Assembly (NCBI RefSeq): GCF_040183065.1
Contig: NW_027185566.1
Coordinates: 744,001-808,000, forward strand
DNA from: Periplaneta americana
Lineage: Eukaryota; Arthropoda; Insecta; Blattodea; Blattidae
Reading direction: 5' to 3'
DNA: 64,000 nt
Made by a program: the position numbers and the translations under genes. The notes beneath the pieces are model-generated. The model was not told the origin of the DNA and did not search any database. It was given only the letters and a program-made list of their open reading frames with translations. Every line of letters begins with the position of its first letter. Within the stretch, counting starts at the first letter, position 1. Shown here piece by piece: positions 1 to 64,000 of this stretch.

Positions 1-2
1 TG

Positions 3-68
3 TTTTTAACGATGTTAGGAATAGCAATTTGTTATATTATTTTAGGAAGTTTTATTTACAGAGCTTAA
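3..68 (+). CDS. C-terminal end of an unknown integral membrane protein (partial)
   Basis: The frame starting at base 3 is open to a TAA at 66-68 and encodes 21 residues, mostly hydrophobic, ending GSFIYRA. This looks like the last transmembrane helix of a transporter permease whose 5' part lies outside the window. The family cannot be named from so little. Its stop overlaps the stop of the convergent mgtE pseudogene by a few bases. Confidence 0.5.
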   Translation, partial: FLTMLGIAICYIILGSFIYRA

Positions 69-1453
69 AAAAGAATAAGTTTGGCGATGCCAAAATACAT
101 TAAAAGTCCTATAATATCTACGGAACTGGCTAGAACCGGCGATGACATAATCGCCGGATCTATTTTTAGTTTTACTGCTAACAGAGGAACAAAAGCTCCA
201 ATAAGGCAGACACAATCAGCTGTGCTCCTAATGCCAAAGTAACAGTTAGAATCACTAGGTGAAATGGGACATTGGATACAACATGCGGAAAAAGTATCAT
301 CTTAATAACTAGAATACTACAACAGAAGAGAGAAATAATAAAAGCCACAGCAAACTCTCTTTTTAACACTGTTACAATATCTCCAAAACTCACCTCTTTT
401 AGGGCAATGGCTCGGGTTATTAGTGATGCTGATTGAGACCCAATGTTCCCCCCAGCAGCGGCGATCATAGGGATAAAAGTAGCCAAAATAAAAATAGACT
501 GGAGTAAATGTTCCGCTCCTCCAACTACAGCCCTGTAACAATTTCCATAAAAATAGGAATAATAGTCCAAGTGAATCTTCTTTTTACTTGAAGCAAGATA
601 GGTTGTTTCAAGTAAGTTTCTTCAGAAGATCCTTCTTTTGTAGAAACCCCAGCAAAACGATACATATCTTCTGTTCCTTGTTGAATAATCAAATCCATGG
701 CATCATCATAAGTGATGATCCCTATCATTTTTTTTTCTTCATCTAAAACAGGAAGCGAGACAATATCATACTTCTGAATCGCTTCCACCGCATCTTCTTT
801 AGGTTGATTAGCTCTAATAAACATGGGGTCTGGAGACATAATATCTTTGATCATCTCTTGGGGATCGGTTAAAAATAATCTGTTCTAAGGAGACGATCCC
901 CACTAAATGGGAATCTTCATTCAAAACATAAATCATATGAACATCCTCCACATAAGAAGATTGTGTTCTTATCTGATCTAAAGTCTGTTGGATAGTCCAA
1001 TTTTCTAAAGTAGTTGCTCCTTGCGTAGCAATCGCTCCTGCTGAATCTTCATCATAAGATAAAAGTGTAGTAGCAATATCTCTTTCTTGTTGAGAGATAT
1101 CTTTAAGTACTAATTCTCTAATCTCTGGATCCATTTCTCGTAAAAGTGTAGTTCTATCGTCCGCTGGAAGGTTTTCAAAATAATATCGAACTTCAAAGTC
1201 TTTGAGTAATGGAATAATATCTAATTGGAATTCAGGTGAAAAATACTGAAAAATCCCAACCTGCGTCTTTTGGTCCGCCACCCTTAATATATTCACAATA
1301 TCTTGAGTATTATACTCTTTGAGAGCTAAAACGAGATCGGCTGGATAATAGTTATTTTAATAAGTGTTTGAGCATTCTATATCGGGCAGAAGTATAAAGT
1401 CCTCCCATAACAAAAGCAAGTTTAGGAATGTTATTTGCATTAATTTTTTTCAT
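65..1453 (-). pseudogene. mgtE: Frameshifted MgtE-type magnesium transporter gene
   Basis: Pieces of one MgtE lie in order but in different frames. An ATG at 1453 begins MKKINANNIPKLAF. The N-domain follows at about 1350-870 (YYPADLVLALKEY, LPADDRTTLLREM), then CBS domains to about 570 (DIMSPDPMF). The membrane domain comes next with the family signature PMIAAAGGNIGSQSASL at about 475-425, and a C-terminal piece (LKIDPAIMSS) ends at TAA 65. Full length would be about 463 codons, normal for MgtE. I see shifts near 1355, 870, 555 and 210; the one at 870 looks like a base lost from a T run (minus strand). No internal nonsense codon is needed beyond the shifts. MgtE is an inner-membrane Mg2+ channel gated by its cytoplasmic domains. 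The gene is either recently inactivated or carries sequencing errors. Confidence 0.85.
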
Positions 1454-1542
1454 AGATATCCAGCTTATTACTTATTCTTCTTGTTTTTCTAGAAAAAAAT
1501 AATAAATTTTCTGCTAAAGACATAGGAAGTCTAGGAGAAAAA

Positions 1543-2950
1543 GTGAATTTTTATAAAAGTTTGTCCTTCGTATTCTTATTTATTCCATTGTCTTCTGTTT
1601 TTGCAGAAACTTCCATCGATTTTTCTTATCAAGATTTAGAAAAAATGATCCTCAGCAGTCATCCTTCCGTAAGAAATAGCCAGTACAATCTAGATATTGC
1701 AGAAGACAAACGCAAACAAGCGGACTATGCCCGGTATCCTCGTTTAAATTTTCGTTTGGGGGGGTTCCCTATTGCTCCTTACCTCTATATGGACAAGCAT
1801 TACAGCTTAAGTGCAGATTGGTCTCAGTGGCAACCTACACTTCAGATGAGTTTGGGTATGGATATTCCCATTTATGATTTTGGTCGGACGAGTAATCTCC
1901 AAAAAGCGGCAGAATATAATCTCGCCGTAGAAGAAGCCAATTTGGATATCACAAAATCCAACATTTTATTTCAAGTTAAACAACTTTATTGGGGTATTTA
2001 AGCTACAATAGCTATAAAAAATATATTTTTGATGTGACTTTACCCGAATTTGAAAAATTGGTCAATAAGAAAGAAAAAAGGTTTAATGAAGGAAAAATTA
2101 AACGCAATGAGCTGGAAACCTCTCGCATAGATTACTTGGATATGAAGAGAAATCTTTCCTACATAGAAAGAAAAAAACAATCCTTAGATAGTCAGCTAGG
2201 TTTACTCACAAACAAAGATTCTATGGAAGAACTCAATATACGGTTTAAAGTTAAATATCTCTACGAACTCCCCATAGAAATTCAACCTTACTCCTATTAT
2301 TTGGCTTCTGCTAGAATGAACAACCCCTTTTTTAAAAAGGCAGAAAATGAATCCTTAGCTGCTCAGTTTTACGCGGAATATCAAAAATCTACAATTTGGC
2401 CCGTGATTGCATTTTCTGTATATACCTCTTATACATTATTGAACTTTACAAGACAAAGTGATTTTAGTTCGGATGTTTACCCGGATAGGGGTTGGAAATT
2501 TGGTTTGGTTTTAGTTTGACTTGGAGTTTGAATGTTTGGGATCATTTAGTAAACTACGACTTGGCACAAAAAAATTATCTTAAATTAATGGAAGGAGTTA
2601 AACAAGCCAATCGCCAATTAGAAATGCAACTCGAAGAATCCTATCACGATCTTGACTACCAAAATACCCAACTGAACTATCAACCAAGAAATGCTCACCA
2701 TTGCTCAAAGAAACTTTATTTTCACCAACAAGGCCGAAGGGACAGGCACTGCAACTTTAGATGATGTAGGCAATACCCTCCGAACGCTCTTTGCAAGATT
2801 ACGGGCTTATTACGACCAAGTTTATAGTTTTAACCTAGCTGTAGAAATTTTGAAAAGCTCTTGGGACGCAACTTGGTAGATTATTCGTCCGCAGAACAAA
2901 AAGAAATTCAAAACGAAATTCTCTTAGAAGATTCAGGGGATAATGTATGA
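1543..2950 (+). pseudogene. Frameshifted TolC-family outer-membrane efflux protein gene
   Basis: A GTG start at 1543 follows a CTAGGAG ribosome site and opens a signal peptide (SFVFLFIPLSSVFA). The rest resembles TolC: an early helix (ILSSHPSVRNSQYNLDIAED), a long coiled coil, and the late segment AEGTGTATLDDVGNTL with the usual TolC helix pattern. The reading frame changes near 1995 (a G run apparently one base short), near 2500 (TTTGG written twice, a 5-base duplication), near 2685 and near 2860 (an A run one base short). The restored frame would end with TGA at 2948-2950, overlapping the ATG of the next gene at 2947. TolC proteins form outer-membrane exit ducts for efflux or type I secretion. 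As written the gene cannot give a full product. Confidence 0.8.
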
Positions 2951-4077
2951 AAAAAATCTTTTTGGGTTTGCTTATTGTTTTACTCGTAGGACAAGTTGGT
3001 AATTATGCCTATTCACAAAAAAGTAAGAGAAAATCCATTTTGGCTATGGAAAAAAGGGAATTTGACAGAAAACTGCAAGAAAGCTTAATGTCTATTGCTT
3101 TTTCTAAAAACATACTGGAAAGCCAAGCCGCTATGACTTTTCTTTTAGATAACCCTCAGCAAAGCTATACTCCCATAAAAAATCTTTTGTTCAATAAGGA
3201 TATAGGAGATACCAATCTACTAAATATTTGGAATATCTATATTTATTTGCAGGACGAAAATCAAAAATCCTCGCTTACCTGTCAAAAAATATTGGAATTG
3301 ACCAAACTTCAAAAATCTAAAATGGAATTCCTCTTTACCGTTGTGAATCAAAATTATACTCCCTGCTCACAAGAATTAACACCAGTCATAGAAAGTTGGG
3401 TCGAAAGTCAGGAGGCAGTACACTATGTAAAAGGGTTTTCACTCATTAAAAATCAACAAATTCAAAATTTGGCTCCCCTACTTCTAGAAGTATTTCATAC
3501 CTCTACAGATTTACTCAAACAGGAATTAGCCATTTCTGCCCTTTCTGTTTTAAATACAGAGAATTTAGATATAGAGCCTCTATTGGATAGTCTAAGCTTG
3601 GATAACTCGACAATAAGAAATAGTATTGTCCGTTTTTTTTCTAGCAGACCACAGTACAGAGAAAAATTAGAAAAACGCTTCACTCGATGGTTTGTATCAG
3701 AACAAGAAAAAACGGCTCTCATACAGATTATGCAAAATTACAGAGATCCAGAAACATTTCGGTTCATTTTGGAGATCTACCCTAAAAATACTGGACAAAT
3801 GGTAGAAATGAACAATTTTTTTATCAAGTATCCACTCACTCAAAGACAAATGCTCCAAATCATCAACCTTTTACCCAGTTTAAATAGATCTAATCAAAAA
3901 TTAACGCTACTTAATACCGTTGAATTTTTATACCCGCAGTTCGCAAATGACTTTGTAGTTCAAGAAATTTTACGTCATAGACTCCAAGATTTAGAAGATA
4001 GTAAAGATAATATTCATCTCAAGCCTACCATTAATAAACTGAAAAATCAAATTAAAAATATGAAAACAGCTTATTAA
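2947..4077 (+). CDS. Secreted protein of unknown function
   Basis: The 376-residue product begins with a clear signal peptide (MKKIFLGLLIVLLVGQVGNYAYS). The mature part is mostly predicted helical, with repeated leucine-rich helix pairs such as LEPLLDSLSLD-like stretches around residues 180-240. This is suggestive of a HEAT-like helical repeat, but I cannot assign a family. Its ATG overlaps the stop of the broken tolC-type gene (ATGA), so the two were one operon, and the protein may serve the same envelope function. Translation may depend on coupling to the broken upstream gene. It ends just before the infC promoter. Confidence 0.7.
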   Translation: MKKIFLGLLIVLLVGQVGNYAYSQKSKRKSILAMEKREFDRKLQESLMSIAFSKNILESQAAMTFLLDNPQQSYTPIKNLLFNKDIGDTNLLNIWNIYIYLQDENQKSSLTCQKILELTKLQKSKMEFLFTVVNQNYTPCSQELTPVIESWVESQEAVHYVKGFSLIKNQQIQNLAPLLLEVFHTSTDLLKQELAISALSVLNTENLDIEPLLDSLSLDNSTIRNSIVRFFSSRPQYREKLEKRFTRWFVSEQEKTALIQIMQNYRDPETFRFILEIYPKNTGQMVEMNNFFIKYPLTQRQMLQIINLLPSLNRSNQKLTLLNTVEFLYPQFANDFVVQEILRHRLQDLEDSKDNIHLKPTINKLKNQIKNMKTAY

Positions 4078-4080
4078 AAA

Positions 4081-4109
4081 TTGACTTTTTATGAATTTTA
4101 CTGTATATT
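4081..4109 (+). promoter_or_regulatory. Sigma-70-type promoter for the infC operon
   Basis: TTGACT at 4081-4086 and TATATT at 4104-4109 are separated by 17 bases, the optimal spacing. It stands directly after the stop of the upstream gene and about 38 bases before the infC start. Confidence 0.7.
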
Positions 4110-4146
4110 TACATAGCTATTTTCTATAAACATAAGAGGGAATTTT

Positions 4147-4659
4147 ATTAAAGAATTACGTATTGATGATGAAATACAAGCTCCAAAAGTGAGAGTTGTA
4201 TTACAAGATGGAACCCAACTTGGAGTGCTCACACTTCAAGAGGCAAAACAAAAAGCGGAAGAACTCGAGTTGAGCTTGGTGGAAATCGGTCCAAATGCAG
4301 ATCCTCCTGTGTGTAAAATTATGGATTATGGTAAATTTCGCTTTGAGCAAAAAAAGCGTGATAAAGAAATTAAGAAAAAGCAAAATATTGTATTGGTCAA
4401 AGAGTTAACTATGGGACCTTCTATTGAACAACACGATTATGGCGTTAAGCTTAAAAAAGCGAGAAGTTTTTTAGAAGAAGGTCATCGTTTAAGACTCACT
4501 GTTCGCTTTAAAGGACGGCAAATTCTCCACAAAGAAAATGGGGAAGAAGTTCTGAAAAGATTTGCAGAAGACCTACAAGATCTTGCCTCTAGCGACAAAG
4601 GAATGTCTTTAGAAGGAAGAAAATTGACTTTGCAAATGCAACCGAAAAAAACTAAATAG
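4147..4659 (+). CDS. infC: Translation initiation factor IF-3, probable ATT start
   Basis: IF-3 binds the 30S subunit, prevents premature joining of subunits and proofreads start-codon choice. The protein has the N-terminal domain (IDDEIQAPKVRVV, LGVLTLQEAKQKAEE), the lysine-rich linker (FEQKKRDKEIKKKQ) and the C-terminal domain (ELTMGPSIEQHDYGVKLKKA, LTVRFKGR). The conserved N-terminal residues KELRIDDEIQAPKV are encoded upstream of the first conventional start (GTG 4189). The only well-placed start is ATT at 4147, six bases after AAGAGGG at 4134-4140. ATT is the classical infC start codon that allows IF-3 to repress its own translation. With it the product is 170 residues, typical of the family. 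rpmI, rplT and pheS follow, the standard order. Confidence 0.93.
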   Translation: MKELRIDDEIQAPKVRVVLQDGTQLGVLTLQEAKQKAEELELSLVEIGPNADPPVCKIMDYGKFRFEQKKRDKEIKKKQNIVLVKELTMGPSIEQHDYGVKLKKARSFLEEGHRLRLTVRFKGRQILHKENGEEVLKRFAEDLQDLASSDKGMSLEGRKLTLQMQPKKTK

Positions 4660-4668
4660 AGGGCAATT

Positions 4669-4875
4669 ATGGCTTACAAAATAAAAACCAAAAGTTCTGC
4701 AAAAAAAAGATTTAAAGTTACAGGAACTGGAAAAATTAAAAGAACAAAAGCTGGTAAAAATCATATTCTCACTAAAAAAAGTAGAAATAGAAAAAGAAAT
4801 CTAGCACAAGCTGGGTTGGTTTCTGAAAGTCATAAAAGACTCATTCAAGAATGCCTCCCCTACAACTACAAATAA
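4669..4875 (+). CDS. rpmI: Ribosomal protein L35 (bL35)
   Basis: The 68-residue, strongly basic protein starts [20 protein letters not shown], the conserved bL35 start, and has the [15 protein letters not shown] segment. It is part of the large ribosomal subunit. It lies 9 bases after infC, with a GAGGG ribosome site overlapping the infC stop, and 16 bases before rplT. Confidence 0.96.
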
Positions 4876-4891
4876 ATTCAAGGAGTGAACG

Positions 4892-5248
4892 ATGCCAAGA
4901 GCTGTTAGTGGAACCGTCCGTCATAAAAAAGTAAAAAAAGTTTTAAAAAGAGCCAAAGGTTTTAAAGGAAGAAGAGGAAATATTCTCTCCATGGCCAACC
5001 AAGCCATAAAAAGAGCTATGGCCAATGAATTTGTTGGACGAAAACTCAGAAAAAGAGATTTTAGAAGACTTTGGAATGTTCGTATTTCTGCTGGTGCAAG
5101 AAAATTTGGACTCAGTTATAGTAAGCTGATGTATGGGCTCAAAAAAGCTTCTGTACAACTCAATAGAAAGATGTTGGCTCATTTGGCAATCAATAATTCT
5201 GAAGATTTTAAGAATATTGTTGACGTTGCCAAAAAAAGTCTTTCTTAA
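4892..5248 (+). CDS. rplT: Ribosomal protein L20 (bL20)
   Basis: The 118-residue product begins MPRAVSGTVRHKKVKKVLKR and contains the family's AKGFKGRRGN and NVRISAGARKFGLSYSKLM segments. It binds 23S rRNA early in 50S assembly; in several bacteria it also represses this operon by binding its mRNA. A ribosome site AAGGAG lies upstream. Length and position after rpmI are standard. Confidence 0.96.
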   Translation: MPRAVSGTVRHKKVKKVLKRAKGFKGRRGNILSMANQAIKRAMANEFVGRKLRKRDFRRLWNVRISAGARKFGLSYSKLMYGLKKASVQLNRKMLAHLAINNSEDFKNIVDVAKKSLS

Positions 5249-5276
5249 AGTACTATAATCCGTTGTAGTGAGTATT

Positions 5277-6311
5277 ATGGATCTACAAAAGATAAAACAG
5301 GTTTTTTTGGATGCTCTCAGTTCTGCTAAAAGTGTGTCCGACTTGGAACAACTGAGAGTTCGGTTTTTGGGAAAGAAGGGAGAAATTACCAAGAAATTAT
5401 CCGAAATAGTCCATCTTACTTTAGAAGAAAAAAAAACTGTTGGAACGCTCATTCATCAAATTCGTACTCAGATCGAGTCTGCTTTGAAGGAGCGATTAGA
5501 GTACTTTAGAACTCTTTCTGAACAGGAAAAATTATCCACACAGAAAATTGACGTTACTCTCAGTGCTGGTTATGTTTTCCCATCGGGGCTGCATCCTATT
5601 TCTAAAACCATCAAAAGGGTTCAAGATATTTTTCAGTCTATGGGGTTTCAAACCGTGTTTGGTCCAGAAATGGAAACCGAGTATTATAATTTTGACGCCT
5701 TGAACATACCAGAAAATCACCCCGCTAGAGATCTAGCAGATACTTTTTTTCTAAAAGATCAATTGATTATGCGAACTCAAACTTCTGGCGTTCAAATCAG
5801 AGAAATGCAAAAACAAACACCACCCCTAGCTATGATTTCTCCAGGAAGATGTTTCCGAAAAGATGAGATTGATGCTACTCACCTCCCTCTATTTCACCAA
5901 ATTGAAGGTTTGGTTGTAGATAAAAATATTAGTTTTGCTGACTTAAAAGGAACTCTCTCCGTTTTTGCCAAAGAGTTTTTTGGTTCCACCACCGACATCC
6001 GTTTTCGACCCGATTTTTTCCCATTTGTGGAGCCTGGTGCAGAAGTGGCATTCAGTTGCCCTGTTTGTGTTGGAAAAAATCCTCATTGCCCCACTTGTAA
6101 AGGAACGGGTTACATAGAAGTTGCAGGTTGTGGCTTAGTTCATCCTGCCGTTTTACAAAATGGAGGCATTAACCCTGACGAATATTCTGGGTTTGCTTTT
6201 GGTTTTGGGGTAGAACGGCTCACGATGATCTATTATGGAATACAGGATATTCGTTTACTTTACGAAAATCAACCCGATTTTCTAGCTCAGTTCCAACATC
6301 CTATTTTCTAG
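5277..6311 (+). CDS. pheS: Phenylalanyl-tRNA synthetase alpha subunit
   Basis: This is the catalytic subunit of the alpha2-beta2 enzyme that charges tRNA-Phe. The 344-residue product has the N-terminal coiled-coil domain (residues 1-90) and the class II core: motif 2 region HTHLPLFHQIEG-like (DATHLPLFHQIEGLVVDK) and motif 3 GFGVERLTMIYYGIQDIR near the C-terminus. Motif 1 is in the HPISKTIKRVQDIFQSMGF part. An additional CPVCVGKNPHCPTCKGTG stretch (four cysteines) lies before motif 3. I chose ATG 5277; GTG 5268 is a possible alternative. pheT is not adjacent. The stop overlaps the convergent M28 gene by four bases. Confidence 0.95.
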   Translation: MDLQKIKQVFLDALSSAKSVSDLEQLRVRFLGKKGEITKKLSEIVHLTLEEKKTVGTLIHQIRTQIESALKERLEYFRTLSEQEKLSTQKIDVTLSAGYVFPSGLHPISKTIKRVQDIFQSMGFQTVFGPEMETEYYNFDALNIPENHPARDLADTFFLKDQLIMRTQTSGVQIREMQKQTPPLAMISPGRCFRKDEIDATHLPLFHQIEGLVVDKNISFADLKGTLSVFAKEFFGSTTDIRFRPDFFPFVEPGAEVAFSCPVCVGKNPHCPTCKGTGYIEVAGCGLVHPAVLQNGGINPDEYSGFAFGFGVERLTMIYYGIQDIRLLYENQPDFLAQFQHPIF

Positions 6312-7210
6312 TTATCCTTGGCAATCTCTTCTTGTCTTAAAACATAGTCTATAAGGACAGTAGATACTTGACTCAGTTTTTTGGAGGATATGTTTTTTAG
6401 AGTATCATGTTGAGTATGCCAATAACTTGGAAAAGGATAAGCGATGATATCAATAATCGGGAATCCTTCTTGAATAAAAGGGATATGATCGTCCTCTACA
6501 CTGCTATAACAACTTGGTTGAAAAATATTTTGCAAACCCTTTTGAGCTGCTAAAAACCAAATTTCATTGGTAATCGCTGTATCGGAATGGCTCTCTTTAC
6601 AAAAGGAAGAATCTTTCCCTCCTACCATATCCAAAAGTATCATCGCTCTTATTTCTTCTTGTCGTCCTTGTTCACTCCAAAGTTGACTCAACGAACGACT
6701 ACCATAAAGGGAATCTGAAGAATCCCATTCCCCAAAAGACTCTTCTGCATCTAAAAAAACAAACTCTAATGTGGTCGTTTCCAATGGTTTTTTAACAAAA
6801 TATTCCGCCAAAGCAAGAAGTAATCCTACCGCACTGGCAGAGTCATCCGCCCCAAGAAAATTAAAATCTGAAAACTGCTTGGAATCATAATGGGCTAGAA
6901 AAATAATATGTTCTTTTTTTCGGGGATTTTTAGGTTGAAGTTCCCCTATCCAGTTTGTAACCTGTACAGTCTCTGTTGGAGTTTTAACTTGATGAGTTGT
7001 GGAGTGGACTTTTAATCCTAGCTTTTTCATTTTTTTACTCAAATATTCTTGAACTCGTTTATGTCCCTGTGTCCCTAAGCTTCTAACCCCATAAGAAAGA
7101 ATCTTTCGAGTATAAGCATAACCTTTTTTACCTACTTTTTCTTGAGCGGTTAAAAAGGAGGTTGGAACAATTAAAAAAAATAAGAATAAATAAATTTTAC
7201 CATTTTTCAT
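6308..7210 (-). CDS. Secreted M28-family zinc enzyme, glutaminyl-peptide cyclotransferase-like
   Basis: The 300-residue product has a signal peptide (KIYLFLFFLIVPTSFLTAQ), so it acts in the periplasm or outside. The rest follows the glutaminyl cyclase branch of family M28. It has a zinc aspartate in GADDSASAVG, the acid pair in FLDAEESFGEWD, and the branch-typical DSLYGSRSL. LLDMVGG, then EDDHIPFIQEGFPIIDII, then SYWHTQHD with a zinc histidine follow. In the branch these enzymes cyclise N-terminal Gln to pyroglutamate; a plain aminopeptidase is the alternative. ATG 7210 is preferred over TTG 7216. The gene is convergent with pheS and divergent from bamA. Confidence 0.82.
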   Translation of the reverse strand: MKNGKIYLFLFFLIVPTSFLTAQEKVGKKGYAYTRKILSYGVRSLGTQGHKRVQEYLSKKMKKLGLKVHSTTHQVKTPTETVQVTNWIGELQPKNPRKKEHIIFLAHYDSKQFSDFNFLGADDSASAVGLLLALAEYFVKKPLETTTLEFVFLDAEESFGEWDSSDSLYGSRSLSQLWSEQGRQEEIRAMILLDMVGGKDSSFCKESHSDTAITNEIWFLAAQKGLQNIFQPSCYSSVEDDHIPFIQEGFPIIDIIAYPFPSYWHTQHDTLKNISSKKLSQVSTVLIDYVLRQEEIAKDN

Positions 7211-7302
7211 AACCAAAAAAATAACTTATTCCTTTGGTAAAAGAAACAAAAAAAAGTATATTTTAGGCTAAAATTATTATTGTAATTAAGGCTCAAGTTT
7301 TC

Positions 7303-10173
7303 ATGCGTAAATTATTTTTATTACTCATTGTGGTTCTCTTCTCACCAGCCTTATGGACTTTCGCTCAAGAGGAAGGTTTAAATTTACAAAAACCAATAAT
7401 ACAAGACATCAACGTTACTGGTTTGAAAATTCTCTCCAAGGATCGTTTTTTAGAAATGCTTCCTTTTCACATTGGAGATATCTATAATAAACAACTTGCT
7501 GTCGATTCTCTGCGACAACTTTTTAATTCTGAGTCTTTTTTGGATGCTGCTCTAGCCTTTAGAGAGACAGAGAAGGGTGATATTATCCTACTTTACTCTG
7601 TAAAAGAAAGGTCTTGGATCGATTCAATAGATTTTAAAGGTAATGATGATATTTCCAATTCCACTTTGAAAGGAAAGATCACCACAACAGAAAAATCCTT
7701 TTTGAATGATATGACTCTTAAAAAAGATATTCAAGCTATTCTGGCACAGTATCAAGGAGAAGGATTTATTGGAACTCAGGTGGATGTTGTCAAAAAAGAC
7801 TCTCAAGATGGAAATAAAACAGTAGTTTTCTCCATTGCTCAAGGGAGTAAACTTTCCGTTCAAAATATTCAAGTTTTGGGGACACAAATTCTTTCTCCCC
7901 TCTACCTAAAAAGTGATTTTTTAACATTGAAAGAGCCTTTTTTTTTCAACTTAGTGCATTATCCGTTGATCCCCCAAGCTTTTGACTTAGAAGAAACAAA
8001 AATAGCCCAGTTGGCTTACAACCAAGGCTTTATGGATTTTAAAGTCATTAGAACAAAAATCAATGCGTATATTTCCTACAAGCCTACTTTGGATCACTTG
8101 AAAAAAAAACTGAGAGAATTTCGCTTTTCATCTAGGCAAATCCAAGAATATGAAGAAATCTTCACAGCTGCCTTTAAAACAAAAGAAAAGACTCAAATAG
8201 ATGGCTTAATCGGTTCTATAAGAGAAGATGTGGAGCAAAAACTCAAAGAAAATCCCAAGCTCACTCCAGCAGAAGATTTAGAAATAGCCCTCAAAGGTTT
8301 AGAAATAGAAAGTAAATCTTTATTGGATATTCAGGGTATATTGTCCAAAAACCTCCCTCAAAAAATTAACTTGGAGACTATTTTTACGGACCAATCTCGT
8401 TCTGGTTATGAAGTCAATTTTTATGTTTCTGAGGGGCGTCCTTATGTTTTTACAGGAATAGAAATTTTAGGTTCTTCTAGGATTCATGGAGATTTACTAA
8501 AATCTCAATTTCTTCATCTTATTCCAGGATCCATCTACAATTCTGGAGCAATGCAAGAATTCAAGTCTTCTATTGGACAATATTTTAGAGATCAAGGATA
8601 TTTTGGAGTCGTTATTCAAGATACACCTATAATGGATGCTAAAAGACAGACGATAAAACACCGTTATATCATCCAAGAAGGGCAAAAAATGCACATCCAT
8701 AAGATGTATATCCAAGGGAATACAAAAACTAAAAATTATGTAGTGGATAGAGAGTTGCGAATTAAAGAAGGGGATGTTTTTAGCCAAACACGTATTGCCA
8801 CATCTCAAAGGTTACTACAAAGAACAGGTTACTTTAAAAACATCGATATTATTCCTTCTGCTGGACCTGAAGAAAATCTTTTAGACTTGACTTGGAAGTT
8901 GGAAGAACAAAGAACTGGTAATTTACAAATTGGTGGTGGATATGGAACCGAAACGGGACTTTCCATTTTTGGGAGTGTTTCTGAAACCAACTTTTTAGGT
9001 TTTGGAATTAATGCTGCCGCTAAAGTCAGTTTTGGTCAATACGAAAGAGGTGCCCAGGTTAGTTTCTCTTCAAGTTACATCAATTATCTTCCTATTGGCT
9101 GGAGCATCTCCACTGGATACGACTGGATAAGACAACAGGCTTCTCCAAGATACGACCGAAACAAAGATGGAATTTGGGATAAAATTGTTCAAAAAGACGA
9201 CGGAAAATACTACTTTATTCAAAAAGGTGATGAGGATTTTGGCTACTATTTTGATGAGAACCGTTCGGGAACGTTTAATATTGGACCTGGAACCGTAAAT
9301 CCTGATGGAACAGTCAACTTTGTTCCTGGCTCTGCGGATGACATTTATAGCGATGATCGATATTTTGACCGACAGATCTTCTTTTTAGATTTAGGAGCTG
9401 GTTATTCTTTTGCCGATTTTTGGACAACAAATATTGTTCATTCTTCTTTAATTTCCAAGTACCAAAACCCTCACAATATCGATCTTGATAATTTGCTGGT
9501 AGATGACTATTATAGTCTAAAACAAGACTTACTTTCTAATAAATGGAGCTACACATCTCATATTGATCTGGGTCTAACTTTTAACAATACTAATAGTCCT
9601 TTGAGTCCATCAGAAGGTTTAATGGCTCGTTTAGGGATTGCTTTTTATGGTATAGAGGGAGGATATGATAGATTTATCAAAGTAGATGGGGCATTTGCCG
9701 GTTATGTTCCTATTGTTAACTTAATACAACAAGATTTCAAATTAGTTTGGGCTACTGGTATTCGGCTTTCTAGTATCAACCCTTTTTTCGGATCTGTAAG
9801 ACTCCACTATGAAAATCAGATCGGCTTTAATACTATGGAAGAGGTTCGAGGTTGGTCTAACTACATTGATGACTCCGACTTATTAGGATTGGGTAAAATC
9901 TCTTTTGGTACGGAACTTCGAGCCTCTATTCCTCATACCAACGACTTATTATGGTTGGTTGCTTTTTTTGATGGAGGAAATATTTCTGATAAAATTTCTT
10001 CTTTACCATATGAATTTGATAAATTTTTATATAGTGCAGGATTTGGAATTAGATTAGATTTTCCATCTTTTCCAGTCAGATTTTATTTAGCCCAAAGACT
10101 TAAATGGGATGGATACTTTTTTAAAGCCACAGGTGGACTTAATTTTGAATTTTCTGTAACTAGTGCTTTTTAA
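7303..10173 (+). CDS. bamA: BamA outer-membrane protein assembly factor
   Basis: BamA inserts beta-barrel proteins into the outer membrane. The 956-residue product has a signal peptide (to about residue 21, TFAQ), POTRA domains over roughly residues 30-550 and a C-terminal barrel ending in phenylalanine (VTSAF). The barrel carries the conserved VRGW at 848-851. It is longer than the roughly 800 residues usual for BamA for two reasons. A charged helical segment occupies about residues 259-365, between POTRA-like units. A long polar loop at about 617-690 starts with DRNKDGIWD, which matches the DxNxDGxxD calcium-loop pattern. Two Skp-like periplasmic chaperone genes follow immediately, the common bamA-skp arrangement. 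Confidence 0.93.
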   Translation: MRKLFLLLIVVLFSPALWTFAQEEGLNLQKPIIQDINVTGLKILSKDRFLEMLPFHIGDIYNKQLAVDSLRQLFNSESFLDAALAFRETEKGDIILLYSVKERSWIDSIDFKGNDDISNSTLKGKITTTEKSFLNDMTLKKDIQAILAQYQGEGFIGTQVDVVKKDSQDGNKTVVFSIAQGSKLSVQNIQVLGTQILSPLYLKSDFLTLKEPFFFNLVHYPLIPQAFDLEETKIAQLAYNQGFMDFKVIRTKINAYISYKPTLDHLKKKLREFRFSSRQIQEYEEIFTAAFKTKEKTQIDGLIGSIREDVEQKLKENPKLTPAEDLEIALKGLEIESKSLLDIQGILSKNLPQKINLETIFTDQSRSGYEVNFYVSEGRPYVFTGIEILGSSRIHGDLLKSQFLHLIPGSIYNSGAMQEFKSSIGQYFRDQGYFGVVIQDTPIMDAKRQTIKHRYIIQEGQKMHIHKMYIQGNTKTKNYVVDRELRIKEGDVFSQTRIATSQRLLQRTGYFKNIDIIPSAGPEENLLDLTWKLEEQRTGNLQIGGGYGTETGLSIFGSVSETNFLGFGINAAAKVSFGQYERGAQVSFSSSYINYLPIGWSISTGYDWIRQQASPRYDRNKDGIWDKIVQKDDGKYYFIQKGDEDFGYYFDENRSGTFNIGPGTVNPDGTVNFVPGSADDIYSDDRYFDRQIFFLDLGAGYSFADFWTTNIVHSSLISKYQNPHNIDLDNLLVDDYYSLKQDLLSNKWSYTSHIDLGLTFNNTNSPLSPSEGLMARLGIAFYGIEGGYDRFIKVDGAFAGYVPIVNLIQQDFKLVWATGIRLSSINPFFGSVRLHYENQIGFNTMEEVRGWSNYIDDSDLLGLGKISFGTELRASIPHTNDLLWLVAFFDGGNISDKISSLPYEFDKFLYSAGFGIRLDFPSFPVRFYLAQRLKWDGYFFKATGGLNFEFSVTSAF

Positions 10174-10183
10174 GGAGGACTTT

Positions 10184-10732
10184 ATGAATAGAAAAATACT
10201 CATCTTTGTCTTGACACTTGTCAGTTTGAGCTCTTATCAGTTAAATGCTAAAGAATTGATTAAAGTGGGAACATACGATTTCCAAGAATCTCTTATGAAA
10301 ATGGGTGAAGAACCTGAACTCAGAGCCAAATTCCCCAATGTCCTCAAAGAGAATTTGTTTTTGCCTCTCATGCTCCAATCTTTAGCCAACAACACCAAGA
10401 AGCCTTCGTCAAGAAGTCTTTGGAATGATAAAATTGCAAGTTATGCTCAATTTTTTACCGCACAAAGTCTTTTGAAAAAAAAGGAACAAGATGTTGCACC
10501 GATACAAAAATCTGGAGCAATAAAAAATACAATCGTTCTAGGGTTAGCATTAGCTCATCAATATAGAGGTTTTAGTATTATTTTAAAACCAGAGGAACGG
10601 ATCCTCTATTCCAATACCGACTTGAACAAAAATATTGCCACGAGTGCCGCTGACTACGATGATACACAAAAACAGGCAGTTGCAGAAGAAAAAGCTGTAG
10701 ATGAACAAGCTGCCGCAGGAGAAGAACAATGA
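10184..10732 (+). CDS. Divergent Skp/OmpH-like periplasmic protein
   Basis: The 182-residue product has a signal peptide (MNRKILIFVLTLVSLSSYQLNA). It keeps the OmpH-family edges: a first strand IKVGTYDFQE and a late strand pair RGFSIILKPEERILYSNTDLN. The middle is short and not an obvious long coiled coil, unlike classical Skp tentacles. The tail is Ala/Glu-rich. AAGGAGG at 10171-10177 fixes the ATG at 10184. Its stop overlaps the next Skp-like gene (ATGA). Position after bamA supports a role in carrying outer-membrane proteins, but the chaperone fold may be reduced. Confidence 0.65.
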   Translation: MNRKILIFVLTLVSLSSYQLNAKELIKVGTYDFQESLMKMGEEPELRAKFPNVLKENLFLPLMLQSLANNTKKPSSRSLWNDKIASYAQFFTAQSLLKKKEQDVAPIQKSGAIKNTIVLGLALAHQYRGFSIILKPEERILYSNTDLNKNIATSAADYDDTQKQAVAEEKAVDEQAAAGEEQ

Positions 10733-11226
10733 AGAAAATAACTTTTTTTACTTTAGGGTTAGCCTTGTTGCTAACCAATCAAAGTTTTGCTATTAGAGAA
10801 AATAAAATTATCCGCGTAGGATATGTCAATTATGCTCAACTGGTAGCAAAAGTAGATCAAGATGGTAATATACAAAAGCAAGTAGACCGTATTCGTCACT
10901 CATACGATGAAAAAATTCAAGATCTCCAGCAAGAAGTGGAAAATTTACAAGAAAAAGTAGCCTCCAATTCTAGCGACTCCAATATTGCCTCCAATGTTAC
11001 CCTCTTAGAAGAAAAAACATTAGAACTCTCTTTGTTGAAAATCAAAGCAACTCAAGATATTGAAAAAACGACTTCTGGATTACTGACTCGAGTCAATGAA
11101 AAAATTAAACCTGCCATCGAAAACATAGCCAAAAAACAAAATTTTGATATTATTATTGACAGTTCTTTAGTCCTTCTAGGAATTCCCTCTTTGGATATTA
11201 CCAATTTCGTGTTGGCTAGCCTATAA
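10729..11226 (+). CDS. Skp/OmpH-family periplasmic chaperone
   Basis: The 165-residue product has a signal peptide (ITFFTLGLALLLTNQSFA), a first beta strand IIRVGYVNYAQLVAKV, a long coiled coil (residues about 45-130, VDRIRHSYDEKIQDLQQEVENLQEKV) and a final strand NFDIIIDSSLVLLGIPSLDITN. This is the full Skp/OmpH layout. Skp trimers hold unfolded outer-membrane proteins for the BAM complex. It is translationally coupled to the divergent paralogue upstream. Confidence 0.85.
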   Translation: MKKITFFTLGLALLLTNQSFAIRENKIIRVGYVNYAQLVAKVDQDGNIQKQVDRIRHSYDEKIQDLQQEVENLQEKVASNSSDSNIASNVTLLEEKTLELSLLKIKATQDIEKTTSGLLTRVNEKIKPAIENIAKKQNFDIIIDSSLVLLGIPSLDITNFVLASL

Positions 11227-11245
11227 AATAATATGGGAAACTAAA

Positions 11246-12253
11246 ATGCAATATATTTTAATGTTTTTTTTGTTTTTTAGTTTTCCAATTTCTCTTCTTG
11301 CTCAAAACCAAGTTAGCCCTTCTACTCTCACACAATCTTTAATTCAACAGATACTTCAAACAGGAACAGACGCCAATCAAGAAACTAATGCAAAACAGCC
11401 ATCCCAGCTACAAGTAAAAGAACCTGCTCTTCCTCAAATTCAAGAAACTTCAAAACCCGAGTCCACTCCATCACTCACTCAAGAAAAAATAAAACCTGTA
11501 TTAGGAACTATTTTTATTGATGAAAAACAATATTTTTCAGGACAATTACATATTCCAGATTTTTCCATTACAATCACCAATGAATACAAAAACAAAGAGT
11601 TCATCAAAGAACTTCCATTATCCCAAATAAAAACGCTCACTTGCATCCAGTGGAGTGCCTTTGTCTTAGATAAAGAAAATCATAGTTTTCAGTTTGTTTG
11701 CTCCCTTTATAATATTAAAGACCAAGCTGGATATTCCTTTGTTTATAAAAAGCCCATACCTGCCCTTCAAAAAATTCTCTTTGAAAGTAATATGGGTTCT
11801 ACCGTATTCTATTCTTATTTTGTGGATTACCAAGAAAAAAAAACTTGGAGTAATTTAAAACTACCCATTTCTCAAACGCTTACGGAACAACCTTTGCAAG
11901 GAGTCATTAGAACCATACAGTTAGGAGAACTCGATAAAAAACAAGCATTCACATCTGTATCTCCTCATTTGCCTTTAATTACAGAAAAAACACCACAAAA
12001 CCAACCTAAGCCCAAAAAATTAAATCCTTCTCCTGCAAAACCCACCAATAAATCCACAAAAACTACAAAGTCAGTTGCAAAAAACAAAAAACGGGGGGTA
12101 CCACCGACTATCTCAAAAAAAAGTACTCTATCGCCCTCCCCTCCCTCAAAAAAAACTTCCAGCAACAAAAAATTAACTAATATTCCCACTCAAAAACATA
12201 AAGTAAAAAATGAGACCAGTGATGAAAAAGCCCACATACGATCAAGAAGATGA
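11246..12253 (+). CDS. Secreted Pro/Lys-rich protein of unknown function
   Basis: The 335-residue product starts with a signal peptide (YILMFFLFFSFPISLLAQ). A Gln/Pro-rich stretch follows to about residue 85, then a folded-looking core (LGTIFIDEKQYFSGQLHIPDFS to about residue 230), then a Lys/Ser/Pro-rich tail of about 90 residues. The basic low-complexity tail could cross or bind peptidoglycan. I do not recognise the family. It follows the skp-like genes and overlaps the Smr gene, so it is probably in the bamA operon. Confidence 0.65.
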   Translation: MQYILMFFLFFSFPISLLAQNQVSPSTLTQSLIQQILQTGTDANQETNAKQPSQLQVKEPALPQIQETSKPESTPSLTQEKIKPVLGTIFIDEKQYFSGQLHIPDFSITITNEYKNKEFIKELPLSQIKTLTCIQWSAFVLDKENHSFQFVCSLYNIKDQAGYSFVYKKPIPALQKILFESNMGSTVFYSYFVDYQEKKTWSNLKLPISQTLTEQPLQGVIRTIQLGELDKKQAFTSVSPHLPLITEKTPQNQPKPKKLNPSPAKPTNKSTKTTKSVAKNKKRGVPPTISKKSTLSPSPPSKKTSSNKKLTNIPTQKHKVKNETSDEKAHIRSRR

Positions 12254-12836
12254 ACTATTTAGAAAAACATTGAAAAAACGGAGAGATTATTCCCCATCTG
12301 CAAAAGACAGGGAACTTTTTGAAACTTGGATCCAACATTTGGATAAAGATAAAGCAGAGCGTCAAGCCATCATCCAAGCTAAGGAGGAACAATATCCCAC
12401 ACAAAAAGAAGCGAACACAGGCGACTGGGATGCAGGAAAACTCTTTATAGAATGGATGAACAAAAATAGCGATAAAATTCATCAATACGCACAACATAAA
12501 GTTTCCTCTCCTCAACCTACTCCCTCTGGAAAAAATAAATCAACAGCAGTACCCACCATAGATTTACATGGGTATACAAAAGACAATGCTATGGTTGCTT
12601 TAAAACAATTTATTAAGAATCTTCCAGCAAATACCAAAAAAGTGAGAATTATTCATGGTAAGGGTCTTTCATTAGGTAAACCCTCCATTATTAGGCAGGA
12701 GGTTCGTGCTTGGTTAAGTTACCAAAAAAAACACTATCAATGGATATTAGATTTCAGCTATGAATCTCCTGAAAATGGAGGACATGGTGCCACTATTGTC
12801 TGGATAAAACAAGGAGAATTTTATGAAAAATATTAA
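12222..12836 (+). CDS. Smr-domain protein
   Basis: The C-terminal half is a clear Smr domain: IDLHGYTKDNAMVALKQFI with the conserved DLHG, VRIIHGKG, and the closing GGHGATIVWIKQ. Stand-alone Smr proteins are nucleic-acid-binding, often endonuclease-like, and some act in ribosome rescue; the target here is unknown. The N-terminal half is charged and helical. ATG 12222 gives 204 residues; ATG 12210 is possible. The gene overlaps its upstream neighbour by about 32 bases and dut by 14, indicating one transcript. Confidence 0.85.
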   Translation: MKKPTYDQEDELFRKTLKKRRDYSPSAKDRELFETWIQHLDKDKAERQAIIQAKEEQYPTQKEANTGDWDAGKLFIEWMNKNSDKIHQYAQHKVSSPQPTPSGKNKSTAVPTIDLHGYTKDNAMVALKQFIKNLPANTKKVRIIHGKGLSLGKPSIIRQEVRAWLSYQKKHYQWILDFSYESPENGGHGATIVWIKQGEFYEKY

Positions 12837-13335
12837 AATCGTCAAACGCAGTATTTTTGCCTCTCTCCCTCAAAAAGGGACAGATAATGCTGTAGGATGG
12901 GATATTAGAGCCTGTTTTGATGAAGAAGCCAAAAATGTTTTCGAAAAAGAAAAACCCAATATCCCTTTTGAGGAATTTTTACAATCCTACCAAGTGATAC
13001 TCAAACCTTTCCAACCAATAGCTCTTTCTACTGGTTTGTCGGTGGAACTCCCTATAAATGTGGAGATGGCTGTAAAATCCAGAAGCGGTCTCTTTTTTAA
13101 ACACGGTATTTTGGCGGAAGGAACTATTGATCCTGATTATCGTGGCGAAATTAAAATTATGCTGATCAACCTAAAACAGGAAGAATTTTGTGTTCAACAC
13201 GGTGAAAGAATTGCTCAAGCAGTGTTTAGAACCGTGTACAACAACAATGATCTATTTATAGAATGTCATGACCTTTCAGAACTCTCCGACACCAACAGAG
13301 GAACTGGTGGGTTTGGAAGTACTGGAGTTAAGTAG
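12823..13335 (+). CDS. dut: Deoxyuridine 5'-triphosphate nucleotidohydrolase (dUTPase)
   Basis: The enzyme hydrolyses dUTP to dUMP, keeping uracil out of DNA and feeding dTMP synthesis. All five trimeric dUTPase motifs are present: AVGWDIRA, KSRSGLFFK, GTIDPDYRGEI, GERIAQ and the C-terminal RGTGGFGSTG. At 170 residues it is about 20 longer than the usual 145-150; the extra residues are in EEAKNVFEKEKPNIPFEEFL after motif 1. AAGGAG upstream of the ATG lies inside the Smr gene. Confidence 0.96.
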   Translation: MKNIKIVKRSIFASLPQKGTDNAVGWDIRACFDEEAKNVFEKEKPNIPFEEFLQSYQVILKPFQPIALSTGLSVELPINVEMAVKSRSGLFFKHGILAEGTIDPDYRGEIKIMLINLKQEEFCVQHGERIAQAVFRTVYNNNDLFIECHDLSELSDTNRGTGGFGSTGVK

Positions 13336-13396
13336 TTCACACACATCCAAAAAAGGGTATTAAGAATATTACCCATAAAACCTTCTTAATAATCCA

Positions 13397-13425
13397 TTGA
13401 AAAGAATTTACTTTATTCATATAAA
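13397..13425 (+). promoter_or_regulatory. Promoter for the first peroxiredoxin gene
   Basis: TTGAAA at 13397-13402 and TATAAA at 13420-13425 are 17 bases apart. The ATG follows at 13463 after GGAGG at 13453-13457. Confidence 0.6.
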
Positions 13426-13462
13426 TTTGGTAGATTTTACTCAAACAATCTTGGAGGATTTT

Positions 13463-14113
13463 ATGCATAAAGAACATCACGAATGTTGTGGTAGTACTGG
13501 TGAACAGTGCCAAAATGAAAAAGAACATACCTTTTTTGTAGAATTTGGAGATAAAACTCCTAACTTTACTATTAAATCTTATGATCCAACTACCAAAAAT
13601 ATTGGAGATTATACTTACCAAACAGGAAAATGGACTGTTTTTTACTTCTACCCTGCCGATTTTACCTTTGTTTGTCCAACGGAGTTAGGGGATTTAGAGA
13701 AAGCTCATCAACACTTAAAAAAAACTGGAGTAAATTTATTTGCTATCTCTACAGACTCTGCATTTTCACATTCCGTGTGGCATAAAACAGAAGGACTTCT
13801 TTCTACAGTATCTTTTCCTTTTTTGGCAGATACCACCAAAGAAGTTACTGAGATGTTTAACCTACTCAATCACAAAACTGGCTTTGCTCGTCGTGCCACT
13901 GTAATTTTAAATCCTGCTGGGGAACTTTCTGTATTAGAAATAGTACCTGACAATTTAGGACGTTCTACCGATGAACTCATCAGAAAAATGGATGCACTCC
14001 TATTTACCGAGAAAAATGGTGGCGTTTGCCCTGTGAACTGGAAAGCTGGAGATCCTTCTTTAGATCCTGCAAAATTGGTTATAGGTGATGTTTCTCATTC
14101 TATAAACAAATAA
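13463..14113 (+). CDS. AhpC-type 2-Cys peroxiredoxin
   Basis: The 216-residue product is a thiol peroxidase of the AhpC/TSA family that reduces H2O2 and organic peroxides. The peroxidatic cysteine is Cys71 in DFTFVCPTEL and the resolving cysteine is in GGVCPVNWKAGD near the C-terminus. The arginine in FARRATVILNP is also conserved. The first 22 residues form an unusual His/Cys-rich leader (MHKEHHECCGSTGEQCQ) that could bind metal. ATG 13463 is fixed by GGAGG. It is the Cys-containing paralogue of the gene that follows; no ahpF is adjacent. Confidence 0.93.
   Translation: MHKEHHECCGSTGEQCQNEKEHTFFVEFGDKTPNFTIKSYDPTTKNIGDYTYQTGKWTVFYFYPADFTFVCPTELGDLEKAHQHLKKTGVNLFAISTDSAFSHSVWHKTEGLLSTVSFPFLADTTKEVTEMFNLLNHKTGFARRATVILNPAGELSVLEIVPDNLGRSTDELIRKMDALLFTEKNGGVCPVNWKAGDPSLDPAKLVIGDVSHSINK
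13534..13674 (+). repeat. Near-identical block shared with the second peroxiredoxin gene (copy 1)
   Basis: The 139 bases before the Cys codon's last positions match 14259-14399 at an offset of 725 with only two differences that I can find. The match falls off sharply from the Cys/TGA codon onward (15 differences in the next 39 bases). Recent gene conversion or selection on the downstream element would explain this. Confidence 0.8.
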
Positions 14114-14156
14114 TTTTTCTCTCCCCTCAGAAGGGGGGGGATTGCAAAACTTTCTC

Positions 14157-14186
14157 TCGACAAATTTTTATCGTTATATTTATAGT
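14157..14186 (+). promoter_or_regulatory. Possible promoter for the second peroxiredoxin gene
   Basis: TCGACA at 14157-14162 and TATAGT at 14181-14186 are 18 bases apart, 22 bases before the ATG. This suggests the gene can be expressed separately from its neighbour. The -35 match is moderate. Confidence 0.4.
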
Positions 14187-14208
14187 CATACTATTATGGA
14201 GGTGCGTT

Positions 14209-14838
14209 ATGCATAAAAATGCAATCGAAACTTGTGGCTGTGGTCAAGAAGAAAGCTATTTTGTAGAATTTGGAGATAAAACTCCTAGCTTTACTATTAA
14301 ATCTTATGATCCAACTACCAAAAATATTGGAGATTATACTTACCAAACAGGGAAATGGACTGTTTTTTACTTCTACCCTGCCGATTTTACCTTTGTTTGA
14401 CCTACCGAACTTGGAGACCTGGAAGGTGCTCACCAACATTTAAAAAAAGCGGGAGTAGATTTATTTGCTATTTCCACAGACTCTGCCTTTTCACATTCCG
14501 TGTGGCATAAAACAGAGGGATTGATCTCTCAAATCACTTACCCATTACTCGCAGATACCACTAAAGAAGTTACCGAGATGTTCAACTTGGTGGATTATAA
14601 TACAGGGTTTGCTCGTCGTGCTACTGTAATTTTAAATCCTGCTGGGGAGCTTTCTGTATTAGAGATAGTGCCAAACAATATGGGGCGTTCTACAGATGAG
14701 CTCATCAGAAAAATAGATGCACTCCTATTTACTGAGAAAAATGGTGGCGTTTGCCCTGTGAACTGGAAAGCTGGAGAAAGTTCTCTAGATCCTGCCAGTT
14801 TAGTACTCGGTGATGTTTTCAATTCTATGAAAAAATAA
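14209..14838 (+). CDS. Selenocysteine-containing peroxiredoxin (PrxU-type), in-frame TGA = Sec64
   Basis: The frame runs from ATG 14209 (GGAGG upstream) to TAA 14838, 209 residues, interrupted only by TGA at 14398-14400. That codon stands exactly where the paralogue has the peroxidatic cysteine: DFTFV-TGA-PTELGDLEG. All other features are intact, including the resolving GGVCPVNWKAGE and FARRATVILNP. PrxU selenoproteins with Sec at this position are known in other bacteria, where Sec gives a more reactive peroxidase. The bases after TGA fold into a hairpin fitting a bacterial SECIS element (separate entry). A decayed copy with one nonsense mutation is the alternative. It is less likely because no other lesion is seen and the replaced residue is the one that Sec replaces in the family. 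Ending at TGA, the product would be 63 residues. Confidence 0.85.
14411..14436 (+). promoter_or_regulatory. Putative bacterial SECIS element of the peroxiredoxin gene
   Basis: Bases 14414-14420 (GAGACCT) pair with 14424-14431 (AGGTGCTC, one bulged G), leaving the apical loop GGA at 14421-14423. TTG at 14411-14413 can pair with CAA at 14434-14436. The loop begins 20 bases after the TGA, within the 16-37 base range described for bacterial SECIS elements, and has the required G in its first two positions. The Cys paralogue has AAA where this gene has GGT (14425-14427), which destroys the upper stem. Confidence 0.75.
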
Positions 14839-14841
14839 TCC

Positions 14842-14877
14842 CAAACCTGTTGCCCTCAGCTTAGGCTGGGGTGGCAG
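14842..14877. terminator. Possible hairpin between convergent genes
   Basis: TGCC-CTCAGC around 14850-14860 can pair with GCTGGG and GGCA around 14865-14875 over a TTAG loop. It lies between the peroxiredoxin stop and the tlyA stop. No U-run directly follows on either strand, so a terminator role is uncertain. Confidence 0.3.
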
Positions 14878-15598
14878 TCTTCTTAACCCAAGCAAGATAT
14901 TCTTGATTTTTACCCGCATGTTGTTCAGGAGAGGGTGTTGTTTTGGTGATACTAAACCCAGAATCAGCCGCGTAACCAACTACTCTATCTATAGCCAGTT
15001 GAATATCCTGGAGACTACGCACATACCCCTGAAACTTTTTTATTTCTTTCCCTATTTCAAATTGGGGCTTAATTAAGATAATACCTTCTGGGATATTGAG
15101 TTTTTGGAGAACAGGAAAAATTAAACTTAAAGAAATAAACGAAACATCTACAGTAAAAAAAGTAGGTTGTCCCTGTGTAAAATAAGAAGGTTCTAGGTAT
15201 CGAGCATTGGTTTTTTCATAGGAGATAACTTGTGGATTTGTTCTCAAGGTATAGTCCAACTGGTTTTCACCCACATCTACGGCATAGACATAACGAGCTC
15301 CTTGTTGTAAAGCAACTTGTGTAAAACCTCCCGTAGAAGCCCCTATATCCAACACAATTTGGTCTTGTAAGTTCGGAGAAAATATTTCTACCGCTCGTAA
15401 GAGTTTATAAGCTCCAAAACCCACATAAAGATCCTGTTTTTTAATGTAAATCTTAGGTATATCCTGCTCTTTAATGTTTAACCCAGGTTTGGTTAACACT
15501 CGTGTTTCCAGCATAACATCACCTCTCATAATAAGAGACTGTGCTTTTTGACGGGAGGCAACACCTAAGTGTTCTACTAGACAAATATCTAATCGCAT
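14861..15598 (-). CDS. tlyA: TlyA-type rRNA 2'-O-methyltransferase
   Basis: The 245-residue protein has an N-terminal S4 RNA-binding domain (MRLDICLVEHLGVASRQKAQSLI) and an FtsJ/RrmJ-type Rossmann methyltransferase. The SAM-binding loop is LDIGASTGGFTQVALQQGA, followed by VYAVDVGENQLDY and FTVDVSFISL. TlyA proteins methylate ribose in 16S and 23S rRNA. The family was historically labelled hemolysin, which is not supported by this domain content. It is transcribed toward the peroxiredoxin genes. Confidence 0.92.
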   Translation of the reverse strand: MRLDICLVEHLGVASRQKAQSLIMRGDVMLETRVLTKPGLNIKEQDIPKIYIKKQDLYVGFGAYKLLRAVEIFSPNLQDQIVLDIGASTGGFTQVALQQGARYVYAVDVGENQLDYTLRTNPQVISYEKTNARYLEPSYFTQGQPTFFTVDVSFISLSLIFPVLQKLNIPEGIILIKPQFEIGKEIKKFQGYVRSLQDIQLAIDRVVGYAADSGFSITKTTPSPEQHAGKNQEYLAWVKKTATPA

Positions 15599-15608
15599 AA
15601 GGAAACTC

Positions 15609-15637
15609 TTGATTTTATGGAGAATTTTTACTATCTT
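15609..15637 (+). promoter_or_regulatory. Promoter for yajQ
   Basis: TTGATT at 15609-15614 and TATCTT at 15632-15637 are 17 bases apart, upstream of the AGGAG ribosome site of the gene at 15696. Confidence 0.5.
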
Positions 15638-15695
15638 TGGTATGTAAAGATACCCTTAAATGTGGGAAACTCAAAATATATTTCAGGAGCTTTTT

Positions 15696-16196
15696 ATGGC
15701 AGATAATAAATCATTCGATATTATGGCAAATATAGACCTAGTAGAGGTCAAAAATGCTGTGGAACAAGCTAACAAAGAAATTGAAAAACGCTACGATTTC
15801 AAAGGGTCTATTTCTAAAATAGAATTACAACAAAAAGAAAATCAACTCGTTATCCAGACTGAAGACGATTACAAACTTAGTGCTATTCAAGATATTCTCA
15901 ACGCTAAACTCATCGCCCGTAAACTACCCGTCAAAGCTTTCGAATATCAAAATTCTGAAAATGCCTCTGGTGGTACTATTCGTGTCCTTGTTAAAATCCA
16001 GCAAGGAATCCCGCAAGATAAAGCTAAGGTAATTGTCAAGTTTATTAAAGATTTAAATTTGAAAAAAATTCAAGCCTCCATTAATCAAGATATTGTCCGT
16101 GTCAATGCACCAAAAATAGACGATCTACAAAGTATTATGGAAGAATTAAAAAAACAAGACTTTGGGATTTACATTGAATTTGGAAATTACAGATAA
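15696..16196 (+). CDS. yajQ: YajQ-family nucleotide-binding protein
   Basis: The 166-residue protein matches the YajQ/UPF0234 family from FDIMANIDLVEVKNAVEQ through the signature KEIEKRYDFKGS to the closing DFGIYIEFGNYR. Family members bind nucleotides, and one Xanthomonas member binds cyclic di-GMP; function here is unknown. ATG 15696 is preceded by AGGAG six bases upstream, which rules out the longer frame from 15660. Confidence 0.93.
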   Translation: MADNKSFDIMANIDLVEVKNAVEQANKEIEKRYDFKGSISKIELQQKENQLVIQTEDDYKLSAIQDILNAKLIARKLPVKAFEYQNSENASGGTIRVLVKIQQGIPQDKAKVIVKFIKDLNLKKIQASINQDIVRVNAPKIDDLQSIMEELKKQDFGIYIEFGNYR

Positions 16197-16250
16197 ATCC
16201 TATGCCGTTCTATTGCAATAGGCTACCATCTAAAATATGAACCATCAGAA

Positions 16251-16694
16251 TTATCCAGAGATGTTAAATCCACCACCCTCTGGTAAAGAAGGTTTCTGAG
16301 GATTAATGGAATGAGTCTGCTTTTTGAGAGCCTCTTTCCAGCTGTCCCTGAGTTCCTGCATATGTCCAAGAACTTCATTCAGAGGGGGAATTTCCTTGTT
16401 AAGATTCCCTTGCATAATTTTTTGTAGAAAGTAAGCGTAAAGAGATTGAAGGTTAGAGGCAATTTCGCCACCTTTCTCCAAATCTAGAGTAGACATTAAC
16501 TCCCCAATAATTTCTTGAGCTTTTAAAAGTTGTGTATTCACTTTATCATAAGATTTTTCTGGCTTTTCTTCCTGTAAGTGTCCAATGGCCGTTTCTAACG
16601 AAAGAATAGCGGCATCGTAAAGCATCAACAATAGCTTCTCAGGGGATGCTGTTAAAATCTGTGTTTCTTTATATTGAGACTGCGGTTCACTCAT
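16251..16694 (-). CDS. fliS: Flagellar export chaperone FliS
   Basis: FliS binds flagellin in the cytoplasm and hands it to the flagellar export gate. The 147-residue helical protein has the family's start (YKETQILTASPEKLLLMLYDAAI) and helices with QEIIGELMSTLDLEKGGEIASNLQSLYAYFLQ. A poorly conserved Gly/Pro tail follows residue 130. TGAGGAA placed six bases upstream favours ATG 16694 over 16700. No flagellin gene lies nearby; the next genes upstream are a TPR lipoprotein, metG and ileS, probably one transcript. Confidence 0.9.
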   Translation of the reverse strand: MSEPQSQYKETQILTASPEKLLLMLYDAAILSLETAIGHLQEEKPEKSYDKVNTQLLKAQEIIGELMSTLDLEKGGEIASNLQSLYAYFLQKIMQGNLNKEIPPLNEVLGHMQELRDSWKEALKKQTHSINPQKPSLPEGGGFNISG

Positions 16695-16717
16695 AACCAT
16701 TTCCTCACATTCTTAGT

Positions 16718-18166
16718 CTAAGACTTATCGGTCAATTTTTTAATGGATAAACGGGCAATTGGGTTTTTTTTGTCTATACTCAGTGCCTTTTTGTAATATT
16801 GTAAAGCTAAATCCTTCTCCCCTTTTTCTTGGTACAACAGCCCAATATATAAAGGTAGTTGGATATTTTTGAAATCTGGATAATGGGCTTGAACCCCCAA
16901 TAATGTCTCTAGGGCTAGATCTTTTTGATCTTGATAATAGTACAAAATTCCATATTCTAGCCCTGAGAGATCTGTTTGATTTTTTTCTTGATAAAAATTT
17001 GCCAACTTATAACGAACCGCTGTATCGGTAGGATCTATAAAAAGCGCCTGTAAAAAAATAGACTCCAAAATTGGATTAGATTTATTGTTGGATTCTACAA
17101 CATCAGCATAAGTAGAAACTACCAAAAAATCGTTAGGGTACTGTTTGGCTAGGTTTTTAAAATAAGTTTCTCCAACCTGTCTACCTTGTTGAGGAATTAC
17201 ATGGAGAATTCCATAATAGATTTTAAAATCCGACTGTTTGGATAATTTTGGGTTTGTTTTAACTGCTCTCGTATAGGTTTCCAAAGCCTTATCCGTATGT
17301 TGTTGTCTTACAAAAGAACTTATGAGTATAGATGCTAAATCACCATCCTGATAGACCAAATCCACATTTTCCAGTAAGTTTATGGTCGACTTATAATCTT
17401 TTCTCAAGAGTAAAGCACGGCTGTTATAGTAGTAGTAATTTCTCATATCATGTTGATTTTTGGCAATTTCGGCTAAATATTCGTAAGCTCTAGGCTCTTT
17501 GGGATCGAGCTTCAAGAGTGTTTGCATTATTTTTTTAGAATTACGATAGTCTTTTTTTTGATAATAAGCCGCTCCTAGTAAAAATAAATCTTTACTTGCC
17601 ATATGCGGATTATTTTTTACCACCTGATTGTAGTAGAATATGGCTTTATCCCAATTTGCCATTTGTGCGTAGGTATCGGCAATACTACTATAAATTTCAT
17701 CTGTTGGAGTTAATTGATAAGCTTTTTCATAAAGTTTAATGGCCGAGCTATATTCCTTTTGAATATTTTTAATTTCTGCTAAGTAGAAAAAAGCTCTCCC
17801 TTTTAAGCTAGTATCTTCGCCACGTATTAATGATTCCAAAATATTTTGAGCTGGAGAATATTTTCCTTTTAAAAGATGAGCCAACCCCTCTAATAATTTT
17901 AGATCACCAGTATGAGAAGAATCTTTTGTGAAAAGCTTCCGATGCTCTTGGATATATTGACTAAAGGCAGAGGCATCTTTAGATTGGTAATATCCTAATG
18001 CATTATTATAAAAATCTTCAAAAGATAAATCTTTATCTTTTGCGGCACTATCCCCGCTACCAAAAATAATATCGGGAGCATTAGGTATATCTTCCTGTTT
18101 TTGCTTAGTTTGAGAACAAGAGACACAAAACAACAATACCAGCAATACACTATTTAATAATCGCAC
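16718..18166 (-). CDS. TPR-repeat lipoprotein
   Basis: The 482-residue product has a lipoprotein signal (LLVLLFCVSC with Cys17 as lipidation site). After a short linker come many tetratricopeptide repeats. Recognisable units are YSSAIKLYEKAYQLTPTDEIYSSIADTY, WDKAIFYYNQVVKNNPH and DLALQYYKKALSIDKKNPIARL. TPR lipoproteins usually act as scaffolds at the inner or outer membrane. The gene overlaps the end of metG by 17 bases. The specific role is not known. Confidence 0.85.
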   Translation of the reverse strand: MRLLNSVLLVLLFCVSCSQTKQKQEDIPNAPDIIFGSGDSAAKDKDLSFEDFYNNALGYYQSKDASAFSQYIQEHRKLFTKDSSHTGDLKLLEGLAHLLKGKYSPAQNILESLIRGEDTSLKGRAFFYLAEIKNIQKEYSSAIKLYEKAYQLTPTDEIYSSIADTYAQMANWDKAIFYYNQVVKNNPHMASKDLFLLGAAYYQKKDYRNSKKIMQTLLKLDPKEPRAYEYLAEIAKNQHDMRNYYYYNSRALLLRKDYKSTINLLENVDLVYQDGDLASILISSFVRQQHTDKALETYTRAVKTNPKLSKQSDFKIYYGILHVIPQQGRQVGETYFKNLAKQYPNDFLVVSTYADVVESNNKSNPILESIFLQALFIDPTDTAVRYKLANFYQEKNQTDLSGLEYGILYYYQDQKDLALETLLGVQAHYPDFKNIQLPLYIGLLYQEKGEKDLALQYYKKALSIDKKNPIARLSIKKLTDKS

Positions 18167-20225
18167 CTAAACCCACCTGTGGACTGACTTCTACTACTTG
18201 TATTATTCCATTCGAATTTTCAGCACTCAAAATCATCCCATTCGACTCAAACCCCATCATTTCTCTAGGAGGGAAATTAGCCACAAAAGCCACATATTTT
18301 CCAACTAAAACCTGTGGATCTGGATAAGCCGCAGCAATACCACTTAAAATCTGTCTTTCGCCGTGAGCCGTATCCAATAAAAACCGTAAAAGCTTTTTGC
18401 TTTTGGGTACATTTTCTACGAACTTAATCTTTGCTGTTTGTATGGACAACTTAGAAAAATCCTCAATAGTCACCAAGGGTTTTTCAGAAATAATACTTTT
18501 TTCTCCACCAATATTTTTTTCATCATTCATAAGTTTCTCCATTCTTTTATTTAAAATTTCCTTTTGCTCTACAAGAATTTTATCCTCTATCCTTTTAAAA
18601 AAAGGATCCCGTTTCACCACTTTCCGTCCTTGTGGGTCTACAATATTATAAGTTTGTAAATTCGCTCCATTGGAGATAAAAGGGGATCCTAAACTTTCTA
18701 AAAGTTTTTTGGCACTTTCAGGAATAATAGGAATCCACAGGATATACAGAACTTCCAAAAGTCTGGCAAGAACATTACAAATGGTCCCTACCTGTTCTGG
18801 ATTTTCTTTAATCCACTTCCAAGGCTCAAATTCTTGAAAATAAGCATTTCCCATTCTCCCTAGATCTAAAAGTGCCTTATACACATCTTTCACCTGAAAT
18901 TGAGAATAAAGCTTCTTTACATATTCTAAAGTTTCTTGGGTAAAATCCAATATTTTTTGATCTTCCGATTGAAGATGAGTTACGGATGGGATGATACCTC
19001 CAAACCTATCCGCAACAAAACTCACCAGTCTTTGGTATAAATTCCCTAATGTATTCACCAAGTCGGTATTGATGGTATGTCCAAAATGGCTCCAAGAAAA
19101 GTCCGCATCTCTATTTTCTGGGGCAATACAAGCTAGATAAAACCTCAAATAGTCCGCTCCAAAAACGTTGACAACTTCTTCTATCCAAACTGCATTTCCT
19201 CGTGAAGAAGAAATTTTTTCCCCTTCTATAGTCAGGTGTTCATTGGCTGGAATATAACTCGGCAGAACAAATTTTTCCTTTTGTCCCATCAGCATTCCAG
19301 GCCAAACAATAGCATGAAAAGGGATATTGTCTTTCCCCAGAAAATGGATGAGCTCTGAGTTTTCGGATAACCAATATTTTTTCCAAAGTTCTGGATCTTG
19401 TTTTACCGTTTTGGCCCACTCTTGAGTCATAGAAAGATACCCAACAGGAGCATCGAACCATACATACAGTACCTTTCCTTGAGCTGTTGGATCAGCCAAG
19501 GGAAGTGGGACACCCCAAGAAAGATCCCGAGTAATAGCTCTGGGTTTGAGCCCTTCCTTAAACCAACCTTTGACAAAAGCGACTACATTTTCTTTCCAGT
19601 CCGTTTTAGAGTCTATCCATTTTTCCAGTTGTGGCTGGAGTTTATCCAAACTAAGATACCAATGTTTGGTGAGTTTTTTACTCAAATCCACAGGACAAGA
19701 AGGCGATGACGGATTTTTAAGTTTATCTGCCTCCAACCATTTTCCACATTGACTACATTCATCTCCTCTAGCCTTAGGGTTACCGCAGTAAGGGCATTCT
19801 CCTTCTATATACCTGTCTGGCAAAAACTGCTGAGTGGCATCGCAGAAAAAATGTTCTTCTTCATGAGTTTCAATAAACCCATTCTCCAATAGGTGGGTAA
19901 AAAATTCTTGAGTTACTTTATAGTGAGAAGGATGGCTCGTCCTTCCAAAATAATCTAGTTCTATTCCTGCAGAAAGCAAAGAGTACCGAATTTTTTCAAA
20001 AAATTCATCTACAATAACCTGCGGAGAAACATGCTTTTTTTCTGCTTGAAAAGTAATAGGAGTTCCATGCTCATCCGTTCCACAAATATAGATAACATCT
20101 CCTCCCATCAGTTTTAAAAAACGTACATAAATATCTGCAGGTAAGTAAGCTCCAGCCAAATGCCCTATATGAACAGGTCCGTTGGCATAAGGCAAAGCAC
20201 TGGTAACAATAGTAGCTTTTTTCAT
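18150..20225 (-). CDS. metG: Methionyl-tRNA synthetase
   Basis: The 691-residue class I enzyme charges both tRNA-Met species. It has HIGH at residues 19-22, a zinc knuckle (CPYCGNPKARGDECSQCG) and KISSS at 337-341. A C-terminal tRNA-binding OB-fold domain (about residues 590-691) includes LRFLLDTAHGERQILSGIA and NFPPREMMGFESNGMILSA. This is the long form of MetG. The ATG at 20225 overlaps the ileS stop (ATGA) and is preceded by GGAGG inside ileS, so translation is coupled. Confidence 0.96.
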   Translation of the reverse strand: MKKATIVTSALPYANGPVHIGHLAGAYLPADIYVRFLKLMGGDVIYICGTDEHGTPITFQAEKKHVSPQVIVDEFFEKIRYSLLSAGIELDYFGRTSHPSHYKVTQEFFTHLLENGFIETHEEEHFFCDATQQFLPDRYIEGECPYCGNPKARGDECSQCGKWLEADKLKNPSSPSCPVDLSKKLTKHWYLSLDKLQPQLEKWIDSKTDWKENVVAFVKGWFKEGLKPRAITRDLSWGVPLPLADPTAQGKVLYVWFDAPVGYLSMTQEWAKTVKQDPELWKKYWLSENSELIHFLGKDNIPFHAIVWPGMLMGQKEKFVLPSYIPANEHLTIEGEKISSSRGNAVWIEEVVNVFGADYLRFYLACIAPENRDADFSWSHFGHTINTDLVNTLGNLYQRLVSFVADRFGGIIPSVTHLQSEDQKILDFTQETLEYVKKLYSQFQVKDVYKALLDLGRMGNAYFQEFEPWKWIKENPEQVGTICNVLARLLEVLYILWIPIIPESAKKLLESLGSPFISNGANLQTYNIVDPQGRKVVKRDPFFKRIEDKILVEQKEILNKRMEKLMNDEKNIGGEKSIISEKPLVTIEDFSKLSIQTAKIKFVENVPKSKKLLRFLLDTAHGERQILSGIAAAYPDPQVLVGKYVAFVANFPPREMMGFESNGMILSAENSNGIIQVVEVSPQVGLGAIIK

Positions 20226-22954
20226 CTCAAAACCTCCAGACAACGCCCACAAAGCTCTTCAGGCTGCAGACTAACGTAGCGATAACAACGAGGACACTTA
20301 TACTTTTGAACTTTTGTAGCGATAATTTCTAGGTCCGTATCTGATTTTACAACTTCCACTTCCGAAACAATAAAGTAAAAGTCTAAATTTTGACAGGATA
20401 AAATTTCCTCGTCCGAAGTTTTGAGTAATACTTTAGCTTCCAGATTAGAACCTATCACTTTTTGTTGTCTGAGAAATTCTAGTTCTTTTAAAACTTTAAG
20501 ACGAATAGACAAAACTTTATCCACATTTTGGGCATTTTTCATATATAAATTCATAAAATTGAGTTCTACTATTTTGGAAAGAAAAATAGACTTCTCCTTG
20601 AAACCAATAGTCAAAGGTAAGTTTTGATAGACCTCTTCAGCCGTAAAACTCAAAATAGGACAAAGCAGATCCGCCAAAACCTGTGTAATATATACCATAC
20701 TGTACTGAGCCGATTTCCTGACAATATCGTCAGGAGCTAAGGTATAAAGAGGATCTTTTAACACATCTAAGTAAAAAGAAGACAGATCCTCGTTCATAAA
20801 TACAAAAATTTCCCTAAAAACTGTATCAAAACTGTACTCATCATAAGCTTGATAAACTTTTTTTTGCAATGCTTCCAACTTGTACAGTACCCAGCAATCT
20901 ATTTCTTGTAGTTGAGCTAGATCCATCGCTAAAAAATCTTGATGCGTATAGTCAAATAAATTACTCAGCAAAAACCGAAATGTATTACGAATTTTTCTAT
21001 AAGCATCCGACATCTGATCTAAAATATTTTTTCCTATGCGTGTATCCTCAGTATAAGTTTGGCTCACAACCCAAAGTCTTAAAATATCCGCACCATAATC
21101 TTGGGCAATATCCAGTGGAGAAAGAACATTTCCAACACTCTTACTCATCGCTTTTCCTTGCTCATCTAATACCATCCCATGTGTTAGAATAGCTTTATAA
21201 GGAGCCCTTTCTTTTTCCATCAGAGCCGTAATAAGAGAAACTTGATACCAAGCTCTAAATTGATCATTTCCTTCTAAGTATAACTGAATATCCGTTTGCT
21301 TAGTAAGATGAAGTTTTTCTTCCAAAAGATTTTTCCAACTCACTCCAGAATCAAACCAAACATCCAAAATGTCCTGTCCCCGAGTATAGTTGCCAGTTTG
21401 TCCACAAACACTGCAAACTCGGTCATTCATCTCGGGACAAATATCCAAAAGACTAGTATGAGGGTCAAACCAAAAATTAGCCCCCTGTTTTTCCACCTTA
21501 TGTTGTACTCTATCCAAAACCGAATCTTCCAAAAATTCCTCTCCACAAGCACATCGAATGCTAGGAATAGGGACTCCCCAAACTCTTTGACGAGAAATAC
21601 ACCAGTCTGGTCGTCCAGTAATAATACGGATCATTCTTTCTTTTCTATCAATAGGTACAAACTGCACGGAGTGTTCAATCTGCTGGAGCATCTGTGGAAC
21701 TAATTGAGATACTCTGATAAACCATTGGAATGTTGTTCGTATAATAATAGGGTTTTTACACCGCCAACAATGAGGGTAGGAATGTTGGAAGTTTTCTACA
21801 AAAAAAAGATGACCCATGTCTCGTAATTTTTCGACAATTTTGGGGTTGGCTTTCCAAATAGAATCTCCTAAAATAAAATCTATCTGTGGTGCTAGAGGTG
21901 TTGGAATAAATTTTCCATAGTCATTAATAGCCATAATAACAGGAAGCCCATTTTGGATATAACCTGCCAAAAAATCTTCTTCCCCATGGCTAGGAGCCGT
22001 ATGTACAATTCCTGTTCCTGCTTCTAAAGTAACATGATCGGCAAAAATTACCTGAGATTCTCTATCTAAAAAAGGATGTTTTCCAGTCAACTTTTCTATT
22101 TCTTGCCAAGAAAGGCTATCTTTGTACTGGAGCAGCCTCCCAGTTTTCTCGCTCACAACACTTGCTAAATCTTTGGCTAGAATGTAATCTTTACCATCAT
22201 CTGCGGTAAAAATAGCATATTCTATCTGCTTATGAAAAGCCAAACCCACATTGGCAATGAGTGTCCAAGGAGTGGTTGTCCAAACCAAAAAAAAGAGGTC
22301 AGACTGACCTTGAACAGGAAAACTCAAGTATAAAGAGGGGGATTCTTGCAACGCATATTCAATTTCAGCATCTGCTAATGCTGTGGCACAATGTATACAC
22401 CAATGAACAGGACGATTTTCACGATAAACTAGTTTTTTTTGTACCGCTGTTCTCAACACACTTAAAATTTGGCTTTCATAAATATAATCCGATGTAGCAT
22501 AACGATTTTCGTAATCGGCAAAAATCATCAGTCTTTCAAATTCTTCTTTTTGAATCCGAATAAAATTCTCTGCATGAACCTTACAAGCATCCCGAAGTTC
22601 ATTTTTAGAATAAGGAGATTTGAGTTTTTTTTGAGCTTGAATTTCAATAGGAAGCCCATGACAGTCCCAACCAGGAATATACGGGCTGGCAAACCCCTGT
22701 TTCGATTTATATTTGACAATTATATCTTTCAGAATTTTATTGAGCGAATGTCCTACATGAAGGTGTCCATTGGCGTAAGGAGGTCCGTCGTGCAAAATAA
22801 AGTAGGGATTATTTGCATTTTTTTCTTGCATTTTTTTGTAGAGATGTTTCTCTTTCCAATATTTGATCTGCTCCACCTCTCTCGTGGAAAGAGAAGCTTT
22901 CATAGGGAAATCTGTTTTTGGAAGATTGAGGGTCTCCTTGTAAGATGGTTTCAT
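20222..22954 (-). CDS. ileS: Isoleucyl-tRNA synthetase
   Basis: The 910-residue class I synthetase has HVGH at 66-69, the CP1 editing domain (VWTTTPWTLIANVGLAF, GTGIVHTAPSHGEEDF), AMSKS at 602-606 and a C-terminal zinc ribbon (CPRCYRYVSLQPEELCGRC). This is the eubacterial short form. The upstream gap is only about 70 bases and I see no T-box leader in it. It heads the ileS-metG-TPR-fliS run. Confidence 0.97.
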   Translation of the reverse strand: MKPSYKETLNLPKTDFPMKASLSTREVEQIKYWKEKHLYKKMQEKNANNPYFILHDGPPYANGHLHVGHSLNKILKDIIVKYKSKQGFASPYIPGWDCHGLPIEIQAQKKLKSPYSKNELRDACKVHAENFIRIQKEEFERLMIFADYENRYATSDYIYESQILSVLRTAVQKKLVYRENRPVHWCIHCATALADAEIEYALQESPSLYLSFPVQGQSDLFFLVWTTTPWTLIANVGLAFHKQIEYAIFTADDGKDYILAKDLASVVSEKTGRLLQYKDSLSWQEIEKLTGKHPFLDRESQVIFADHVTLEAGTGIVHTAPSHGEEDFLAGYIQNGLPVIMAINDYGKFIPTPLAPQIDFILGDSIWKANPKIVEKLRDMGHLFFVENFQHSYPHCWRCKNPIIIRTTFQWFIRVSQLVPQMLQQIEHSVQFVPIDRKERMIRIITGRPDWCISRQRVWGVPIPSIRCACGEEFLEDSVLDRVQHKVEKQGANFWFDPHTSLLDICPEMNDRVCSVCGQTGNYTRGQDILDVWFDSGVSWKNLLEEKLHLTKQTDIQLYLEGNDQFRAWYQVSLITALMEKERAPYKAILTHGMVLDEQGKAMSKSVGNVLSPLDIAQDYGADILRLWVVSQTYTEDTRIGKNILDQMSDAYRKIRNTFRFLLSNLFDYTHQDFLAMDLAQLQEIDCWVLYKLEALQKKVYQAYDEYSFDTVFREIFVFMNEDLSSFYLDVLKDPLYTLAPDDIVRKSAQYSMVYITQVLADLLCPILSFTAEEVYQNLPLTIGFKEKSIFLSKIVELNFMNLYMKNAQNVDKVLSIRLKVLKELEFLRQQKVIGSNLEAKVLLKTSDEEILSCQNLDFYFIVSEVEVVKSDTDLEIIATKVQKYKCPRCYRYVSLQPEELCGRCLEVLR

Positions 22955-23024
22955 AAATGCACTCTTTTAAGTAAAATACTCCCTAAAATATACCCCCAAT
23001 AACTCAAAAATAAAAACGCATCTT

Positions 23025-23759
23025 TCAGTTTTCGTTCGGAGTTTCTACAGTCAGTTTAACACCATATTTACTGAATACTTCTTTATTTTTGAGCTTGCCA
23101 AAACTATAGGAATAATAGCTAGTGTAAACTTTTTGATTATAAGTATCAAACTGTTCCTCTCTCACCAGATTGCCTCCGTTGTAGTACTCGTTTTTAAAAA
23201 TTAATGTGGTAGATAAATTATGGTGCTCTACTTGAGAAATATTAAGGTCTAAACCTCCGCCACTAAAAGTAAACCATCGTCTCTCTCTAGGGATAAACCC
23301 TATAGGTACTGTGGAAGAATATTGATATAAAAAGGCATTTCTTAAATTACCATCTCTACCCATAATAGATTTATTATCCCATTTATACCTAATTTGACCT
23401 ACAATAAGCCCCATAAAATTATAGAGAGTCATTTGAGTAATCCGTTTTTTGGGTTTCCCTTTCCCTTTAATATACTCTATTTTAGCTTTAGAAAAGTAGA
23501 GATGATAAGTTGGATCCAACATATATTGTGCGGGTTTATTCCAACGGTCAAAATATTCTATCGAAGTCAAAAATCCATCCTCTTTAGTGACTGAAAAATA
23601 AGGCTCTTTACCCCGAACAACTTCGGATACAGGATCTTTTTCTTCCAGTGTCCAATCCACAAAAACTTTGATATTTTTATACAGTTTTACTTCTTGTTGA
23701 GCCCATAAATCAGAAATAAAAATTGAAGATAATAAAAAAACGATTAAGCTAGTTTTCAT
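23025..23759 (-). CDS. Secreted protein of unknown function
   Basis: The 244-residue product has a signal peptide (MKTSLIVFLLSSIFISDLWAQ) and a mature part rich in aromatic beta-strand patterns (EYFDRWNKPAQYMLD, VREEQFDTYNQKVYTSYYSYSF). The repeated strand-like YxxxG/NK units look like a small beta-sheet repeat, but I cannot name a family. ATG 23759 is preceded by GAGG at a good distance and is preferred over a longer start at 23807. It lies between ileS and the divergent tRNA-Ala/mfd locus. Confidence 0.65.
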   Translation of the reverse strand: MKTSLIVFLLSSIFISDLWAQQEVKLYKNIKVFVDWTLEEKDPVSEVVRGKEPYFSVTKEDGFLTSIEYFDRWNKPAQYMLDPTYHLYFSKAKIEYIKGKGKPKKRITQMTLYNFMGLIVGQIRYKWDNKSIMGRDGNLRNAFLYQYSSTVPIGFIPRERRWFTFSGGGLDLNISQVEHHNLSTTLIFKNEYYNGGNLVREEQFDTYNQKVYTSYYSYSFGKLKNKEVFSKYGVKLTVETPNEN

Positions 23760-23866
23760 TTTTGAAACCTCAGTGTAAAATATATGGATATTGTGGTGAA
23801 AAAGCACTTTTTTTGCATTTTATTGGGTGAAAAAATCACATAATACACCCAAAATATATAAAAAAG

Positions 23867-23895
23867 TTGACTTTATGTTAAAAAAAAGTTAGATT
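23867..23895 (+). promoter_or_regulatory. Promoter for tRNA-Ala and mfd
   Basis: TTGACT at 23867-23872 and TAGATT at 23890-23895 are 17 bases apart, 25 bases before the tRNA 5' end. Confidence 0.65.
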
Positions 23896-23920
23896 TAAAC
23901 ATGTACATTATGTCATTTTG

Positions 23921-23993
23921 GGGGGCATAGCTCATCTGGTAGAGCATCTGCTTTGCACGCAGAAGGTGAGGGGTTCGAGTCCCCTTGCCTCCA
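23921..23993 (+). tRNA. tRNA-Ala (anticodon TGC)
   Basis: The 73-base gene folds as a full cloverleaf: acceptor GGGGGCA/TGCCTCC, anticodon stem TCTGC/GCAGA with loop TTTGCAC, and T arm GAGGGGTTCGAGTCCCC. The acceptor has the G3-U70 wobble pair that identifies tRNA-Ala. CCA is not encoded. Confidence 0.97.
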
Positions 23994-24013
23994 TTTTTCT
24001 CTTGGAGATTGAC

Positions 24014-27000
24014 TTGAAGCTTAATCCTGCCTCTCTTTTAAAAACTCTCGATCCATTACCTTTAGATGCTTCTGAGTATCTTCACCTCCCCAGTTCTATT
24101 GATCATGTGTTTATTGCTCGTCTCTTTTTACACCATCAGAAAAGCATCGTCTATCCACTATCTTACACGGATGATATCGTTTTTCTACAAAAATATTTCC
24201 AGTCCTTAGATATTCCTGTTTTTACGCTACCTTTTTATGATTTATTAATATACGAAGATGGTAAACCCAGTAGCTCTATCCTTTTAGAGCGAATTCAAAC
24301 TTTATTTTCCATTCAGTCCAGAAAAATTGGAATTTATCTCGTTCCATTAAAAAGCTTTTTGTTTGGAGTACCCGACTTAAGTACTTTAGATCAAGAACTT
24401 TCTTTAGAAATACAAGTGGGCAAAGACTTGGATAGACAAAAACTGATAGACATAATGGTATTATGGGACTATTTACGAACACCTCAGGTAGACGAGCCTG
24501 GACAGTTCGCCGTTAAAGGAGAAATGATAGAAATTTGGGATCCTTATCATACCACGCCCCATCGTATCTACTTAGATGATAATGAAGTAGAAAAAATACT
24601 TTCTTTTTCTTTTGATCAACAAACCTCACCTATCCACTTGGATACAATACAAATTCATGCCTTGGTAGATTTTCTTTATACTCCACAAAAAAACACAGCA
24701 CTCTTAGAATTTTTGAAAAAAGAAAAAGCTCCTCACCAAATTGAATATTTTAACACATACCAAAATCAACACCATAATGTCCATTTTGTCCCATTTTTTT
24801 ATAAACAGAATTTATTGGAGCTTTTCCATAGCGTAGAACACCCCTATATCCTGATAATTCACAACTTACCACAACTAGAAAGCCTAGAAAAAAACTGGTC
24901 TAGAGAAATCAAAGAACTCTTTTCCAGTAGCTTCAATATTCATAAGGTTATGCTTCATCCAAGTACTTATCATTTTCCTCTTTTATCCTTAATCGAGCTT
25001 TCACATTCTACCATTTATTTTAGTCCTTTTACATCTCTTAATCAGGATAATCCAGTTAATGTATCTGAATTTTTAAAACCCACTTCGTCTTACAATGGAA
25101 AACTAGAACAGTTTCAGATAGATCTAGAACATTATCCTGAGTTTACCCCCATTATTATTGTAGAATCCGAAAATTCCTACGAAAAACTCATCGCTATTTT
25201 CCCTAAATTAAAAATTAACCTCTATCCCTATTTAAAAAATGGAGTTATCGATCTAATTCATAAACAAATTTTCATTACAGACCAAGACCTATTTGGAAAA
25301 AGACAAACAGCCCTCAAACAAAATAAAGCTTTTGTACAGGATTCCATTGCCGTAGACCATTTTTCAGATTTAAACCAAGGGGATTACATAGTCCACATTC
25401 ATCACGGAATAGGAATCTATCAAGGAATTGAAAAAATGTCCATTATGGGTGCTCATAAAGATTATATCAAAATATCCTATGCTGACGAAGAAACTCTTTA
25501 TATACCAGTAGAACAAATATTTTTAGTACACAAATATTTAGGGAACTCCCACCCCACTCTCCACAATATTGGAGGCAAAAAATGGGAACAGAAAAAATCT
25601 AAAGTGACCAAACAAATAGAAGATATGTCAGAAGAGCTAGTAATCCTTTACGAAACTAGAAAAAAATCCCTCGGTTTTCCATTCCCTCCAGATAATAATT
25701 TTCAAGCTCATTTTGAAGCAGCCTTTCCGTATGAGCCCACAGAAGGTCAGCTACAGGCTATTGAAGATATAAAAAAAGATATGGAATCTCCCTACGTTAT
25801 GGACCGCCTCATCTGTGGCGATGTAGGTTATGGTAAAACAGAAGTAGCGGCTCGTGCTATTTTTAAAGCGGTGTCAGCAGGCAAACAAGTTGCCTTTTTA
25901 GCCCCAACTACACTTTTAGTAGAACAACATTTCAGAAGTCTTTTAGTCCGATTTGGAGATTTTCCTATAAAAATTCGTATGATATCTAGAGCGGTCTCAT
26001 TAAAAGAACAGAAAGAAATTCAAAAAGAACTCAAAGATGGTTCTGTGGATATTATTGTGGGAACCCACGCCTTATTTTCTTCTCAGGTTCATTTTAAAGA
26101 TCTAGGATTATTGGTAATTGATGAAGAACAAAGATTTGGAGTTAAACATAAAGAAAAAATGAAAGAAAGAAACCCTTTAGTGGATAGTTTAACCTTAAGT
26201 GCTACTCCAATTCCTAGAACTCTCTATATGGGTCTCTCCTCCTTTAGAGATATGAGCATTATTACTACTCCGCCTGTAGCCCGTTTACCTATAAAAACTT
26301 ATGTCATGCCCTTTAGCGATGAGGTCATGCAAACGGCTATCAAAAGGGAAATAGAAAGAGGTGGACAAGTTTTTATCATCCATAATAGAGTGAAAACAAT
26401 TGATACTTTTGCCGATTTTGTACAGAAAATAGCTCCTGATGCCCGTATTTTAGTGGGTCATGCACAAATGAATCCTCAAGAAATGGAGCAAATTTTTTTA
26501 GATTTTATCGCCCATAAGGCAGATATTCTCATTTCTACCACCATTGTAGAAAGTGGAATTGATATTACCAATGCTAACACTATGATTATTGATAAACCTG
26601 AATTTTTGGGGCTTGGAGAACTTTACCAACTAAGAGGACGCGTAGGAAGAGGGAAAAAACAAGGCTATGCTTATCTGTTTTATGATGGCAATACTGGCTT
26701 AACGCCCATTATGCAACAAAGATTAGAAACGATAGAAGAAAATACCAGTCTAGGGAGTGGATTTCAAATTGCTATGAGAGACTTAGAAATTCGAGGAGCT
26801 GGAAATTTACTGGGTAAAGCCCAAAGTGGACTTTTTGATGATGTAGGCATAGAGCTTTATAGTCAAATATTAAAATCAGTAGTTCACAAAATTAAAGGAA
26901 CACCGCTGAAAGATATAGAACCAGTTATGGACCTTCCTTTTGATGGTCATATCCCAGAAGGTTTTGTCCCTATGGAACAGGAAAGATTTACCATCTATAA

Positions 27001-27373
27001 AACACTCATGAAAGCCAAAAGTACCCAACAGTTACAGGAAATTACAGAAGCCATCATTAACCATTATGGACCGATCCCCAGTATTATGAAAGACTTATTT
27101 AAAGTGAGTCAAATTAAAATTTTAGCGAGAGAATTACAAGTTCAAGAACTTAAATATAAAAACCAAATGTACGAGATTTACTTTACACAACAACCTCAAA
27201 TTAACACACCATTTCTTGTTCCATTTATACAAAAACAACAGGCTCGTATACTCAACAACCAAGCTATTGTTGTTCATGAAGGACTATTTCAAGAATACTT
27301 TCTAGACGATCTATTATTCTTACTAGAAAACTTGCTTTCCAAAGAGTCCTCTATCCATAAAAAAGCTGGATAA
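24014..27373 (+). CDS. mfd: Transcription-repair coupling factor Mfd
   Basis: Mfd displaces RNA polymerase stalled at DNA damage and recruits UvrA. The 1119-residue protein has a UvrB-like N-terminal region and the RNA polymerase interaction domain (about 450-540, GDYIVHIHHGIGIYQGIEKM). The helicase motor follows with Walker A DVGYGKTEVA, the DEEQRFGVKHKE box and the GRVGRGKKQGYAYLFYD motif, then the C-terminal TRCF domain. The start is probably TTG 24014, six bases after GGAG at 24004-24007; upstream codons would lie inside tRNA-Ala. Only 20 bases separate it from the tRNA, so both probably share one transcript. The 3' end overlaps the convergent gene by 23 bases. Confidence 0.94.
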   Translation: MKLNPASLLKTLDPLPLDASEYLHLPSSIDHVFIARLFLHHQKSIVYPLSYTDDIVFLQKYFQSLDIPVFTLPFYDLLIYEDGKPSSSILLERIQTLFSIQSRKIGIYLVPLKSFLFGVPDLSTLDQELSLEIQVGKDLDRQKLIDIMVLWDYLRTPQVDEPGQFAVKGEMIEIWDPYHTTPHRIYLDDNEVEKILSFSFDQQTSPIHLDTIQIHALVDFLYTPQKNTALLEFLKKEKAPHQIEYFNTYQNQHHNVHFVPFFYKQNLLELFHSVEHPYILIIHNLPQLESLEKNWSREIKELFSSSFNIHKVMLHPSTYHFPLLSLIELSHSTIYFSPFTSLNQDNPVNVSEFLKPTSSYNGKLEQFQIDLEHYPEFTPIIIVESENSYEKLIAIFPKLKINLYPYLKNGVIDLIHKQIFITDQDLFGKRQTALKQNKAFVQDSIAVDHFSDLNQGDYIVHIHHGIGIYQGIEKMSIMGAHKDYIKISYADEETLYIPVEQIFLVHKYLGNSHPTLHNIGGKKWEQKKSKVTKQIEDMSEELVILYETRKKSLGFPFPPDNNFQAHFEAAFPYEPTEGQLQAIEDIKKDMESPYVMDRLICGDVGYGKTEVAARAIFKAVSAGKQVAFLAPTTLLVEQHFRSLLVRFGDFPIKIRMISRAVSLKEQKEIQKELKDGSVDIIVGTHALFSSQVHFKDLGLLVIDEEQRFGVKHKEKMKERNPLVDSLTLSATPIPRTLYMGLSSFRDMSIITTPPVARLPIKTYVMPFSDEVMQTAIKREIERGGQVFIIHNRVKTIDTFADFVQKIAPDARILVGHAQMNPQEMEQIFLDFIAHKADILISTTIVESGIDITNANTMIIDKPEFLGLGELYQLRGRVGRGKKQGYAYLFYDGNTGLTPIMQQRLETIEENTSLGSGFQIAMRDLEIRGAGNLLGKAQSGLFDDVGIELYSQILKSVVHKIKGTPLKDIEPVMDLPFDGHIPEGFVPMEQERFTIYKTLMKAKSTQQLQEITEAIINHYGPIPSIMKDLFKVSQIKILARELQVQELKYKNQMYEIYFTQQPQINTPFLVPFIQKQQARILNNQAIVVHEGLFQEYFLDDLLFLLENLLSKESSIHKKAG

Positions 27374-28094
27374 TAAGGTCCACTTCTCCTTTGGGTATAG
27401 AAAGTGCTAGGGCTATTTGTTGTGTTTCCCAACCCTGACGATGATATTCTAGAACTTGAGCTTTGATACTGCCTGCTACAGGTGTATTGTTTATATCCAC
27501 AGTTTTTGTTTTTCTTGGGGCTTTTGGAATATTGGGCTGGAGTTTTTTCTTTTTTAGAGTCTTTTCGGATTGTCTATCTTGTATATTCTGTTTTTTATGA
27601 CCATCCAATAAAAAAAGAGTTTCCATATCTATATCTAACTTATCTTCTTGTTCTGGGGCTGGTCGTACCTTCTTTTTTTTATGAGATGGAACATCCACAA
27701 CAGCATCCTTAATGCTTTGCATATCTTGAGAAATTTGCTCGTAGGTTTTTTGTACTAGAGATTTTTTTCTACCCTCCACTTCTTGCACTTCTTCTTTCAT
27801 CAATAGCAGGGACTTTTGAAGTTCTCTCACTTCTGTGTCTAATACATCTCTTACTTGCTTGAGGTAACTTACTTGCGTCGCTAAATCTTGCACTACTAAC
27901 TTTCCTTCCGAAATGCGATCCTCCAAAAGAGAAATATTCTGATTAGCCGTTTGGTTAAAATCCAAAATTAAGCTATTCATCTCTCTTTGTAAGTCCTCCG
28001 TAATCTCGGAATCAAAAGAATCAAATCGTCGTGCCATTCTAAAATAATAGAATGTGGCGATCAAAACCGATAGTAAAAATAAAACATATCCCAT
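27351..28094 (-). CDS. Membrane-anchored coiled-coil protein with DUF6115-like C-terminus
   Basis: The 247-residue product has one N-terminal membrane helix (GYVLFLLSVLIATFYYF), a coiled coil over about residues 30-125 and a Lys-rich linker. A C-terminal helix-turn-helix-like segment (QVLEYHRQGWETQQIALALS, then IPKGEVDLIIQL) resembles DUF6115. Genes of this type follow fapA in flagellar clusters of spirochaetes and relatives, as here. Function is not established; position suggests flagellar assembly or placement. I see no good ribosome site. Confidence 0.75.
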   Translation of the reverse strand: MGYVLFLLSVLIATFYYFRMARRFDSFDSEITEDLQREMNSLILDFNQTANQNISLLEDRISEGKLVVQDLATQVSYLKQVRDVLDTEVRELQKSLLLMKEEVQEVEGRKKSLVQKTYEQISQDMQSIKDAVVDVPSHKKKKVRPAPEQEDKLDIDMETLFLLDGHKKQNIQDRQSEKTLKKKKLQPNIPKAPRKTKTVDINNTPVAGSIKAQVLEYHRQGWETQQIALALSIPKGEVDLIIQLFYG

Positions 28095-28135
28095 AATGTA
28101 AATTTAGTAAAAAAATCTCTATTTTATAGGTTTTT

Positions 28136-30031
28136 TTAAACTTTATACAAAGAAAGAATCTGTTTTTCAAGAGTAGATGTACTATGCGGAATAACAACAA
28201 TTCTTTGATTTTCTACACGGATGGTTTTATTACTGATTTTTTCATTGATAGGAATATCAATTCGATTTAAATTAAGTTGAACCCCAGCACTTAAAATGCC
28301 ATAAAAACTCAAAAAACCTTCTTTTTTTTGTTTGTCAAAATGCTCATTAATACGTACAAGTTCTTTATCAAATTTTTGTAAAAGAGCATTATTTTCCTCT
28401 AAAGTTTGAATGAGATTTTTTTCCTCCTCCTGTTTTTCTGGAGTTTTAACTTTATCTCTTTTGAGTCTAGTAGCTTGAAACTGGAGTTTCTGATTTTTTT
28501 TTATAATTTTTTCTTTTTCATTTAAAAGTTGCTTTTGTATATCTAAAACCAAAGGATCTAATCCGATAGTCATCTTAGTTCCTTGTAGTTCTGTACCAAT
28601 TCTTCTTGCCATAACTCCCTTTCTCACCACAATCTCTCCACCTACTATAGAACCCTTTGAGCCATATAGCAAAATATACCCAGAACACTGAACTAAGCTA
28701 TTAGTTATTTCTTGTCGACAGATAATATTCCTCATAGTATAAACTTTTGCAAAGTCAATGTAGTGTGTAATTAAACTTCCTTTAGACCTAATCTCCCCTC
28801 CAATAATTCCTTTTTTAACATGAATATCTTTATCGGAAATAATCATAGCTCGTTGTACAAAGCCATCAATAGTAATGTTTCCTGTACTCTGAACTTTAAA
28901 TCCGGCTTGTACATCACCAGAAATAATAATATCACCTAGAACATTAATATTCCCAGTATTGTATCCAATATTTTCTCTAATATGTAAAAAAGGAGACATC
29001 GTCATAATATTGTCTTTTTCTACAACAAAACCGTCTATATCCGCAAATATTTGTTCACCATTTTCCGATACAGATAAATGCTCACCAATAGTCAGTATCG
29101 CCTCCTGCTGATCTCCGTGTGCATGGTTAATAGGATTCCCAAAAACGTCTATTCCAGGTACAAAAGGAGTTTTCCCAATCTTTTCGCAAACCAATTCACC
29201 TTTTTTGAAAGAACGATATTTCACCAAATGGTTTTTAAAGTCAACACTACTTTTATTATCCAATGGAGGTTCTATATCTTGAGGTAAATAATATTTTTTG
29301 TAAGCAACTGTATGCTCTACAATAGCTGGTTTCCCCATAGCTACCAATACTGCCGTTTCTAGTACTTCCCGTTGCACCAAAATACGAATATTAGAAAACC
29401 TCAAACCATAATGAACTCCCTGATTTTTCAAAAATTCAATCACTTCTTCGTAAGAACAGGTGGGTCCTCCTTTTATTTTTGGATACTTCATAGTGAGATA
29501 AGCTTTGGTATTATCATCATTAAAAGTCAAAAGGAGTTCACTTTTATCCGCCAAGCTACCAGTAAAATTTGCCATCTTTTTAAATTCTGTTGGATGAGCT
29601 GTCAAAATTTCTGGAATTTTACTCTCTAACTCACTTAAAACTCCTCTTTTCCTAAAAGCTTGGACTAACGTGGCTTCGTTATAATGAATTTGAGGATCTA
29701 GCCTAACAAAAATTCCATTGTCTTTTACAATAACAATATGATCATAAACATCTATTCCTATATTTTCCGTCTCTGGAATTTCGGACGAATCCATACTCTT
29801 AGAAATACGATAACTACTCTGTGAATTACCGCCACGATGTAAAACAGAATCCAAAAGAGGAGATTTCCAAACCTTATAAACTCCTTCTTGAGTTTTACCA
29901 AATAAAGAAGACTTCGGTTTTTCTACTATCTTATAAGAAATATCTTGTACTTGAACAGAAAATTTTTCCGATGCTATACTAAGTGCCTGTTTAAGTGAAG
30001 GTGCTTTGACCACTATTTCTTGGCTAGGCAT
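28136..30031 (-). CDS. fapA: FapA (DUF342) flagellar assembly protein
   Basis: The 631-residue product has an N-terminal Jag-N-like domain (QALSIASEKFSVQVQDISYKI). The DUF342 region contains the polymer-forming beta-helix (GNINVLGDIIISGDVQAGF, GIIGGEIRSKGSLIT, GSIVGGEIVVRKGV). A coiled coil follows at about 480-560. DUF342/FapA proteins are linked to flagellar placement and envelope polarity in other bacteria. ATG 30031 follows GGAG by seven bases; ATG 30058 lacks a ribosome site. It lies 12 bases or so after the fliA stop on the same strand. Confidence 0.88.
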   Translation of the reverse strand: MPSQEIVVKAPSLKQALSIASEKFSVQVQDISYKIVEKPKSSLFGKTQEGVYKVWKSPLLDSVLHRGGNSQSSYRISKSMDSSEIPETENIGIDVYDHIVIVKDNGIFVRLDPQIHYNEATLVQAFRKRGVLSELESKIPEILTAHPTEFKKMANFTGSLADKSELLLTFNDDNTKAYLTMKYPKIKGGPTCSYEEVIEFLKNQGVHYGLRFSNIRILVQREVLETAVLVAMGKPAIVEHTVAYKKYYLPQDIEPPLDNKSSVDFKNHLVKYRSFKKGELVCEKIGKTPFVPGIDVFGNPINHAHGDQQEAILTIGEHLSVSENGEQIFADIDGFVVEKDNIMTMSPFLHIRENIGYNTGNINVLGDIIISGDVQAGFKVQSTGNITIDGFVQRAMIISDKDIHVKKGIIGGEIRSKGSLITHYIDFAKVYTMRNIICRQEITNSLVQCSGYILLYGSKGSIVGGEIVVRKGVMARRIGTELQGTKMTIGLDPLVLDIQKQLLNEKEKIIKKNQKLQFQATRLKRDKVKTPEKQEEEKNLIQTLEENNALLQKFDKELVRINEHFDKQKKEGFLSFYGILSAGVQLNLNRIDIPINEKISNKTIRVENQRIVVIPHSTSTLEKQILSLYKV

Positions 30032-30070
30032 TTTGATCTCCAAATTCGTACTGAACATACTTTATTGGAA

Positions 30071-30877
30071 CTATTGTCGGATATTTTGTTTAAGTTTTTT
30101 ATACTTAGCTCTTAACTTAAAGATAGCCTTAGTATGAAGTTGAGAAACTCTAGATTCCGTCACTTGCAAAACTTGACCAATCTCTTTAAGAGTGAGGTTT
30201 TCATGATAGTACAAAATAATAACTTGCTGTTCTTTTTCTGGGAGTTCTCGTATAATCTCCCCAATCATACGAATCATTTCTTCTTTTTCGGAAGAAAATT
30301 CTGGGTTAAAATCTTCAGAAGACTCCACCGTCTGAATAATTGTCAGTTGTTCTGAATCAGAATCAGCTCCATAAAGAGGCTCATAAAATGACTGAACTGT
30401 GAGAGAGCTTAAATTGAGATAAAGTTTCTTCAATTCCTTATCCGTCATTTCCATAGCTTCGGCTATTTCTTCATCATTAGGAGTTCTTCCTAGTTGTTCT
30501 TCTAAAGCAAAAAGAACTTTATCTAGTTGTTTAGCTTTTTGTCTTATAGTTCTAGGCACCCAGTCATCTGCTCGGAGTTCATCAAAAATAGCTCCACGAA
30601 TTCTAGTAATAGCGTAAGTTTTAAATTTAATATTACGGGAAGGTTCAAACTTTTCAATAGCATCTAAAAGTCCAAAAGTACCATAACCCACCAAATCTTC
30701 AAAATCTATTTTTTTAGGCATCCCCATGGCAATTTTTCCTGCAACATACTTAACTAAGGGTGCATATTTTAGGATAATTTTTTCCCGTGCAACTAGATCT
30801 TTAGATGATTTATACTGTTCCCAAAGCTTCATTTCTTCTTCATCAGAAATTGTGTTATAGGTCGTATGTTCTGCCAA
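30071..30877 (-). CDS. fliA: Sigma-28 family RNA polymerase sigma factor (FliA/WhiG type)
   Basis: The product directs RNA polymerase to late flagellar and chemotaxis promoters. Region 2 is clear (LVKYVAGKIAMG, IDFEDLVGYGTFGLLDAIEKF, FKTYAITRIRGAIFDELRADDWVPR, the latter diagnostic of FliA/WhiG). Region 3 (LGRTPNDEEIAEAMEM) and region 4 (LPEKEQQVIILYYHENLTLKEIG) follow. TTG 30877 lies five bases after GGAGG and is the likely start, giving 268 residues; the frame is open six codons further to a TTG at 30895. No anti-sigma FlgM is seen nearby. Confidence 0.92.
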   Translation of the reverse strand: MAEHTTYNTISDEEEMKLWEQYKSSKDLVAREKIILKYAPLVKYVAGKIAMGMPKKIDFEDLVGYGTFGLLDAIEKFEPSRNIKFKTYAITRIRGAIFDELRADDWVPRTIRQKAKQLDKVLFALEEQLGRTPNDEEIAEAMEMTDKELKKLYLNLSSLTVQSFYEPLYGADSDSEQLTIIQTVESSEDFNPEFSSEKEEMIRMIGEIIRELPEKEQQVIILYYHENLTLKEIGQVLQVTESRVSQLHTKAIFKLRAKYKKLKQNIRQ

Positions 30878-30973
30878 ATTCCCCTCCACTATCAAATGAT
30901 AGTCCTAATATAATATAACAGATTTCAATAAAATCTCCAAAAATTTATACTCGAGGTATTGTAAAAAGAATAT

Positions 30974-31378
30974 TTACTCGTCTGTTTTATCTTGTGCCAA
31001 CATTTGTCTGATAGCATCGGCGGCTTTTCTGGGCTCTATATTCATATCCGTTACAGATGTTGTTGGTGGACGCACTGCAATGTTATCATCCATATCTTTC
31101 ATATCCAAAGACTGACCCAAGTTACTTGCTTGATTATTCTGTTCTTTTTTATGTTGGGCTTTAGGTAAAAATTCATCTACTGGGACATGATCTACCCAAG
31201 TATTTAATAAAAAAACAAGAAGGAAAACCATAATACTGAAAATAGGTACATAAATAACAACCCTTATCAGAATAGTCCAAAATCCAACATGTCCAACAAG
31301 ACCTAAAATAATAATCATTAACAAAAAAACAACAATAACAACTGCTGCAATTTTGTTCCTTCTACGAAGATTTTGCAT
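30974..31378 (-). CDS. Small membrane protein upstream of fliA
   Basis: The 134-residue product has two hydrophobic helices (KIAAVVIVVFLLMIIILGLV and ILIRVVIYVPIFSIMVFLLV) and a soluble C-terminal tail ending RKAADAIRQMLAQDKTDE. A short protein with this shape often precedes fliA in spirochaete flagellar clusters, but I cannot name the family with certainty. ATG 31378 is preferred to the longer frame. It probably starts the fliA-fapA transcript. Confidence 0.65.
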   Translation of the reverse strand: MQNLRRRNKIAAVVIVVFLLMIIILGLVGHVGFWTILIRVVIYVPIFSIMVFLLVFLLNTWVDHVPVDEFLPKAQHKKEQNNQASNLGQSLDMKDMDDNIAVRPPTTSVTDMNIEPRKAADAIRQMLAQDKTDE

Positions 31379-31459
31379 GTTTAACACCAAAAAACTTATC
31401 CTTATAGGTAAAAAATAGTATATTTTATGTGTGTAACAAAAAAAATCTAGGAAATTTTT

Positions 31460-31750
31460 ATGGTCGTCGCTCTGATTGCAAAGATATTGGCTGGGATATT
31501 ACAGGTATATAAGTACTTACTGATTATTCGTATCCTTCTTTCTTGGTTTCCTCAGATTTTATTTTCGCCCAACCCTTTAATTCAAGGTCTCATTCGGTTA
31601 ACCGATCCTCCTATGTATTATATGAAAAAATGGTTTCCTTTTTTACAAATTGGTTTTATAGATTTTTCTCCTATTGTGTTATTTATTTTGGTGGACTATA
31701 TTATTGCTCTGTGTTTGCAAGTTGCTTTCAATTATTCTTTCGCTTCTTAA
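31460..31750 (+). CDS. YggT-family integral membrane protein
   Basis: The 96-residue product has the family pattern RILLSWFPQI...NPLIQGLIRLTDPPMYYMKKWFPF and GFIDFSPIVLFILVDYI, with two membrane segments. YggT proteins are linked to osmotic tolerance or cell division in different bacteria. AGGAAA precedes the ATG. cheW follows 64 bases later. Confidence 0.85.
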   Translation: MVVALIAKILAGILQVYKYLLIIRILLSWFPQILFSPNPLIQGLIRLTDPPMYYMKKWFPFLQIGFIDFSPIVLFILVDYIIALCLQVAFNYSFAS

Positions 31751-31813
31751 TTTTTATTAAAAAATACTCTTGCTTTGTCCGAAAATATTGTTAGTTGTAA
31801 TATTGAGGGTTTT

Positions 31814-32281
31814 ATGGAAAAAAGTAGCATTGCCTACTCTAAACAGTTTGTTACTTTTCTTATGGGAAAAGAGTTGTATGGCGTAAATATTTATAATACA
31901 CAGGAAATTATTAGACTCCCCGAAGTAACTCCTATCCCTAATGCTAGAAGTTACATTGAGGGAATTATCAACTTGCGTGGTGATGTTATTCCTGTGATTA
32001 ATTTGGAAACAAAATTTCAGATTCCATCCAGTGGATCAAAAAAAGAGATTATTGTTATTCGTTCTCAAGGAGAAAAGATTGGTGTTATTGTAGAAAAAGT
32101 TTTCCGCGTTATAGAAGTCAATGAAGGAGATATTTCTCCCCCACCATCTTTACTAGCTGGAATTGATGAAGAATACATCTTAGGGGTTACTAAAATCGAA
32201 AATGATAAGCTTATTATCTTCTTAGATGTAGAATTTATGTTTTTTGATGAGGGATTACGAGAAATAAAAAATACTTTATAA
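31814..32281 (+). CDS. cheW: Chemotaxis coupling protein CheW
   Basis: CheW links chemoreceptors to the CheA kinase. The 155-residue protein has QFVTFLMGKELYGVNIYNTQEII, the conserved VTPIPNARSYIEGIINLRGDVIPVINL core, and IIVIRSQGEKIGVIVEKVF. GAGGG six bases before ATG 31814 sets the start. cheA and receptors are not in the window. Confidence 0.94.
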   Translation: MEKSSIAYSKQFVTFLMGKELYGVNIYNTQEIIRLPEVTPIPNARSYIEGIINLRGDVIPVINLETKFQIPSSGSKKEIIVIRSQGEKIGVIVEKVFRVIEVNEGDISPPPSLLAGIDEEYILGVTKIENDKLIIFLDVEFMFFDEGLREIKNTL

Positions 32282-32341
32282 TTTCTTTTTCAAGAAAACT
32301 AAAAAAGAGTATATTTTCATCAAATTCTTCTTGGAGGGGAC

Positions 32342-33589
32342 ATGAATCTATACTCAAACTTATCAAAACAAGACCCAGAGCTTTTTGGGTTTGTTCAACT
32401 GGAGCTGAAAAGACAAAGGGAAACATTGGAACTTATTGCTAGTGAAAACATTGTTTCGCTCCCTGTTTTAGAAGCAGCATCTACTATTTTAACCAACAAA
32501 TATGCGGAGGGCTATCCCAATGCTCGATATTACGGAGGATGTGAAGAAGTAGATAAAGTAGAAAATTTGGCTATTGAAAGACTAAAAAAACTTTTTGGGG
32601 CAGAACATGCCAATGTACAACCCCATTCTGGTAGCCAAGCCAACCAGGCTGTCTATCTCGCTCTTCTGAATCCAGGAGATAAAGTACTCGCACTGAGTTT
32701 AACTGATGGAGGACACTTAACTCACGGAAGTCCTGTTAATGCTAGTGGAAAAACTTATCAGTTTTCTTACTATAACTTAAACAAAAACTCTGAAATTGAC
32801 TACAACAACGCACGAGAGGTTGCCCTAAAGGAAAAACCGAAACTCATCATTACTGGTGGGAGTGCTTATTCTCGTACTATTGACTTTAAAAAATTTCGTG
32901 ATATTGCCGACGAAGTTGGGGCTTTTTTTATGGTAGACATGGCTCATTACGCTGGATTAATAGCTTGTGGAATCTACCCATCTCCTATCCCCTATGCTGA
33001 TGTGTGTACATCTACCACTCATAAAACCTTACGAGGTCCTAGAGGAGGAGTCATTCTTTGCAAAAAAGAACTGGCAACTAAAATAGACAAAGCCGTTTTT
33101 CCTGGAATGCAGGGTGGACCTTTAATGCACATTATTGCTGCCAAAGCCACCGCTTTTTATGAAGCGTTACAACCAGAGTTCAAAACTTATTCACAACAAG
33201 TGGTAAAAAATGCCCAAACTCTTTCTGAAAATCTCATAAAACAGGGTTTAAAAGTAGTTTCTGGCGGAACTGACTGTCATCTTCTATTAATTGACCTAAC
33301 GGATCAAAAAATTACAGGAAAAGAAGCACAAGCATTATTAGACTCTGTGAATATTACCACCAACAAAAATACTGTCCCAAACGATACAAAAAGTCCGTTA
33401 ATCACCAGCGGCATTAGAATTGGAACCCCTGCTATTACATCTAGAGGAATGAAAGAAGCCGAAATGGCACTCATCGCTCAACTCTTAGTAGATGCCATAA
33501 AAAATAAGGATAACTTGGAAGAAATTTCTAAAATTAGACAAAAAACTATTGCCTTATGCAATCAGTTTCCTATTTATCAAGGACTCTAA
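32342..33589 (+). CDS. glyA: Serine hydroxymethyltransferase
   Basis: The PLP enzyme interconverts serine and glycine with tetrahydrofolate, the main source of one-carbon units. The 415-residue protein has [20 protein letters not shown], the PLP lysine in [13 protein letters not shown], and [20 protein letters not shown] lies just before the ATG. A strong hairpin terminator follows at 33605-33630. Confidence 0.97.
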
Positions 33590-33604
33590 GAAATAAACTC
33601 AAAA

Positions 33605-33630
33605 GGGAGGATAAATATCCTCCCTTTTTT
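33605..33630. terminator. Bidirectional intrinsic terminator
   Basis: GGGAGGAT at 33605-33612 pairs with ATCCTCCC at 33617-33624 and is flanked by AAAA before and TTTTTT after. It can end glyA on the plus strand and the small minus-strand gene at 33681-33773. Confidence 0.9.
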
Positions 33631-33658
33631 GAAATAGGCTCATCAGAGAGCATCTCAT

Positions 33659-33677
33659 AATTGACAACCTGCCAATT
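33659..33677 (-). promoter_or_regulatory. Putative bacterial SECIS hairpin of the mini-gene
   Basis: Read on the minus strand the 19 bases AATTGGCAGGTTGTCAATT form an uninterrupted 8-bp stem (one G-U pair) closed by the loop GGT. The loop starts 20 bases after the in-frame TGA of the small gene, the same distance as in the peroxiredoxin gene, and has G in both of its first two positions. The hairpin lies just downstream of the gene's TAA, so it is not constrained by coding. Confidence 0.65.
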
Positions 33678-33680
33678 TTC

Positions 33681-33773
33681 TTAAAAATCTCAGCCTCCAC
33701 CCATATCATCATCATCGTCCTCAGGACCAAATCCTAAGATAAGGGTATTTCTCAAAGCCATTTTGGATTTCAT
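33681..33773 (-). CDS. Candidate mini-selenoprotein, 30 residues with Sec28 (TGA at 33690-33692)
   Basis: ATG 33773 lies six bases after GAGGTGG (minus strand, 33780-33786), a good ribosome site. The frame encodes MKSKMALRNTLILGFG, then Pro-Glu, a run of five Asp, MGGG, a TGA, then Asp-Phe and TAA. If TGA is selenocysteine the product ends MGGG-Sec-Asp-Phe. If TGA stops, a 27-residue peptide ending in GGG results. A hairpin fitting a bacterial SECIS follows (33659-33677). The gene has its own upstream A/T-rich region and shares the terminator with glyA, so it appears to be a single-gene unit. I recognise no family. A short Gly-rich arm carrying Sec near the C-terminus recalls redox or metal-binding selenoproteins, but that is only an analogy. 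It is not a fragment of a neighbour. Confidence 0.6.
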
Positions 33774-33860
33774 AAAGAACCACCTCGTCGTTCGCTAGAT
33801 ATAAATAAATATAAAAAGAGAAAAAAGACAAATTCTTTATGCTTTCTTTTTATAACCAAC

Positions 33861-34805
33861 CTAACGGGTAAAAACCAAAATATCCACCTTTTGAGCTTGA
33901 GATCTCACGGTTGTGGGTTGTACAATCAGTTGGAAAAATCCCTCATCAATCTTTTCTTTCCAAGCTGCATATTGAATGAGCTGTGTAGCCCGCTCTACAG
34001 CAATCCGTTTCCCTTCAGCACCCCTACCAGAAGGAAAATAGGCAGTAAACTTGTAATGGAATTTTTGCCCTTTTTTATATTTTGCTTTCACTTTGCGGAT
34101 ATGCTTCTCAAAATCCACTTTGACACGATAAGGAACATAAGTTTTACCCGCATAAAATGGTCCCAAAGACATCTTATAGACCAACTGACCACGACGAGAA
34201 GCGGTTTTCTTTTGAACAGTCTTTTGTGCTTTTTTAACCCTCTTTGGAGACTTTTTAACCACATTTTGAGATGTTTTTTTATGAGTCGATTTTTTTGAAG
34301 TTTTTTTTGTATTTTTTGCATGTATTGATTTTGTCGTCTTTGATTTTTGCTCTTGAGATATTTTATCTTCCACAACGGGAGTATTTGCAACAATTTCCTC
34401 TGCTTCGGTGAGAGTTTTTTTTGCATTTAAATCTTTCACAGCACTTGCATCTTCATTCTCTAAAGATTCTGAAATATCTATTTCTCCAGAATTATCCTCA
34501 GTATAATCGGAAGGTAAAATAGGACTCTCTTGAACTTCAGGACAAACAATCATAGAATTTTTTGTGTCATCCGTAACTTCGCCCATCCACTGTCTATTTT
34601 TCAGTTGAGGTCCACAAGGATCCAAAGGAATTTCTTGACAATCGTCATTATTGTCAGATTTTTTGATTACCGTCCCAAACGCATCCGTAACATCTTCTGA
34701 TTGTAATGAACATCTTCGAGAATCATCAAACAAATCGTCTTTGTTGGAACAAGCAACAAACATAGCCGTTACAATAAGTAAAGGGAGCAGTAGTCTCAGT
34801 TTCAT
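33861..34805 (-). CDS. Lipoprotein with Lys-rich linker, unknown function
   Basis: The 314-residue product has a lipoprotein signal (LLLPLLIVTAMFVAC, lipidation at Cys19), an acidic region with several cysteines (to about residue 140), and a Lys/Thr/Ser-rich linker of about 60 residues. A C-terminal domain of about 110 residues (RGQLVYKMSLGPFYAGKTYV, ERATQLIQYAAW) follows. The layout suggests an anchored protein whose basic linker spans peptidoglycan. The C-terminal domain is not one I can name. ATG 34805 is set by GAGGA seven bases upstream. It is downstream of ruvX and thiL. Confidence 0.7.
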   Translation of the reverse strand: MKLRLLLPLLIVTAMFVACSNKDDLFDDSRRCSLQSEDVTDAFGTVIKKSDNNDDCQEIPLDPCGPQLKNRQWMGEVTDDTKNSMIVCPEVQESPILPSDYTEDNSGEIDISESLENEDASAVKDLNAKKTLTEAEEIVANTPVVEDKISQEQKSKTTKSIHAKNTKKTSKKSTHKKTSQNVVKKSPKRVKKAQKTVQKKTASRRGQLVYKMSLGPFYAGKTYVPYRVKVDFEKHIRKVKAKYKKGQKFHYKFTAYFPSGRGAEGKRIAVERATQLIQYAAWKEKIDEGFFQLIVQPTTVRSQAQKVDILVFTR

Positions 34806-34855
34806 ATACAATTCCTCGTGTTAGTAAATTTACTAAACAAAAATATTAAAGTGAA

Positions 34856-35839
34856 TTAAAAATGAAAAAATTTTTGGTCATAATATTTCTGTATAGAAAA
34901 TTTTTCTCCATTAGATCTATATATTTCTGCAATACTCCGTTGGGGGTCGATAATTTTTCCAATTAAACTTAATCGCACTCCACTCTCCTGTTCCATTTTC
35001 TTTTGATCTAACAGCTCAGGTGAGGTAAAAATGAGTTCATAATCCTCTCCAAAAAATAATGCTTGTTCTCTATCAACTCCACTAGCTACTGGTAGAGCTT
35101 CTTCATAAATCTCACAAGATTTTTCTGATTCCAAAAGAATCTGAGTTAAATCTTCTAAAAATCCATCACTCACATCTACACCTGCACGAACTGTGATCTG
35201 CTGCTGTTGTAGATAAGATACTAAAGCCAAACGATGAGGAGGAAAGCAATGTCGTTTTATGTAGGGTGAAGTCATATCAAATTGTTGTTGGTTATTTTGT
35301 AAAAGCCTAAAACCTTCCCCTGAGCCTCCAATTTCCCCAGAAATATAGATATAATCTCCCGTTTGAGCATTTTTTCTGAGCCAAGGGGTCGCTGTCTCTC
35401 CAAAACAAGTCACGGATATCGCCAATTCCTGACCAGCTACCGTATCTCCGCCTATAATAGGCACATTCAACTGCTTTGCAACAGAGGTAAAATGTTGTGC
35501 GAGTTCTAACATATCTTGTACTCGGTGACGGGGTAAAACCAACCCTAACAACAAGCCTTGAGGAGTACCTCCATCGGCAAAGATATCACTCAAATTAACT
35601 ATTAAACTTTTATATGCCAGAGCATCTAAGGGCATATTGCTAAAAAAATGGACTCCTTCTACCAATAAATCCTTGGTCATAAGAAGTTTTTTATTTAAAT
35701 GAGGCGTATAAACAGCACAATCATTACCTATATTACTTTCCCACTCCAAAGAGAAAGCTCGTTTAAATTCCCGAATCATCTGAGCTTCTTGTTTTTTATA
35801 CTGAGCCCATAAAGAAAAAGCTTCCGATTTTTTAGACAT
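34856..35839 (-). CDS. thiL: Thiamine-monophosphate kinase
   Basis: ThiL phosphorylates thiamine monophosphate to the active cofactor thiamine diphosphate. The 327-residue protein has the AIR-synthase-like layout: NIGNDCAVYTP, LLMTKDLLVEGVHF, VNLSDIFADGGTPQGLLLGL, IIGGDTVAG and AGVDVSDGFLEDL. It overlaps ruvX by eight bases. Confidence 0.93.
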   Translation of the reverse strand: MSKKSEAFSLWAQYKKQEAQMIREFKRAFSLEWESNIGNDCAVYTPHLNKKLLMTKDLLVEGVHFFSNMPLDALAYKSLIVNLSDIFADGGTPQGLLLGLVLPRHRVQDMLELAQHFTSVAKQLNVPIIGGDTVAGQELAISVTCFGETATPWLRKNAQTGDYIYISGEIGGSGEGFRLLQNNQQQFDMTSPYIKRHCFPPHRLALVSYLQQQQITVRAGVDVSDGFLEDLTQILLESEKSCEIYEEALPVASGVDREQALFFGEDYELIFTSPELLDQKKMEQESGVRLSLIGKIIDPQRSIAEIYRSNGEKFSIQKYYDQKFFHF

Positions 35840-36257
35840 TCTTGTAGAACTCCGTTAAATAATTTTCCAAAATCACCACTGCCGCTAAAGAATCTTTATT
35901 GTGTTCCCAACTTTTCTTTTTTTTTGTATTTTGCTGATAGAGCAACCAAGCTTTTTGTGTTGAATTTCTTTCCGAAAAAAATTCCATTTCTATAGTTTTT
36001 GGAACAGAACCCCGTAAGATACGATAAAAATTTCTCACTTTTTGGCTCATCGATGTTTCTTGCTCATAAGCATCCAATGGTAGACCAATCAAAACCAAAT
36101 CCACTTGATGTCGTTTTATAATTTCTAATAGTTTCAAAGAGACATCTCCACGATTGTTCAGACCTGTTATAGGTTCAGGGCGATATACCTTTCTTTTTTT
36201 TAAAGCCAACCCTATTCGCTTTTCACCATAATCCATGGATAAAATCGTCTTGTCCAT
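35832..36257 (-). CDS. ruvX: YqgF/RuvX family nuclease-fold protein
   Basis: The 141-residue protein has the RNase H-like start ILSMDYGEKRIGLAL with the conserved Asp, VDLVLIGLPL, FFSERNSTQKA and a late NKDSLAAVVILENYL. Family members process the 5' end of pre-16S rRNA or act as Holliday junction resolvase. ATG 36257 matches the usual family start; the frame is open to an ATG at 36278. Confidence 0.88.
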   Translation of the reverse strand: MDKTILSMDYGEKRIGLALKKRKVYRPEPITGLNNRGDVSLKLLEIIKRHQVDLVLIGLPLDAYEQETSMSQKVRNFYRILRGSVPKTIEMEFFSERNSTQKAWLLYQQNTKKKKSWEHNKDSLAAVVILENYLTEFYKNV

Positions 36258-36326
36258 CACAGTTGTTTCTATCCTCATTTGATAATATCTTTTATAGAAA
36301 TTTAATCCATTAGACTGAGAAAACCA

Positions 36327-36884
36327 ATGAAAGCCAAATTTGGTCTTGAAAAAAAACGTCCAAAAGTAGTTTTACTCTTTTGTGCTATTATGCACACACC
36401 CCAAGCAGACCCCACAAAAATAGAGAATATTCTGATAAAAGAATTTGGACCTATCTTGAACAGAAGTCCTTCCGTCAACTTTTCTGTTTTGACTCAGTAT
36501 TATCTTCCAGAAATGGGGGAACATCTCTCCAAGTATATTGTGAGTTTTCAAGACCTAAAACCTATAGAAAACCTCCACAAAGTCAAACTGAAAACAGTCG
36601 AAATAGAAATGTCCTTTGCCCCAGAATACAAGAGAAATTATAACTTGGATCCTGGTTATCTTTCTTTGGCAAAAACCAATATGTTTACCACAAAAGACTT
36701 TGTCCATAGAGTTTACATTGCCGACGGGATTTTTGGTGAGGTCAACCTCATGTTCTCCAAAGAAACTCAACAGTATGAACCTTGCTTTGGAACCTATCCC
36801 GATTTTTGTTCCTCAGATTTCAGAATGTTCCTCACCCAAAATAGACTCTACTACAAAAAATATTTAAAAACTCATTTTTTTTAG
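36327..36884 (+). CDS. DUF4416 protein
   Basis: The 185-residue protein fits DUF4416 (NLDPGYLSLAKTNMFTTKDF, HRVYIADGIFGEVNLMFSKE, then an aromatic YPDF segment). The function of this family is unknown; it is found mainly in spirochaetes and some other anaerobes. It lies divergently from ruvX and 57 bases before the PilZ-like gene. Confidence 0.75.
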   Translation: MKAKFGLEKKRPKVVLLFCAIMHTPQADPTKIENILIKEFGPILNRSPSVNFSVLTQYYLPEMGEHLSKYIVSFQDLKPIENLHKVKLKTVEIEMSFAPEYKRNYNLDPGYLSLAKTNMFTTKDFVHRVYIADGIFGEVNLMFSKETQQYEPCFGTYPDFCSSDFRMFLTQNRLYYKKYLKTHFF

Positions 36885-36941
36885 TAAATTTTATCAAGAG
36901 GAGCAACCACTTTTCCGATACTACTTCAAAAGGAACTGTTT

Positions 36942-37337
36942 ATGCCTGATTTATCTCACTCTGATGTTATTAACAGACTCAATTCTCTCTATAAAGAAAA
37001 AGAATCTAAAGTCTTTAAGGTCCCCATTACTAGTGTTTCTGGAGAATACTTTTATAATAAAAAGGTAGCTAAATTTGAGCTGGAAGAAGTCAGCTTTAAT
37101 GGATTATATGTCAAAGTACCACAAATCATACCTGTGGGTGAAGAAATTGACGTTCGATTTTCACTCTCTCAAAATGGAACCATCTTCTGGGCTAAAGGTA
37201 GAATTACTAAAGTCAGTGAGAATAGAGTTTTTATAGAATTCACAGAAATCCCACCCCAAACCATAAAAACGATAGAAGAATTTATGGAAGTTTTGGCAGA
37301 AAAAAATGCCAAAAAAATCTTAGAAAAGTCTTATTAA
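36942..37337 (+). CDS. PilZ-like domain protein
   Basis: The 131-residue protein has a PilZ-like beta-barrel pattern (VAKFELEEVSFNGLYVKVPQIIPVGEEIDVRFSL, WAKGRITKVSENRVFIEF). The usual c-di-GMP motif RxxxR followed by (D/N)xSxxG is only partly present: EVSFNG replaces the second part and no RxxxR precedes it. It may therefore not bind c-di-GMP. Confidence in the fold is moderate. Confidence 0.6.
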   Translation: MPDLSHSDVINRLNSLYKEKESKVFKVPITSVSGEYFYNKKVAKFELEEVSFNGLYVKVPQIIPVGEEIDVRFSLSQNGTIFWAKGRITKVSENRVFIEFTEIPPQTIKTIEEFMEVLAEKNAKKILEKSY

Positions 37338-37405
37338 TCCAATTTCTTTTTGAACTTTGTTCTGTTTATGATTATCTTAAATAAAAACTCATATGGAGCA
37401 AAGCT

Positions 37406-38644
37406 ATGACAAAAGTTACCGAAAGATTTCTTAGTTATGTAAAATATTTTACTACTTCTGATCCTGATTCCGATACGTTTCCTAGTGCGGATCGTCAATT
37501 TAAGTTGTTAGAAGATTTGAAGAAAGAAATGGAAGAAATGGGATTAAAAAATGTCCGTATGGATAAATATGGGTATGTTTTTGCTACTCTCCCTTCCAAT
37601 GTAGACTATAAAGTTCCTAGTATTGGACTCATTGCCCATGTAGACACAGCCCCCCCTGCTAGTGGAGAAAATGTAAAACCTATAATTCATAAGAATTATC
37701 AAGGACAAGACATTATTCTGCCTATCAACGGAACTGTCATCTCTCCTAAAGACTTTCCAGACTTAAACAAGTATATCGGCATGGATATTATTACTGCCAG
37801 TGGAGATACCCTTCTAGGCTCAGATGATAAAGCTGGTATTGCTGAAATTTTGACTGCAGTAGAATATTTGATCAAAAATCCGTCTATCCCTCATGGAGAT
37901 ATTCATATTGGGTTTACTCCCGATGAAGAAATTGGACAGGGAGCCAAATATTTTAATGTAAAAGATTTTGGAGCAGACTTTGCCTATACTATTGATGGAG
38001 AAGGTTTTGGATCGTTAGAATTTGAAAACTTCAACGCGGCAAGTGCAGATGTGTTTTTTACAGGAGTGGAAGTACATCCAGGATATTCTCTGGATAAAAT
38101 GGTTAATGCCTCCGAACTGGCTATGGAGTTTGCAATGAGCTTACCTAAATATGCTAAACCTTGGCATACTCAAGGGTATGAAGGGTTTTATCTATTGGGA
38201 GAAATGGCTGGAAATATTGTGGAAGCAAAACTGGAATACATCTTACGAGACCATGATCCTGTCTTGTTAGAAGAGAAAAAAAATATTATGCTTCTCACCG
38301 CCAAAAGAATGAACAAAGCTTTGGGAAAAGAGTTTGTAAAAGTAAAAATTACAGATAGTTATAGAAATATGCGAGAAAAAGTGGAACCTGTATACGATCC
38401 TGTAGTTAGTGTACCTATAGAAGCGATGAAATTGATGGGTATTGAACCTAAAATCAGCCCGATTCGTGGTGGTACAGATGGTGCCAGACTTTCTTTTATG
38501 GGTCTGCCTTGCCCTAATATTTGTGCTGGGGAACATAATGCTCACGGTATCTTTGAATATACAACCATTCAAATTATGGAAAAAATTTGTGAAGTGATTG
38601 TCAATATAGTCAAACTTCACGCAGAAAAAAGTAAAAAATCTTAA
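37406..38644 (+). CDS. pepT: Peptidase T (M20B tripeptidase)
   Basis: The 412-residue cytosolic zinc peptidase removes the N-terminal residue of tripeptides. It has GLIAHVDTAPPASGENV, LLGSDDKAGIAEI, FTPDEEIGQGAKYF, the dimerisation domain around GVEVHPGYSL, and RGGTDGARLSFMGLPCPN with the closing AHGIFEYT. All are typical of PepT. GGAG lies upstream of the ATG. Confidence 0.95.
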   Translation: MTKVTERFLSYVKYFTTSDPDSDTFPSADRQFKLLEDLKKEMEEMGLKNVRMDKYGYVFATLPSNVDYKVPSIGLIAHVDTAPPASGENVKPIIHKNYQGQDIILPINGTVISPKDFPDLNKYIGMDIITASGDTLLGSDDKAGIAEILTAVEYLIKNPSIPHGDIHIGFTPDEEIGQGAKYFNVKDFGADFAYTIDGEGFGSLEFENFNAASADVFFTGVEVHPGYSLDKMVNASELAMEFAMSLPKYAKPWHTQGYEGFYLLGEMAGNIVEAKLEYILRDHDPVLLEEKKNIMLLTAKRMNKALGKEFVKVKITDSYRNMREKVEPVYDPVVSVPIEAMKLMGIEPKISPIRGGTDGARLSFMGLPCPNICAGEHNAHGIFEYTTIQIMEKICEVIVNIVKLHAEKSKKS

Positions 38645-38658
38645 TTAGGATTACTCGA

Positions 38659-39213
38659 ATGGGTCAAACAAAAAAAATCAATGCTACTCCGCTCGGCTTG
38701 TTTGGATTTGGATTTACCACTATTCTTTTAAATTTACACAATGTGGGGCTCTTTGCTATGAGCCCCGTTATTCTGGCTATGGGAATGGTTTTTGGTGGGT
38801 TGGTACAAATATTGGCTGGAAGAATAGAATTTCAAGAGGGAAATAACTTTGGAGGAATCGTTTTCCACTGTTATGGAGCTTTTTGGTGGACATTGGTCCT
38901 CATTCTGCTACTCCCCGTTGTAGGTTGGACCAACCCAGCCACACCTGTAGCTATGGGTTATTACCTAGTTATGTGGGGAATTTTAACCGCCGTGTTTTTT
39001 TTGCAGACCCTTTCTGGACATTTGGTTAGTAAATTAGTTTTTGCCTCTTTAACAGTGCTTTTTTTCCTTTTAGCTATTTCAGAGTTTATGGGGAACACCA
39101 AACTTAAAATATTTGCTGGAATTGTTGGGCTCATCTGCGGATCTCTTGCCGTTTACGAGGCGACCGCCCTAATGACTAATGAGAAATACGGAAAAACCAT
39201 ATTCCCACTATAA
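38659..39213 (+). CDS. GPR1/FUN34/YaaH (SatP) family acetate/succinate transporter
   Basis: The 184-residue protein has six hydrophobic segments and the family start NATPLGLFGFGFTTILLNLHN. AMGMVFGGLVQILAGRIEF and the GNNFGGIVFHCYGAFWWTL segment follow. SatP-type proteins move acetate or succinate with protons across the inner membrane. It follows pepT by 14 bases and probably shares its transcript. Confidence 0.88.
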   Translation: MGQTKKINATPLGLFGFGFTTILLNLHNVGLFAMSPVILAMGMVFGGLVQILAGRIEFQEGNNFGGIVFHCYGAFWWTLVLILLLPVVGWTNPATPVAMGYYLVMWGILTAVFFLQTLSGHLVSKLVFASLTVLFFLLAISEFMGNTKLKIFAGIVGLICGSLAVYEATALMTNEKYGKTIFPL

Positions 39214-39218
39214 CTCGT

Positions 39219-39237
39219 CCCCTTTATTAAAAAGGGG
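39219..39237. terminator. Hairpin between convergent genes
   Basis: CCCCTTT at 39219-39225 pairs with AAAGGGG at 39231-39237 around a 5-base loop, between the stops of satP-like and trmH genes. No clear U-run follows, so its strength is uncertain. Confidence 0.4.
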
Positions 39238-39239
39238 AA

Positions 39240-39866
39240 TCACTCCAAATATTTTCGAACAGAACCTTTAAAGTTATTTTTCAAGCTCCACTCCTTTAAA
39301 AGGGATTCTCGTTCCTGAGAGCTAAGATAAAATCCATCAGGAGTGTTTTGTCTGAGTTTGTACATAAACTGAGATATAATAATGGCACAGGCAACAGAAA
39401 CATTAAAACTTTCCACAAAGCCATAAAGAGGAATCCTAAAATTAACATCCGCCATTTGCATAGCCTCTTCTGAAACCCCCCATTTTTCTTGCCCCATAAG
39501 TACCACAAAAGGTCTATCTAGGGGGAGTTCTTCAATACTTGGATGATCTAATCCTGGATCTGCCGTAAAAATTTGGTAACCTTCTTGCTTTAATACGCTT
39601 AAACAGTCCGAAGTATTTTTATAATTTTTTATGTTCAACCAACGGTCCGCTCCCATAGAAACAGACTCACTCACCTTGAATGGATTTTTATCATCTATAA
39701 CATGTACATTTTGTATTCCATAAGCCTCTGCTGTTCTTAAAATAGCACTAATATTGTGCGGATCATATAAATTTTCTAGAACTACAGAACAAAACCTTGT
39801 TCTTTGACTGAGAACCCATTCCATCTTTTTATATCGTTCGTCACTAATCATTCCTTTCAATTCCAA
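39240..39866 (-). CDS. trmH: SpoU/TrmH-family tRNA 2'-O-methyltransferase
   Basis: The 208-residue SPOUT enzyme has motif 1 (LYDPHNISAILRTAEAYGI), motif 2 (RPFVVLMGQEKWGVSE) and motif 3 (FRIPLYGFVESFNVSVACAI). The N-terminal SDERYKKMEWVLSQRTRF and C-terminal extension fit TrmH, which methylates G18 of tRNA. TTG 39866 lies six bases after AGAGAGGA and is the likely start; a longer open frame reaches 39950. Confidence 0.88.
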   Translation of the reverse strand: MELKGMISDERYKKMEWVLSQRTRFCSVVLENLYDPHNISAILRTAEAYGIQNVHVIDDKNPFKVSESVSMGADRWLNIKNYKNTSDCLSVLKQEGYQIFTADPGLDHPSIEELPLDRPFVVLMGQEKWGVSEEAMQMADVNFRIPLYGFVESFNVSVACAIIISQFMYKLRQNTPDGFYLSSQERESLLKEWSLKNNFKGSVRKYLE

Positions 39867-39934
39867 ATGTATTCCTCTCTCTCTTTTTCGGTTCGCTATA
39901 AATTTATGTCTAAAAAGCTTGGAGAAAAAGAAAA

Positions 39935-40606
39935 TTGATCGAAAATACAAGTATGTTACAAAAAATATTCTTTACCATTCTTATCATAACCACTCCCAGT
40001 GCTTTATTTGCATGGGGTGTCAACCAGTTGAATATGCAAAATTATTACCATCCAATGCGAACTAAAGAAGAATTTTATTCTCTGTATAGAGAAAATCTAC
40101 ACCGAAAAGTAGAAAACCTCAATGCCAATATCTTTTGGCTAGAACATGCAAAGAAAGCTCCATTCGATCACCCTGTAAACGCATTGGCTAAAATTGAATC
40201 GGAAGAACAATGGAAAGAGTATCAATCGCTCTTTTTATTTCAAGTCAATTTTTTGATGATGAAAAACAATATATCACTAGCAGAACAATATGATAAACCT
40301 CATATTCTTTTCTTCAATCCTCCTTATGCTCAGGAACTACAGGAAGGTTTCCAAATGGCAAAAATCTATTACAAACGGGCTCAAGAAGCCCTCAAAGAAG
40401 CTTTAGCGATGGCAAAAATTGCTTGGGAAGGAAGAGACAATACACCTCTGAGTTTGGATGGTGAAATGGATAGATGGGCAAATATGGTTTATAAAATCCA
40501 AAATACTCAAATCTATCACGAAGTCAACTATGAAAAAGAGATTATCCAAAGACTCAACCAAGTAGAAGAAAAAATAAACCAATTAAAATCGATAACTCAC
40601 TCCTAA
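39935..40606 (+). CDS. Secreted helical protein of unknown function
   Basis: The product has a signal peptide (LQKIFFTILIITTPSALFA) and a mature part that is largely helical and rich in Tyr, Glu and Lys. TTG 39935 (223 residues) has GGAG upstream; ATG 39953 has no clear ribosome site. I recognise no family. Its end overlaps the convergent PEGA lipoprotein gene by 24 bases. Confidence 0.6.
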   Translation: MIENTSMLQKIFFTILIITTPSALFAWGVNQLNMQNYYHPMRTKEEFYSLYRENLHRKVENLNANIFWLEHAKKAPFDHPVNALAKIESEEQWKEYQSLFLFQVNFLMMKNNISLAEQYDKPHILFFNPPYAQELQEGFQMAKIYYKRAQEALKEALAMAKIAWEGRDNTPLSLDGEMDRWANMVYKIQNTQIYHEVNYEKEIIQRLNQVEEKINQLKSITHS

Positions 40607-42013
40607 ATTACCATCTTCATCCACACCAATACCAACATCTCGGGCTTGATATTCTAATATTTGAGCAATCAGTGCTGTCAGAACTAACCCCCCTCCAATT
40701 CCACCCAACACATACTGAGCTACCATAAACTGGTTATAACGTCGACTGGAGCGAGTTGTATCCAATCCTAAACTCACTTTATTTTGATAAAAATTGGCTC
40801 GTTCATAAGCATAGAGTAAAGCTCCAAAACTCAAAACTCCGCTGTAAAATGTCCCTAATTTGAGTTTTCGAAGCGTTTTAATCCGATTTTCATAAGCTCG
40901 ATCATTCAATTGAAGATCCAAAGATAATTCTCTAATAGGTTGATATGGATCCACTTTAAGAATATAATTCAGATGGGCATACCCTAAAGTACTCGCCCTA
41001 ATGTAATGTACCCCCTCTGGTAAAGTAAGAGAAACGGGACTCAACCCAACATATTTTTCATTAATGAAAATGGGAGTATGATCTGGTGTGGTTCGGAGAA
41101 CAATTTTTTGTCCTTTTTGATTTTTTATGGCTTTTTCTATATCTAGCTCCCCACTTCGGGTCATTTCAATGCTCCCTCCCTGTACAATATCACCCAACTG
41201 GCTTACATACACTTGATGATTTCCGTGAGTCAGATAAATACTTGGGGTCAATATCATCTTACCATCAATAAATACAGACATATCGTTAGTTATACTGGGA
41301 ATAGTCATTTCTGCAACGGGTTTTTGAGAAAGTACCTGCATCGTGTTATAAAGCTTAGCCTTGAGTTGCTTTTCCACTAGTTTTTGGTCTGGATCGTTTC
41401 CTCTGTTGATATCTTTGGGGAGAGCAATTTCCCATTCTATGAGAGTTTTTGTAGAAACAGGGTCATAAATATTGCATTTAAAAAGAAAATTTTTAGAAAG
41501 GGTCAGTTGCACCACAATAAAATTTTGGTCCAAATAACTTAAAGCTGTTTTTTTCCCTTGTAGAGTACTTACCTGTAACTCCGAAGGAATTTGATAACGC
41601 TTCATTAATTCTTCTCTATCTTCAGGAGTAATCTTGTTCCAATGGTCCTGATTATCTCGAATGGTTTTTTCTAGCATTTCCACCTGTTTGGCTTTATTAG
41701 GTTGAGAAATACCATAAAAATCCCAAATATCAGAAGCATTATCAACTATAACATTTTCAATATTTCCTGGAATAGTGTTAAGAAACTGTAAATAATTGAA
41801 TACCGTATTTTCTAGTTCTGTCCCCAACCAAATATAATCCGACTTTCTGTCTCCGTCGGGCAAATAGATAGGAGCCACCACTAAAGTACGAAATTTGTTG
41901 AAAACAGGATCTGGAGCCAACCCCACCCCAGTCAATTCATCCTGAGTAACGGAATGACAGGCTACAATAAGAATTCCTAAACATAAAAAAACTATTTGTT
42001 TGTATATTGCCAT
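40583..42013 (-). CDS. PEGA-domain lipoprotein
   Basis: The 476-residue product has a lipoprotein signal (FLCLGILIVAC), an N-terminal domain of about 220 residues and two PEGA-like segments. The clearer one is HTPIFINEKYVGLSPVSLTLPEGVHYIRAS. The C-terminal part has hydrophobic stretches (FYSGVLSFGALLYAYE, GGIGGGLVLTALIAQ) and ends in phenylalanine. PEGA domains occur in surface and cell-wall proteins. It overlaps the end of prfB by 22 bases. Confidence 0.75.
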   Translation of the reverse strand: MAIYKQIVFLCLGILIVACHSVTQDELTGVGLAPDPVFNKFRTLVVAPIYLPDGDRKSDYIWLGTELENTVFNYLQFLNTIPGNIENVIVDNASDIWDFYGISQPNKAKQVEMLEKTIRDNQDHWNKITPEDREELMKRYQIPSELQVSTLQGKKTALSYLDQNFIVVQLTLSKNFLFKCNIYDPVSTKTLIEWEIALPKDINRGNDPDQKLVEKQLKAKLYNTMQVLSQKPVAEMTIPSITNDMSVFIDGKMILTPSIYLTHGNHQVYVSQLGDIVQGGSIEMTRSGELDIEKAIKNQKGQKIVLRTTPDHTPIFINEKYVGLSPVSLTLPEGVHYIRASTLGYAHLNYILKVDPYQPIRELSLDLQLNDRAYENRIKTLRKLKLGTFYSGVLSFGALLYAYERANFYQNKVSLGLDTTRSSRRYNQFMVAQYVLGGIGGGLVLTALIAQILEYQARDVGIGVDEDGNLGVSYRF

Positions 42014-43101
42014 TTTAAATACTCAAAAAGAAGCGGATTGAGATCTCCATCCATTACTTTCTCTACATTTCCAATCTCCAACTGGGTTCTATTGTCTTTA
42101 ATCAGTTTGTAAGGATGAAAAACGTAAGAACGAATTTGACTCCCCCAAGCAATTTCTTTTTTATCTGCCTTGAGATATTCTAATTCTTGCTCTTTTTGTT
42201 CCTGATAGTAAGTATAAAGTTTGGATTGAAGGATTTTCATAGCCATATCTTTGTTTTTATGCTGAGAGCGTTCTTGTTGACAGCTCACGGTAATTCCAGT
42301 AGGAAGATGCACAATCCGAATTGCCGATTCCGTTTTGTTCACATGCTGTCCACCCGCCCCACTGGCTCGAAAAGTGTCAATACGTAGATCACTTGGAAGA
42401 ATTTGAATATCTAAGTCTTCGGTAATTTCTGGGTAAACTGAAACAGAAGCGAAAGAAGTATGGCGTTTTTTATTGGTATCAAAAGGAGAAATCCGCACCA
42501 ATCTATGAACTCCCTGTTCCCCTTTCAAGTACCCATAAGCCAAATCACCACGAATAAATAGAGTAATACTTTTAATTCCCGCTTCATCCCCTGCCAGTTC
42601 ATCCAGAATTTCTACACCAAAATCTTTACTCTCTGCCCACCTCATATACATACGAGCTAACATGGCTACCCAATCGTTGGATTCTGTTCCACCCGCTCCC
42701 GCATTGATGGAGAGATAACAAGCGGAATGATCAAACTGACCATTCAAAAGTAAATATAGCTCCCGCTGATCCAAATCTTGTTGTATCTTTTTGAGTTCTT
42801 GTTCTAAATCTTCTAAAAGGCTCTCATCTGGTTCCTGCTTCAAAAAAAACCAAAGTTCTTTAATATCTTGCACTTTTTGTGAAAGAATTTCAAAATCCGT
42901 AATTTCTTTAGTTAAATTGGAAAGCTCCTGATTTAAAATTCTGAGTTCTTCCGCATCCTTGTCCCAACTCTTTGTCATAACTTTTTGTTCCAACAAACGG
43001 AGTTTTTCTTTTAAGGCAGGAGTTTTGTCCATACTTTCCAATTTATCCCATTGCTTCAGAGTAGAATCCAAAAGATTGGCAATATCTTCTAAAATAGGCA
43101 T
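41992..43101 (-). CDS. prfB: Peptide chain release factor 2
   Basis: RF2 ends translation at UGA and UAA. The 369-residue protein has the SPF recognition motif in RISPFDTNKKRHTSFASV, and the catalytic GGQ in SGAGGQHVNKTES. The reading frame is continuous from MPILEDIANLL, without the programmed frameshift that controls prfB in many bacteria. It follows pepA by 19 bases. Confidence 0.96.
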   Translation of the reverse strand: MPILEDIANLLDSTLKQWDKLESMDKTPALKEKLRLLEQKVMTKSWDKDAEELRILNQELSNLTKEITDFEILSQKVQDIKELWFFLKQEPDESLLEDLEQELKKIQQDLDQRELYLLLNGQFDHSACYLSINAGAGGTESNDWVAMLARMYMRWAESKDFGVEILDELAGDEAGIKSITLFIRGDLAYGYLKGEQGVHRLVRISPFDTNKKRHTSFASVSVYPEITEDLDIQILPSDLRIDTFRASGAGGQHVNKTESAIRIVHLPTGITVSCQQERSQHKNKDMAMKILQSKLYTYYQEQKEQELEYLKADKKEIAWGSQIRSYVFHPYKLIKDNRTQLEIGNVEKVMDGDLNPLLFEYLKWQYTNK

Positions 43102-43120
43102 TGCCCAATCCTTGCTATCT

Positions 43121-44545
43121 TCATAACTCTAAAAAACGAGAACCTAAATAAAGAAGAAGAGCCTCTATGGGTCTTCCTGTTGCTCGTCCTGTACCATCTT
43201 TAGTGGGGTGGAAAACAGCTCCTGCAATATCCAAATGAACCCACGGTTGCTCTTGATCCACAAATTCATTTAAAAATAGAGCTGCATTAATAACAGCCCC
43301 TTCTCTAGTCCCTTGGTTTTGGAGATCTGCAATAGAAGATTTCAAATTACTTTTATAAGCTTCAAATAATGGCATCATCCAAGCATTTTCACAAGTTTTC
43401 TCCAAAGTAAACTGGGTATAACTTTCTGCATATCGTTTCCCTAATTTGTTGGAAAAGACGCCGTGGATATCATTTCCTAAGGCGGTGATAATTGCCCCTG
43501 TCAAAGTGGCAATATCAACTACTAAATCATACTTTTCTTCACTAGCTAGTATAAGAGCATCTGCTAAAATTAATCGTCCTTCGGCATCTGTATTGGTAAC
43601 TTCTACTGTCTTTCCATTACGATATGTTATCACATCTCCAGGTTTATAAGCCAACCCATTAATTAAGTTCTCAGTTAACGGGATATAAGCAACTACATCT
43701 ATAGGTAAACTCATTGTTGCAATGCCATAGACTACGGCAATTACGGCAGCCGCACCACCCATATCCGCCTTCATATTTTTCATAGATTCAGACGGTTTTA
43801 AAGAATAGCCTCCTGAATCATAGGTAATCCCCTTCCCTATTAAGCAGAGTTTTTTAGTGGCATCCTTCCCCTTATACTCCACTCTTACCATAACTGGTTC
43901 ATAAGAAGAAGCCCTCCCTACATGTAAAAGACCTTGCATATTTTCTTCTTTAAGTCTTTCTTTATCCCAAACCTCTACATTCATATTTTCAAAAGAGCTC
44001 AAATTTTTCTTGACATACTCTGCCATCCACAAGGGGTGACAAATATTAGGTGGAGTATCTACCAATTCTTTAGCAATATTTCTAGCCTGAGCCACAAGGT
44101 AGGCCGTTTGTACAATACTTTTTTTACTTGCATCAAAAGTCAATTTGGGTAAAACAGAATGTTGACTACTCTTGAGAGTATAACTGTATAAAGAAGAAGC
44201 CAAAAGTCCCTCGCTCAAAAAGAAGACCACTTCATTATCCAACTCTTCTTGAAAACTCACATAGATATGATCAAAGGCACGGGGCATGACCACATTTTCT
44301 ACAGCATGAGTACCCGAACGGTAAAGACCTAAAGGATTCGTTTTTTCTTTTTCGCCCAAGCCTATCCAAATATGAATTTCTCCACTTTCTTCCAAAGTAA
44401 TAAAAGAAGTCATATTATCGCCTTTAAAAACTTTTCTATCGATAAAGTCTTTGGGAATAATCTCTGAATCCATGTAACAAAAAATAAGCTTGATTTTATG
44501 TTTGTGTTCGTCTTGAGGCTCTACAAATATTTCAGATAATTCCAT
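43121..44545 (-). CDS. pepA: M17 leucyl aminopeptidase
   Basis: The 474-residue protein is a two-metal cytosolic aminopeptidase. It has GKGITYDSGGYSLKPSESM with a metal Lys/Asp, KADMGGAAAVIA, the signature NTDAEGRLILADAL and LTGAIITALG. Length and layout are typical. AAGGAG lies upstream of the ATG. It follows the tRNA-Met gene by 29 bases. Confidence 0.94.
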   Translation of the reverse strand: MELSEIFVEPQDEHKHKIKLIFCYMDSEIIPKDFIDRKVFKGDNMTSFITLEESGEIHIWIGLGEKEKTNPLGLYRSGTHAVENVVMPRAFDHIYVSFQEELDNEVVFFLSEGLLASSLYSYTLKSSQHSVLPKLTFDASKKSIVQTAYLVAQARNIAKELVDTPPNICHPLWMAEYVKKNLSSFENMNVEVWDKERLKEENMQGLLHVGRASSYEPVMVRVEYKGKDATKKLCLIGKGITYDSGGYSLKPSESMKNMKADMGGAAAVIAVVYGIATMSLPIDVVAYIPLTENLINGLAYKPGDVITYRNGKTVEVTNTDAEGRLILADALILASEEKYDLVVDIATLTGAIITALGNDIHGVFSNKLGKRYAESYTQFTLEKTCENAWMMPLFEAYKSNLKSSIADLQNQGTREGAVINAALFLNEFVDQEQPWVHLDIAGAVFHPTKDGTGRATGRPIEALLLYLGSRFLEL

Positions 44546-44574
44546 AGACTACTCCTTTTTTAAACAACATAGAG

Positions 44575-44648
44575 TAGCGATGCAGGGACTTGAACCCCGG
44601 ACAACACGGATATGAGCCGTGTGCTCTAACCACCTGAGCTACATCGCC
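44575..44648 (-). tRNA. tRNA-Met (elongator type, anticodon CAT)
   Basis: The 74-base gene folds with acceptor GGCGATG/CATCGCT, D arm, anticodon stem CACGG/CCGTG with loop CTCATAT, and T arm CGGGGTTCAAGTCCCTG. The paired acceptor end and lack of three G-C pairs in the anticodon stem fit the elongator rather than the initiator. tRNA-Ile2 (CAT, modified) is a less likely alternative. CCA is not encoded. Confidence 0.9.
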
Positions 44649-44658
44649 CCAAAAAAAG

Positions 44659-44731
44659 TAGCGGGAGCAGGACTCGAACCTACAGTCTCCGGGTTATGAG
44701 CCCGACGAGATACCACTTTCTCTATCCCGCG
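44659..44731 (-). tRNA. Initiator tRNA-fMet (anticodon CAT)
   Basis: The 73-base gene has the anticodon stem ending GGG/CCC around CTCATAA and an unpaired first position (C1 opposite U72), both features of bacterial initiator tRNA. It lies 10 bases before tRNA-Met. CCA is not encoded. Confidence 0.93.
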
Positions 44732-44762
44732 TCAAGTGCTAGTAAGATAAATAGCAATATTA

Positions 44763-44791
44763 AAGTTAACATTTTTTTTATATAAAGTCAA
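44763..44791 (-). promoter_or_regulatory. Promoter for the tRNA-Met pair and pepA
   Basis: On the minus strand TTGACT (44791-44786) and TAACTT (44768-44763) are 17 bases apart, about 31 bases before the fMet 5' end. Confidence 0.5.
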
Positions 44792-44859
44792 TTTTTATTT
44801 ATATATACCTCCAAAATTTCGTTAATTTTATAGTATGTTTAAACCTTGTAGGAAATAAA

Positions 44860-46071
44860 ATGTTTCAGCTTATCATCCAGTTATTTGTAAAAGATTATAA
44901 AAATACCCAATCGGCATATGTACAGTTAGCTTACATTCGTGTAGTCTCTTGGATCTCCATTATTATCAACACAGGATTTAGTATTTTAAAAGTATCGGTA
45001 GGTTGGATTTACGGTACAATGGCATTAATGAGCGATGGACTAGATTCTTTGACCAATGTACTCTCTTCATTTATTCTGATTTTATCTTACCAGTTTTTAT
45101 CACGAAAGGAAACACTAGAACATCCTTTTGGCTCTGGAAGAGTTACCTACATTGCCAATTTTGTTATTGCGCTCCTTTTGGCTCTTACAGGACTCGAAAT
45201 GATCATACTCTCGTTAAAACATCTTTTTTTAACAGATAAAATTCCCACATTCAACTCTGTTGTTTTATGGATTGTGTTTGTCTCCTTTATTGTCAACGAA
45301 TGGACCGCTCAATTTTGTTTTTTTGTCGCCAAAAAAATTGATTCCGCCGTGATGCACACCGAAGGTCTCCATAGACGGTGGGATAACTTACTTTCTTTGA
45401 CAGTTGTTGTTGCTTGGTTGGCATCTTTGTATGGTTTATTGTGGGTAGATGGTTGTATTGGTATTCTTTTTGGTTTGATTATCCTAAAATCTTCTTATTC
45501 CATTGCCAAAGAAAATGTTCGGGAACTTTTAGGAACGAGTCCTCCTCCCGAAATGATAGAACAAATTGAAAAACTAGGGCAAACTGTTCCTGGGGTTATT
45601 AATATACACGAAATTGTGGTACATAACTACGGACAACGGCTCATGGCATCCATGCATGTAGAAATAGATGAAAACCTCAATTTAAAAGAAGCTCATCTCA
45701 TTTGTGATCAAGTAGAAGATCTTCTACAGGAAAAGCTTCATATTTATGCCACCACTCATGCCGACCCATTTAATACAAGAGATCCTATAACCAAAACTCT
45801 CATTAAAAACAGAAATTTACTCTTAGAAGATGAATATTTAAGCTCCTTTATTGTAGAAATCGATCACATTTATGTGGGAAAAGACCATAAAAACCCACAG
45901 CTTCCATTTGTATCGTTCGATCTTTTTTTAAGACGTCCTATTGACAAAAATGAGGAAGAAAATATTCACAAGATTTTGTACCCCAAAGTTAAAGAGTTAA
46001 TTCACCAAGACTTGAGATTAAAAATTAGACCCAGACCTTTATTTGGGACAAAAACAAAGTATCGTTTTTAA
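44860..46071 (+). CDS. Cation diffusion facilitator (CDF) transporter
   Basis: The 403-residue protein has about six membrane helices and a long cytoplasmic C-terminal part. The second helix carries SDGLDSLTN and the fifth TEGLHRRWDN, the places of the CDF metal site. In the YiiP alignment I infer, one site Asp is Asn here, so the metal may differ from zinc (Mn or Fe are possible). The C-terminal domain (VINIHEIVVHNYGQRLMASMHVEID) is the usual CDF dimer domain, with an extra 110 residues after it. AGGAAA precedes the ATG. Confidence 0.88.
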   Translation: MFQLIIQLFVKDYKNTQSAYVQLAYIRVVSWISIIINTGFSILKVSVGWIYGTMALMSDGLDSLTNVLSSFILILSYQFLSRKETLEHPFGSGRVTYIANFVIALLLALTGLEMIILSLKHLFLTDKIPTFNSVVLWIVFVSFIVNEWTAQFCFFVAKKIDSAVMHTEGLHRRWDNLLSLTVVVAWLASLYGLLWVDGCIGILFGLIILKSSYSIAKENVRELLGTSPPPEMIEQIEKLGQTVPGVINIHEIVVHNYGQRLMASMHVEIDENLNLKEAHLICDQVEDLLQEKLHIYATTHADPFNTRDPITKTLIKNRNLLLEDEYLSSFIVEIDHIYVGKDHKNPQLPFVSFDLFLRRPIDKNEEENIHKILYPKVKELIHQDLRLKIRPRPLFGTKTKYRF

Positions 46072-46140
46072 TTGGAAATAAGATATTTTCAAAAATTGTT
46101 CTTACACCATGTTTTGAGTATTTTTGTACGGAGGCAAATT

Positions 46141-46788
46141 ATGTTTACCGGAATTATTGAAGAAATAGGCAGTATTTTAGTAAAAAAACAGCATATCAAA
46201 AGTGTTCAATGGGCTGTTAAAGCCACTCCAGATTTTATGCAGGACATAAAAATAGGAGATAGTATTAGTGTTGCCGGAGTTTGTCAGACAGTAACGGATC
46301 TAAGTGCAAATTCTTTTTCATTTTACAGCTCTCCTACAACTGTTCAAAAAACTAATTTACTCCGTTTATCCGTACAAAGCCCTGTTAATTTAGAAAAAGC
46401 TCTTGCTATAGGACAAAGACTGGGAGGGCACTTTGTTTATGGACATGTAGAGGGATTGGGGCAAATTGTTCAAATTGATAAAGAACAAGAGACTATCCGT
46501 CTTAAAATTCAAATTCCTAAAGAACTTAAGCTTTTAATAGTACAAACAGGTTCTATTACCGTAGATGGTGTTAGCTTGACCGTATCGGACTATTTTTTTC
46601 CTCATATAACACTTCAGATTATACCCCACACTTGGCAACATACCACTTTATCTTTACTTCAAATAGGCTCCTTGGTCAACTTAGAAACAGACCCATTGGC
46701 CAAGTATATTCTTCAAATGGTTCAAGAGCAAAATCAAAACCCCAACAGTTTGCAAGAGGCTTTATTAAAAAATGGATTTATAAAATAA
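46141..46788 (+). CDS. ribE: Riboflavin synthase
   Basis: The enzyme dismutates two lumazines to riboflavin. The 215-residue protein starts MFTGIIEEIG and has two lumazine-binding repeats, each with a (GD)SISVxGVCxTV-like or SITVDGVSLTV segment and GGHFVYGHVEG. GGAGG lies before ATG 46141, excluding the longer frame. ribBA is at 55733-56926; no FMN riboswitch is seen. Confidence 0.95.
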   Translation: MFTGIIEEIGSILVKKQHIKSVQWAVKATPDFMQDIKIGDSISVAGVCQTVTDLSANSFSFYSSPTTVQKTNLLRLSVQSPVNLEKALAIGQRLGGHFVYGHVEGLGQIVQIDKEQETIRLKIQIPKELKLLIVQTGSITVDGVSLTVSDYFFPHITLQIIPHTWQHTTLSLLQIGSLVNLETDPLAKYILQMVQEQNQNPNSLQEALLKNGFIK

Positions 46789-46789
46789 T

Positions 46790-46818
46790 TTGACTTTTTG
46801 TGCTATCTTAGCTATATT
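46790..46818 (+). promoter_or_regulatory. Promoter for nusA-infB
   Basis: TTGACT at 46790-46795 and TATATT at 46813-46818 are 17 bases apart, directly after the ribE stop and 93 bases before the nusA start. Confidence 0.7.
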
Positions 46819-46911
46819 TAGTCACAGCTCTTTTCCTTTCTCCATTGTCTTAAAGAAGGGAACACACACTAGAAAAAATCCAAACACTTATCGTTTTAAA
46901 AAGGAGGAAAT

Positions 46912-48465
46912 GTGAAATTAGCAGAGAGCCTAAGAGATATTGTAGAATCCAAAGGGGTTCCCGAAGAACTCGTTATAGAAGCCGTAAGAGAGTCTTTTTC
47001 ACAAGCTTATCAAGAAATTTTTGGTGCCCAAGAAGTAGAAATAGATTTAGATCTTTCCAAAAATCTCTTTCAAGTTTTTATCCCCAAAGAAGTAGTCAAA
47101 CGGGTCAGAGATCCAAGAACGCAAGTTAATCAAAAACAAGCTGCCGAAATATTAAAAGTAGACAAAATTGATGACGATGTTACCAGCATCAATGCCCCTC
47201 ACAATCCTGGAGAAGATTTTAGCTCCGCAGAGATTATGCATATTAGCGAAAATATTTTATACAAACTCCGAGAATTTGAAAAAAACTCTCTTCGTTATGA
47301 ATTTATTAAAAAACGAGGTGAGCTGATCTCTGGGACTATTGTTAAAATTGACGATGAAGGTAATATTTTTGTAGATATACAAAAAACCATCGCTCGTTTA
47401 CCTTTAATGGAACAATCCCCACTGGAGCATTATGAACAAGGAGATACAATTAAAGCGGTTGTTCATTCTGTACAGACTTTAGAGCGAGAACATGGTAAGG
47501 GGCGTCGGTTTGAAGTTCTACTTTCTAGAAAAAGCCCCAACTTAATCCGTGAACTCATGAAAATAGAAATTCCAGATATTGCCGACGGGACGGTAGAAAT
47601 CAAAAATATTGCTCGTTCCGTAGGCTATAAAACAAAAATACTGGTAGATACCAACCAAACCAATATTGACCCCGTAGCACTTTGTATTGGTCCACATGGT
47701 ATTAGAATTACCAGTGTAATTAAGGAAATTGGTGGAGAAAAGATCGATGTTATCCGTTTTTCTTCCGACATTAAGGAGTTGATTAAATTTGGGTTAACCC
47801 CAGCTAAAGTGGATCGTGTAATTATTACAGATGAAGAGAATAAACAAGCTTATGCTGTCGTTCCTCAAGATCAGCTCCCCTACGCTTTTGGAAAACAGAA
47901 GCAAAATGTAATTTTGGTCTCTAAGCTTTCTGGATACAGAATTCAGGTAACTACAGATGGAGAAATTAACCAAAATAATATTCAAGGTATTGAAGTACAA
48001 GGATTGGGTGGAATGTTTGGAACAACACTCTCTGCTTTAGGGTTAGGCACAGAAATAATAGACAAACTTCACGAGTCAGATATTTTCTCTATTGAACAAT
48101 TGGTAGAAGTCCATATGCAAAATAGATACAATGAAATAGAAACACTCACCGTAGAAGAAATTCAAGATATTCAACAGGCAATTCAAGATAATGTCAATAT
48201 TCAAGACAATCATGATACAGAAGAATATGAATATAAGAGAGAAACTTTTGACGATGATGAAGAAGACGAAGGAACGCCCTTGAGTATGTTACCAGGTTTG
48301 AGTGCAGAGCAAATAGAAATTTTAGTGGCTTATGGGGTAACTTCTATTGAAGAACTGGTCACTCTCCATCATGAAGAAAGATTGTCCGAAATTTCTGGAC
48401 TCAATACAGATGATATCACCAATATAAAAGAAATTATCTTAGAAAATATCGAAATAGAGGAGTAA
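46912..48465 (+). CDS. nusA: Transcription factor NusA
   Basis: NusA binds RNA polymerase and controls pausing, termination and antitermination. The 517-residue protein has the polymerase-binding N-terminal domain, an S1 domain (ISGTIVKIDDEGNIFVDI) and two KH domains (IARSVGYKTKILV, CIGPHGIRITSVIKEI). Two C-terminal HhH-type repeats follow (LGTEIIDKLHESDIFSIEQL and LSAEQIEILVAYGVTSIEEL). GTG at 46912 follows AAGGAGG. rimP is not upstream. Confidence 0.95.
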   Translation: MKLAESLRDIVESKGVPEELVIEAVRESFSQAYQEIFGAQEVEIDLDLSKNLFQVFIPKEVVKRVRDPRTQVNQKQAAEILKVDKIDDDVTSINAPHNPGEDFSSAEIMHISENILYKLREFEKNSLRYEFIKKRGELISGTIVKIDDEGNIFVDIQKTIARLPLMEQSPLEHYEQGDTIKAVVHSVQTLEREHGKGRRFEVLLSRKSPNLIRELMKIEIPDIADGTVEIKNIARSVGYKTKILVDTNQTNIDPVALCIGPHGIRITSVIKEIGGEKIDVIRFSSDIKELIKFGLTPAKVDRVIITDEENKQAYAVVPQDQLPYAFGKQKQNVILVSKLSGYRIQVTTDGEINQNNIQGIEVQGLGGMFGTTLSALGLGTEIIDKLHESDIFSIEQLVEVHMQNRYNEIETLTVEEIQDIQQAIQDNVNIQDNHDTEEYEYKRETFDDDEEDEGTPLSMLPGLSAEQIEILVAYGVTSIEELVTLHHEERLSEISGLNTDDITNIKEIILENIEIEE

Positions 48466-48474
48466 AAAACAACT

Positions 48475-51090
48475 GTGTCGGAAAATAAAAAAAAGATCCC
48501 TATAAAAATTAAACTCAAATCTACTTCTGGAGATTCGAGTGCTTTATCTTCTGGTTCTGAACAATCCAAAGGGGAAACGGAAAAACCGAAGTATAAAGTT
48601 GATGTAAAATCTCCACATGCGGAACATGTAGGTCATGAACACGGGAATCGTAGTAGTAGCTTGGGACAAAATACTGGCGGAAACCGTAACTATCAAGGAA
48701 ACAGACCTTATCAGGGGAATAACTCAGGACAAAATACTGGTGGAAATCGTAATTATCAAGGAAATAGACCTTATCAGGGAAATAACTCAGGACAAAATAC
48801 CGGTGGAAATCGTAATTATCAAGGGAACAGACCTTATCAGGGGAATAATTCAGATCAAAACACCGGCGGAAACCGTAATTATCAAGGAAACAGACCTTAT
48901 CAGGGGAATAACTCAGGACAAAATACCGGTGGAAATCGTAATTATCAAGGAAGCAGACCTTATCAGGGCAATAACTCAGGACAAATCGGCGGAAACCGTA
49001 ATTATCAAGGAAACAGACCTTATCAGGGAAATAACTCAGGACAAAATACCGGCGGAAACCGTAATTATCAAGGAAATAACCCCACACAAAGACCTACCAG
49101 TGGTTTTCAAAGAACTCCACAAAAAGATTCTCCCGTACCAGAAAATACAAAAAAAGATTTTCTTTCCGTAAGTAACAAACAGAGAACTGTCAAGTCTGAT
49201 TTTAAAAAGAAAAAAGATTTTGCTTCCTCTTATGTGGATAAAGAAGTCAATTTTGAACTTCACCATCGTAAAAAGAAATCGTCTGCTGCAGCTATTCCCT
49301 CTGAAATTGATATTTATGATACCATTTTAGTGAGTGAATTAGCCGCAAAAATGAATCTGAAAGCCAGTGATTTAATTGCTAAGCTCTTAGGATTAGGTTA
49401 TATTGCCACTATTAATGATGCCCTAGATGCAGAGACTGCCGAAATCATTGCATCAGAATATGGCTGTAAAGTAAATATTAAATCTTATCAGGAAGAGTTG
49501 AACGAAATTATAGAAACCCTCTCTTCTTCACAACAACAAAGTACCTCGCGTCCTCCTGTAGTAACTATTATGGGACATGTGGATCATGGAAAAACAACCT
49601 TACTTGACTATATTAGAAAAGCCCATGTCGCTTCCAGTGAAGCTGGTGGAATTACTCAACATATTGGGGCTTACCAAATTGAACATAATGGACAGATGAT
49701 CACATTTATTGATACCCCAGGTCACGAAGCTTTTACAGCCATGCGATCTCGTGGAGCCTCCATTACTGATATTGTCATATTAGTAGTAGCAGCGGATGAT
49801 GGAATTATGCCTCAGACAATAGAAGCACTAAATCATGCCAAGGCAGCAAAAGTGCCTACTATTGTTGCAATCAACAAAATTGACAAAGAAGAAAAAAATA
49901 TAGAAGCTATAAAAAGCCAGTTGAGTGAACATGGCTTACTCCCCGAGGATTGGGGGGGAGATACCATGTTTATTGGGGTTTCCGCCTTAAAAGGAACAGG
50001 AGTTCCAGAATTGTTAGATGCAGTACTACTTAATGCAGAACTCAAAGAGTATCAAGCCAATCCAGAAACTCTTGCTAAAGGTGTCATTTTAGAATCCAAA
50101 ATGGATAAAAGCAGAGGGTCTATAGCTACGGTGATTGTTCAAGATGGAACTTTAAAAAAAGGGGATATTTTTGTCACAGGTACGGCTATTAGTAGAGTAA
50201 GAGCTATGTTTGATCATACGGGTCAAGAAGTCGCCCAAGCTCTTCCCAGCACTCCTATAGAAGTATTAGGGTTTGAAGATGTACCAGAAGCAGGGGATAT
50301 GCTTTATGTAACCCCCTCTGAAAAAGTTGCAAAATCTATTGTGGATAAAAAGAAAGCCATTTGGATTGCAGAACATGCCAAAAAAATCACAAAAACCGAT
50401 AATACTCTAGACGACCTGTTCTTAAAAATTCAAGAACAGGGTAAGGTAGACTTCAATGTAATTGTCAAAGCTGATGTACAAGGAACCGTGGAAGCGATCA
50501 AAGGGATGTTAGAAAAACTAGCTTCTCAAATTCAAGAAGTTAATTTGAAAGTTATTCACGCCGCTGTTGGAGCCATTACCGAAAATGATATTCTACTCGC
50601 TTCTACATCGGGTGCCTTGGTAGTTGGTTTTAACGTACGAGTCAACAATGATAAGACCAATCGTTTAGCCAAAGAAAAAGGGATAGAAATCAGACGATAT
50701 AGTATTATCTACGAAATTAGTAACGATATTAAAGATGCTATTGAAGGGATACTACAACCAGAACAGAATGAAAAAATTATTGGCGAAGCGGTAGTACGGC
50801 AAGTTTTTAAAATTCCTAAAGTTGGTTTAATCGCTGGATCTTATGTTACTGAAGGTACGATTAAAATAAACTCACAAGTTCGTGTTATCAGAGATGGGGT
50901 AGTAGAATTTACCGGTAAAATTATCACCCTGAAAAGATTTAAAGAAGATATTAAAGAAGCTACAAAGGGCTTTGAATGTGGTATAGAAATAGCTAACTTT
51001 AAATCCATAAAAGAAGGAGATATTCTTGAATGTTTTGAGATAGAACAAGTCTCCAAAAAATTAGAACTGATAGATTTACCCAAGGAATAA
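48475..51090 (+). CDS. infB: Translation initiation factor IF-2 with repeat-rich N-terminus
   Basis: IF-2 is the GTPase that brings initiator tRNA to the ribosome. The 871-residue protein starts at GTG and has a Gly/Asn/Gln-rich N-terminal region. This contains about six 21-residue repeats (GQNTGGNRNYQGNRPYQGNN units) at residues about 64-200. The conserved G domain follows (GHVDHGKTTLLDYI, IDTPGHEAFTAMRSRGA, AINKID), then domains II, III and IV. The repeat linker replaces the Ala/Glu-rich one of most IF-2 proteins. Confidence 0.96.
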   Translation: MSENKKKIPIKIKLKSTSGDSSALSSGSEQSKGETEKPKYKVDVKSPHAEHVGHEHGNRSSSLGQNTGGNRNYQGNRPYQGNNSGQNTGGNRNYQGNRPYQGNNSGQNTGGNRNYQGNRPYQGNNSDQNTGGNRNYQGNRPYQGNNSGQNTGGNRNYQGSRPYQGNNSGQIGGNRNYQGNRPYQGNNSGQNTGGNRNYQGNNPTQRPTSGFQRTPQKDSPVPENTKKDFLSVSNKQRTVKSDFKKKKDFASSYVDKEVNFELHHRKKKSSAAAIPSEIDIYDTILVSELAAKMNLKASDLIAKLLGLGYIATINDALDAETAEIIASEYGCKVNIKSYQEELNEIIETLSSSQQQSTSRPPVVTIMGHVDHGKTTLLDYIRKAHVASSEAGGITQHIGAYQIEHNGQMITFIDTPGHEAFTAMRSRGASITDIVILVVAADDGIMPQTIEALNHAKAAKVPTIVAINKIDKEEKNIEAIKSQLSEHGLLPEDWGGDTMFIGVSALKGTGVPELLDAVLLNAELKEYQANPETLAKGVILESKMDKSRGSIATVIVQDGTLKKGDIFVTGTAISRVRAMFDHTGQEVAQALPSTPIEVLGFEDVPEAGDMLYVTPSEKVAKSIVDKKKAIWIAEHAKKITKTDNTLDDLFLKIQEQGKVDFNVIVKADVQGTVEAIKGMLEKLASQIQEVNLKVIHAAVGAITENDILLASTSGALVVGFNVRVNNDKTNRLAKEKGIEIRRYSIIYEISNDIKDAIEGILQPEQNEKIIGEAVVRQVFKIPKVGLIAGSYVTEGTIKINSQVRVIRDGVVEFTGKIITLKRFKEDIKEATKGFECGIEIANFKSIKEGDILECFEIEQVSKKLELIDLPKE
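48664..49080 (+). repeat. Tandem 63-base repeat inside infB
   Basis: Six units, five of 63 bases and one shortened by one codon (missing Asn/Thr), plus a partial seventh unit, encode the GQNTGGNRNYQGNRPYQGNN motif. Units vary slightly (for example Asp for Gly and Ser for Asn), mostly at synonymous positions. The array is in frame, so unit loss or gain keeps IF-2 readable. Confidence 0.9.
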
Positions 51091-51105
51091 AGAGTTGTAA
51101 GATAT

Positions 51106-51726
51106 ATGGAAGCTGGTTTTTCATTTACTATTCTCGCCTATTTAGGAATAGCTTTTGCCGCCATGAGCGGTGCTCTTATTGCTATTGAAAATGAACTGGA
51201 TGCCGTAGGGATGGTAACTTTGGCGACCGTTACAGGTTTAGGGGGTGGAATCATTCGAGATATATTCTTGGGTGATCTTCCCCCAGCTTCTATTATTAAC
51301 TATGATTATCTGGTGATTTGTGCCGTTTCAGCATCTGTTACTCTATTTTATTATAGAGCCATAAAAAAACTAGAAATTCTCATTGTTATTGTGGATGCTA
51401 TGAGTTTGGGCTTATTTTTAGTTTATGGGTTAGAAAAAGCCGTAGCTTATCATATGAATACTCTTGCCGTTATTTTAATGGGAATTTTTACCTCCACTTT
51501 TGGAGGAGTTTTACGAGATATTCTGATCAACCGCCTCCCATATATTTTCAGAACAGAAATCTATTTGGTCAATGCCTTAATTGGAGCCATATTATTCGTT
51601 TTCATTCAAGGTTATTTTCCTAACTGGGTAGTGGATATTGTGGTGAGTGCTGTTGTTATTATTTTGAGATTTATTACTTACTTTAATAAATGGCGGTTTC
51701 CCATCGCAAAAGAATATAGATTTTAA
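51106..51726 (+). CDS. TRIC/YadS-type (UPF0126) membrane protein
   Basis: The 206-residue protein has about seven hydrophobic segments and the two inverted-repeat signatures GLGGGIIRDIFLGDLPP and TFGGVLRDILINRLP. Prokaryotic TRIC channels of this type conduct cations; other members have been linked to glycine uptake. It starts 16 bases after infB. Confidence 0.88.
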   Translation: MEAGFSFTILAYLGIAFAAMSGALIAIENELDAVGMVTLATVTGLGGGIIRDIFLGDLPPASIINYDYLVICAVSASVTLFYYRAIKKLEILIVIVDAMSLGLFLVYGLEKAVAYHMNTLAVILMGIFTSTFGGVLRDILINRLPYIFRTEIYLVNALIGAILFVFIQGYFPNWVVDIVVSAVVIILRFITYFNKWRFPIAKEYRF

Positions 51727-51737
51727 AGGGGAATATT

Positions 51738-53015
51738 ATGAAAAAATGGATGGTAATGATTATGATGTCTTTGACTTTTTTGACTTCAGCTTTTGCACAA
51801 GATAAAAATCCTCATGTAATTGTACAACAAGGTGCCAATTTACCAATTACACAACTCACATTTTTTGTTCCTATGGGTACTGCTGTGTTGGACCAAATGG
51901 GAGGAGAAACGGCTCTTTTAAAAAAAGTTATTGCTCAATCCATATTGGGAGAAATTATAGAAAACTACGGAGGAAGCTATTCTATTGATACCTCTTCTGA
52001 TTCGTTTGCTTTTCAACTGACTCTGTTGACTGAAAAAATAGAAGATTTTCTACAAGAGTTTATCCCCGCACTCCAATCTTTTGAAATTAAAGAAGATCTT
52101 GTTGAAGTGGCTAAACAACAACTTATGGAAGAGCTACAAAGCTTTAATAGTAACCCCAACCGTAGATCTTATGCCCTATTTTTGGAAAAAATATTCTCTT
52201 TTACCCCTCATTCTGCCCCTCACCCTTACGGGAGAACAAAACTAGGTACAGAAAAGTTTTTCTCTCTTTCCAATACAGCATATAAAGAGACTCTAAAAGA
52301 TATTTGGAACCAATTATTTAATAATAAAAATTCCCTTTACTTGATTTTAGCCTCTGCACAGCCCGAGAAATACCAAAAACTTCTCCATAATATTTGGGAT
52401 TCTTTTTCTGATGAGACTCACTCCATTCCAGAAATTCCCGCTGTACAATTTTTAAAAAAAACGGCACAATGGTCCGTTCAAGATACATCCCTATCTCAAA
52501 GTTTTGTTCATGTGGGATTTCTTTTACCTCCTACTCCACTGGAACAAGAACATTTAATGATGATGTTTCAAGAAATTATGGGAGGTGGATTTAATTCCCG
52601 CTTATTTAAGATTTTGCGTGCTCAACATGGACTCTCTTATTCTCCACACGCTATTTTTTCATCCGCCCTAAAAGCAGATATTTTTGATATTTTCTATTCT
52701 ACAAAAACACTCAGTACCAAAGAAAGTTTGAATATTGTTTATAAAATATTGGACGATCTAAAACAAAACGGAGTCACTCAGGACGAGTTTGATACAACTA
52801 AAAAACTGGTTTATAACAGCATTTTAAGACTCGGTGAGGATAACGCCAGTTTAAATCAAGTCATTGCAAATGATATTTTATATAAAAGAAAACTAGGAAG
52901 TATTCAAATATTAGAAGAGCAAATCCGAAACTCTTCTGTGGAAGATTTGAATACTTTTATTAAAAATATTTTAAATACTTATCCAAATGTTACATTTGTC
53001 CTAGGGGAATCGTAA
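51738..53015 (+). CDS. Secreted M16-like protein, zinc motif absent
   Basis: The 425-residue product has a signal peptide (MMSLTFLTSAFA) and the two-lobed pattern of M16 peptidases. The M16 zinc motif HxxEH is missing where MGGETALLKKVIAQSI stands. The second lobe keeps MMFQEIMGGGFNSRLFKILRAQHGLSY, which resembles the late M16 R/Y segment. It is therefore probably not a peptidase, perhaps a partner of an active M16 protein encoded elsewhere. GGGG precedes the ATG. Confidence 0.72.
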   Translation: MKKWMVMIMMSLTFLTSAFAQDKNPHVIVQQGANLPITQLTFFVPMGTAVLDQMGGETALLKKVIAQSILGEIIENYGGSYSIDTSSDSFAFQLTLLTEKIEDFLQEFIPALQSFEIKEDLVEVAKQQLMEELQSFNSNPNRRSYALFLEKIFSFTPHSAPHPYGRTKLGTEKFFSLSNTAYKETLKDIWNQLFNNKNSLYLILASAQPEKYQKLLHNIWDSFSDETHSIPEIPAVQFLKKTAQWSVQDTSLSQSFVHVGFLLPPTPLEQEHLMMMFQEIMGGGFNSRLFKILRAQHGLSYSPHAIFSSALKADIFDIFYSTKTLSTKESLNIVYKILDDLKQNGVTQDEFDTTKKLVYNSILRLGEDNASLNQVIANDILYKRKLGSIQILEEQIRNSSVEDLNTFIKNILNTYPNVTFVLGES

Positions 53016-53969
53016 ATGCAGAAAGATAATCTTATTCTTCGTGGTAAATTGGTTGATTTTGATAGAGGTTTATTTGGAATCTTTCTTGTTGTTATTGATA
53101 GAAAAGAAGATAATAGTGCTTTTTATGTCAATGCCGCTTTGGGTAAAAGTCAGTTTATCAGTGTTTTTGATACAGGAAATCCTCCATTAGAAGAACTCCT
53201 CAAAGGGATTACCGACCTAATTTTAAGAGGAGAGGCAACAATACAGGATTCCAAGAAGTTAGAAAATATTCTCTCAAAAAACAAAAATCTCATTACAAAA
53301 CTTTTAGAACAAGAAGATATGCAAAATACATTGCATATGGCTCTATCTTCTAGACTCAATCTGTTTTTTGAAGCTAAATTCACTCTCACACTGGAATCTC
53401 ACTTGAGTACTGAAGTTTACCAATATCACGATATTATCTCGGAAATCGCTTTGAAGTTCTCCTATGAGGAAACAAATACATTCCGAAAACAGTTTGCCTT
53501 GCCCAATGATGTAGATATTATAAAGTTAGATCCCTATCTTTCCGTAAATGGAAAATATACCATGTCTTTACAAAAAGGAGATCTGATTTACTGTACTCCT
53601 CATAAAAGCATATTGGAAAACAAAATTCTTATTCAACACCACGATTTAATGGATGATAAAGGAGAATTTAAAAAACTCATTGGTACGGTAGAACATATTA
53701 AAACCGCCCAAGATAGTCTTGTTCTCATTGTCCAAGCCGCTCCGTCTCTATATGGAATCGTGGAAGTCGGTAACAATGTCCTCATTGAAGTTCCTGTTGT
53801 TGCCGATCATGAAGAGACTGAAGAAGACCTATTAAGAAGTATAGAAAGTAAAGAACCCTTCAATGTAAGTGAATATATCACTAAAATAGTACAAAACCCT
53901 GTGTACATCATCTCCTTAGTCATCATTTTACTGGTACTGATATTTTTAGTATACGGCGGATTTTTATAA
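53016..53969 (+). CDS. Tail-anchored membrane protein of unknown function
   Basis: The 317-residue protein has no signal peptide and one C-terminal membrane helix (VYIISLVIILLVLIFLVYG). The soluble part has a helical middle and a closing beta-rich part (QDSLVLIVQAAPSLYGIVEV). I cannot name a family. It starts directly after the M16-like stop. Confidence 0.65.
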   Translation: MQKDNLILRGKLVDFDRGLFGIFLVVIDRKEDNSAFYVNAALGKSQFISVFDTGNPPLEELLKGITDLILRGEATIQDSKKLENILSKNKNLITKLLEQEDMQNTLHMALSSRLNLFFEAKFTLTLESHLSTEVYQYHDIISEIALKFSYEETNTFRKQFALPNDVDIIKLDPYLSVNGKYTMSLQKGDLIYCTPHKSILENKILIQHHDLMDDKGEFKKLIGTVEHIKTAQDSLVLIVQAAPSLYGIVEVGNNVLIEVPVVADHEETEEDLLRSIESKEPFNVSEYITKIVQNPVYIISLVIILLVLIFLVYGGFL

Positions 53970-53972
53970 GTT

Positions 53973-55736
53973 ATGTTCTTAAAAAGGCTATTATGGGGAG
54001 TGTTGCTGCTAAATGCATGTGCTATTGTAGAAAAAGAGCTAGAAAATAATGATACTGCTGTCAAAGCTCTTGGTGGACGAGTTTTGAGTATACCCACCAC
54101 TATTCAAGGTAATTTTAAAAACATCCAAGATAAAGACTACTATCCTATTTATGTCAAAAAAGCTGGGTATTACAGCATTGCCGTGGCACAAGCCAAAGGT
54201 TTTGACATTAAACTCTCTCTATTGAACAATGATACAAAACCTCTTGTTGTTGCTGACGATTACTATAAAAACTTTGGGGAACAAATCCCATGTCTGTTCT
54301 TAAAAAGACAACTTTATTATGTGCTGGTAGAATCTAAACCTCAAGCTTATCCTTCGCCTAGAGAAAATACAAACCCGGACTATACTCTCATCATACAGCC
54401 ATTTATATTAAACACTCAAGATAAACAGTTTAGTATGGACAGAGAACCTACTCCTCATATTCATGCTTTACAAAGCGTTTATAAAAATGTCAAACATTTC
54501 GGTTTTTTCCACCCTACTAATGATTCCAGCCTCTCAGACCCCTTGCTAGAAGATCTCGTAGAGTATATTTCTAGTATTACACAAAAAGATTATAAACCTT
54601 ATAAACTCACCTTGTATACATTTGATATTCCAGAATTAGGCAACTTTTTACTCCATTTACAACTTTCTGGTGTTCAAGATATAGATTCTGTTGTTGCTAT
54701 TTTTGATATAGATTCTTTTCACTCTATTTTAAAAGAAGGAACTGTCTCCAAAAATGGGTATCGCCTCATTATAGATGACAATGGCTACAATCAGCAAGAA
54801 ATTATTGAAGATTATAAAATCTCCGGCGGAAAACGTTATATTATCGCCTTAATAGGAACAAATCGACTGAATTATAAGCCTTTTCTTGAAGCCAGAAAAA
54901 ATTACTATCAACTTCTTTTCAATCTCAAATCTATAAAAAATAACACGGAACAAGAACCTAACAATACACTAGAAACGGCAAATATTCTCACAGAAAGAAA
55001 AATTTCTGGTAAAATAGAATCGCGAAATGACATGGATATCTTCTTTTTAAATCACACCGCTATACTGCAAAATGCCCCTCAATTTGCCACAACGGTAGAT
55101 CAAGATACCAGTTTTTTGGCGGACCTCCACTTGGATTTCACTCTTCCTAACTCTATCAAAATGGATATTCTTAATACAAAAGGAGAAACTATTAAAGAAA
55201 TTTCAAGTAACTCTCCCAGCGGTCTATCCCTATCTCTTCCTTCACTTTTTTTACAATCCCACCGCCCCTACTTCATCAAAATATCGCCTAGGAATTATGT
55301 GACCAAACCCATGACTTACTCCCTAAAGATAGATTTAAAAAACCAAAAACAAACCAGTAAGTACATAACAGAAGTAGAACCCAATGATTCTATTGTAACT
55401 TTTCGAAAAAATCAAGATGATCAATATTTAGTTTACCAAAATGCCAAAGGTCTAATCAGCTCCCCAGCAGACCAAGACACTTACTTTTACTCCGTTTCTC
55501 AAGAAACAAAGTATCGGTTTGAACTTTCAGCACTGCCTAAAACAGATCTTTTGCTAATCATTTACAATGAACGAAACCATATTGTTTTCTCCCAAAAAAC
55601 AGAAAAAGATTCTCCTTTAATATTCCATCTTCCATTAACGCCTGGAATGTACAAAATCATTGTCAAAAGCACTCAAAAAGAGTTTTATGATAAAGAAAAT
55701 TTTTATAACTTATCTATCATTCAGGCAGTTTCTTAA
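53973..55736 (+). CDS. PPC-domain lipoprotein
   Basis: The 587-residue product has a lipobox (LLNAC, Cys16). Three segments resemble bacterial pre-peptidase C-terminal (PPC) domains: ELENNDTAVKALGG with IQDKDYYPIYV, QEPNNTLETANILTERKISG with DMDIFFL, and VEPNDSIVTFRKNQDD with DQDTYFYSV. PPC domains are extracellular and often bind surfaces or partners. It is the last gene of the nusA-side run and overlaps the convergent ribBA stop by four bases. Confidence 0.8.
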   Translation: MFLKRLLWGVLLLNACAIVEKELENNDTAVKALGGRVLSIPTTIQGNFKNIQDKDYYPIYVKKAGYYSIAVAQAKGFDIKLSLLNNDTKPLVVADDYYKNFGEQIPCLFLKRQLYYVLVESKPQAYPSPRENTNPDYTLIIQPFILNTQDKQFSMDREPTPHIHALQSVYKNVKHFGFFHPTNDSSLSDPLLEDLVEYISSITQKDYKPYKLTLYTFDIPELGNFLLHLQLSGVQDIDSVVAIFDIDSFHSILKEGTVSKNGYRLIIDDNGYNQQEIIEDYKISGGKRYIIALIGTNRLNYKPFLEARKNYYQLLFNLKSIKNNTEQEPNNTLETANILTERKISGKIESRNDMDIFFLNHTAILQNAPQFATTVDQDTSFLADLHLDFTLPNSIKMDILNTKGETIKEISSNSPSGLSLSLPSLFLQSHRPYFIKISPRNYVTKPMTYSLKIDLKNQKQTSKYITEVEPNDSIVTFRKNQDDQYLVYQNAKGLISSPADQDTYFYSVSQETKYRFELSALPKTDLLLIIYNERNHIVFSQKTEKDSPLIFHLPLTPGMYKIIVKSTQKEFYDKENFYNLSIIQAVS

Positions 55737-56926
55737 AGAAGATGTCCCATTTTTTCTTTTTTAGTCTTGAGGTATCCTGCTCTTTGTTCATAAGAGGGAA
55801 CTACAGATGGAATTCTCGTTTGAACCTGTAAACCTTCTCTTTTAAGAACTTCTAGCTTTTCAGGATTATTGGTAATTAAATCTATACCCTTGACACCCAA
55901 AACTTTCAACATCTGAGTAGCGGGGGTATAGCTCCTTAAATCTGGAGCAAATCCTAAGGCAGTATTAGACTCTACAGTGTCTAAACCTTGTTCCTGCAGA
56001 GCATAAGCTTTAATTTTATTAACCAACCCAATATCCCTTCCTTCTTGAGAGAGATACAAAATAATCCCCTCCTTTTTTTCAGCAATCATCTTCATAGCTC
56101 CTATGAGTTGATCTCCACAATCACACTTAAGACTATGAAAAATATCTCCTGTCAGGCAAGAAGAATGGAGTCGAGTCAAAACATGTTCTTTCCCCGTTAC
56201 ATCCCCCATAGTCAAAGCAACGTGTTCTTTCTGATTAAAAGGATCAATAAAAACGTGGATCTGAAATTCCCCATATTCAGTAGGTAACTTAGCAATAGCC
56301 GCCTCTTTATAAAAGATTTCTTTAGCTTCTCTGGACTGTTTAATCTGCTCTATAGAACAAATTTTCACTCCAAGTCGTTTTGCCAAAGGAATCAAATCTT
56401 TTTCTAAACGAGCCATACTTCCATCAGGATTTAAAATTTCACAAATCACAGCAACAGAGTGTAAACCTGCCATACGCATAAGATCAATACTCCCTTCTGT
56501 ATGCCCTGGTCTTTCTAAAACTCCACCTGATTTGGCAATAAGAGGAAAAATATGCCCAGGTCGGCGGAAGTCTTCCGCTACCGCTCTAGGATTAGCTAAA
56601 GCCAACACAGTCTCCAATCTATCCGCCACACTAATTCCTGTCGTCACATTGGAAAAAGCATCCACAGAAACAGTAAAAGCTGTTTTATGTGGGTCCGTAT
56701 TCTCGGTTACCATAGAATGGAGATTTAATTTTTGGGCAATATCCAAAGAAACAGGAACACAAACCAGACCCCTTGCCGTATTCACAAGAAGCTCCATATT
56801 TTTATAACTGGCTAATTCTGCTGCAAAAACAAAATCTCCTTCATTTTCACGATTCTCATCATCTACTAAAATAATAGGTTGACCCAATTTCAAATCCTGA
56901 ATCACCTCTTCTAGTGTACTAAGCAT
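55733..56926 (-). CDS. ribBA: Bifunctional DHBP synthase / GTP cyclohydrolase II
   Basis: The 397-residue fusion catalyses the first steps of riboflavin synthesis. The N-terminal DHBP synthase half has PIILVDDENRENEGDFVFAA and GRPGHIFPLIAKSGG-like RRPGHIFPLIAKSGG. The C-terminal GTP cyclohydrolase II half has the zinc cysteines in SCLTGDIFHSLKCDCGDQL and LYLSQEGRDIGL. Residue order and length are standard. ATG 56926 follows AAAGGAAG. Confidence 0.96.
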   Translation of the reverse strand: MLSTLEEVIQDLKLGQPIILVDDENRENEGDFVFAAELASYKNMELLVNTARGLVCVPVSLDIAQKLNLHSMVTENTDPHKTAFTVSVDAFSNVTTGISVADRLETVLALANPRAVAEDFRRPGHIFPLIAKSGGVLERPGHTEGSIDLMRMAGLHSVAVICEILNPDGSMARLEKDLIPLAKRLGVKICSIEQIKQSREAKEIFYKEAAIAKLPTEYGEFQIHVFIDPFNQKEHVALTMGDVTGKEHVLTRLHSSCLTGDIFHSLKCDCGDQLIGAMKMIAEKKEGIILYLSQEGRDIGLVNKIKAYALQEQGLDTVESNTALGFAPDLRSYTPATQMLKVLGVKGIDLITNNPEKLEVLKREGLQVQTRIPSVVPSYEQRAGYLKTKKEKMGHLL

Positions 56927-56982
56927 ATAACTTCCTTTGGGATTCAAGCTCTGAGAATTTCAGAGCTTGATAAAAATAGATA

Positions 56983-57366
56983 CTATTGAATAAACGCCAC
57001 TGTTTCAATTTCAACAAGAGCATTTCTAGGGAGTTTAGCAACCTGAAAAGTGGATCTTGCTGGTGCGGAGTCCGCCGCAAAAAAAGTAGCATAAACTTCG
57101 TTCATATCTGAAAACTGAATTAAGTCCTGCATAAAAACAGTGGTTTTTAAAACTTGATTCATATTAGATCCTGCTGCTTCTAAGATAGCTTTGATATTCT
57201 CCAAAGATTGTTTGGTTTGTTCTTTAATACTCCCTGGTACAATATCCCCAGTTTTTGGATCAATAGGTAGAGCTCCAGAAACGTAAATCATGTTACCAAA
57301 TTGGGTTGCCTGACTATAAGGTCCAATAGCGGCTGGTGCATTAGATGTAGAAATAATTTTTTTCAT
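56983..57366 (-). CDS. ridA: RidA-family 2-iminobutanoate/2-iminopropanoate deaminase
   Basis: RidA hydrolyses reactive enamine/imine intermediates released by PLP enzymes. The 127-residue protein has the family start IISTSNAPAAIGPYSQATQ, MIYVSGALPIDP and the catalytic Arg in KLPRNALVEIE. AAGGAG lies before ATG 57366. Confidence 0.95.
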   Translation of the reverse strand: MKKIISTSNAPAAIGPYSQATQFGNMIYVSGALPIDPKTGDIVPGSIKEQTKQSLENIKAILEAAGSNMNQVLKTTVFMQDLIQFSDMNEVYATFFAADSAPARSTFQVAKLPRNALVEIETVAFIQ

Positions 57367-57445
57367 TCGAGTCTCCTTGAGAGGTTTTATGTACAAAACT
57401 GTACCTATACTTTAATAATAAGAAAATTTTCCAAGAAAGAAAATA

Positions 57446-58438
57446 TTATTTTGATTTCTGCTCAAAGATATAAGCGTGTTGAACAATAGTATGTAAATTA
57501 TTATACTTGGGTTGCCAATTTAAAATAGACTGAGCTTTTTGGCTATTAGCCACCAAACTACCAGGATCCCCCTCTCTTCTCCCTTCCACACGAGTAGGAA
57601 TAGTTTTGCCTGTAATTTGCTCTACAACACTCACCACATCCCTCACAGAAGAACCATACCCATACCCCAAGTTGAAAATATCGCTCTCACCACCATGAAC
57701 AAGATACTTTAAGCCTTGAACATGAGCATCCACCAAATCTTCCACATGCATATAATCTCTGACGCCTGTTCCATCTGGAGTAAGATAATCGTCACCATAA
57801 ATAGGCAAATAATCTCTTTTACCTGTGGCTACCTCTAACGCTCTGGCAATTAAATGAGAAGCATTTTTAGTTTTCTGTCCAATTCTCGCCTGTGGATCTG
57901 CTCCAGCTACATTAAAATAACGGAAAGTTACAAATCGAAAAGGAAGATGATTTTCAGAAATTTTCAAAATTTTATCCACCATATGTTTGGAATCTCCATA
58001 CACATTGATAGGAGCATAAGGGGCATCCTCTAAAATAGGTTCTTGAGTTTGAGGTTGACCATAAACAGCCGCCGTAGAAGAAAATATAAAATAAGGAATG
58101 GACAACTCATCCATAAGACGAAGAAGATATAGAGTATTTTCAGTGTTATTTTTATAATACTTCCAAGGTTGTTCCGCAGACTCACCTACTTGAATAAAAG
58201 CAGCAAAATGAACCACAACATCTGGTTTAAATTGCTCTAAAGTCTGTTTAAGTTTTTGTTTATCATCTAGAGATGCCACTTCCAACTGCCCATAAAGAAC
58301 ATTAGTTTCATACCCATTGGAAAGATCATCATAAATCAAAACTTCTGGTAAAAAATCGTTCTGTTCATAGCAGTTTTTAACAAAATGGGAACCTATATAA
58401 CCTGCCCCACCTGTTACAAAAATTTTTATTTTTTGCAT
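57446..58438 (-). CDS. galE: UDP-glucose 4-epimerase
   Basis: GalE interconverts UDP-glucose and UDP-galactose. The 330-residue short-chain dehydrogenase-type protein has VTGGAGYIGSHF for NAD, VHFAAFIQVGES and the catalytic region SSTAAVYGQP with Tyr/Lys in NVYGDSKHMVDKIL. RYFNVAGADPQARIGQ also fits GalE. The start could be ATG 58438 or 58447. It is 22 bases after tRNA-Leu. Confidence 0.93.
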   Translation of the reverse strand: MQKIKIFVTGGAGYIGSHFVKNCYEQNDFLPEVLIYDDLSNGYETNVLYGQLEVASLDDKQKLKQTLEQFKPDVVVHFAAFIQVGESAEQPWKYYKNNTENTLYLLRLMDELSIPYFIFSSTAAVYGQPQTQEPILEDAPYAPINVYGDSKHMVDKILKISENHLPFRFVTFRYFNVAGADPQARIGQKTKNASHLIARALEVATGKRDYLPIYGDDYLTPDGTGVRDYMHVEDLVDAHVQGLKYLVHGGESDIFNLGYGYGSSVRDVVSVVEQITGKTIPTRVEGRREGDPGSLVANSQKAQSILNWQPKYNNLHTIVQHAYIFEQKSK

Positions 58439-58460
58439 ATTCCACATCCAAGGTTAATAA

Positions 58461-58544
58461 TACTCGAGGCGAGACTTGAACTCGCATGGGCGTACGCCCA
58501 CTACCACCTCAAGGTAGCGTGTCTACCGTTTCCACCACCCGAGC
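58461..58544 (-). tRNA. tRNA-Leu (anticodon GAG)
   Basis: The 84-base gene has acceptor GCTCGGG/CTCGAGT, anticodon stem CTACC/GGTAG with loop TTGAGGT, a long variable arm (TGGGCGTACGCCCA) and T arm GCGAGTTCAAGTCTCGC. CCA is not encoded. Confidence 0.96.
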
Positions 58545-58554
58545 ATATCCTTAT

Positions 58555-58583
58555 AATATACTGATTTTTGCAAAAAAATCCAA
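58555..58583 (-). promoter_or_regulatory. Promoter for tRNA-Leu and galE operon
   Basis: On the minus strand TTGGAT (58583-58578) and TATATT (58560-58555) are 17 bases apart, ending about 10 bases before the tRNA 5' end. Confidence 0.6.
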
Positions 58584-58612
58584 ATATCTTTTCAATCCGA
58601 CATTTACAAAGC

Positions 58613-58625
58613 ACCTACTGTAGGT
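58613..58625. promoter_or_regulatory. 13-base palindrome between divergent genes
   Basis: ACCTACTGTAGGT is a perfect inverted repeat around one base. A further GTAGGT half-site lies at 58672-58677. It sits between the tRNA-Leu promoter and the thioesterase gene and could be an operator; no regulator is known. Confidence 0.3.
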
Positions 58626-58728
58626 ATTTTATTTACATATCAAAATATTTATAGAACCCATATAAAAAACGGTAGGTTTGTTTTTAATAAAAAACACACT
58701 ATCTTTTATAAGTACTAGGGAGAGTGTT

Positions 58729-59154
58729 ATGCAAAGTATACCTTATTCTTATTTTGTACCTTATCAAATTGCTATTAGAGATATTAATTATGGGCATCAT
58801 GTAGGTGGAGATAGTATTGTCCATATCATTCATCAAGCTCGGCTCTCCTATCTGGGATCTTTGGGTTCTTTTTCGGAAAAAAATGTAGGAAATAATACAG
58901 GTTTAATTATGGCTTCCTTAGAAATTCAGTTTAAAAAACAGCTTCTGTATCAAGATAAAATCCGTATTTATATGGGAACATCTCAAATAAAAAAAACTAA
59001 TTTCACCCTTTCTTATACCATTATCAAAGAGGATGATACTATTTCTCACACTTGTCAGACTACTATGGCTTTTTTTGATTACTCGACACAAAAAATTTGT
59101 GTAGGACCTGAGCTTTTTATGGAAAAATTAAAATTAGAAACACCTTCCTTATAA
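58729..59154 (+). CDS. 4HBT/hotdog-fold thioesterase
   Basis: The 141-residue protein has a single hotdog domain with the start IRDINYGHHVGGDSIVHIIHQARLSYL and IMASLEIQFKKQLLYQDKIRI. The substrate, probably an acyl-CoA, is not evident. GGGAGAG precedes ATG 58729. Confidence 0.82.
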   Translation: MQSIPYSYFVPYQIAIRDINYGHHVGGDSIVHIIHQARLSYLGSLGSFSEKNVGNNTGLIMASLEIQFKKQLLYQDKIRIYMGTSQIKKTNFTLSYTIIKEDDTISHTCQTTMAFFDYSTQKICVGPELFMEKLKLETPSL

Positions 59155-59286
59155 AATAACAGAACAAAAAAAATAAGAGGTGTGTCAGTTTTTATTTTTT
59201 ACTAACAGATCAGATTTTTAATTAATTCTGCTTCTTAAGAAGCCGAAAAATTGACAAAAAAATTAAAAACTCATTTAGAACTAATA

Positions 59287-61275
59287 ATGAAAGAACAAGA
59301 AAAATATATTCAAAAATTAAAAACTCAGATTAAAAAATGGAATCATGAATACTATGTCTTGGCTCAACCAACAGTGAGTGATCGTGAGTATGACCGAGTC
59401 TTTGACGAATTAAAAAAGTTGGATCCATCTGCCCTTTCGGTTGGCTCCGATTTAAGTACCAATTCTCCTTTGGTAGAAGTCCCACATCGCTTTCCTATGT
59501 TGAGTTTAGATAAGGTCTATACTTTAGAAGAACTCCAAAAATGGCTCACTAAAACACCTGCTGATTTTTTTTCTATTGAACCAAAAATAGATGGTGTCAG
59601 TGTTTCTTTGGAGTATCAGCATGGGCAATTAGTAAAAGCTTTGACCAGAGGGGACGGAAATAAAGGGCTAGATATTACTCATAATATTCTCACTCTCTCT
59701 GAAGTCCCCAAACAGATCCAATCTCGAGATACTTTGTTAATTCGTGGAGAAGTTTATATGACTCGACAAGCTTTTGAAAAATTTAGAAATTTAGAGAATA
59801 TCCCCTATGCCAATCCAAGAAACCTAACTGCGGGGGTACTCAGAAGGCTTAATTCGTCGGATGTTGCCAAAGTTCCTCTGCAGATTTTTTTATACCAAGC
59901 TCAAAGACTCCCACAAGATTTTCAAACACGCCAAGATGCCCTAGAATTTCTTAAAACAGAACACTTCCCACTCCCACCTTATATCCATTTTTTCCATCAA
60001 AAAGATGATATTGGCAAATATATTGAAGAAATCCAGTCCAACCGGTCTCAAATTCCATTTGAAATAGATGGCTTAGTTATCAAAATTGACCGCACAGAAA
60101 TCCAAAAAGAGTTAGGAGAAACAGCACATCATCCGCGTTGGGCGATAGCATTTAAATTTGAATCTCCTACTGGAATCACCACCGTTCAAAATATTGTTGT
60201 TCAGGTAGGTAGAACGGGAAAAATTACCCCAGTTGCCCACTTAGCACCAGTAAAAATCAACGGTTCCACCGTAACCAAAGCTATTTTACATAATAAAGAA
60301 TACCTTGAAGCTTTAGAAATAGGAATTGATGACCTAGTCAGCGTTTCTAAAAGAGGAGAAATTATTCCTGCTATTGAGGAAGTCATTGAAAAAAAAGGCT
60401 CCCTTTGGCACTTACCCACTCATTGTCCTAGTTGCCATGCTATCTTAGTTGTACAGGGTGCCCATCATTTTTGTCCCAATCATACTTGTCCTGAAAGGGT
60501 AAGAATGGAACTCCTCTACTTTGTAAAACAGTTAGAAATAGATGGTTTTGGGAACTCTTTAATAGAATTATTGTATTATCAATTCGATGTAAGAAATCCA
60601 CAAGATTTGTGGACTGTGGACTGGGATCAACTGGAAAAACGAGAAGGGTTTGGGCCTAAAAAAGTTCAAAACCTACAAAATTCTCTACAAAAAACTCCTT
60701 CCAAAACCTCCTTTAAAAAACTTTTAGTTGCTCTAGGAATACCAGAAATTGGAGAAAATGCCGTTCAAATTCTTCTTGGAGAATCAAAATATAACTCATT
60801 AAAAAAACTACTCTCACTCACTACTCAAGAAAAAGAAGCACTGCAACAGCTCAAAGGGATTGGTCATAAAACCGCTCAAAGAATTGTAGAGGTTTTTAGT
60901 CCAAATTCTAAAACTGTTATCAATCTTATACAACTGGAAAAATTGGGGTTTGCACTAGAAGAAAATATAACAGAAAAAACCGATGAAAATTCCCCTCTAG
61001 TTAATACAATTTGGCTGCTCACGGGCACTTTTGAAAACTACAAACCAAGAGAACAAGCTGGAGAGATTATTAAAAAATTGGGTGGAAGTGTAGTAAAAAC
61101 ACTCACCAAAGAGGTCACTCATCTTTTATACGGACAAAAAGCAGGTTCCAAATTGACTAAAGCAAAGGAATCTAGAGTAACTTTAGTAAATGAAACAGAA
61201 TTTACTGAAAAATATGAACCCTTACTCGCTGGTATACCCAGCAATCAAAAAACAGAAACCTTATTTGAGATTTAG
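59287..61275 (+). CDS. ligA: NAD+-dependent DNA ligase
   Basis: LigA seals nicks in replication and repair. The 662-residue protein has the Ia domain (HEYYVLAQPTVSDREYD), the adenylated Lys in EPKIDGVSVSLEY and the OB fold. The Cys4 zinc finger (CPSCHAILVVQGAHHFCPNHTC, shown in part), helix-hairpin-helix repeats and a C-terminal BRCT domain (LLTGTFENYKPREQAGEII) follow. ATG 59287 is preferred to TTG 59251. Confidence 0.95.
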   Translation: MKEQEKYIQKLKTQIKKWNHEYYVLAQPTVSDREYDRVFDELKKLDPSALSVGSDLSTNSPLVEVPHRFPMLSLDKVYTLEELQKWLTKTPADFFSIEPKIDGVSVSLEYQHGQLVKALTRGDGNKGLDITHNILTLSEVPKQIQSRDTLLIRGEVYMTRQAFEKFRNLENIPYANPRNLTAGVLRRLNSSDVAKVPLQIFLYQAQRLPQDFQTRQDALEFLKTEHFPLPPYIHFFHQKDDIGKYIEEIQSNRSQIPFEIDGLVIKIDRTEIQKELGETAHHPRWAIAFKFESPTGITTVQNIVVQVGRTGKITPVAHLAPVKINGSTVTKAILHNKEYLEALEIGIDDLVSVSKRGEIIPAIEEVIEKKGSLWHLPTHCPSCHAILVVQGAHHFCPNHTCPERVRMELLYFVKQLEIDGFGNSLIELLYYQFDVRNPQDLWTVDWDQLEKREGFGPKKVQNLQNSLQKTPSKTSFKKLLVALGIPEIGENAVQILLGESKYNSLKKLLSLTTQEKEALQQLKGIGHKTAQRIVEVFSPNSKTVINLIQLEKLGFALEENITEKTDENSPLVNTIWLLTGTFENYKPREQAGEIIKKLGGSVVKTLTKEVTHLLYGQKAGSKLTKAKESRVTLVNETEFTEKYEPLLAGIPSNQKTETLFEI

Positions 61276-62519
61276 CTCTCTTCTGGAGAAATTTGTGCCT
61301 TATTACGAGATATTTCTACCTTAGAAACAAAAAAACCTTGCATTTCTTTAATTTGGTATACAAAAGCTTTATGTGCAAAACTATCTCCAACTTTGGGTAT
61401 TTCTTGGAGTTCCCACATAGTAAATCCAGCCAGAGTTTCAAAACCATCTTTAACAATACCCAGCCCTAATCTATCATTTAATTCATCTACGTCTTGCCGT
61501 CCAGAGACCATCCAGCCATCCTGACTCTTGACAATAAAACCACCTTTTCCTGCGTGGCGTTCATCTTGCACAGGACCACCAATAATCAATTCTGTCAAAT
61601 CTTTTTTGGTCACCATACCCGCTACCGCACCAAATTCATCTACCACAAAAGCCAAAGGAGCATGAACTTCTTCCATTTTTTCAATAACATCATCCACAGC
61701 TTTATTTTCAGGGAAAAAAACCGCCTTTTGTTGAAAATGTTCAATAGAAAGTTCCTCATCCTCTGCAAAAAAGATATCTTTACTTTCTACATAACCCACA
61801 ATATCAAAAATATCTTCATTGTAAATGGGAATTCTACTATAGTATTCTTCTACAATTTCCTCTTTAAATTCTCTTACTGTTGTCTCTCTGTTGAGTCCCA
61901 CAACTTCACTAATGGGAATTTTTGCTTCTTTAATTCGAATATTATCAATAGAAAGAACCCTATAAATCATCTCTACCAAGTGTTGAGACTGAAAATTCCT
62001 ATTTTGATGGAAAAGGAGTTCTACATCTGATCTAACAATAGGAGCATCTCCATTTTCTTTCCAAAGTTTTGGAAAAATGATACTCGTAATTTTATTGAGT
62101 AAAAAAACAAGAGGTTGAGTGATGAATATGAAAAATTGAATAATGAAAAAAAAGTTCAAAATAATAAATCTTGGAAAAGAAACCGCAATAGCCTTAGGAA
62201 TAATTTCCCCAAAAACTAATGTAACCAGAATACTAAAAATCGTCGCGAATATTCCTGCTTGTATTAATGGAAAAAATAAACTAAAAGATTTTAAAACAAA
62301 AATAGCCACCGTAATATCCACAATATTAATAGCCACGATCAGAGAATTAATCACCTGCCCAGGATTTTGAAAAAAATTCATGAGTCTCTTGAGCTTTTTT
62401 CTATCCTTGACTTGTGCATAAATCTTGAGAGGATCACTGCTTACCAAGGCTGCCTCAAAGGTGGTAAAAAGTGCTGTCAGAATGAGTCCTATAATGATAA
62501 TAGCTAGGTTAAGCCCCAT
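61272..62519 (-). CDS. CNNM/CorC-type protein (DUF21, CBS pair, transporter-associated domain)
   Basis: The 415-residue protein has an N-terminal DUF21 membrane domain (TTFEAALVSSDPLKIYAQ, LVFGEIIPKAIAVSFP), two CBS domains (VDDVIEKMEEVHAPLAFVVDEFGAVAG) and a CorC_HlyC C-terminal domain. Relatives are magnesium or sodium-linked transporters or regulators; the old hemolysin label is not supported. It overlaps its upstream paralogue by 11 bases and ligA by four. Confidence 0.88.
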   Translation of the reverse strand: MGLNLAIIIIGLILTALFTTFEAALVSSDPLKIYAQVKDRKKLKRLMNFFQNPGQVINSLIVAINIVDITVAIFVLKSFSLFFPLIQAGIFATIFSILVTLVFGEIIPKAIAVSFPRFIILNFFFIIQFFIFITQPLVFLLNKITSIIFPKLWKENGDAPIVRSDVELLFHQNRNFQSQHLVEMIYRVLSIDNIRIKEAKIPISEVVGLNRETTVREFKEEIVEEYYSRIPIYNEDIFDIVGYVESKDIFFAEDEELSIEHFQQKAVFFPENKAVDDVIEKMEEVHAPLAFVVDEFGAVAGMVTKKDLTELIIGGPVQDERHAGKGGFIVKSQDGWMVSGRQDVDELNDRLGLGIVKDGFETLAGFTMWELQEIPKVGDSFAHKAFVYQIKEMQGFFVSKVEISRNKAQISPEES

Positions 62520-63783
62520 AGATTATCTCCGATTCTTGTTTTTCTTCATCTATCAAGCGGATAAAAACCTTACTAATGGCTCTATTTTGCATAGAAATAA
62601 CCCTAAAATAGAGATGCTGAATTTGAAGTTCCTCTCCTTCTTTAGGAAAACGATCCAGCTTTTTCAAAATGAGTCGGCTAATACTCCACTCTTCCTCTTG
62701 AACCCATTCTACTTCTTGGTTAAAATATTCTAAAACCATTCGTAAGGTAGTTCTTAAAGCGTTTACCAAGATTCCATCTTCTGTTTGCTCTATCCAACCT
62801 ATATCATCTTTAGTTTCTCCTACTTCAAAACTCGTCTCTCTATCAAAAACCAATAAACTCCCCAACAAACGGTTCATAGTAACAATCCCATCCAGTCCGC
62901 CATATTCATCAATAACAACACCTAAACTACGCCTTTGCTGTCTTAAAAGCTCTATGGCATCAATAAGCTTTTTGGATTCTGGAATAATGACATGTTGGCG
63001 GATTTTATTTCCTAATGTAGAAATAGACTCCACACTCACAGACACCCCTTCTATAAGAGCAATATCTTCTAAAGCAAGATACCCAACAATATTGTCAATG
63101 GAACCCTGCTGGACAACCAGTTTAGTCAGCGAAAAATCCTTCATTTTTTGCCAAGCCAAACCAATAGTATCTTCCAAATCTACCACAGGAATATCCCTCC
63201 TAGGGATCATATAAAAACTGACAGGTTGGCTATATAGGTTAATCACAGCATCTGTTAATTGTTTTTCGTGTGGGTTAACAATATCTCTTTCATAAGAGAG
63301 TTGAATTATGGATCGTACCTCATCTTCGGTGAGATTGCTTTGTTTATGATATCGACTTTCTAGGGCTTGAATCATTTTGCCAACTCCCCAAGTCAAAGGT
63401 TTGACAATAGGCCAAAAAATCACCATGGCTCCTTTAATAAACCAAGATAGTCTTTTGTATACAAATTGAGGATAAGCCATACCAAAATTCAACGGGATAC
63501 TCTCGCCAAAAATAATTAACACAAGCGATGTCACCGCTATCACAATAATGCTCGTAAGAGCCGCGGACAGTCCCCATTGTCCAAAAAAATCGTCCAAATT
63601 GTGTCCACTAATCTCAGAAAAAAGTACCCGAACGGTGGCATTACCCATAAGAATTACATTGAGCATAAAAAGAATTTTCTGATTTTTTCCGTGATGTCCT
63701 TTTTCCAAAGAATAAAAAGCAGTCTCATAAGAAGAGAAAAATGAAGATAAGATAATCAATAAAATACAGACTAAAATAATCAT
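62509..63783 (-). CDS. CNNM/CorC-type protein, second copy
   Basis: The 424-residue paralogue has the same layout: DUF21 helices (SSFFSSYETAFYSLEKGH, LIIFGESIPLNFGMAYPQF), CBS domains (RSLGVVIDEYGGLDGIV) and the C-terminal associated domain. It is 1 base from the TolQ/ExbB-type gene and coupled to the next paralogue, so the three are one transcript. Confidence 0.88.
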   Translation of the reverse strand: MIILVCILLIILSSFFSSYETAFYSLEKGHHGKNQKILFMLNVILMGNATVRVLFSEISGHNLDDFFGQWGLSAALTSIIVIAVTSLVLIIFGESIPLNFGMAYPQFVYKRLSWFIKGAMVIFWPIVKPLTWGVGKMIQALESRYHKQSNLTEDEVRSIIQLSYERDIVNPHEKQLTDAVINLYSQPVSFYMIPRRDIPVVDLEDTIGLAWQKMKDFSLTKLVVQQGSIDNIVGYLALEDIALIEGVSVSVESISTLGNKIRQHVIIPESKKLIDAIELLRQQRRSLGVVIDEYGGLDGIVTMNRLLGSLLVFDRETSFEVGETKDDIGWIEQTEDGILVNALRTTLRMVLEYFNQEVEWVQEEEWSISRLILKKLDRFPKEGEELQIQHLYFRVISMQNRAISKVFIRLIDEEKQESEIIYGA

Positions 63784-63784
63784 T

Positions 63785-64000
63785 TTAAAATTCTACCCGC
63801 TTTACCAAATACTGTTTCGCCTGAAAAATAACTTTATCTTGCTTAGCCTTGCCATAAAAATGAACCAATAAAGCTGGAATGCTCACAATAAGCCCCATAG
63901 CTGTAGTGATGAGTGACTGAGAAATTCCCAATAAAAGTTCATTGTGATTTTCCAGCACAAGTCCACTCGTAGACCGAACCAAACCCAATACTGTCCCTAA
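63785..64000 (-). CDS. MotA/TolQ/ExbB-family proton channel subunit (5' end outside window)
   Basis: The frame is open from the window end to TAA at 63785. It contains LGTVLGLVRSTSGLVLENH and SLITTAMGLIVSIPALLVHFY, typical of the last two helices of TolQ/ExbB proteins, which use the proton gradient with an ExbD/TolR partner. The gene start lies beyond base 64000. Confidence 0.8.
   Translation of the reverse strand, partial: LGTVLGLVRSTSGLVLENHNELLLGISQSLITTAMGLIVSIPALLVHFYGKAKQDKVIFQAKQYLVKRVEF

Follow-up and report, generated by a model that had tools for sequence, protein, structure and literature searches.

I found that a very short reading frame on the minus strand of the window (the whole stretch of 64,000 nucleotides analysed here) is probably a real micro-gene, in which UGA is decoded as selenocysteine (Sec) to give a 30-residue peptide ending in GGG-Sec-Asp-Phe. 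The frame, hereafter the mini-frame, and its surroundings consist of the following features.

33861-34811, minus strand: lipoprotein-like gene (named by eye), upstream of the mini-frame on the same strand
33780-33786, minus strand: ribosome-binding site GAGGTGG, 6 nt (33779-33774) upstream of the ATG (direct reading)
33693-33773, minus strand: mini-frame of 27 sense codons, MKSKMALRNTLILGFGPEDDDDDMGGG, with the ATG at 33773-33771 (direct reading)
33690-33692, minus strand: in-frame TGA, the candidate Sec codon 28 (direct reading and the strict SECIS rule given below)
33681-33689, minus strand: GAT TTT TAA, that is, Asp and Phe (33689-33684) and the stop codon (33683-33681)
33659-33677, minus strand: SECIS-like hairpin of 8 bp, with arms AATTGGCA (33677-33670) and TGTCAATT (33666-33659) and the loop GGT (33669-33667)
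33601-33628, minus strand: terminator-like hairpin and then a T run, 3′ of the mini-frame hairpin

The sequence-only reading had described the GAGGTGG six bases before the ATG at 33773 and the 30-codon frame in which TGA is followed by GAT TTT TAA, and both were confirmed by direct reading. The GAGGTG within the ribosome site is a 6-nt match to the anti-SD complement in a scan of the window. The entire frame, including the TGA, is MKSKMALRNTLILGFGPEDDDDDMGGG-UGA-DF-stop. If the UGA is Sec, the predicted mini-peptide has a basic-hydrophobic start, five Asp residues, MGGG, Sec, Asp, and Phe.

The hairpin has eight uninterrupted base pairs, one of which is G-U. Counted from the TGA, its stem starts after 12 nt, which is 3 nt beyond the TAA, and its loop after 20 nt. 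The 8-bp hairpin with a GGT loop had been reported before and is indeed present, while the reported start at 20 bases after the TGA applies to the loop and not to the stem. It had also been said to share its distance and loop type with the signal of a peroxiredoxin gene in the window; the loop-start distance of 20 nt is the same, but the loop of the peroxiredoxin hairpin is GGA. The peroxiredoxin locus is as follows.

13463-14113, plus strand: Cys twin of the Sec-peroxiredoxin (VCPTE), 81% identical and directly upstream of it
14209-14838, plus strand: peroxiredoxin (PF00578) with an in-frame TGA at 14398-14400, read as DFTFV-U-PTELG
14414-14431, plus strand: peroxiredoxin hairpin, with the loop GGA at 14421-14423 starting 20 nt after the TGA

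The TGA of the peroxiredoxin gene occupies the position of the Cys codon in the VCPTE of the twin. The tandem Cys and Sec peroxiredoxins (13463-14838) represent a duplication, and the Cys copy could cover a loss of the Sec system. An apical loop that starts with GG exactly 20 nt after the UGA is common to the peroxiredoxin, the mini-frame, and the SelD of the same bacterium (n = 3). Of these, the peroxiredoxin and SelD are near-certain selenoproteins. The loops are GGA, GGCU, and GGT, and the hairpin energies are -6.2, -7.6, and -5.7, for the peroxiredoxin, SelD, and the mini-frame, respectively. The limits for bacterial SECIS elements given in a figure legend of PMC13188914 are a loop of 3-9 nt, a stem of 4-16 bp, a G in loop positions 1-2, and a distance of 16-37 nt from the UGA. 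The mini-frame hairpin (loop 3, stem 8, GG, 20 nt) lies inside all the limits of that legend, and the earlier claim of a bacterial SECIS geometry holds to this extent.

Folding energies are less distinctive. Alone, the mini-frame hairpin has -5.7, and folding of 44 nt gives -6.5; neither value reaches a published limit of -7.5 kcal/mol. Folding of 50 nt gives -10.2, while the peroxiredoxin signal has -6.2 on both 44 and 50 nt. The whole 61-nt region of the mini-frame has no extra stability compared with its shuffles (z +0.36), and the whole region of the peroxiredoxin likewise does not exceed its shuffles (z +0.07).

Does this bacterium use selenocysteine? It almost certainly does. The selD gene, a tRNA-Sec gene (TCA), selA, and selB lie in a row in locus L129 (C44:100000-109999) of a plasmid-like contig, C44, of 156,031 bases, and this selD has its own in-frame TGA (SGG-U-AAK). 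Beside these sel genes, C44 encodes a ParA-type ATPase (PF13614), a Rep3 initiator and, next to the ATPase, a protein of no known family. The tetranucleotide composition of C44 matches that of the window with r 0.946, compared with 0.940-0.976 for pieces of the window and a piece of C85, the contig of the window, and with 0.606 for genome G024, 0.730 for genome G011, and 0.180-0.724 for six unrelated loci. The codon usage correlates with that of the window with r 0.978 for the sel genes of C44 and r 0.964 for the genes of its rep/par region. Among the SelB-model matches listed, C44 has SelB alone, while frames with the lengths of EF-Tu, EF-G, IF-2, LepA, and BipA are on C85; these GTPases were named by frame length, and IF-2 was read in the window. 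Because of the matching composition and the split of the translation GTPases, C44 and C85 very probably come from one cell, C44 being its plasmid. The absence of Sec machinery had been named beforehand as fatal to the Sec reading; tRNA-Sec, SelA, SelB, and SelD were found on C44, very probably in the same cell.

Several observations may be added on this system. A tRNA-Sec-like match on C85 itself was rejected, as it is a tRNA-Ser by ARAGORN, and an Rfam search of the window at gathering level gave three tRNAs and no other RNA family. The Sec machinery is apparently plasmid-borne, while the Sec genes of the window sit on the main contig. A selB gene is annotated on other public plasmids too, for example, on 21-kb plasmids of Terrisporobacter. 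The first named SelA matches are spirochaete proteins. An 80-residue protein encoded directly 5′ of selD (L129 4204-4446) has no Pfam or NCBIfam match.

C85 has 1,057,713 bases and is one of the 91 contigs of an assembly of 3.23 Gb. The window thus appears to be part of a bacterial contig inside an assembly as large as an animal or plant genome. The nearest ThiL sequences in 392 sampled genomes of the phylum (that of a record titled Spirochaetia) are those of G024 (43% identical) and G011 (41% identical), the two genomes that make up the class of G024 in the sample. A search of 5.8 billion proteins gave a top-scoring ThiL with 45% identity. ThiL as a single query gave no match in the contigs of the sampled genomes, while ThiL as an alignment query gave 573 loci, of which 80 were kept, with identities of 30-36%. 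From these sequence comparisons, the host-associated bacterium belongs to a spirochaete-like lineage without close relatives in the data searched. Elsewhere in the window, an outer-membrane-efflux-like gene (by eye; 1543-2900) is split into several frames by decay or sequencing error, and in the N-terminus of IF-2 (48475-49200) a unit of about 21 residues, with many Gly, Asn, Gln, Tyr, and Arg, is repeated in tandem (by eye).

How often does a TGA have such a signal by chance? Under loose, published-style SECIS limits, 179 of the 2,108 TGAs in the window pass, which makes these limits a weak test. A strict rule was considered which requires a loop of 3-6 nt starting exactly 20 nt from the TGA with the bases GG, at least 4 contiguous pairs, and a hairpin energy of -5.7 or lower. 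The peroxiredoxin and SelD supplied its spacing and GG, the mini-frame hairpin itself supplied the energy limit, and the rule was framed only after all three hairpins had been seen. Just two of the 2,108 window TGAs on both strands satisfy it, namely those of the peroxiredoxin and the mini-frame, and in L129 the only one among 311 TGAs is the SelD codon. In the combined control DNA, the rate is 5/13,953 (L127, 1/675; L128, 0/668; L130, 0/304; 19 AT-rich loci, 4/12,306). The AT-rich loci were taken from the 80 ThiL loci, of which 61 were dropped for lying outside GC 0.28-0.42. Without the demand for four contiguous pairs, three more window TGAs (19024 and 35592 on the minus strand and 44011 on the plus strand) reach -5.7 with 20 nt and GG. 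Wider spacing with GG is found after 12/2,108 window TGAs for 18-22 nt and after 23/2,108 for 16-37 nt. A small-frame search of the window (15-80 codons, less than 20% overlap with larger frames, an SD match of at least 5) gave seven SD-led intergenic frames, two of which share a stop; the mini-frame is the only one with an ATG start and is one of the two ending in TGA. By chance, about 0.0007 strict matches would be expected on these two TGA-ending frames taken together. The Sec signal at the TGA of the mini-frame is well above chance.

TGA terminates 7 of the 57 larger frames of the window, which means that it is also an ordinary stop codon in this bacterium. These frames were picked by hand, leaving out evident shadow frames and adding one shorter frame; the 57 include two fragments of a broken gene, one of which is among the seven ending in TGA. 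It is conceivable, though unlikely, that the mini-frame encodes a real 27-residue peptide ending at the TGA, the hairpin being due to chance or having another role such as protection of the mRNA end. The strong ribosome site with its ATG, the use of TGA as a stop in larger frames, and the abundance of loose SECIS-like hairpins after TGAs all agree with such a peptide. Against it, the mini-frame has the exact 20-nt spacing, the GG loop, and the 8-bp stem as in the other UGA genes of the bacterium, and strict matches have the low rate stated above in control DNA. GG is found at the loop position after none of the seven TGAs that end larger frames.

On the other side of the mini-frame, glyA (plus strand; name by eye) faces the lipoprotein-like gene, and the palindrome at 33601-33628 could also serve as the terminator of glyA. 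No promoter-like site was seen on the strand of the mini-frame in 33500-34000. This agrees with a reading in which there is no protein at all, but only a chance frame 3′ of the lipoprotein-like gene or a small RNA that precedes the terminator, as do the lack of a homologue in the genomes, plasmids, and phages searched and the lack of a comparable frame after the lipoprotein-like gene of G024 (see below). The strong SD at the correct distance from the ATG, the ATG start that sets the mini-frame apart from the other six small frames, and the matching Sec signal at its TGA make this reading rather improbable. The succession of a UGA, a hairpin, and a terminator-like hairpin could also be viewed as a selenium-sensing leader, in which read-through or termination at the UGA alters the expression of the following gene. 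However, the downstream glyA and cheW-like genes are on the opposite strand and the next larger minus-strand frame is only at 30974-31390, and I consider such a leader very improbable.

Are there relatives of the mini-peptide? The search of its own genome recovered the mini-gene itself with E 4e-12, and thus the search is able to find such a gene. The only other match there (E 2.84) is on the 190-Mb contig C16, and no paralogue was found. In the phylum, tblastn gave matches with E<=10 in 15/392 genomes with a best E of 0.07, which is the chance level. Of the 17 matched loci, seven were inspected, and none is a small frame with the ending of the mini-peptide; a match with an internal TGA (L135) was rejected, as a different frame of this place looks by eye like a response-regulator gene. 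The ending pattern was found in 0/392 genomes in a search run without a positive control. The mini-peptide matched nothing in the plasmids and the phages, and no Cys version was found in the genomes searched.

The mini-gene is present in neither of the two closest sampled genomes, G024 and G011. The G024 homologue of the lipoprotein-like protein is 27% identical and its gene has a terminator-like repeat shortly 3′, and no frame like the mini-frame was seen 3′ of it. No SelB over the cut-off was found in either genome. Since a selenopeptide is not expected there, the absence of the mini-gene from these genomes is uninformative. The two SelB-model matches in G024 and G011 that rank next after those of EF-Tu length were rejected, being by eye a CysN/APS-kinase-type GTPase (L150) and an IF-2 (L151). 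The outcome for tRNA-Sec is less clear-cut, as its model gave one match just over the cut-off in G011 (47.4 versus 47; 73 nt) and one just below it (46.5; 89 nt). The same model gave matches in 14/14 control genomes, over the cut-off in five, and the G011 matches are likely to be ordinary tRNAs.

Since this bacterium very probably has the Sec machinery and the signal geometry is shared, Sec decoding is the best reading of the UGA, as the sequence-only reading had proposed; a convincing relative was not found in the genomes, plasmids, and phages searched. In engineered C-terminal Sec proteins of E. coli, the SECIS lies past the stop codon. Such a position should be allowed in the mini-gene because the distance from the UGA is presumably what matters. 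SelB-driven Sec insertion at a UGA with a SECIS hairpin is established, and recoding in E. coli is described as 30-40% efficient in PMC4513850. In the mini-gene, SelB carrying Sec-tRNA would bind the hairpin just beyond the TAA and deliver Sec at the UGA by a presumed read-through, and translation would stop two codons later. A flexible C-terminal tail of the Gly-rich acidic peptide may then expose the Sec residue for redox chemistry or metal binding. The best guess for its function is thus a free Sec tail, which may be a redox partner or a metal ligand. I tentatively suggest, with about as much doubt as confidence, that it is a free-standing 30-residue Sec tail lacking a carrier domain, with its gene on the chromosome and the Sec machinery on a plasmid next to the plasmid's replication genes, so that the peptide is made only in plasmid-keeping cells. 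If the Sec reading is true, selenoproteins include peptides far under the usual annotation limits and with a SECIS beyond the stop codon, and these would escape methods that depend on long frames or on homologues with Cys. The three cases so far suggest a lineage-specific spacing rule of exactly 20 nt with a GG loop. Such a rule would make micro-genes searchable per genome, given the clear selenoproteins of a bacterium.

VhuU and selenobacteriocin are short Sec-containing polypeptides, as the mini-peptide would be. They differ from it in their motifs: the UxxC motif in the archaeal MvhA/VhuA/VhuU row and SGUG with two Sec residues in selenobacteriocin, as given in PMC13188914, are absent from the mini-peptide. 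This 2026 review counts 119 selenoprotein families or subfamilies, and a row of its table gives the motif GxGU for UXX-star family 2. The mini-peptide had been said to belong to no described family; this stands for the whole peptide, which matches no Pfam or NCBIfam family (NCBIfam at E<=1 and E<=10), but not for its tail. If the UGA is Sec, GGG-U-D-F-stop has the GxGU-X-X-stop form of UXX-star family 2 (NF041211, gluta_UXX_star_2), where Sec and two residues precede the stop after GxG, the star in the name being read as a stop codon. In contrast, NF041211 spans 71 positions and is glutaredoxin-like, whereas the mini-peptide has 30 residues without such a domain. Sharing just the tail, the mini-peptide does not belong to UXX-star family 2. 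In the review, the Sec of the UXX-star family is said to possibly bind metal or unknown substrates. NF041211 itself gave no match over the cut-off in the 392 genomes and weaker matches in 223; several of these glutaredoxin-like matches have one TGA inside (G021, G159, G214, G118, G051, G187, and others) and may possibly be unannotated UXX-star-like selenoproteins of the phylum. With the peroxiredoxin and SelD of the same bacterium, the mini-gene shares the UGA, the 20-nt distance, the small apical loop starting with GG, and at least four contiguous pairs. Their hairpins lie within the coding region, while that of the mini-gene follows the stop codon.
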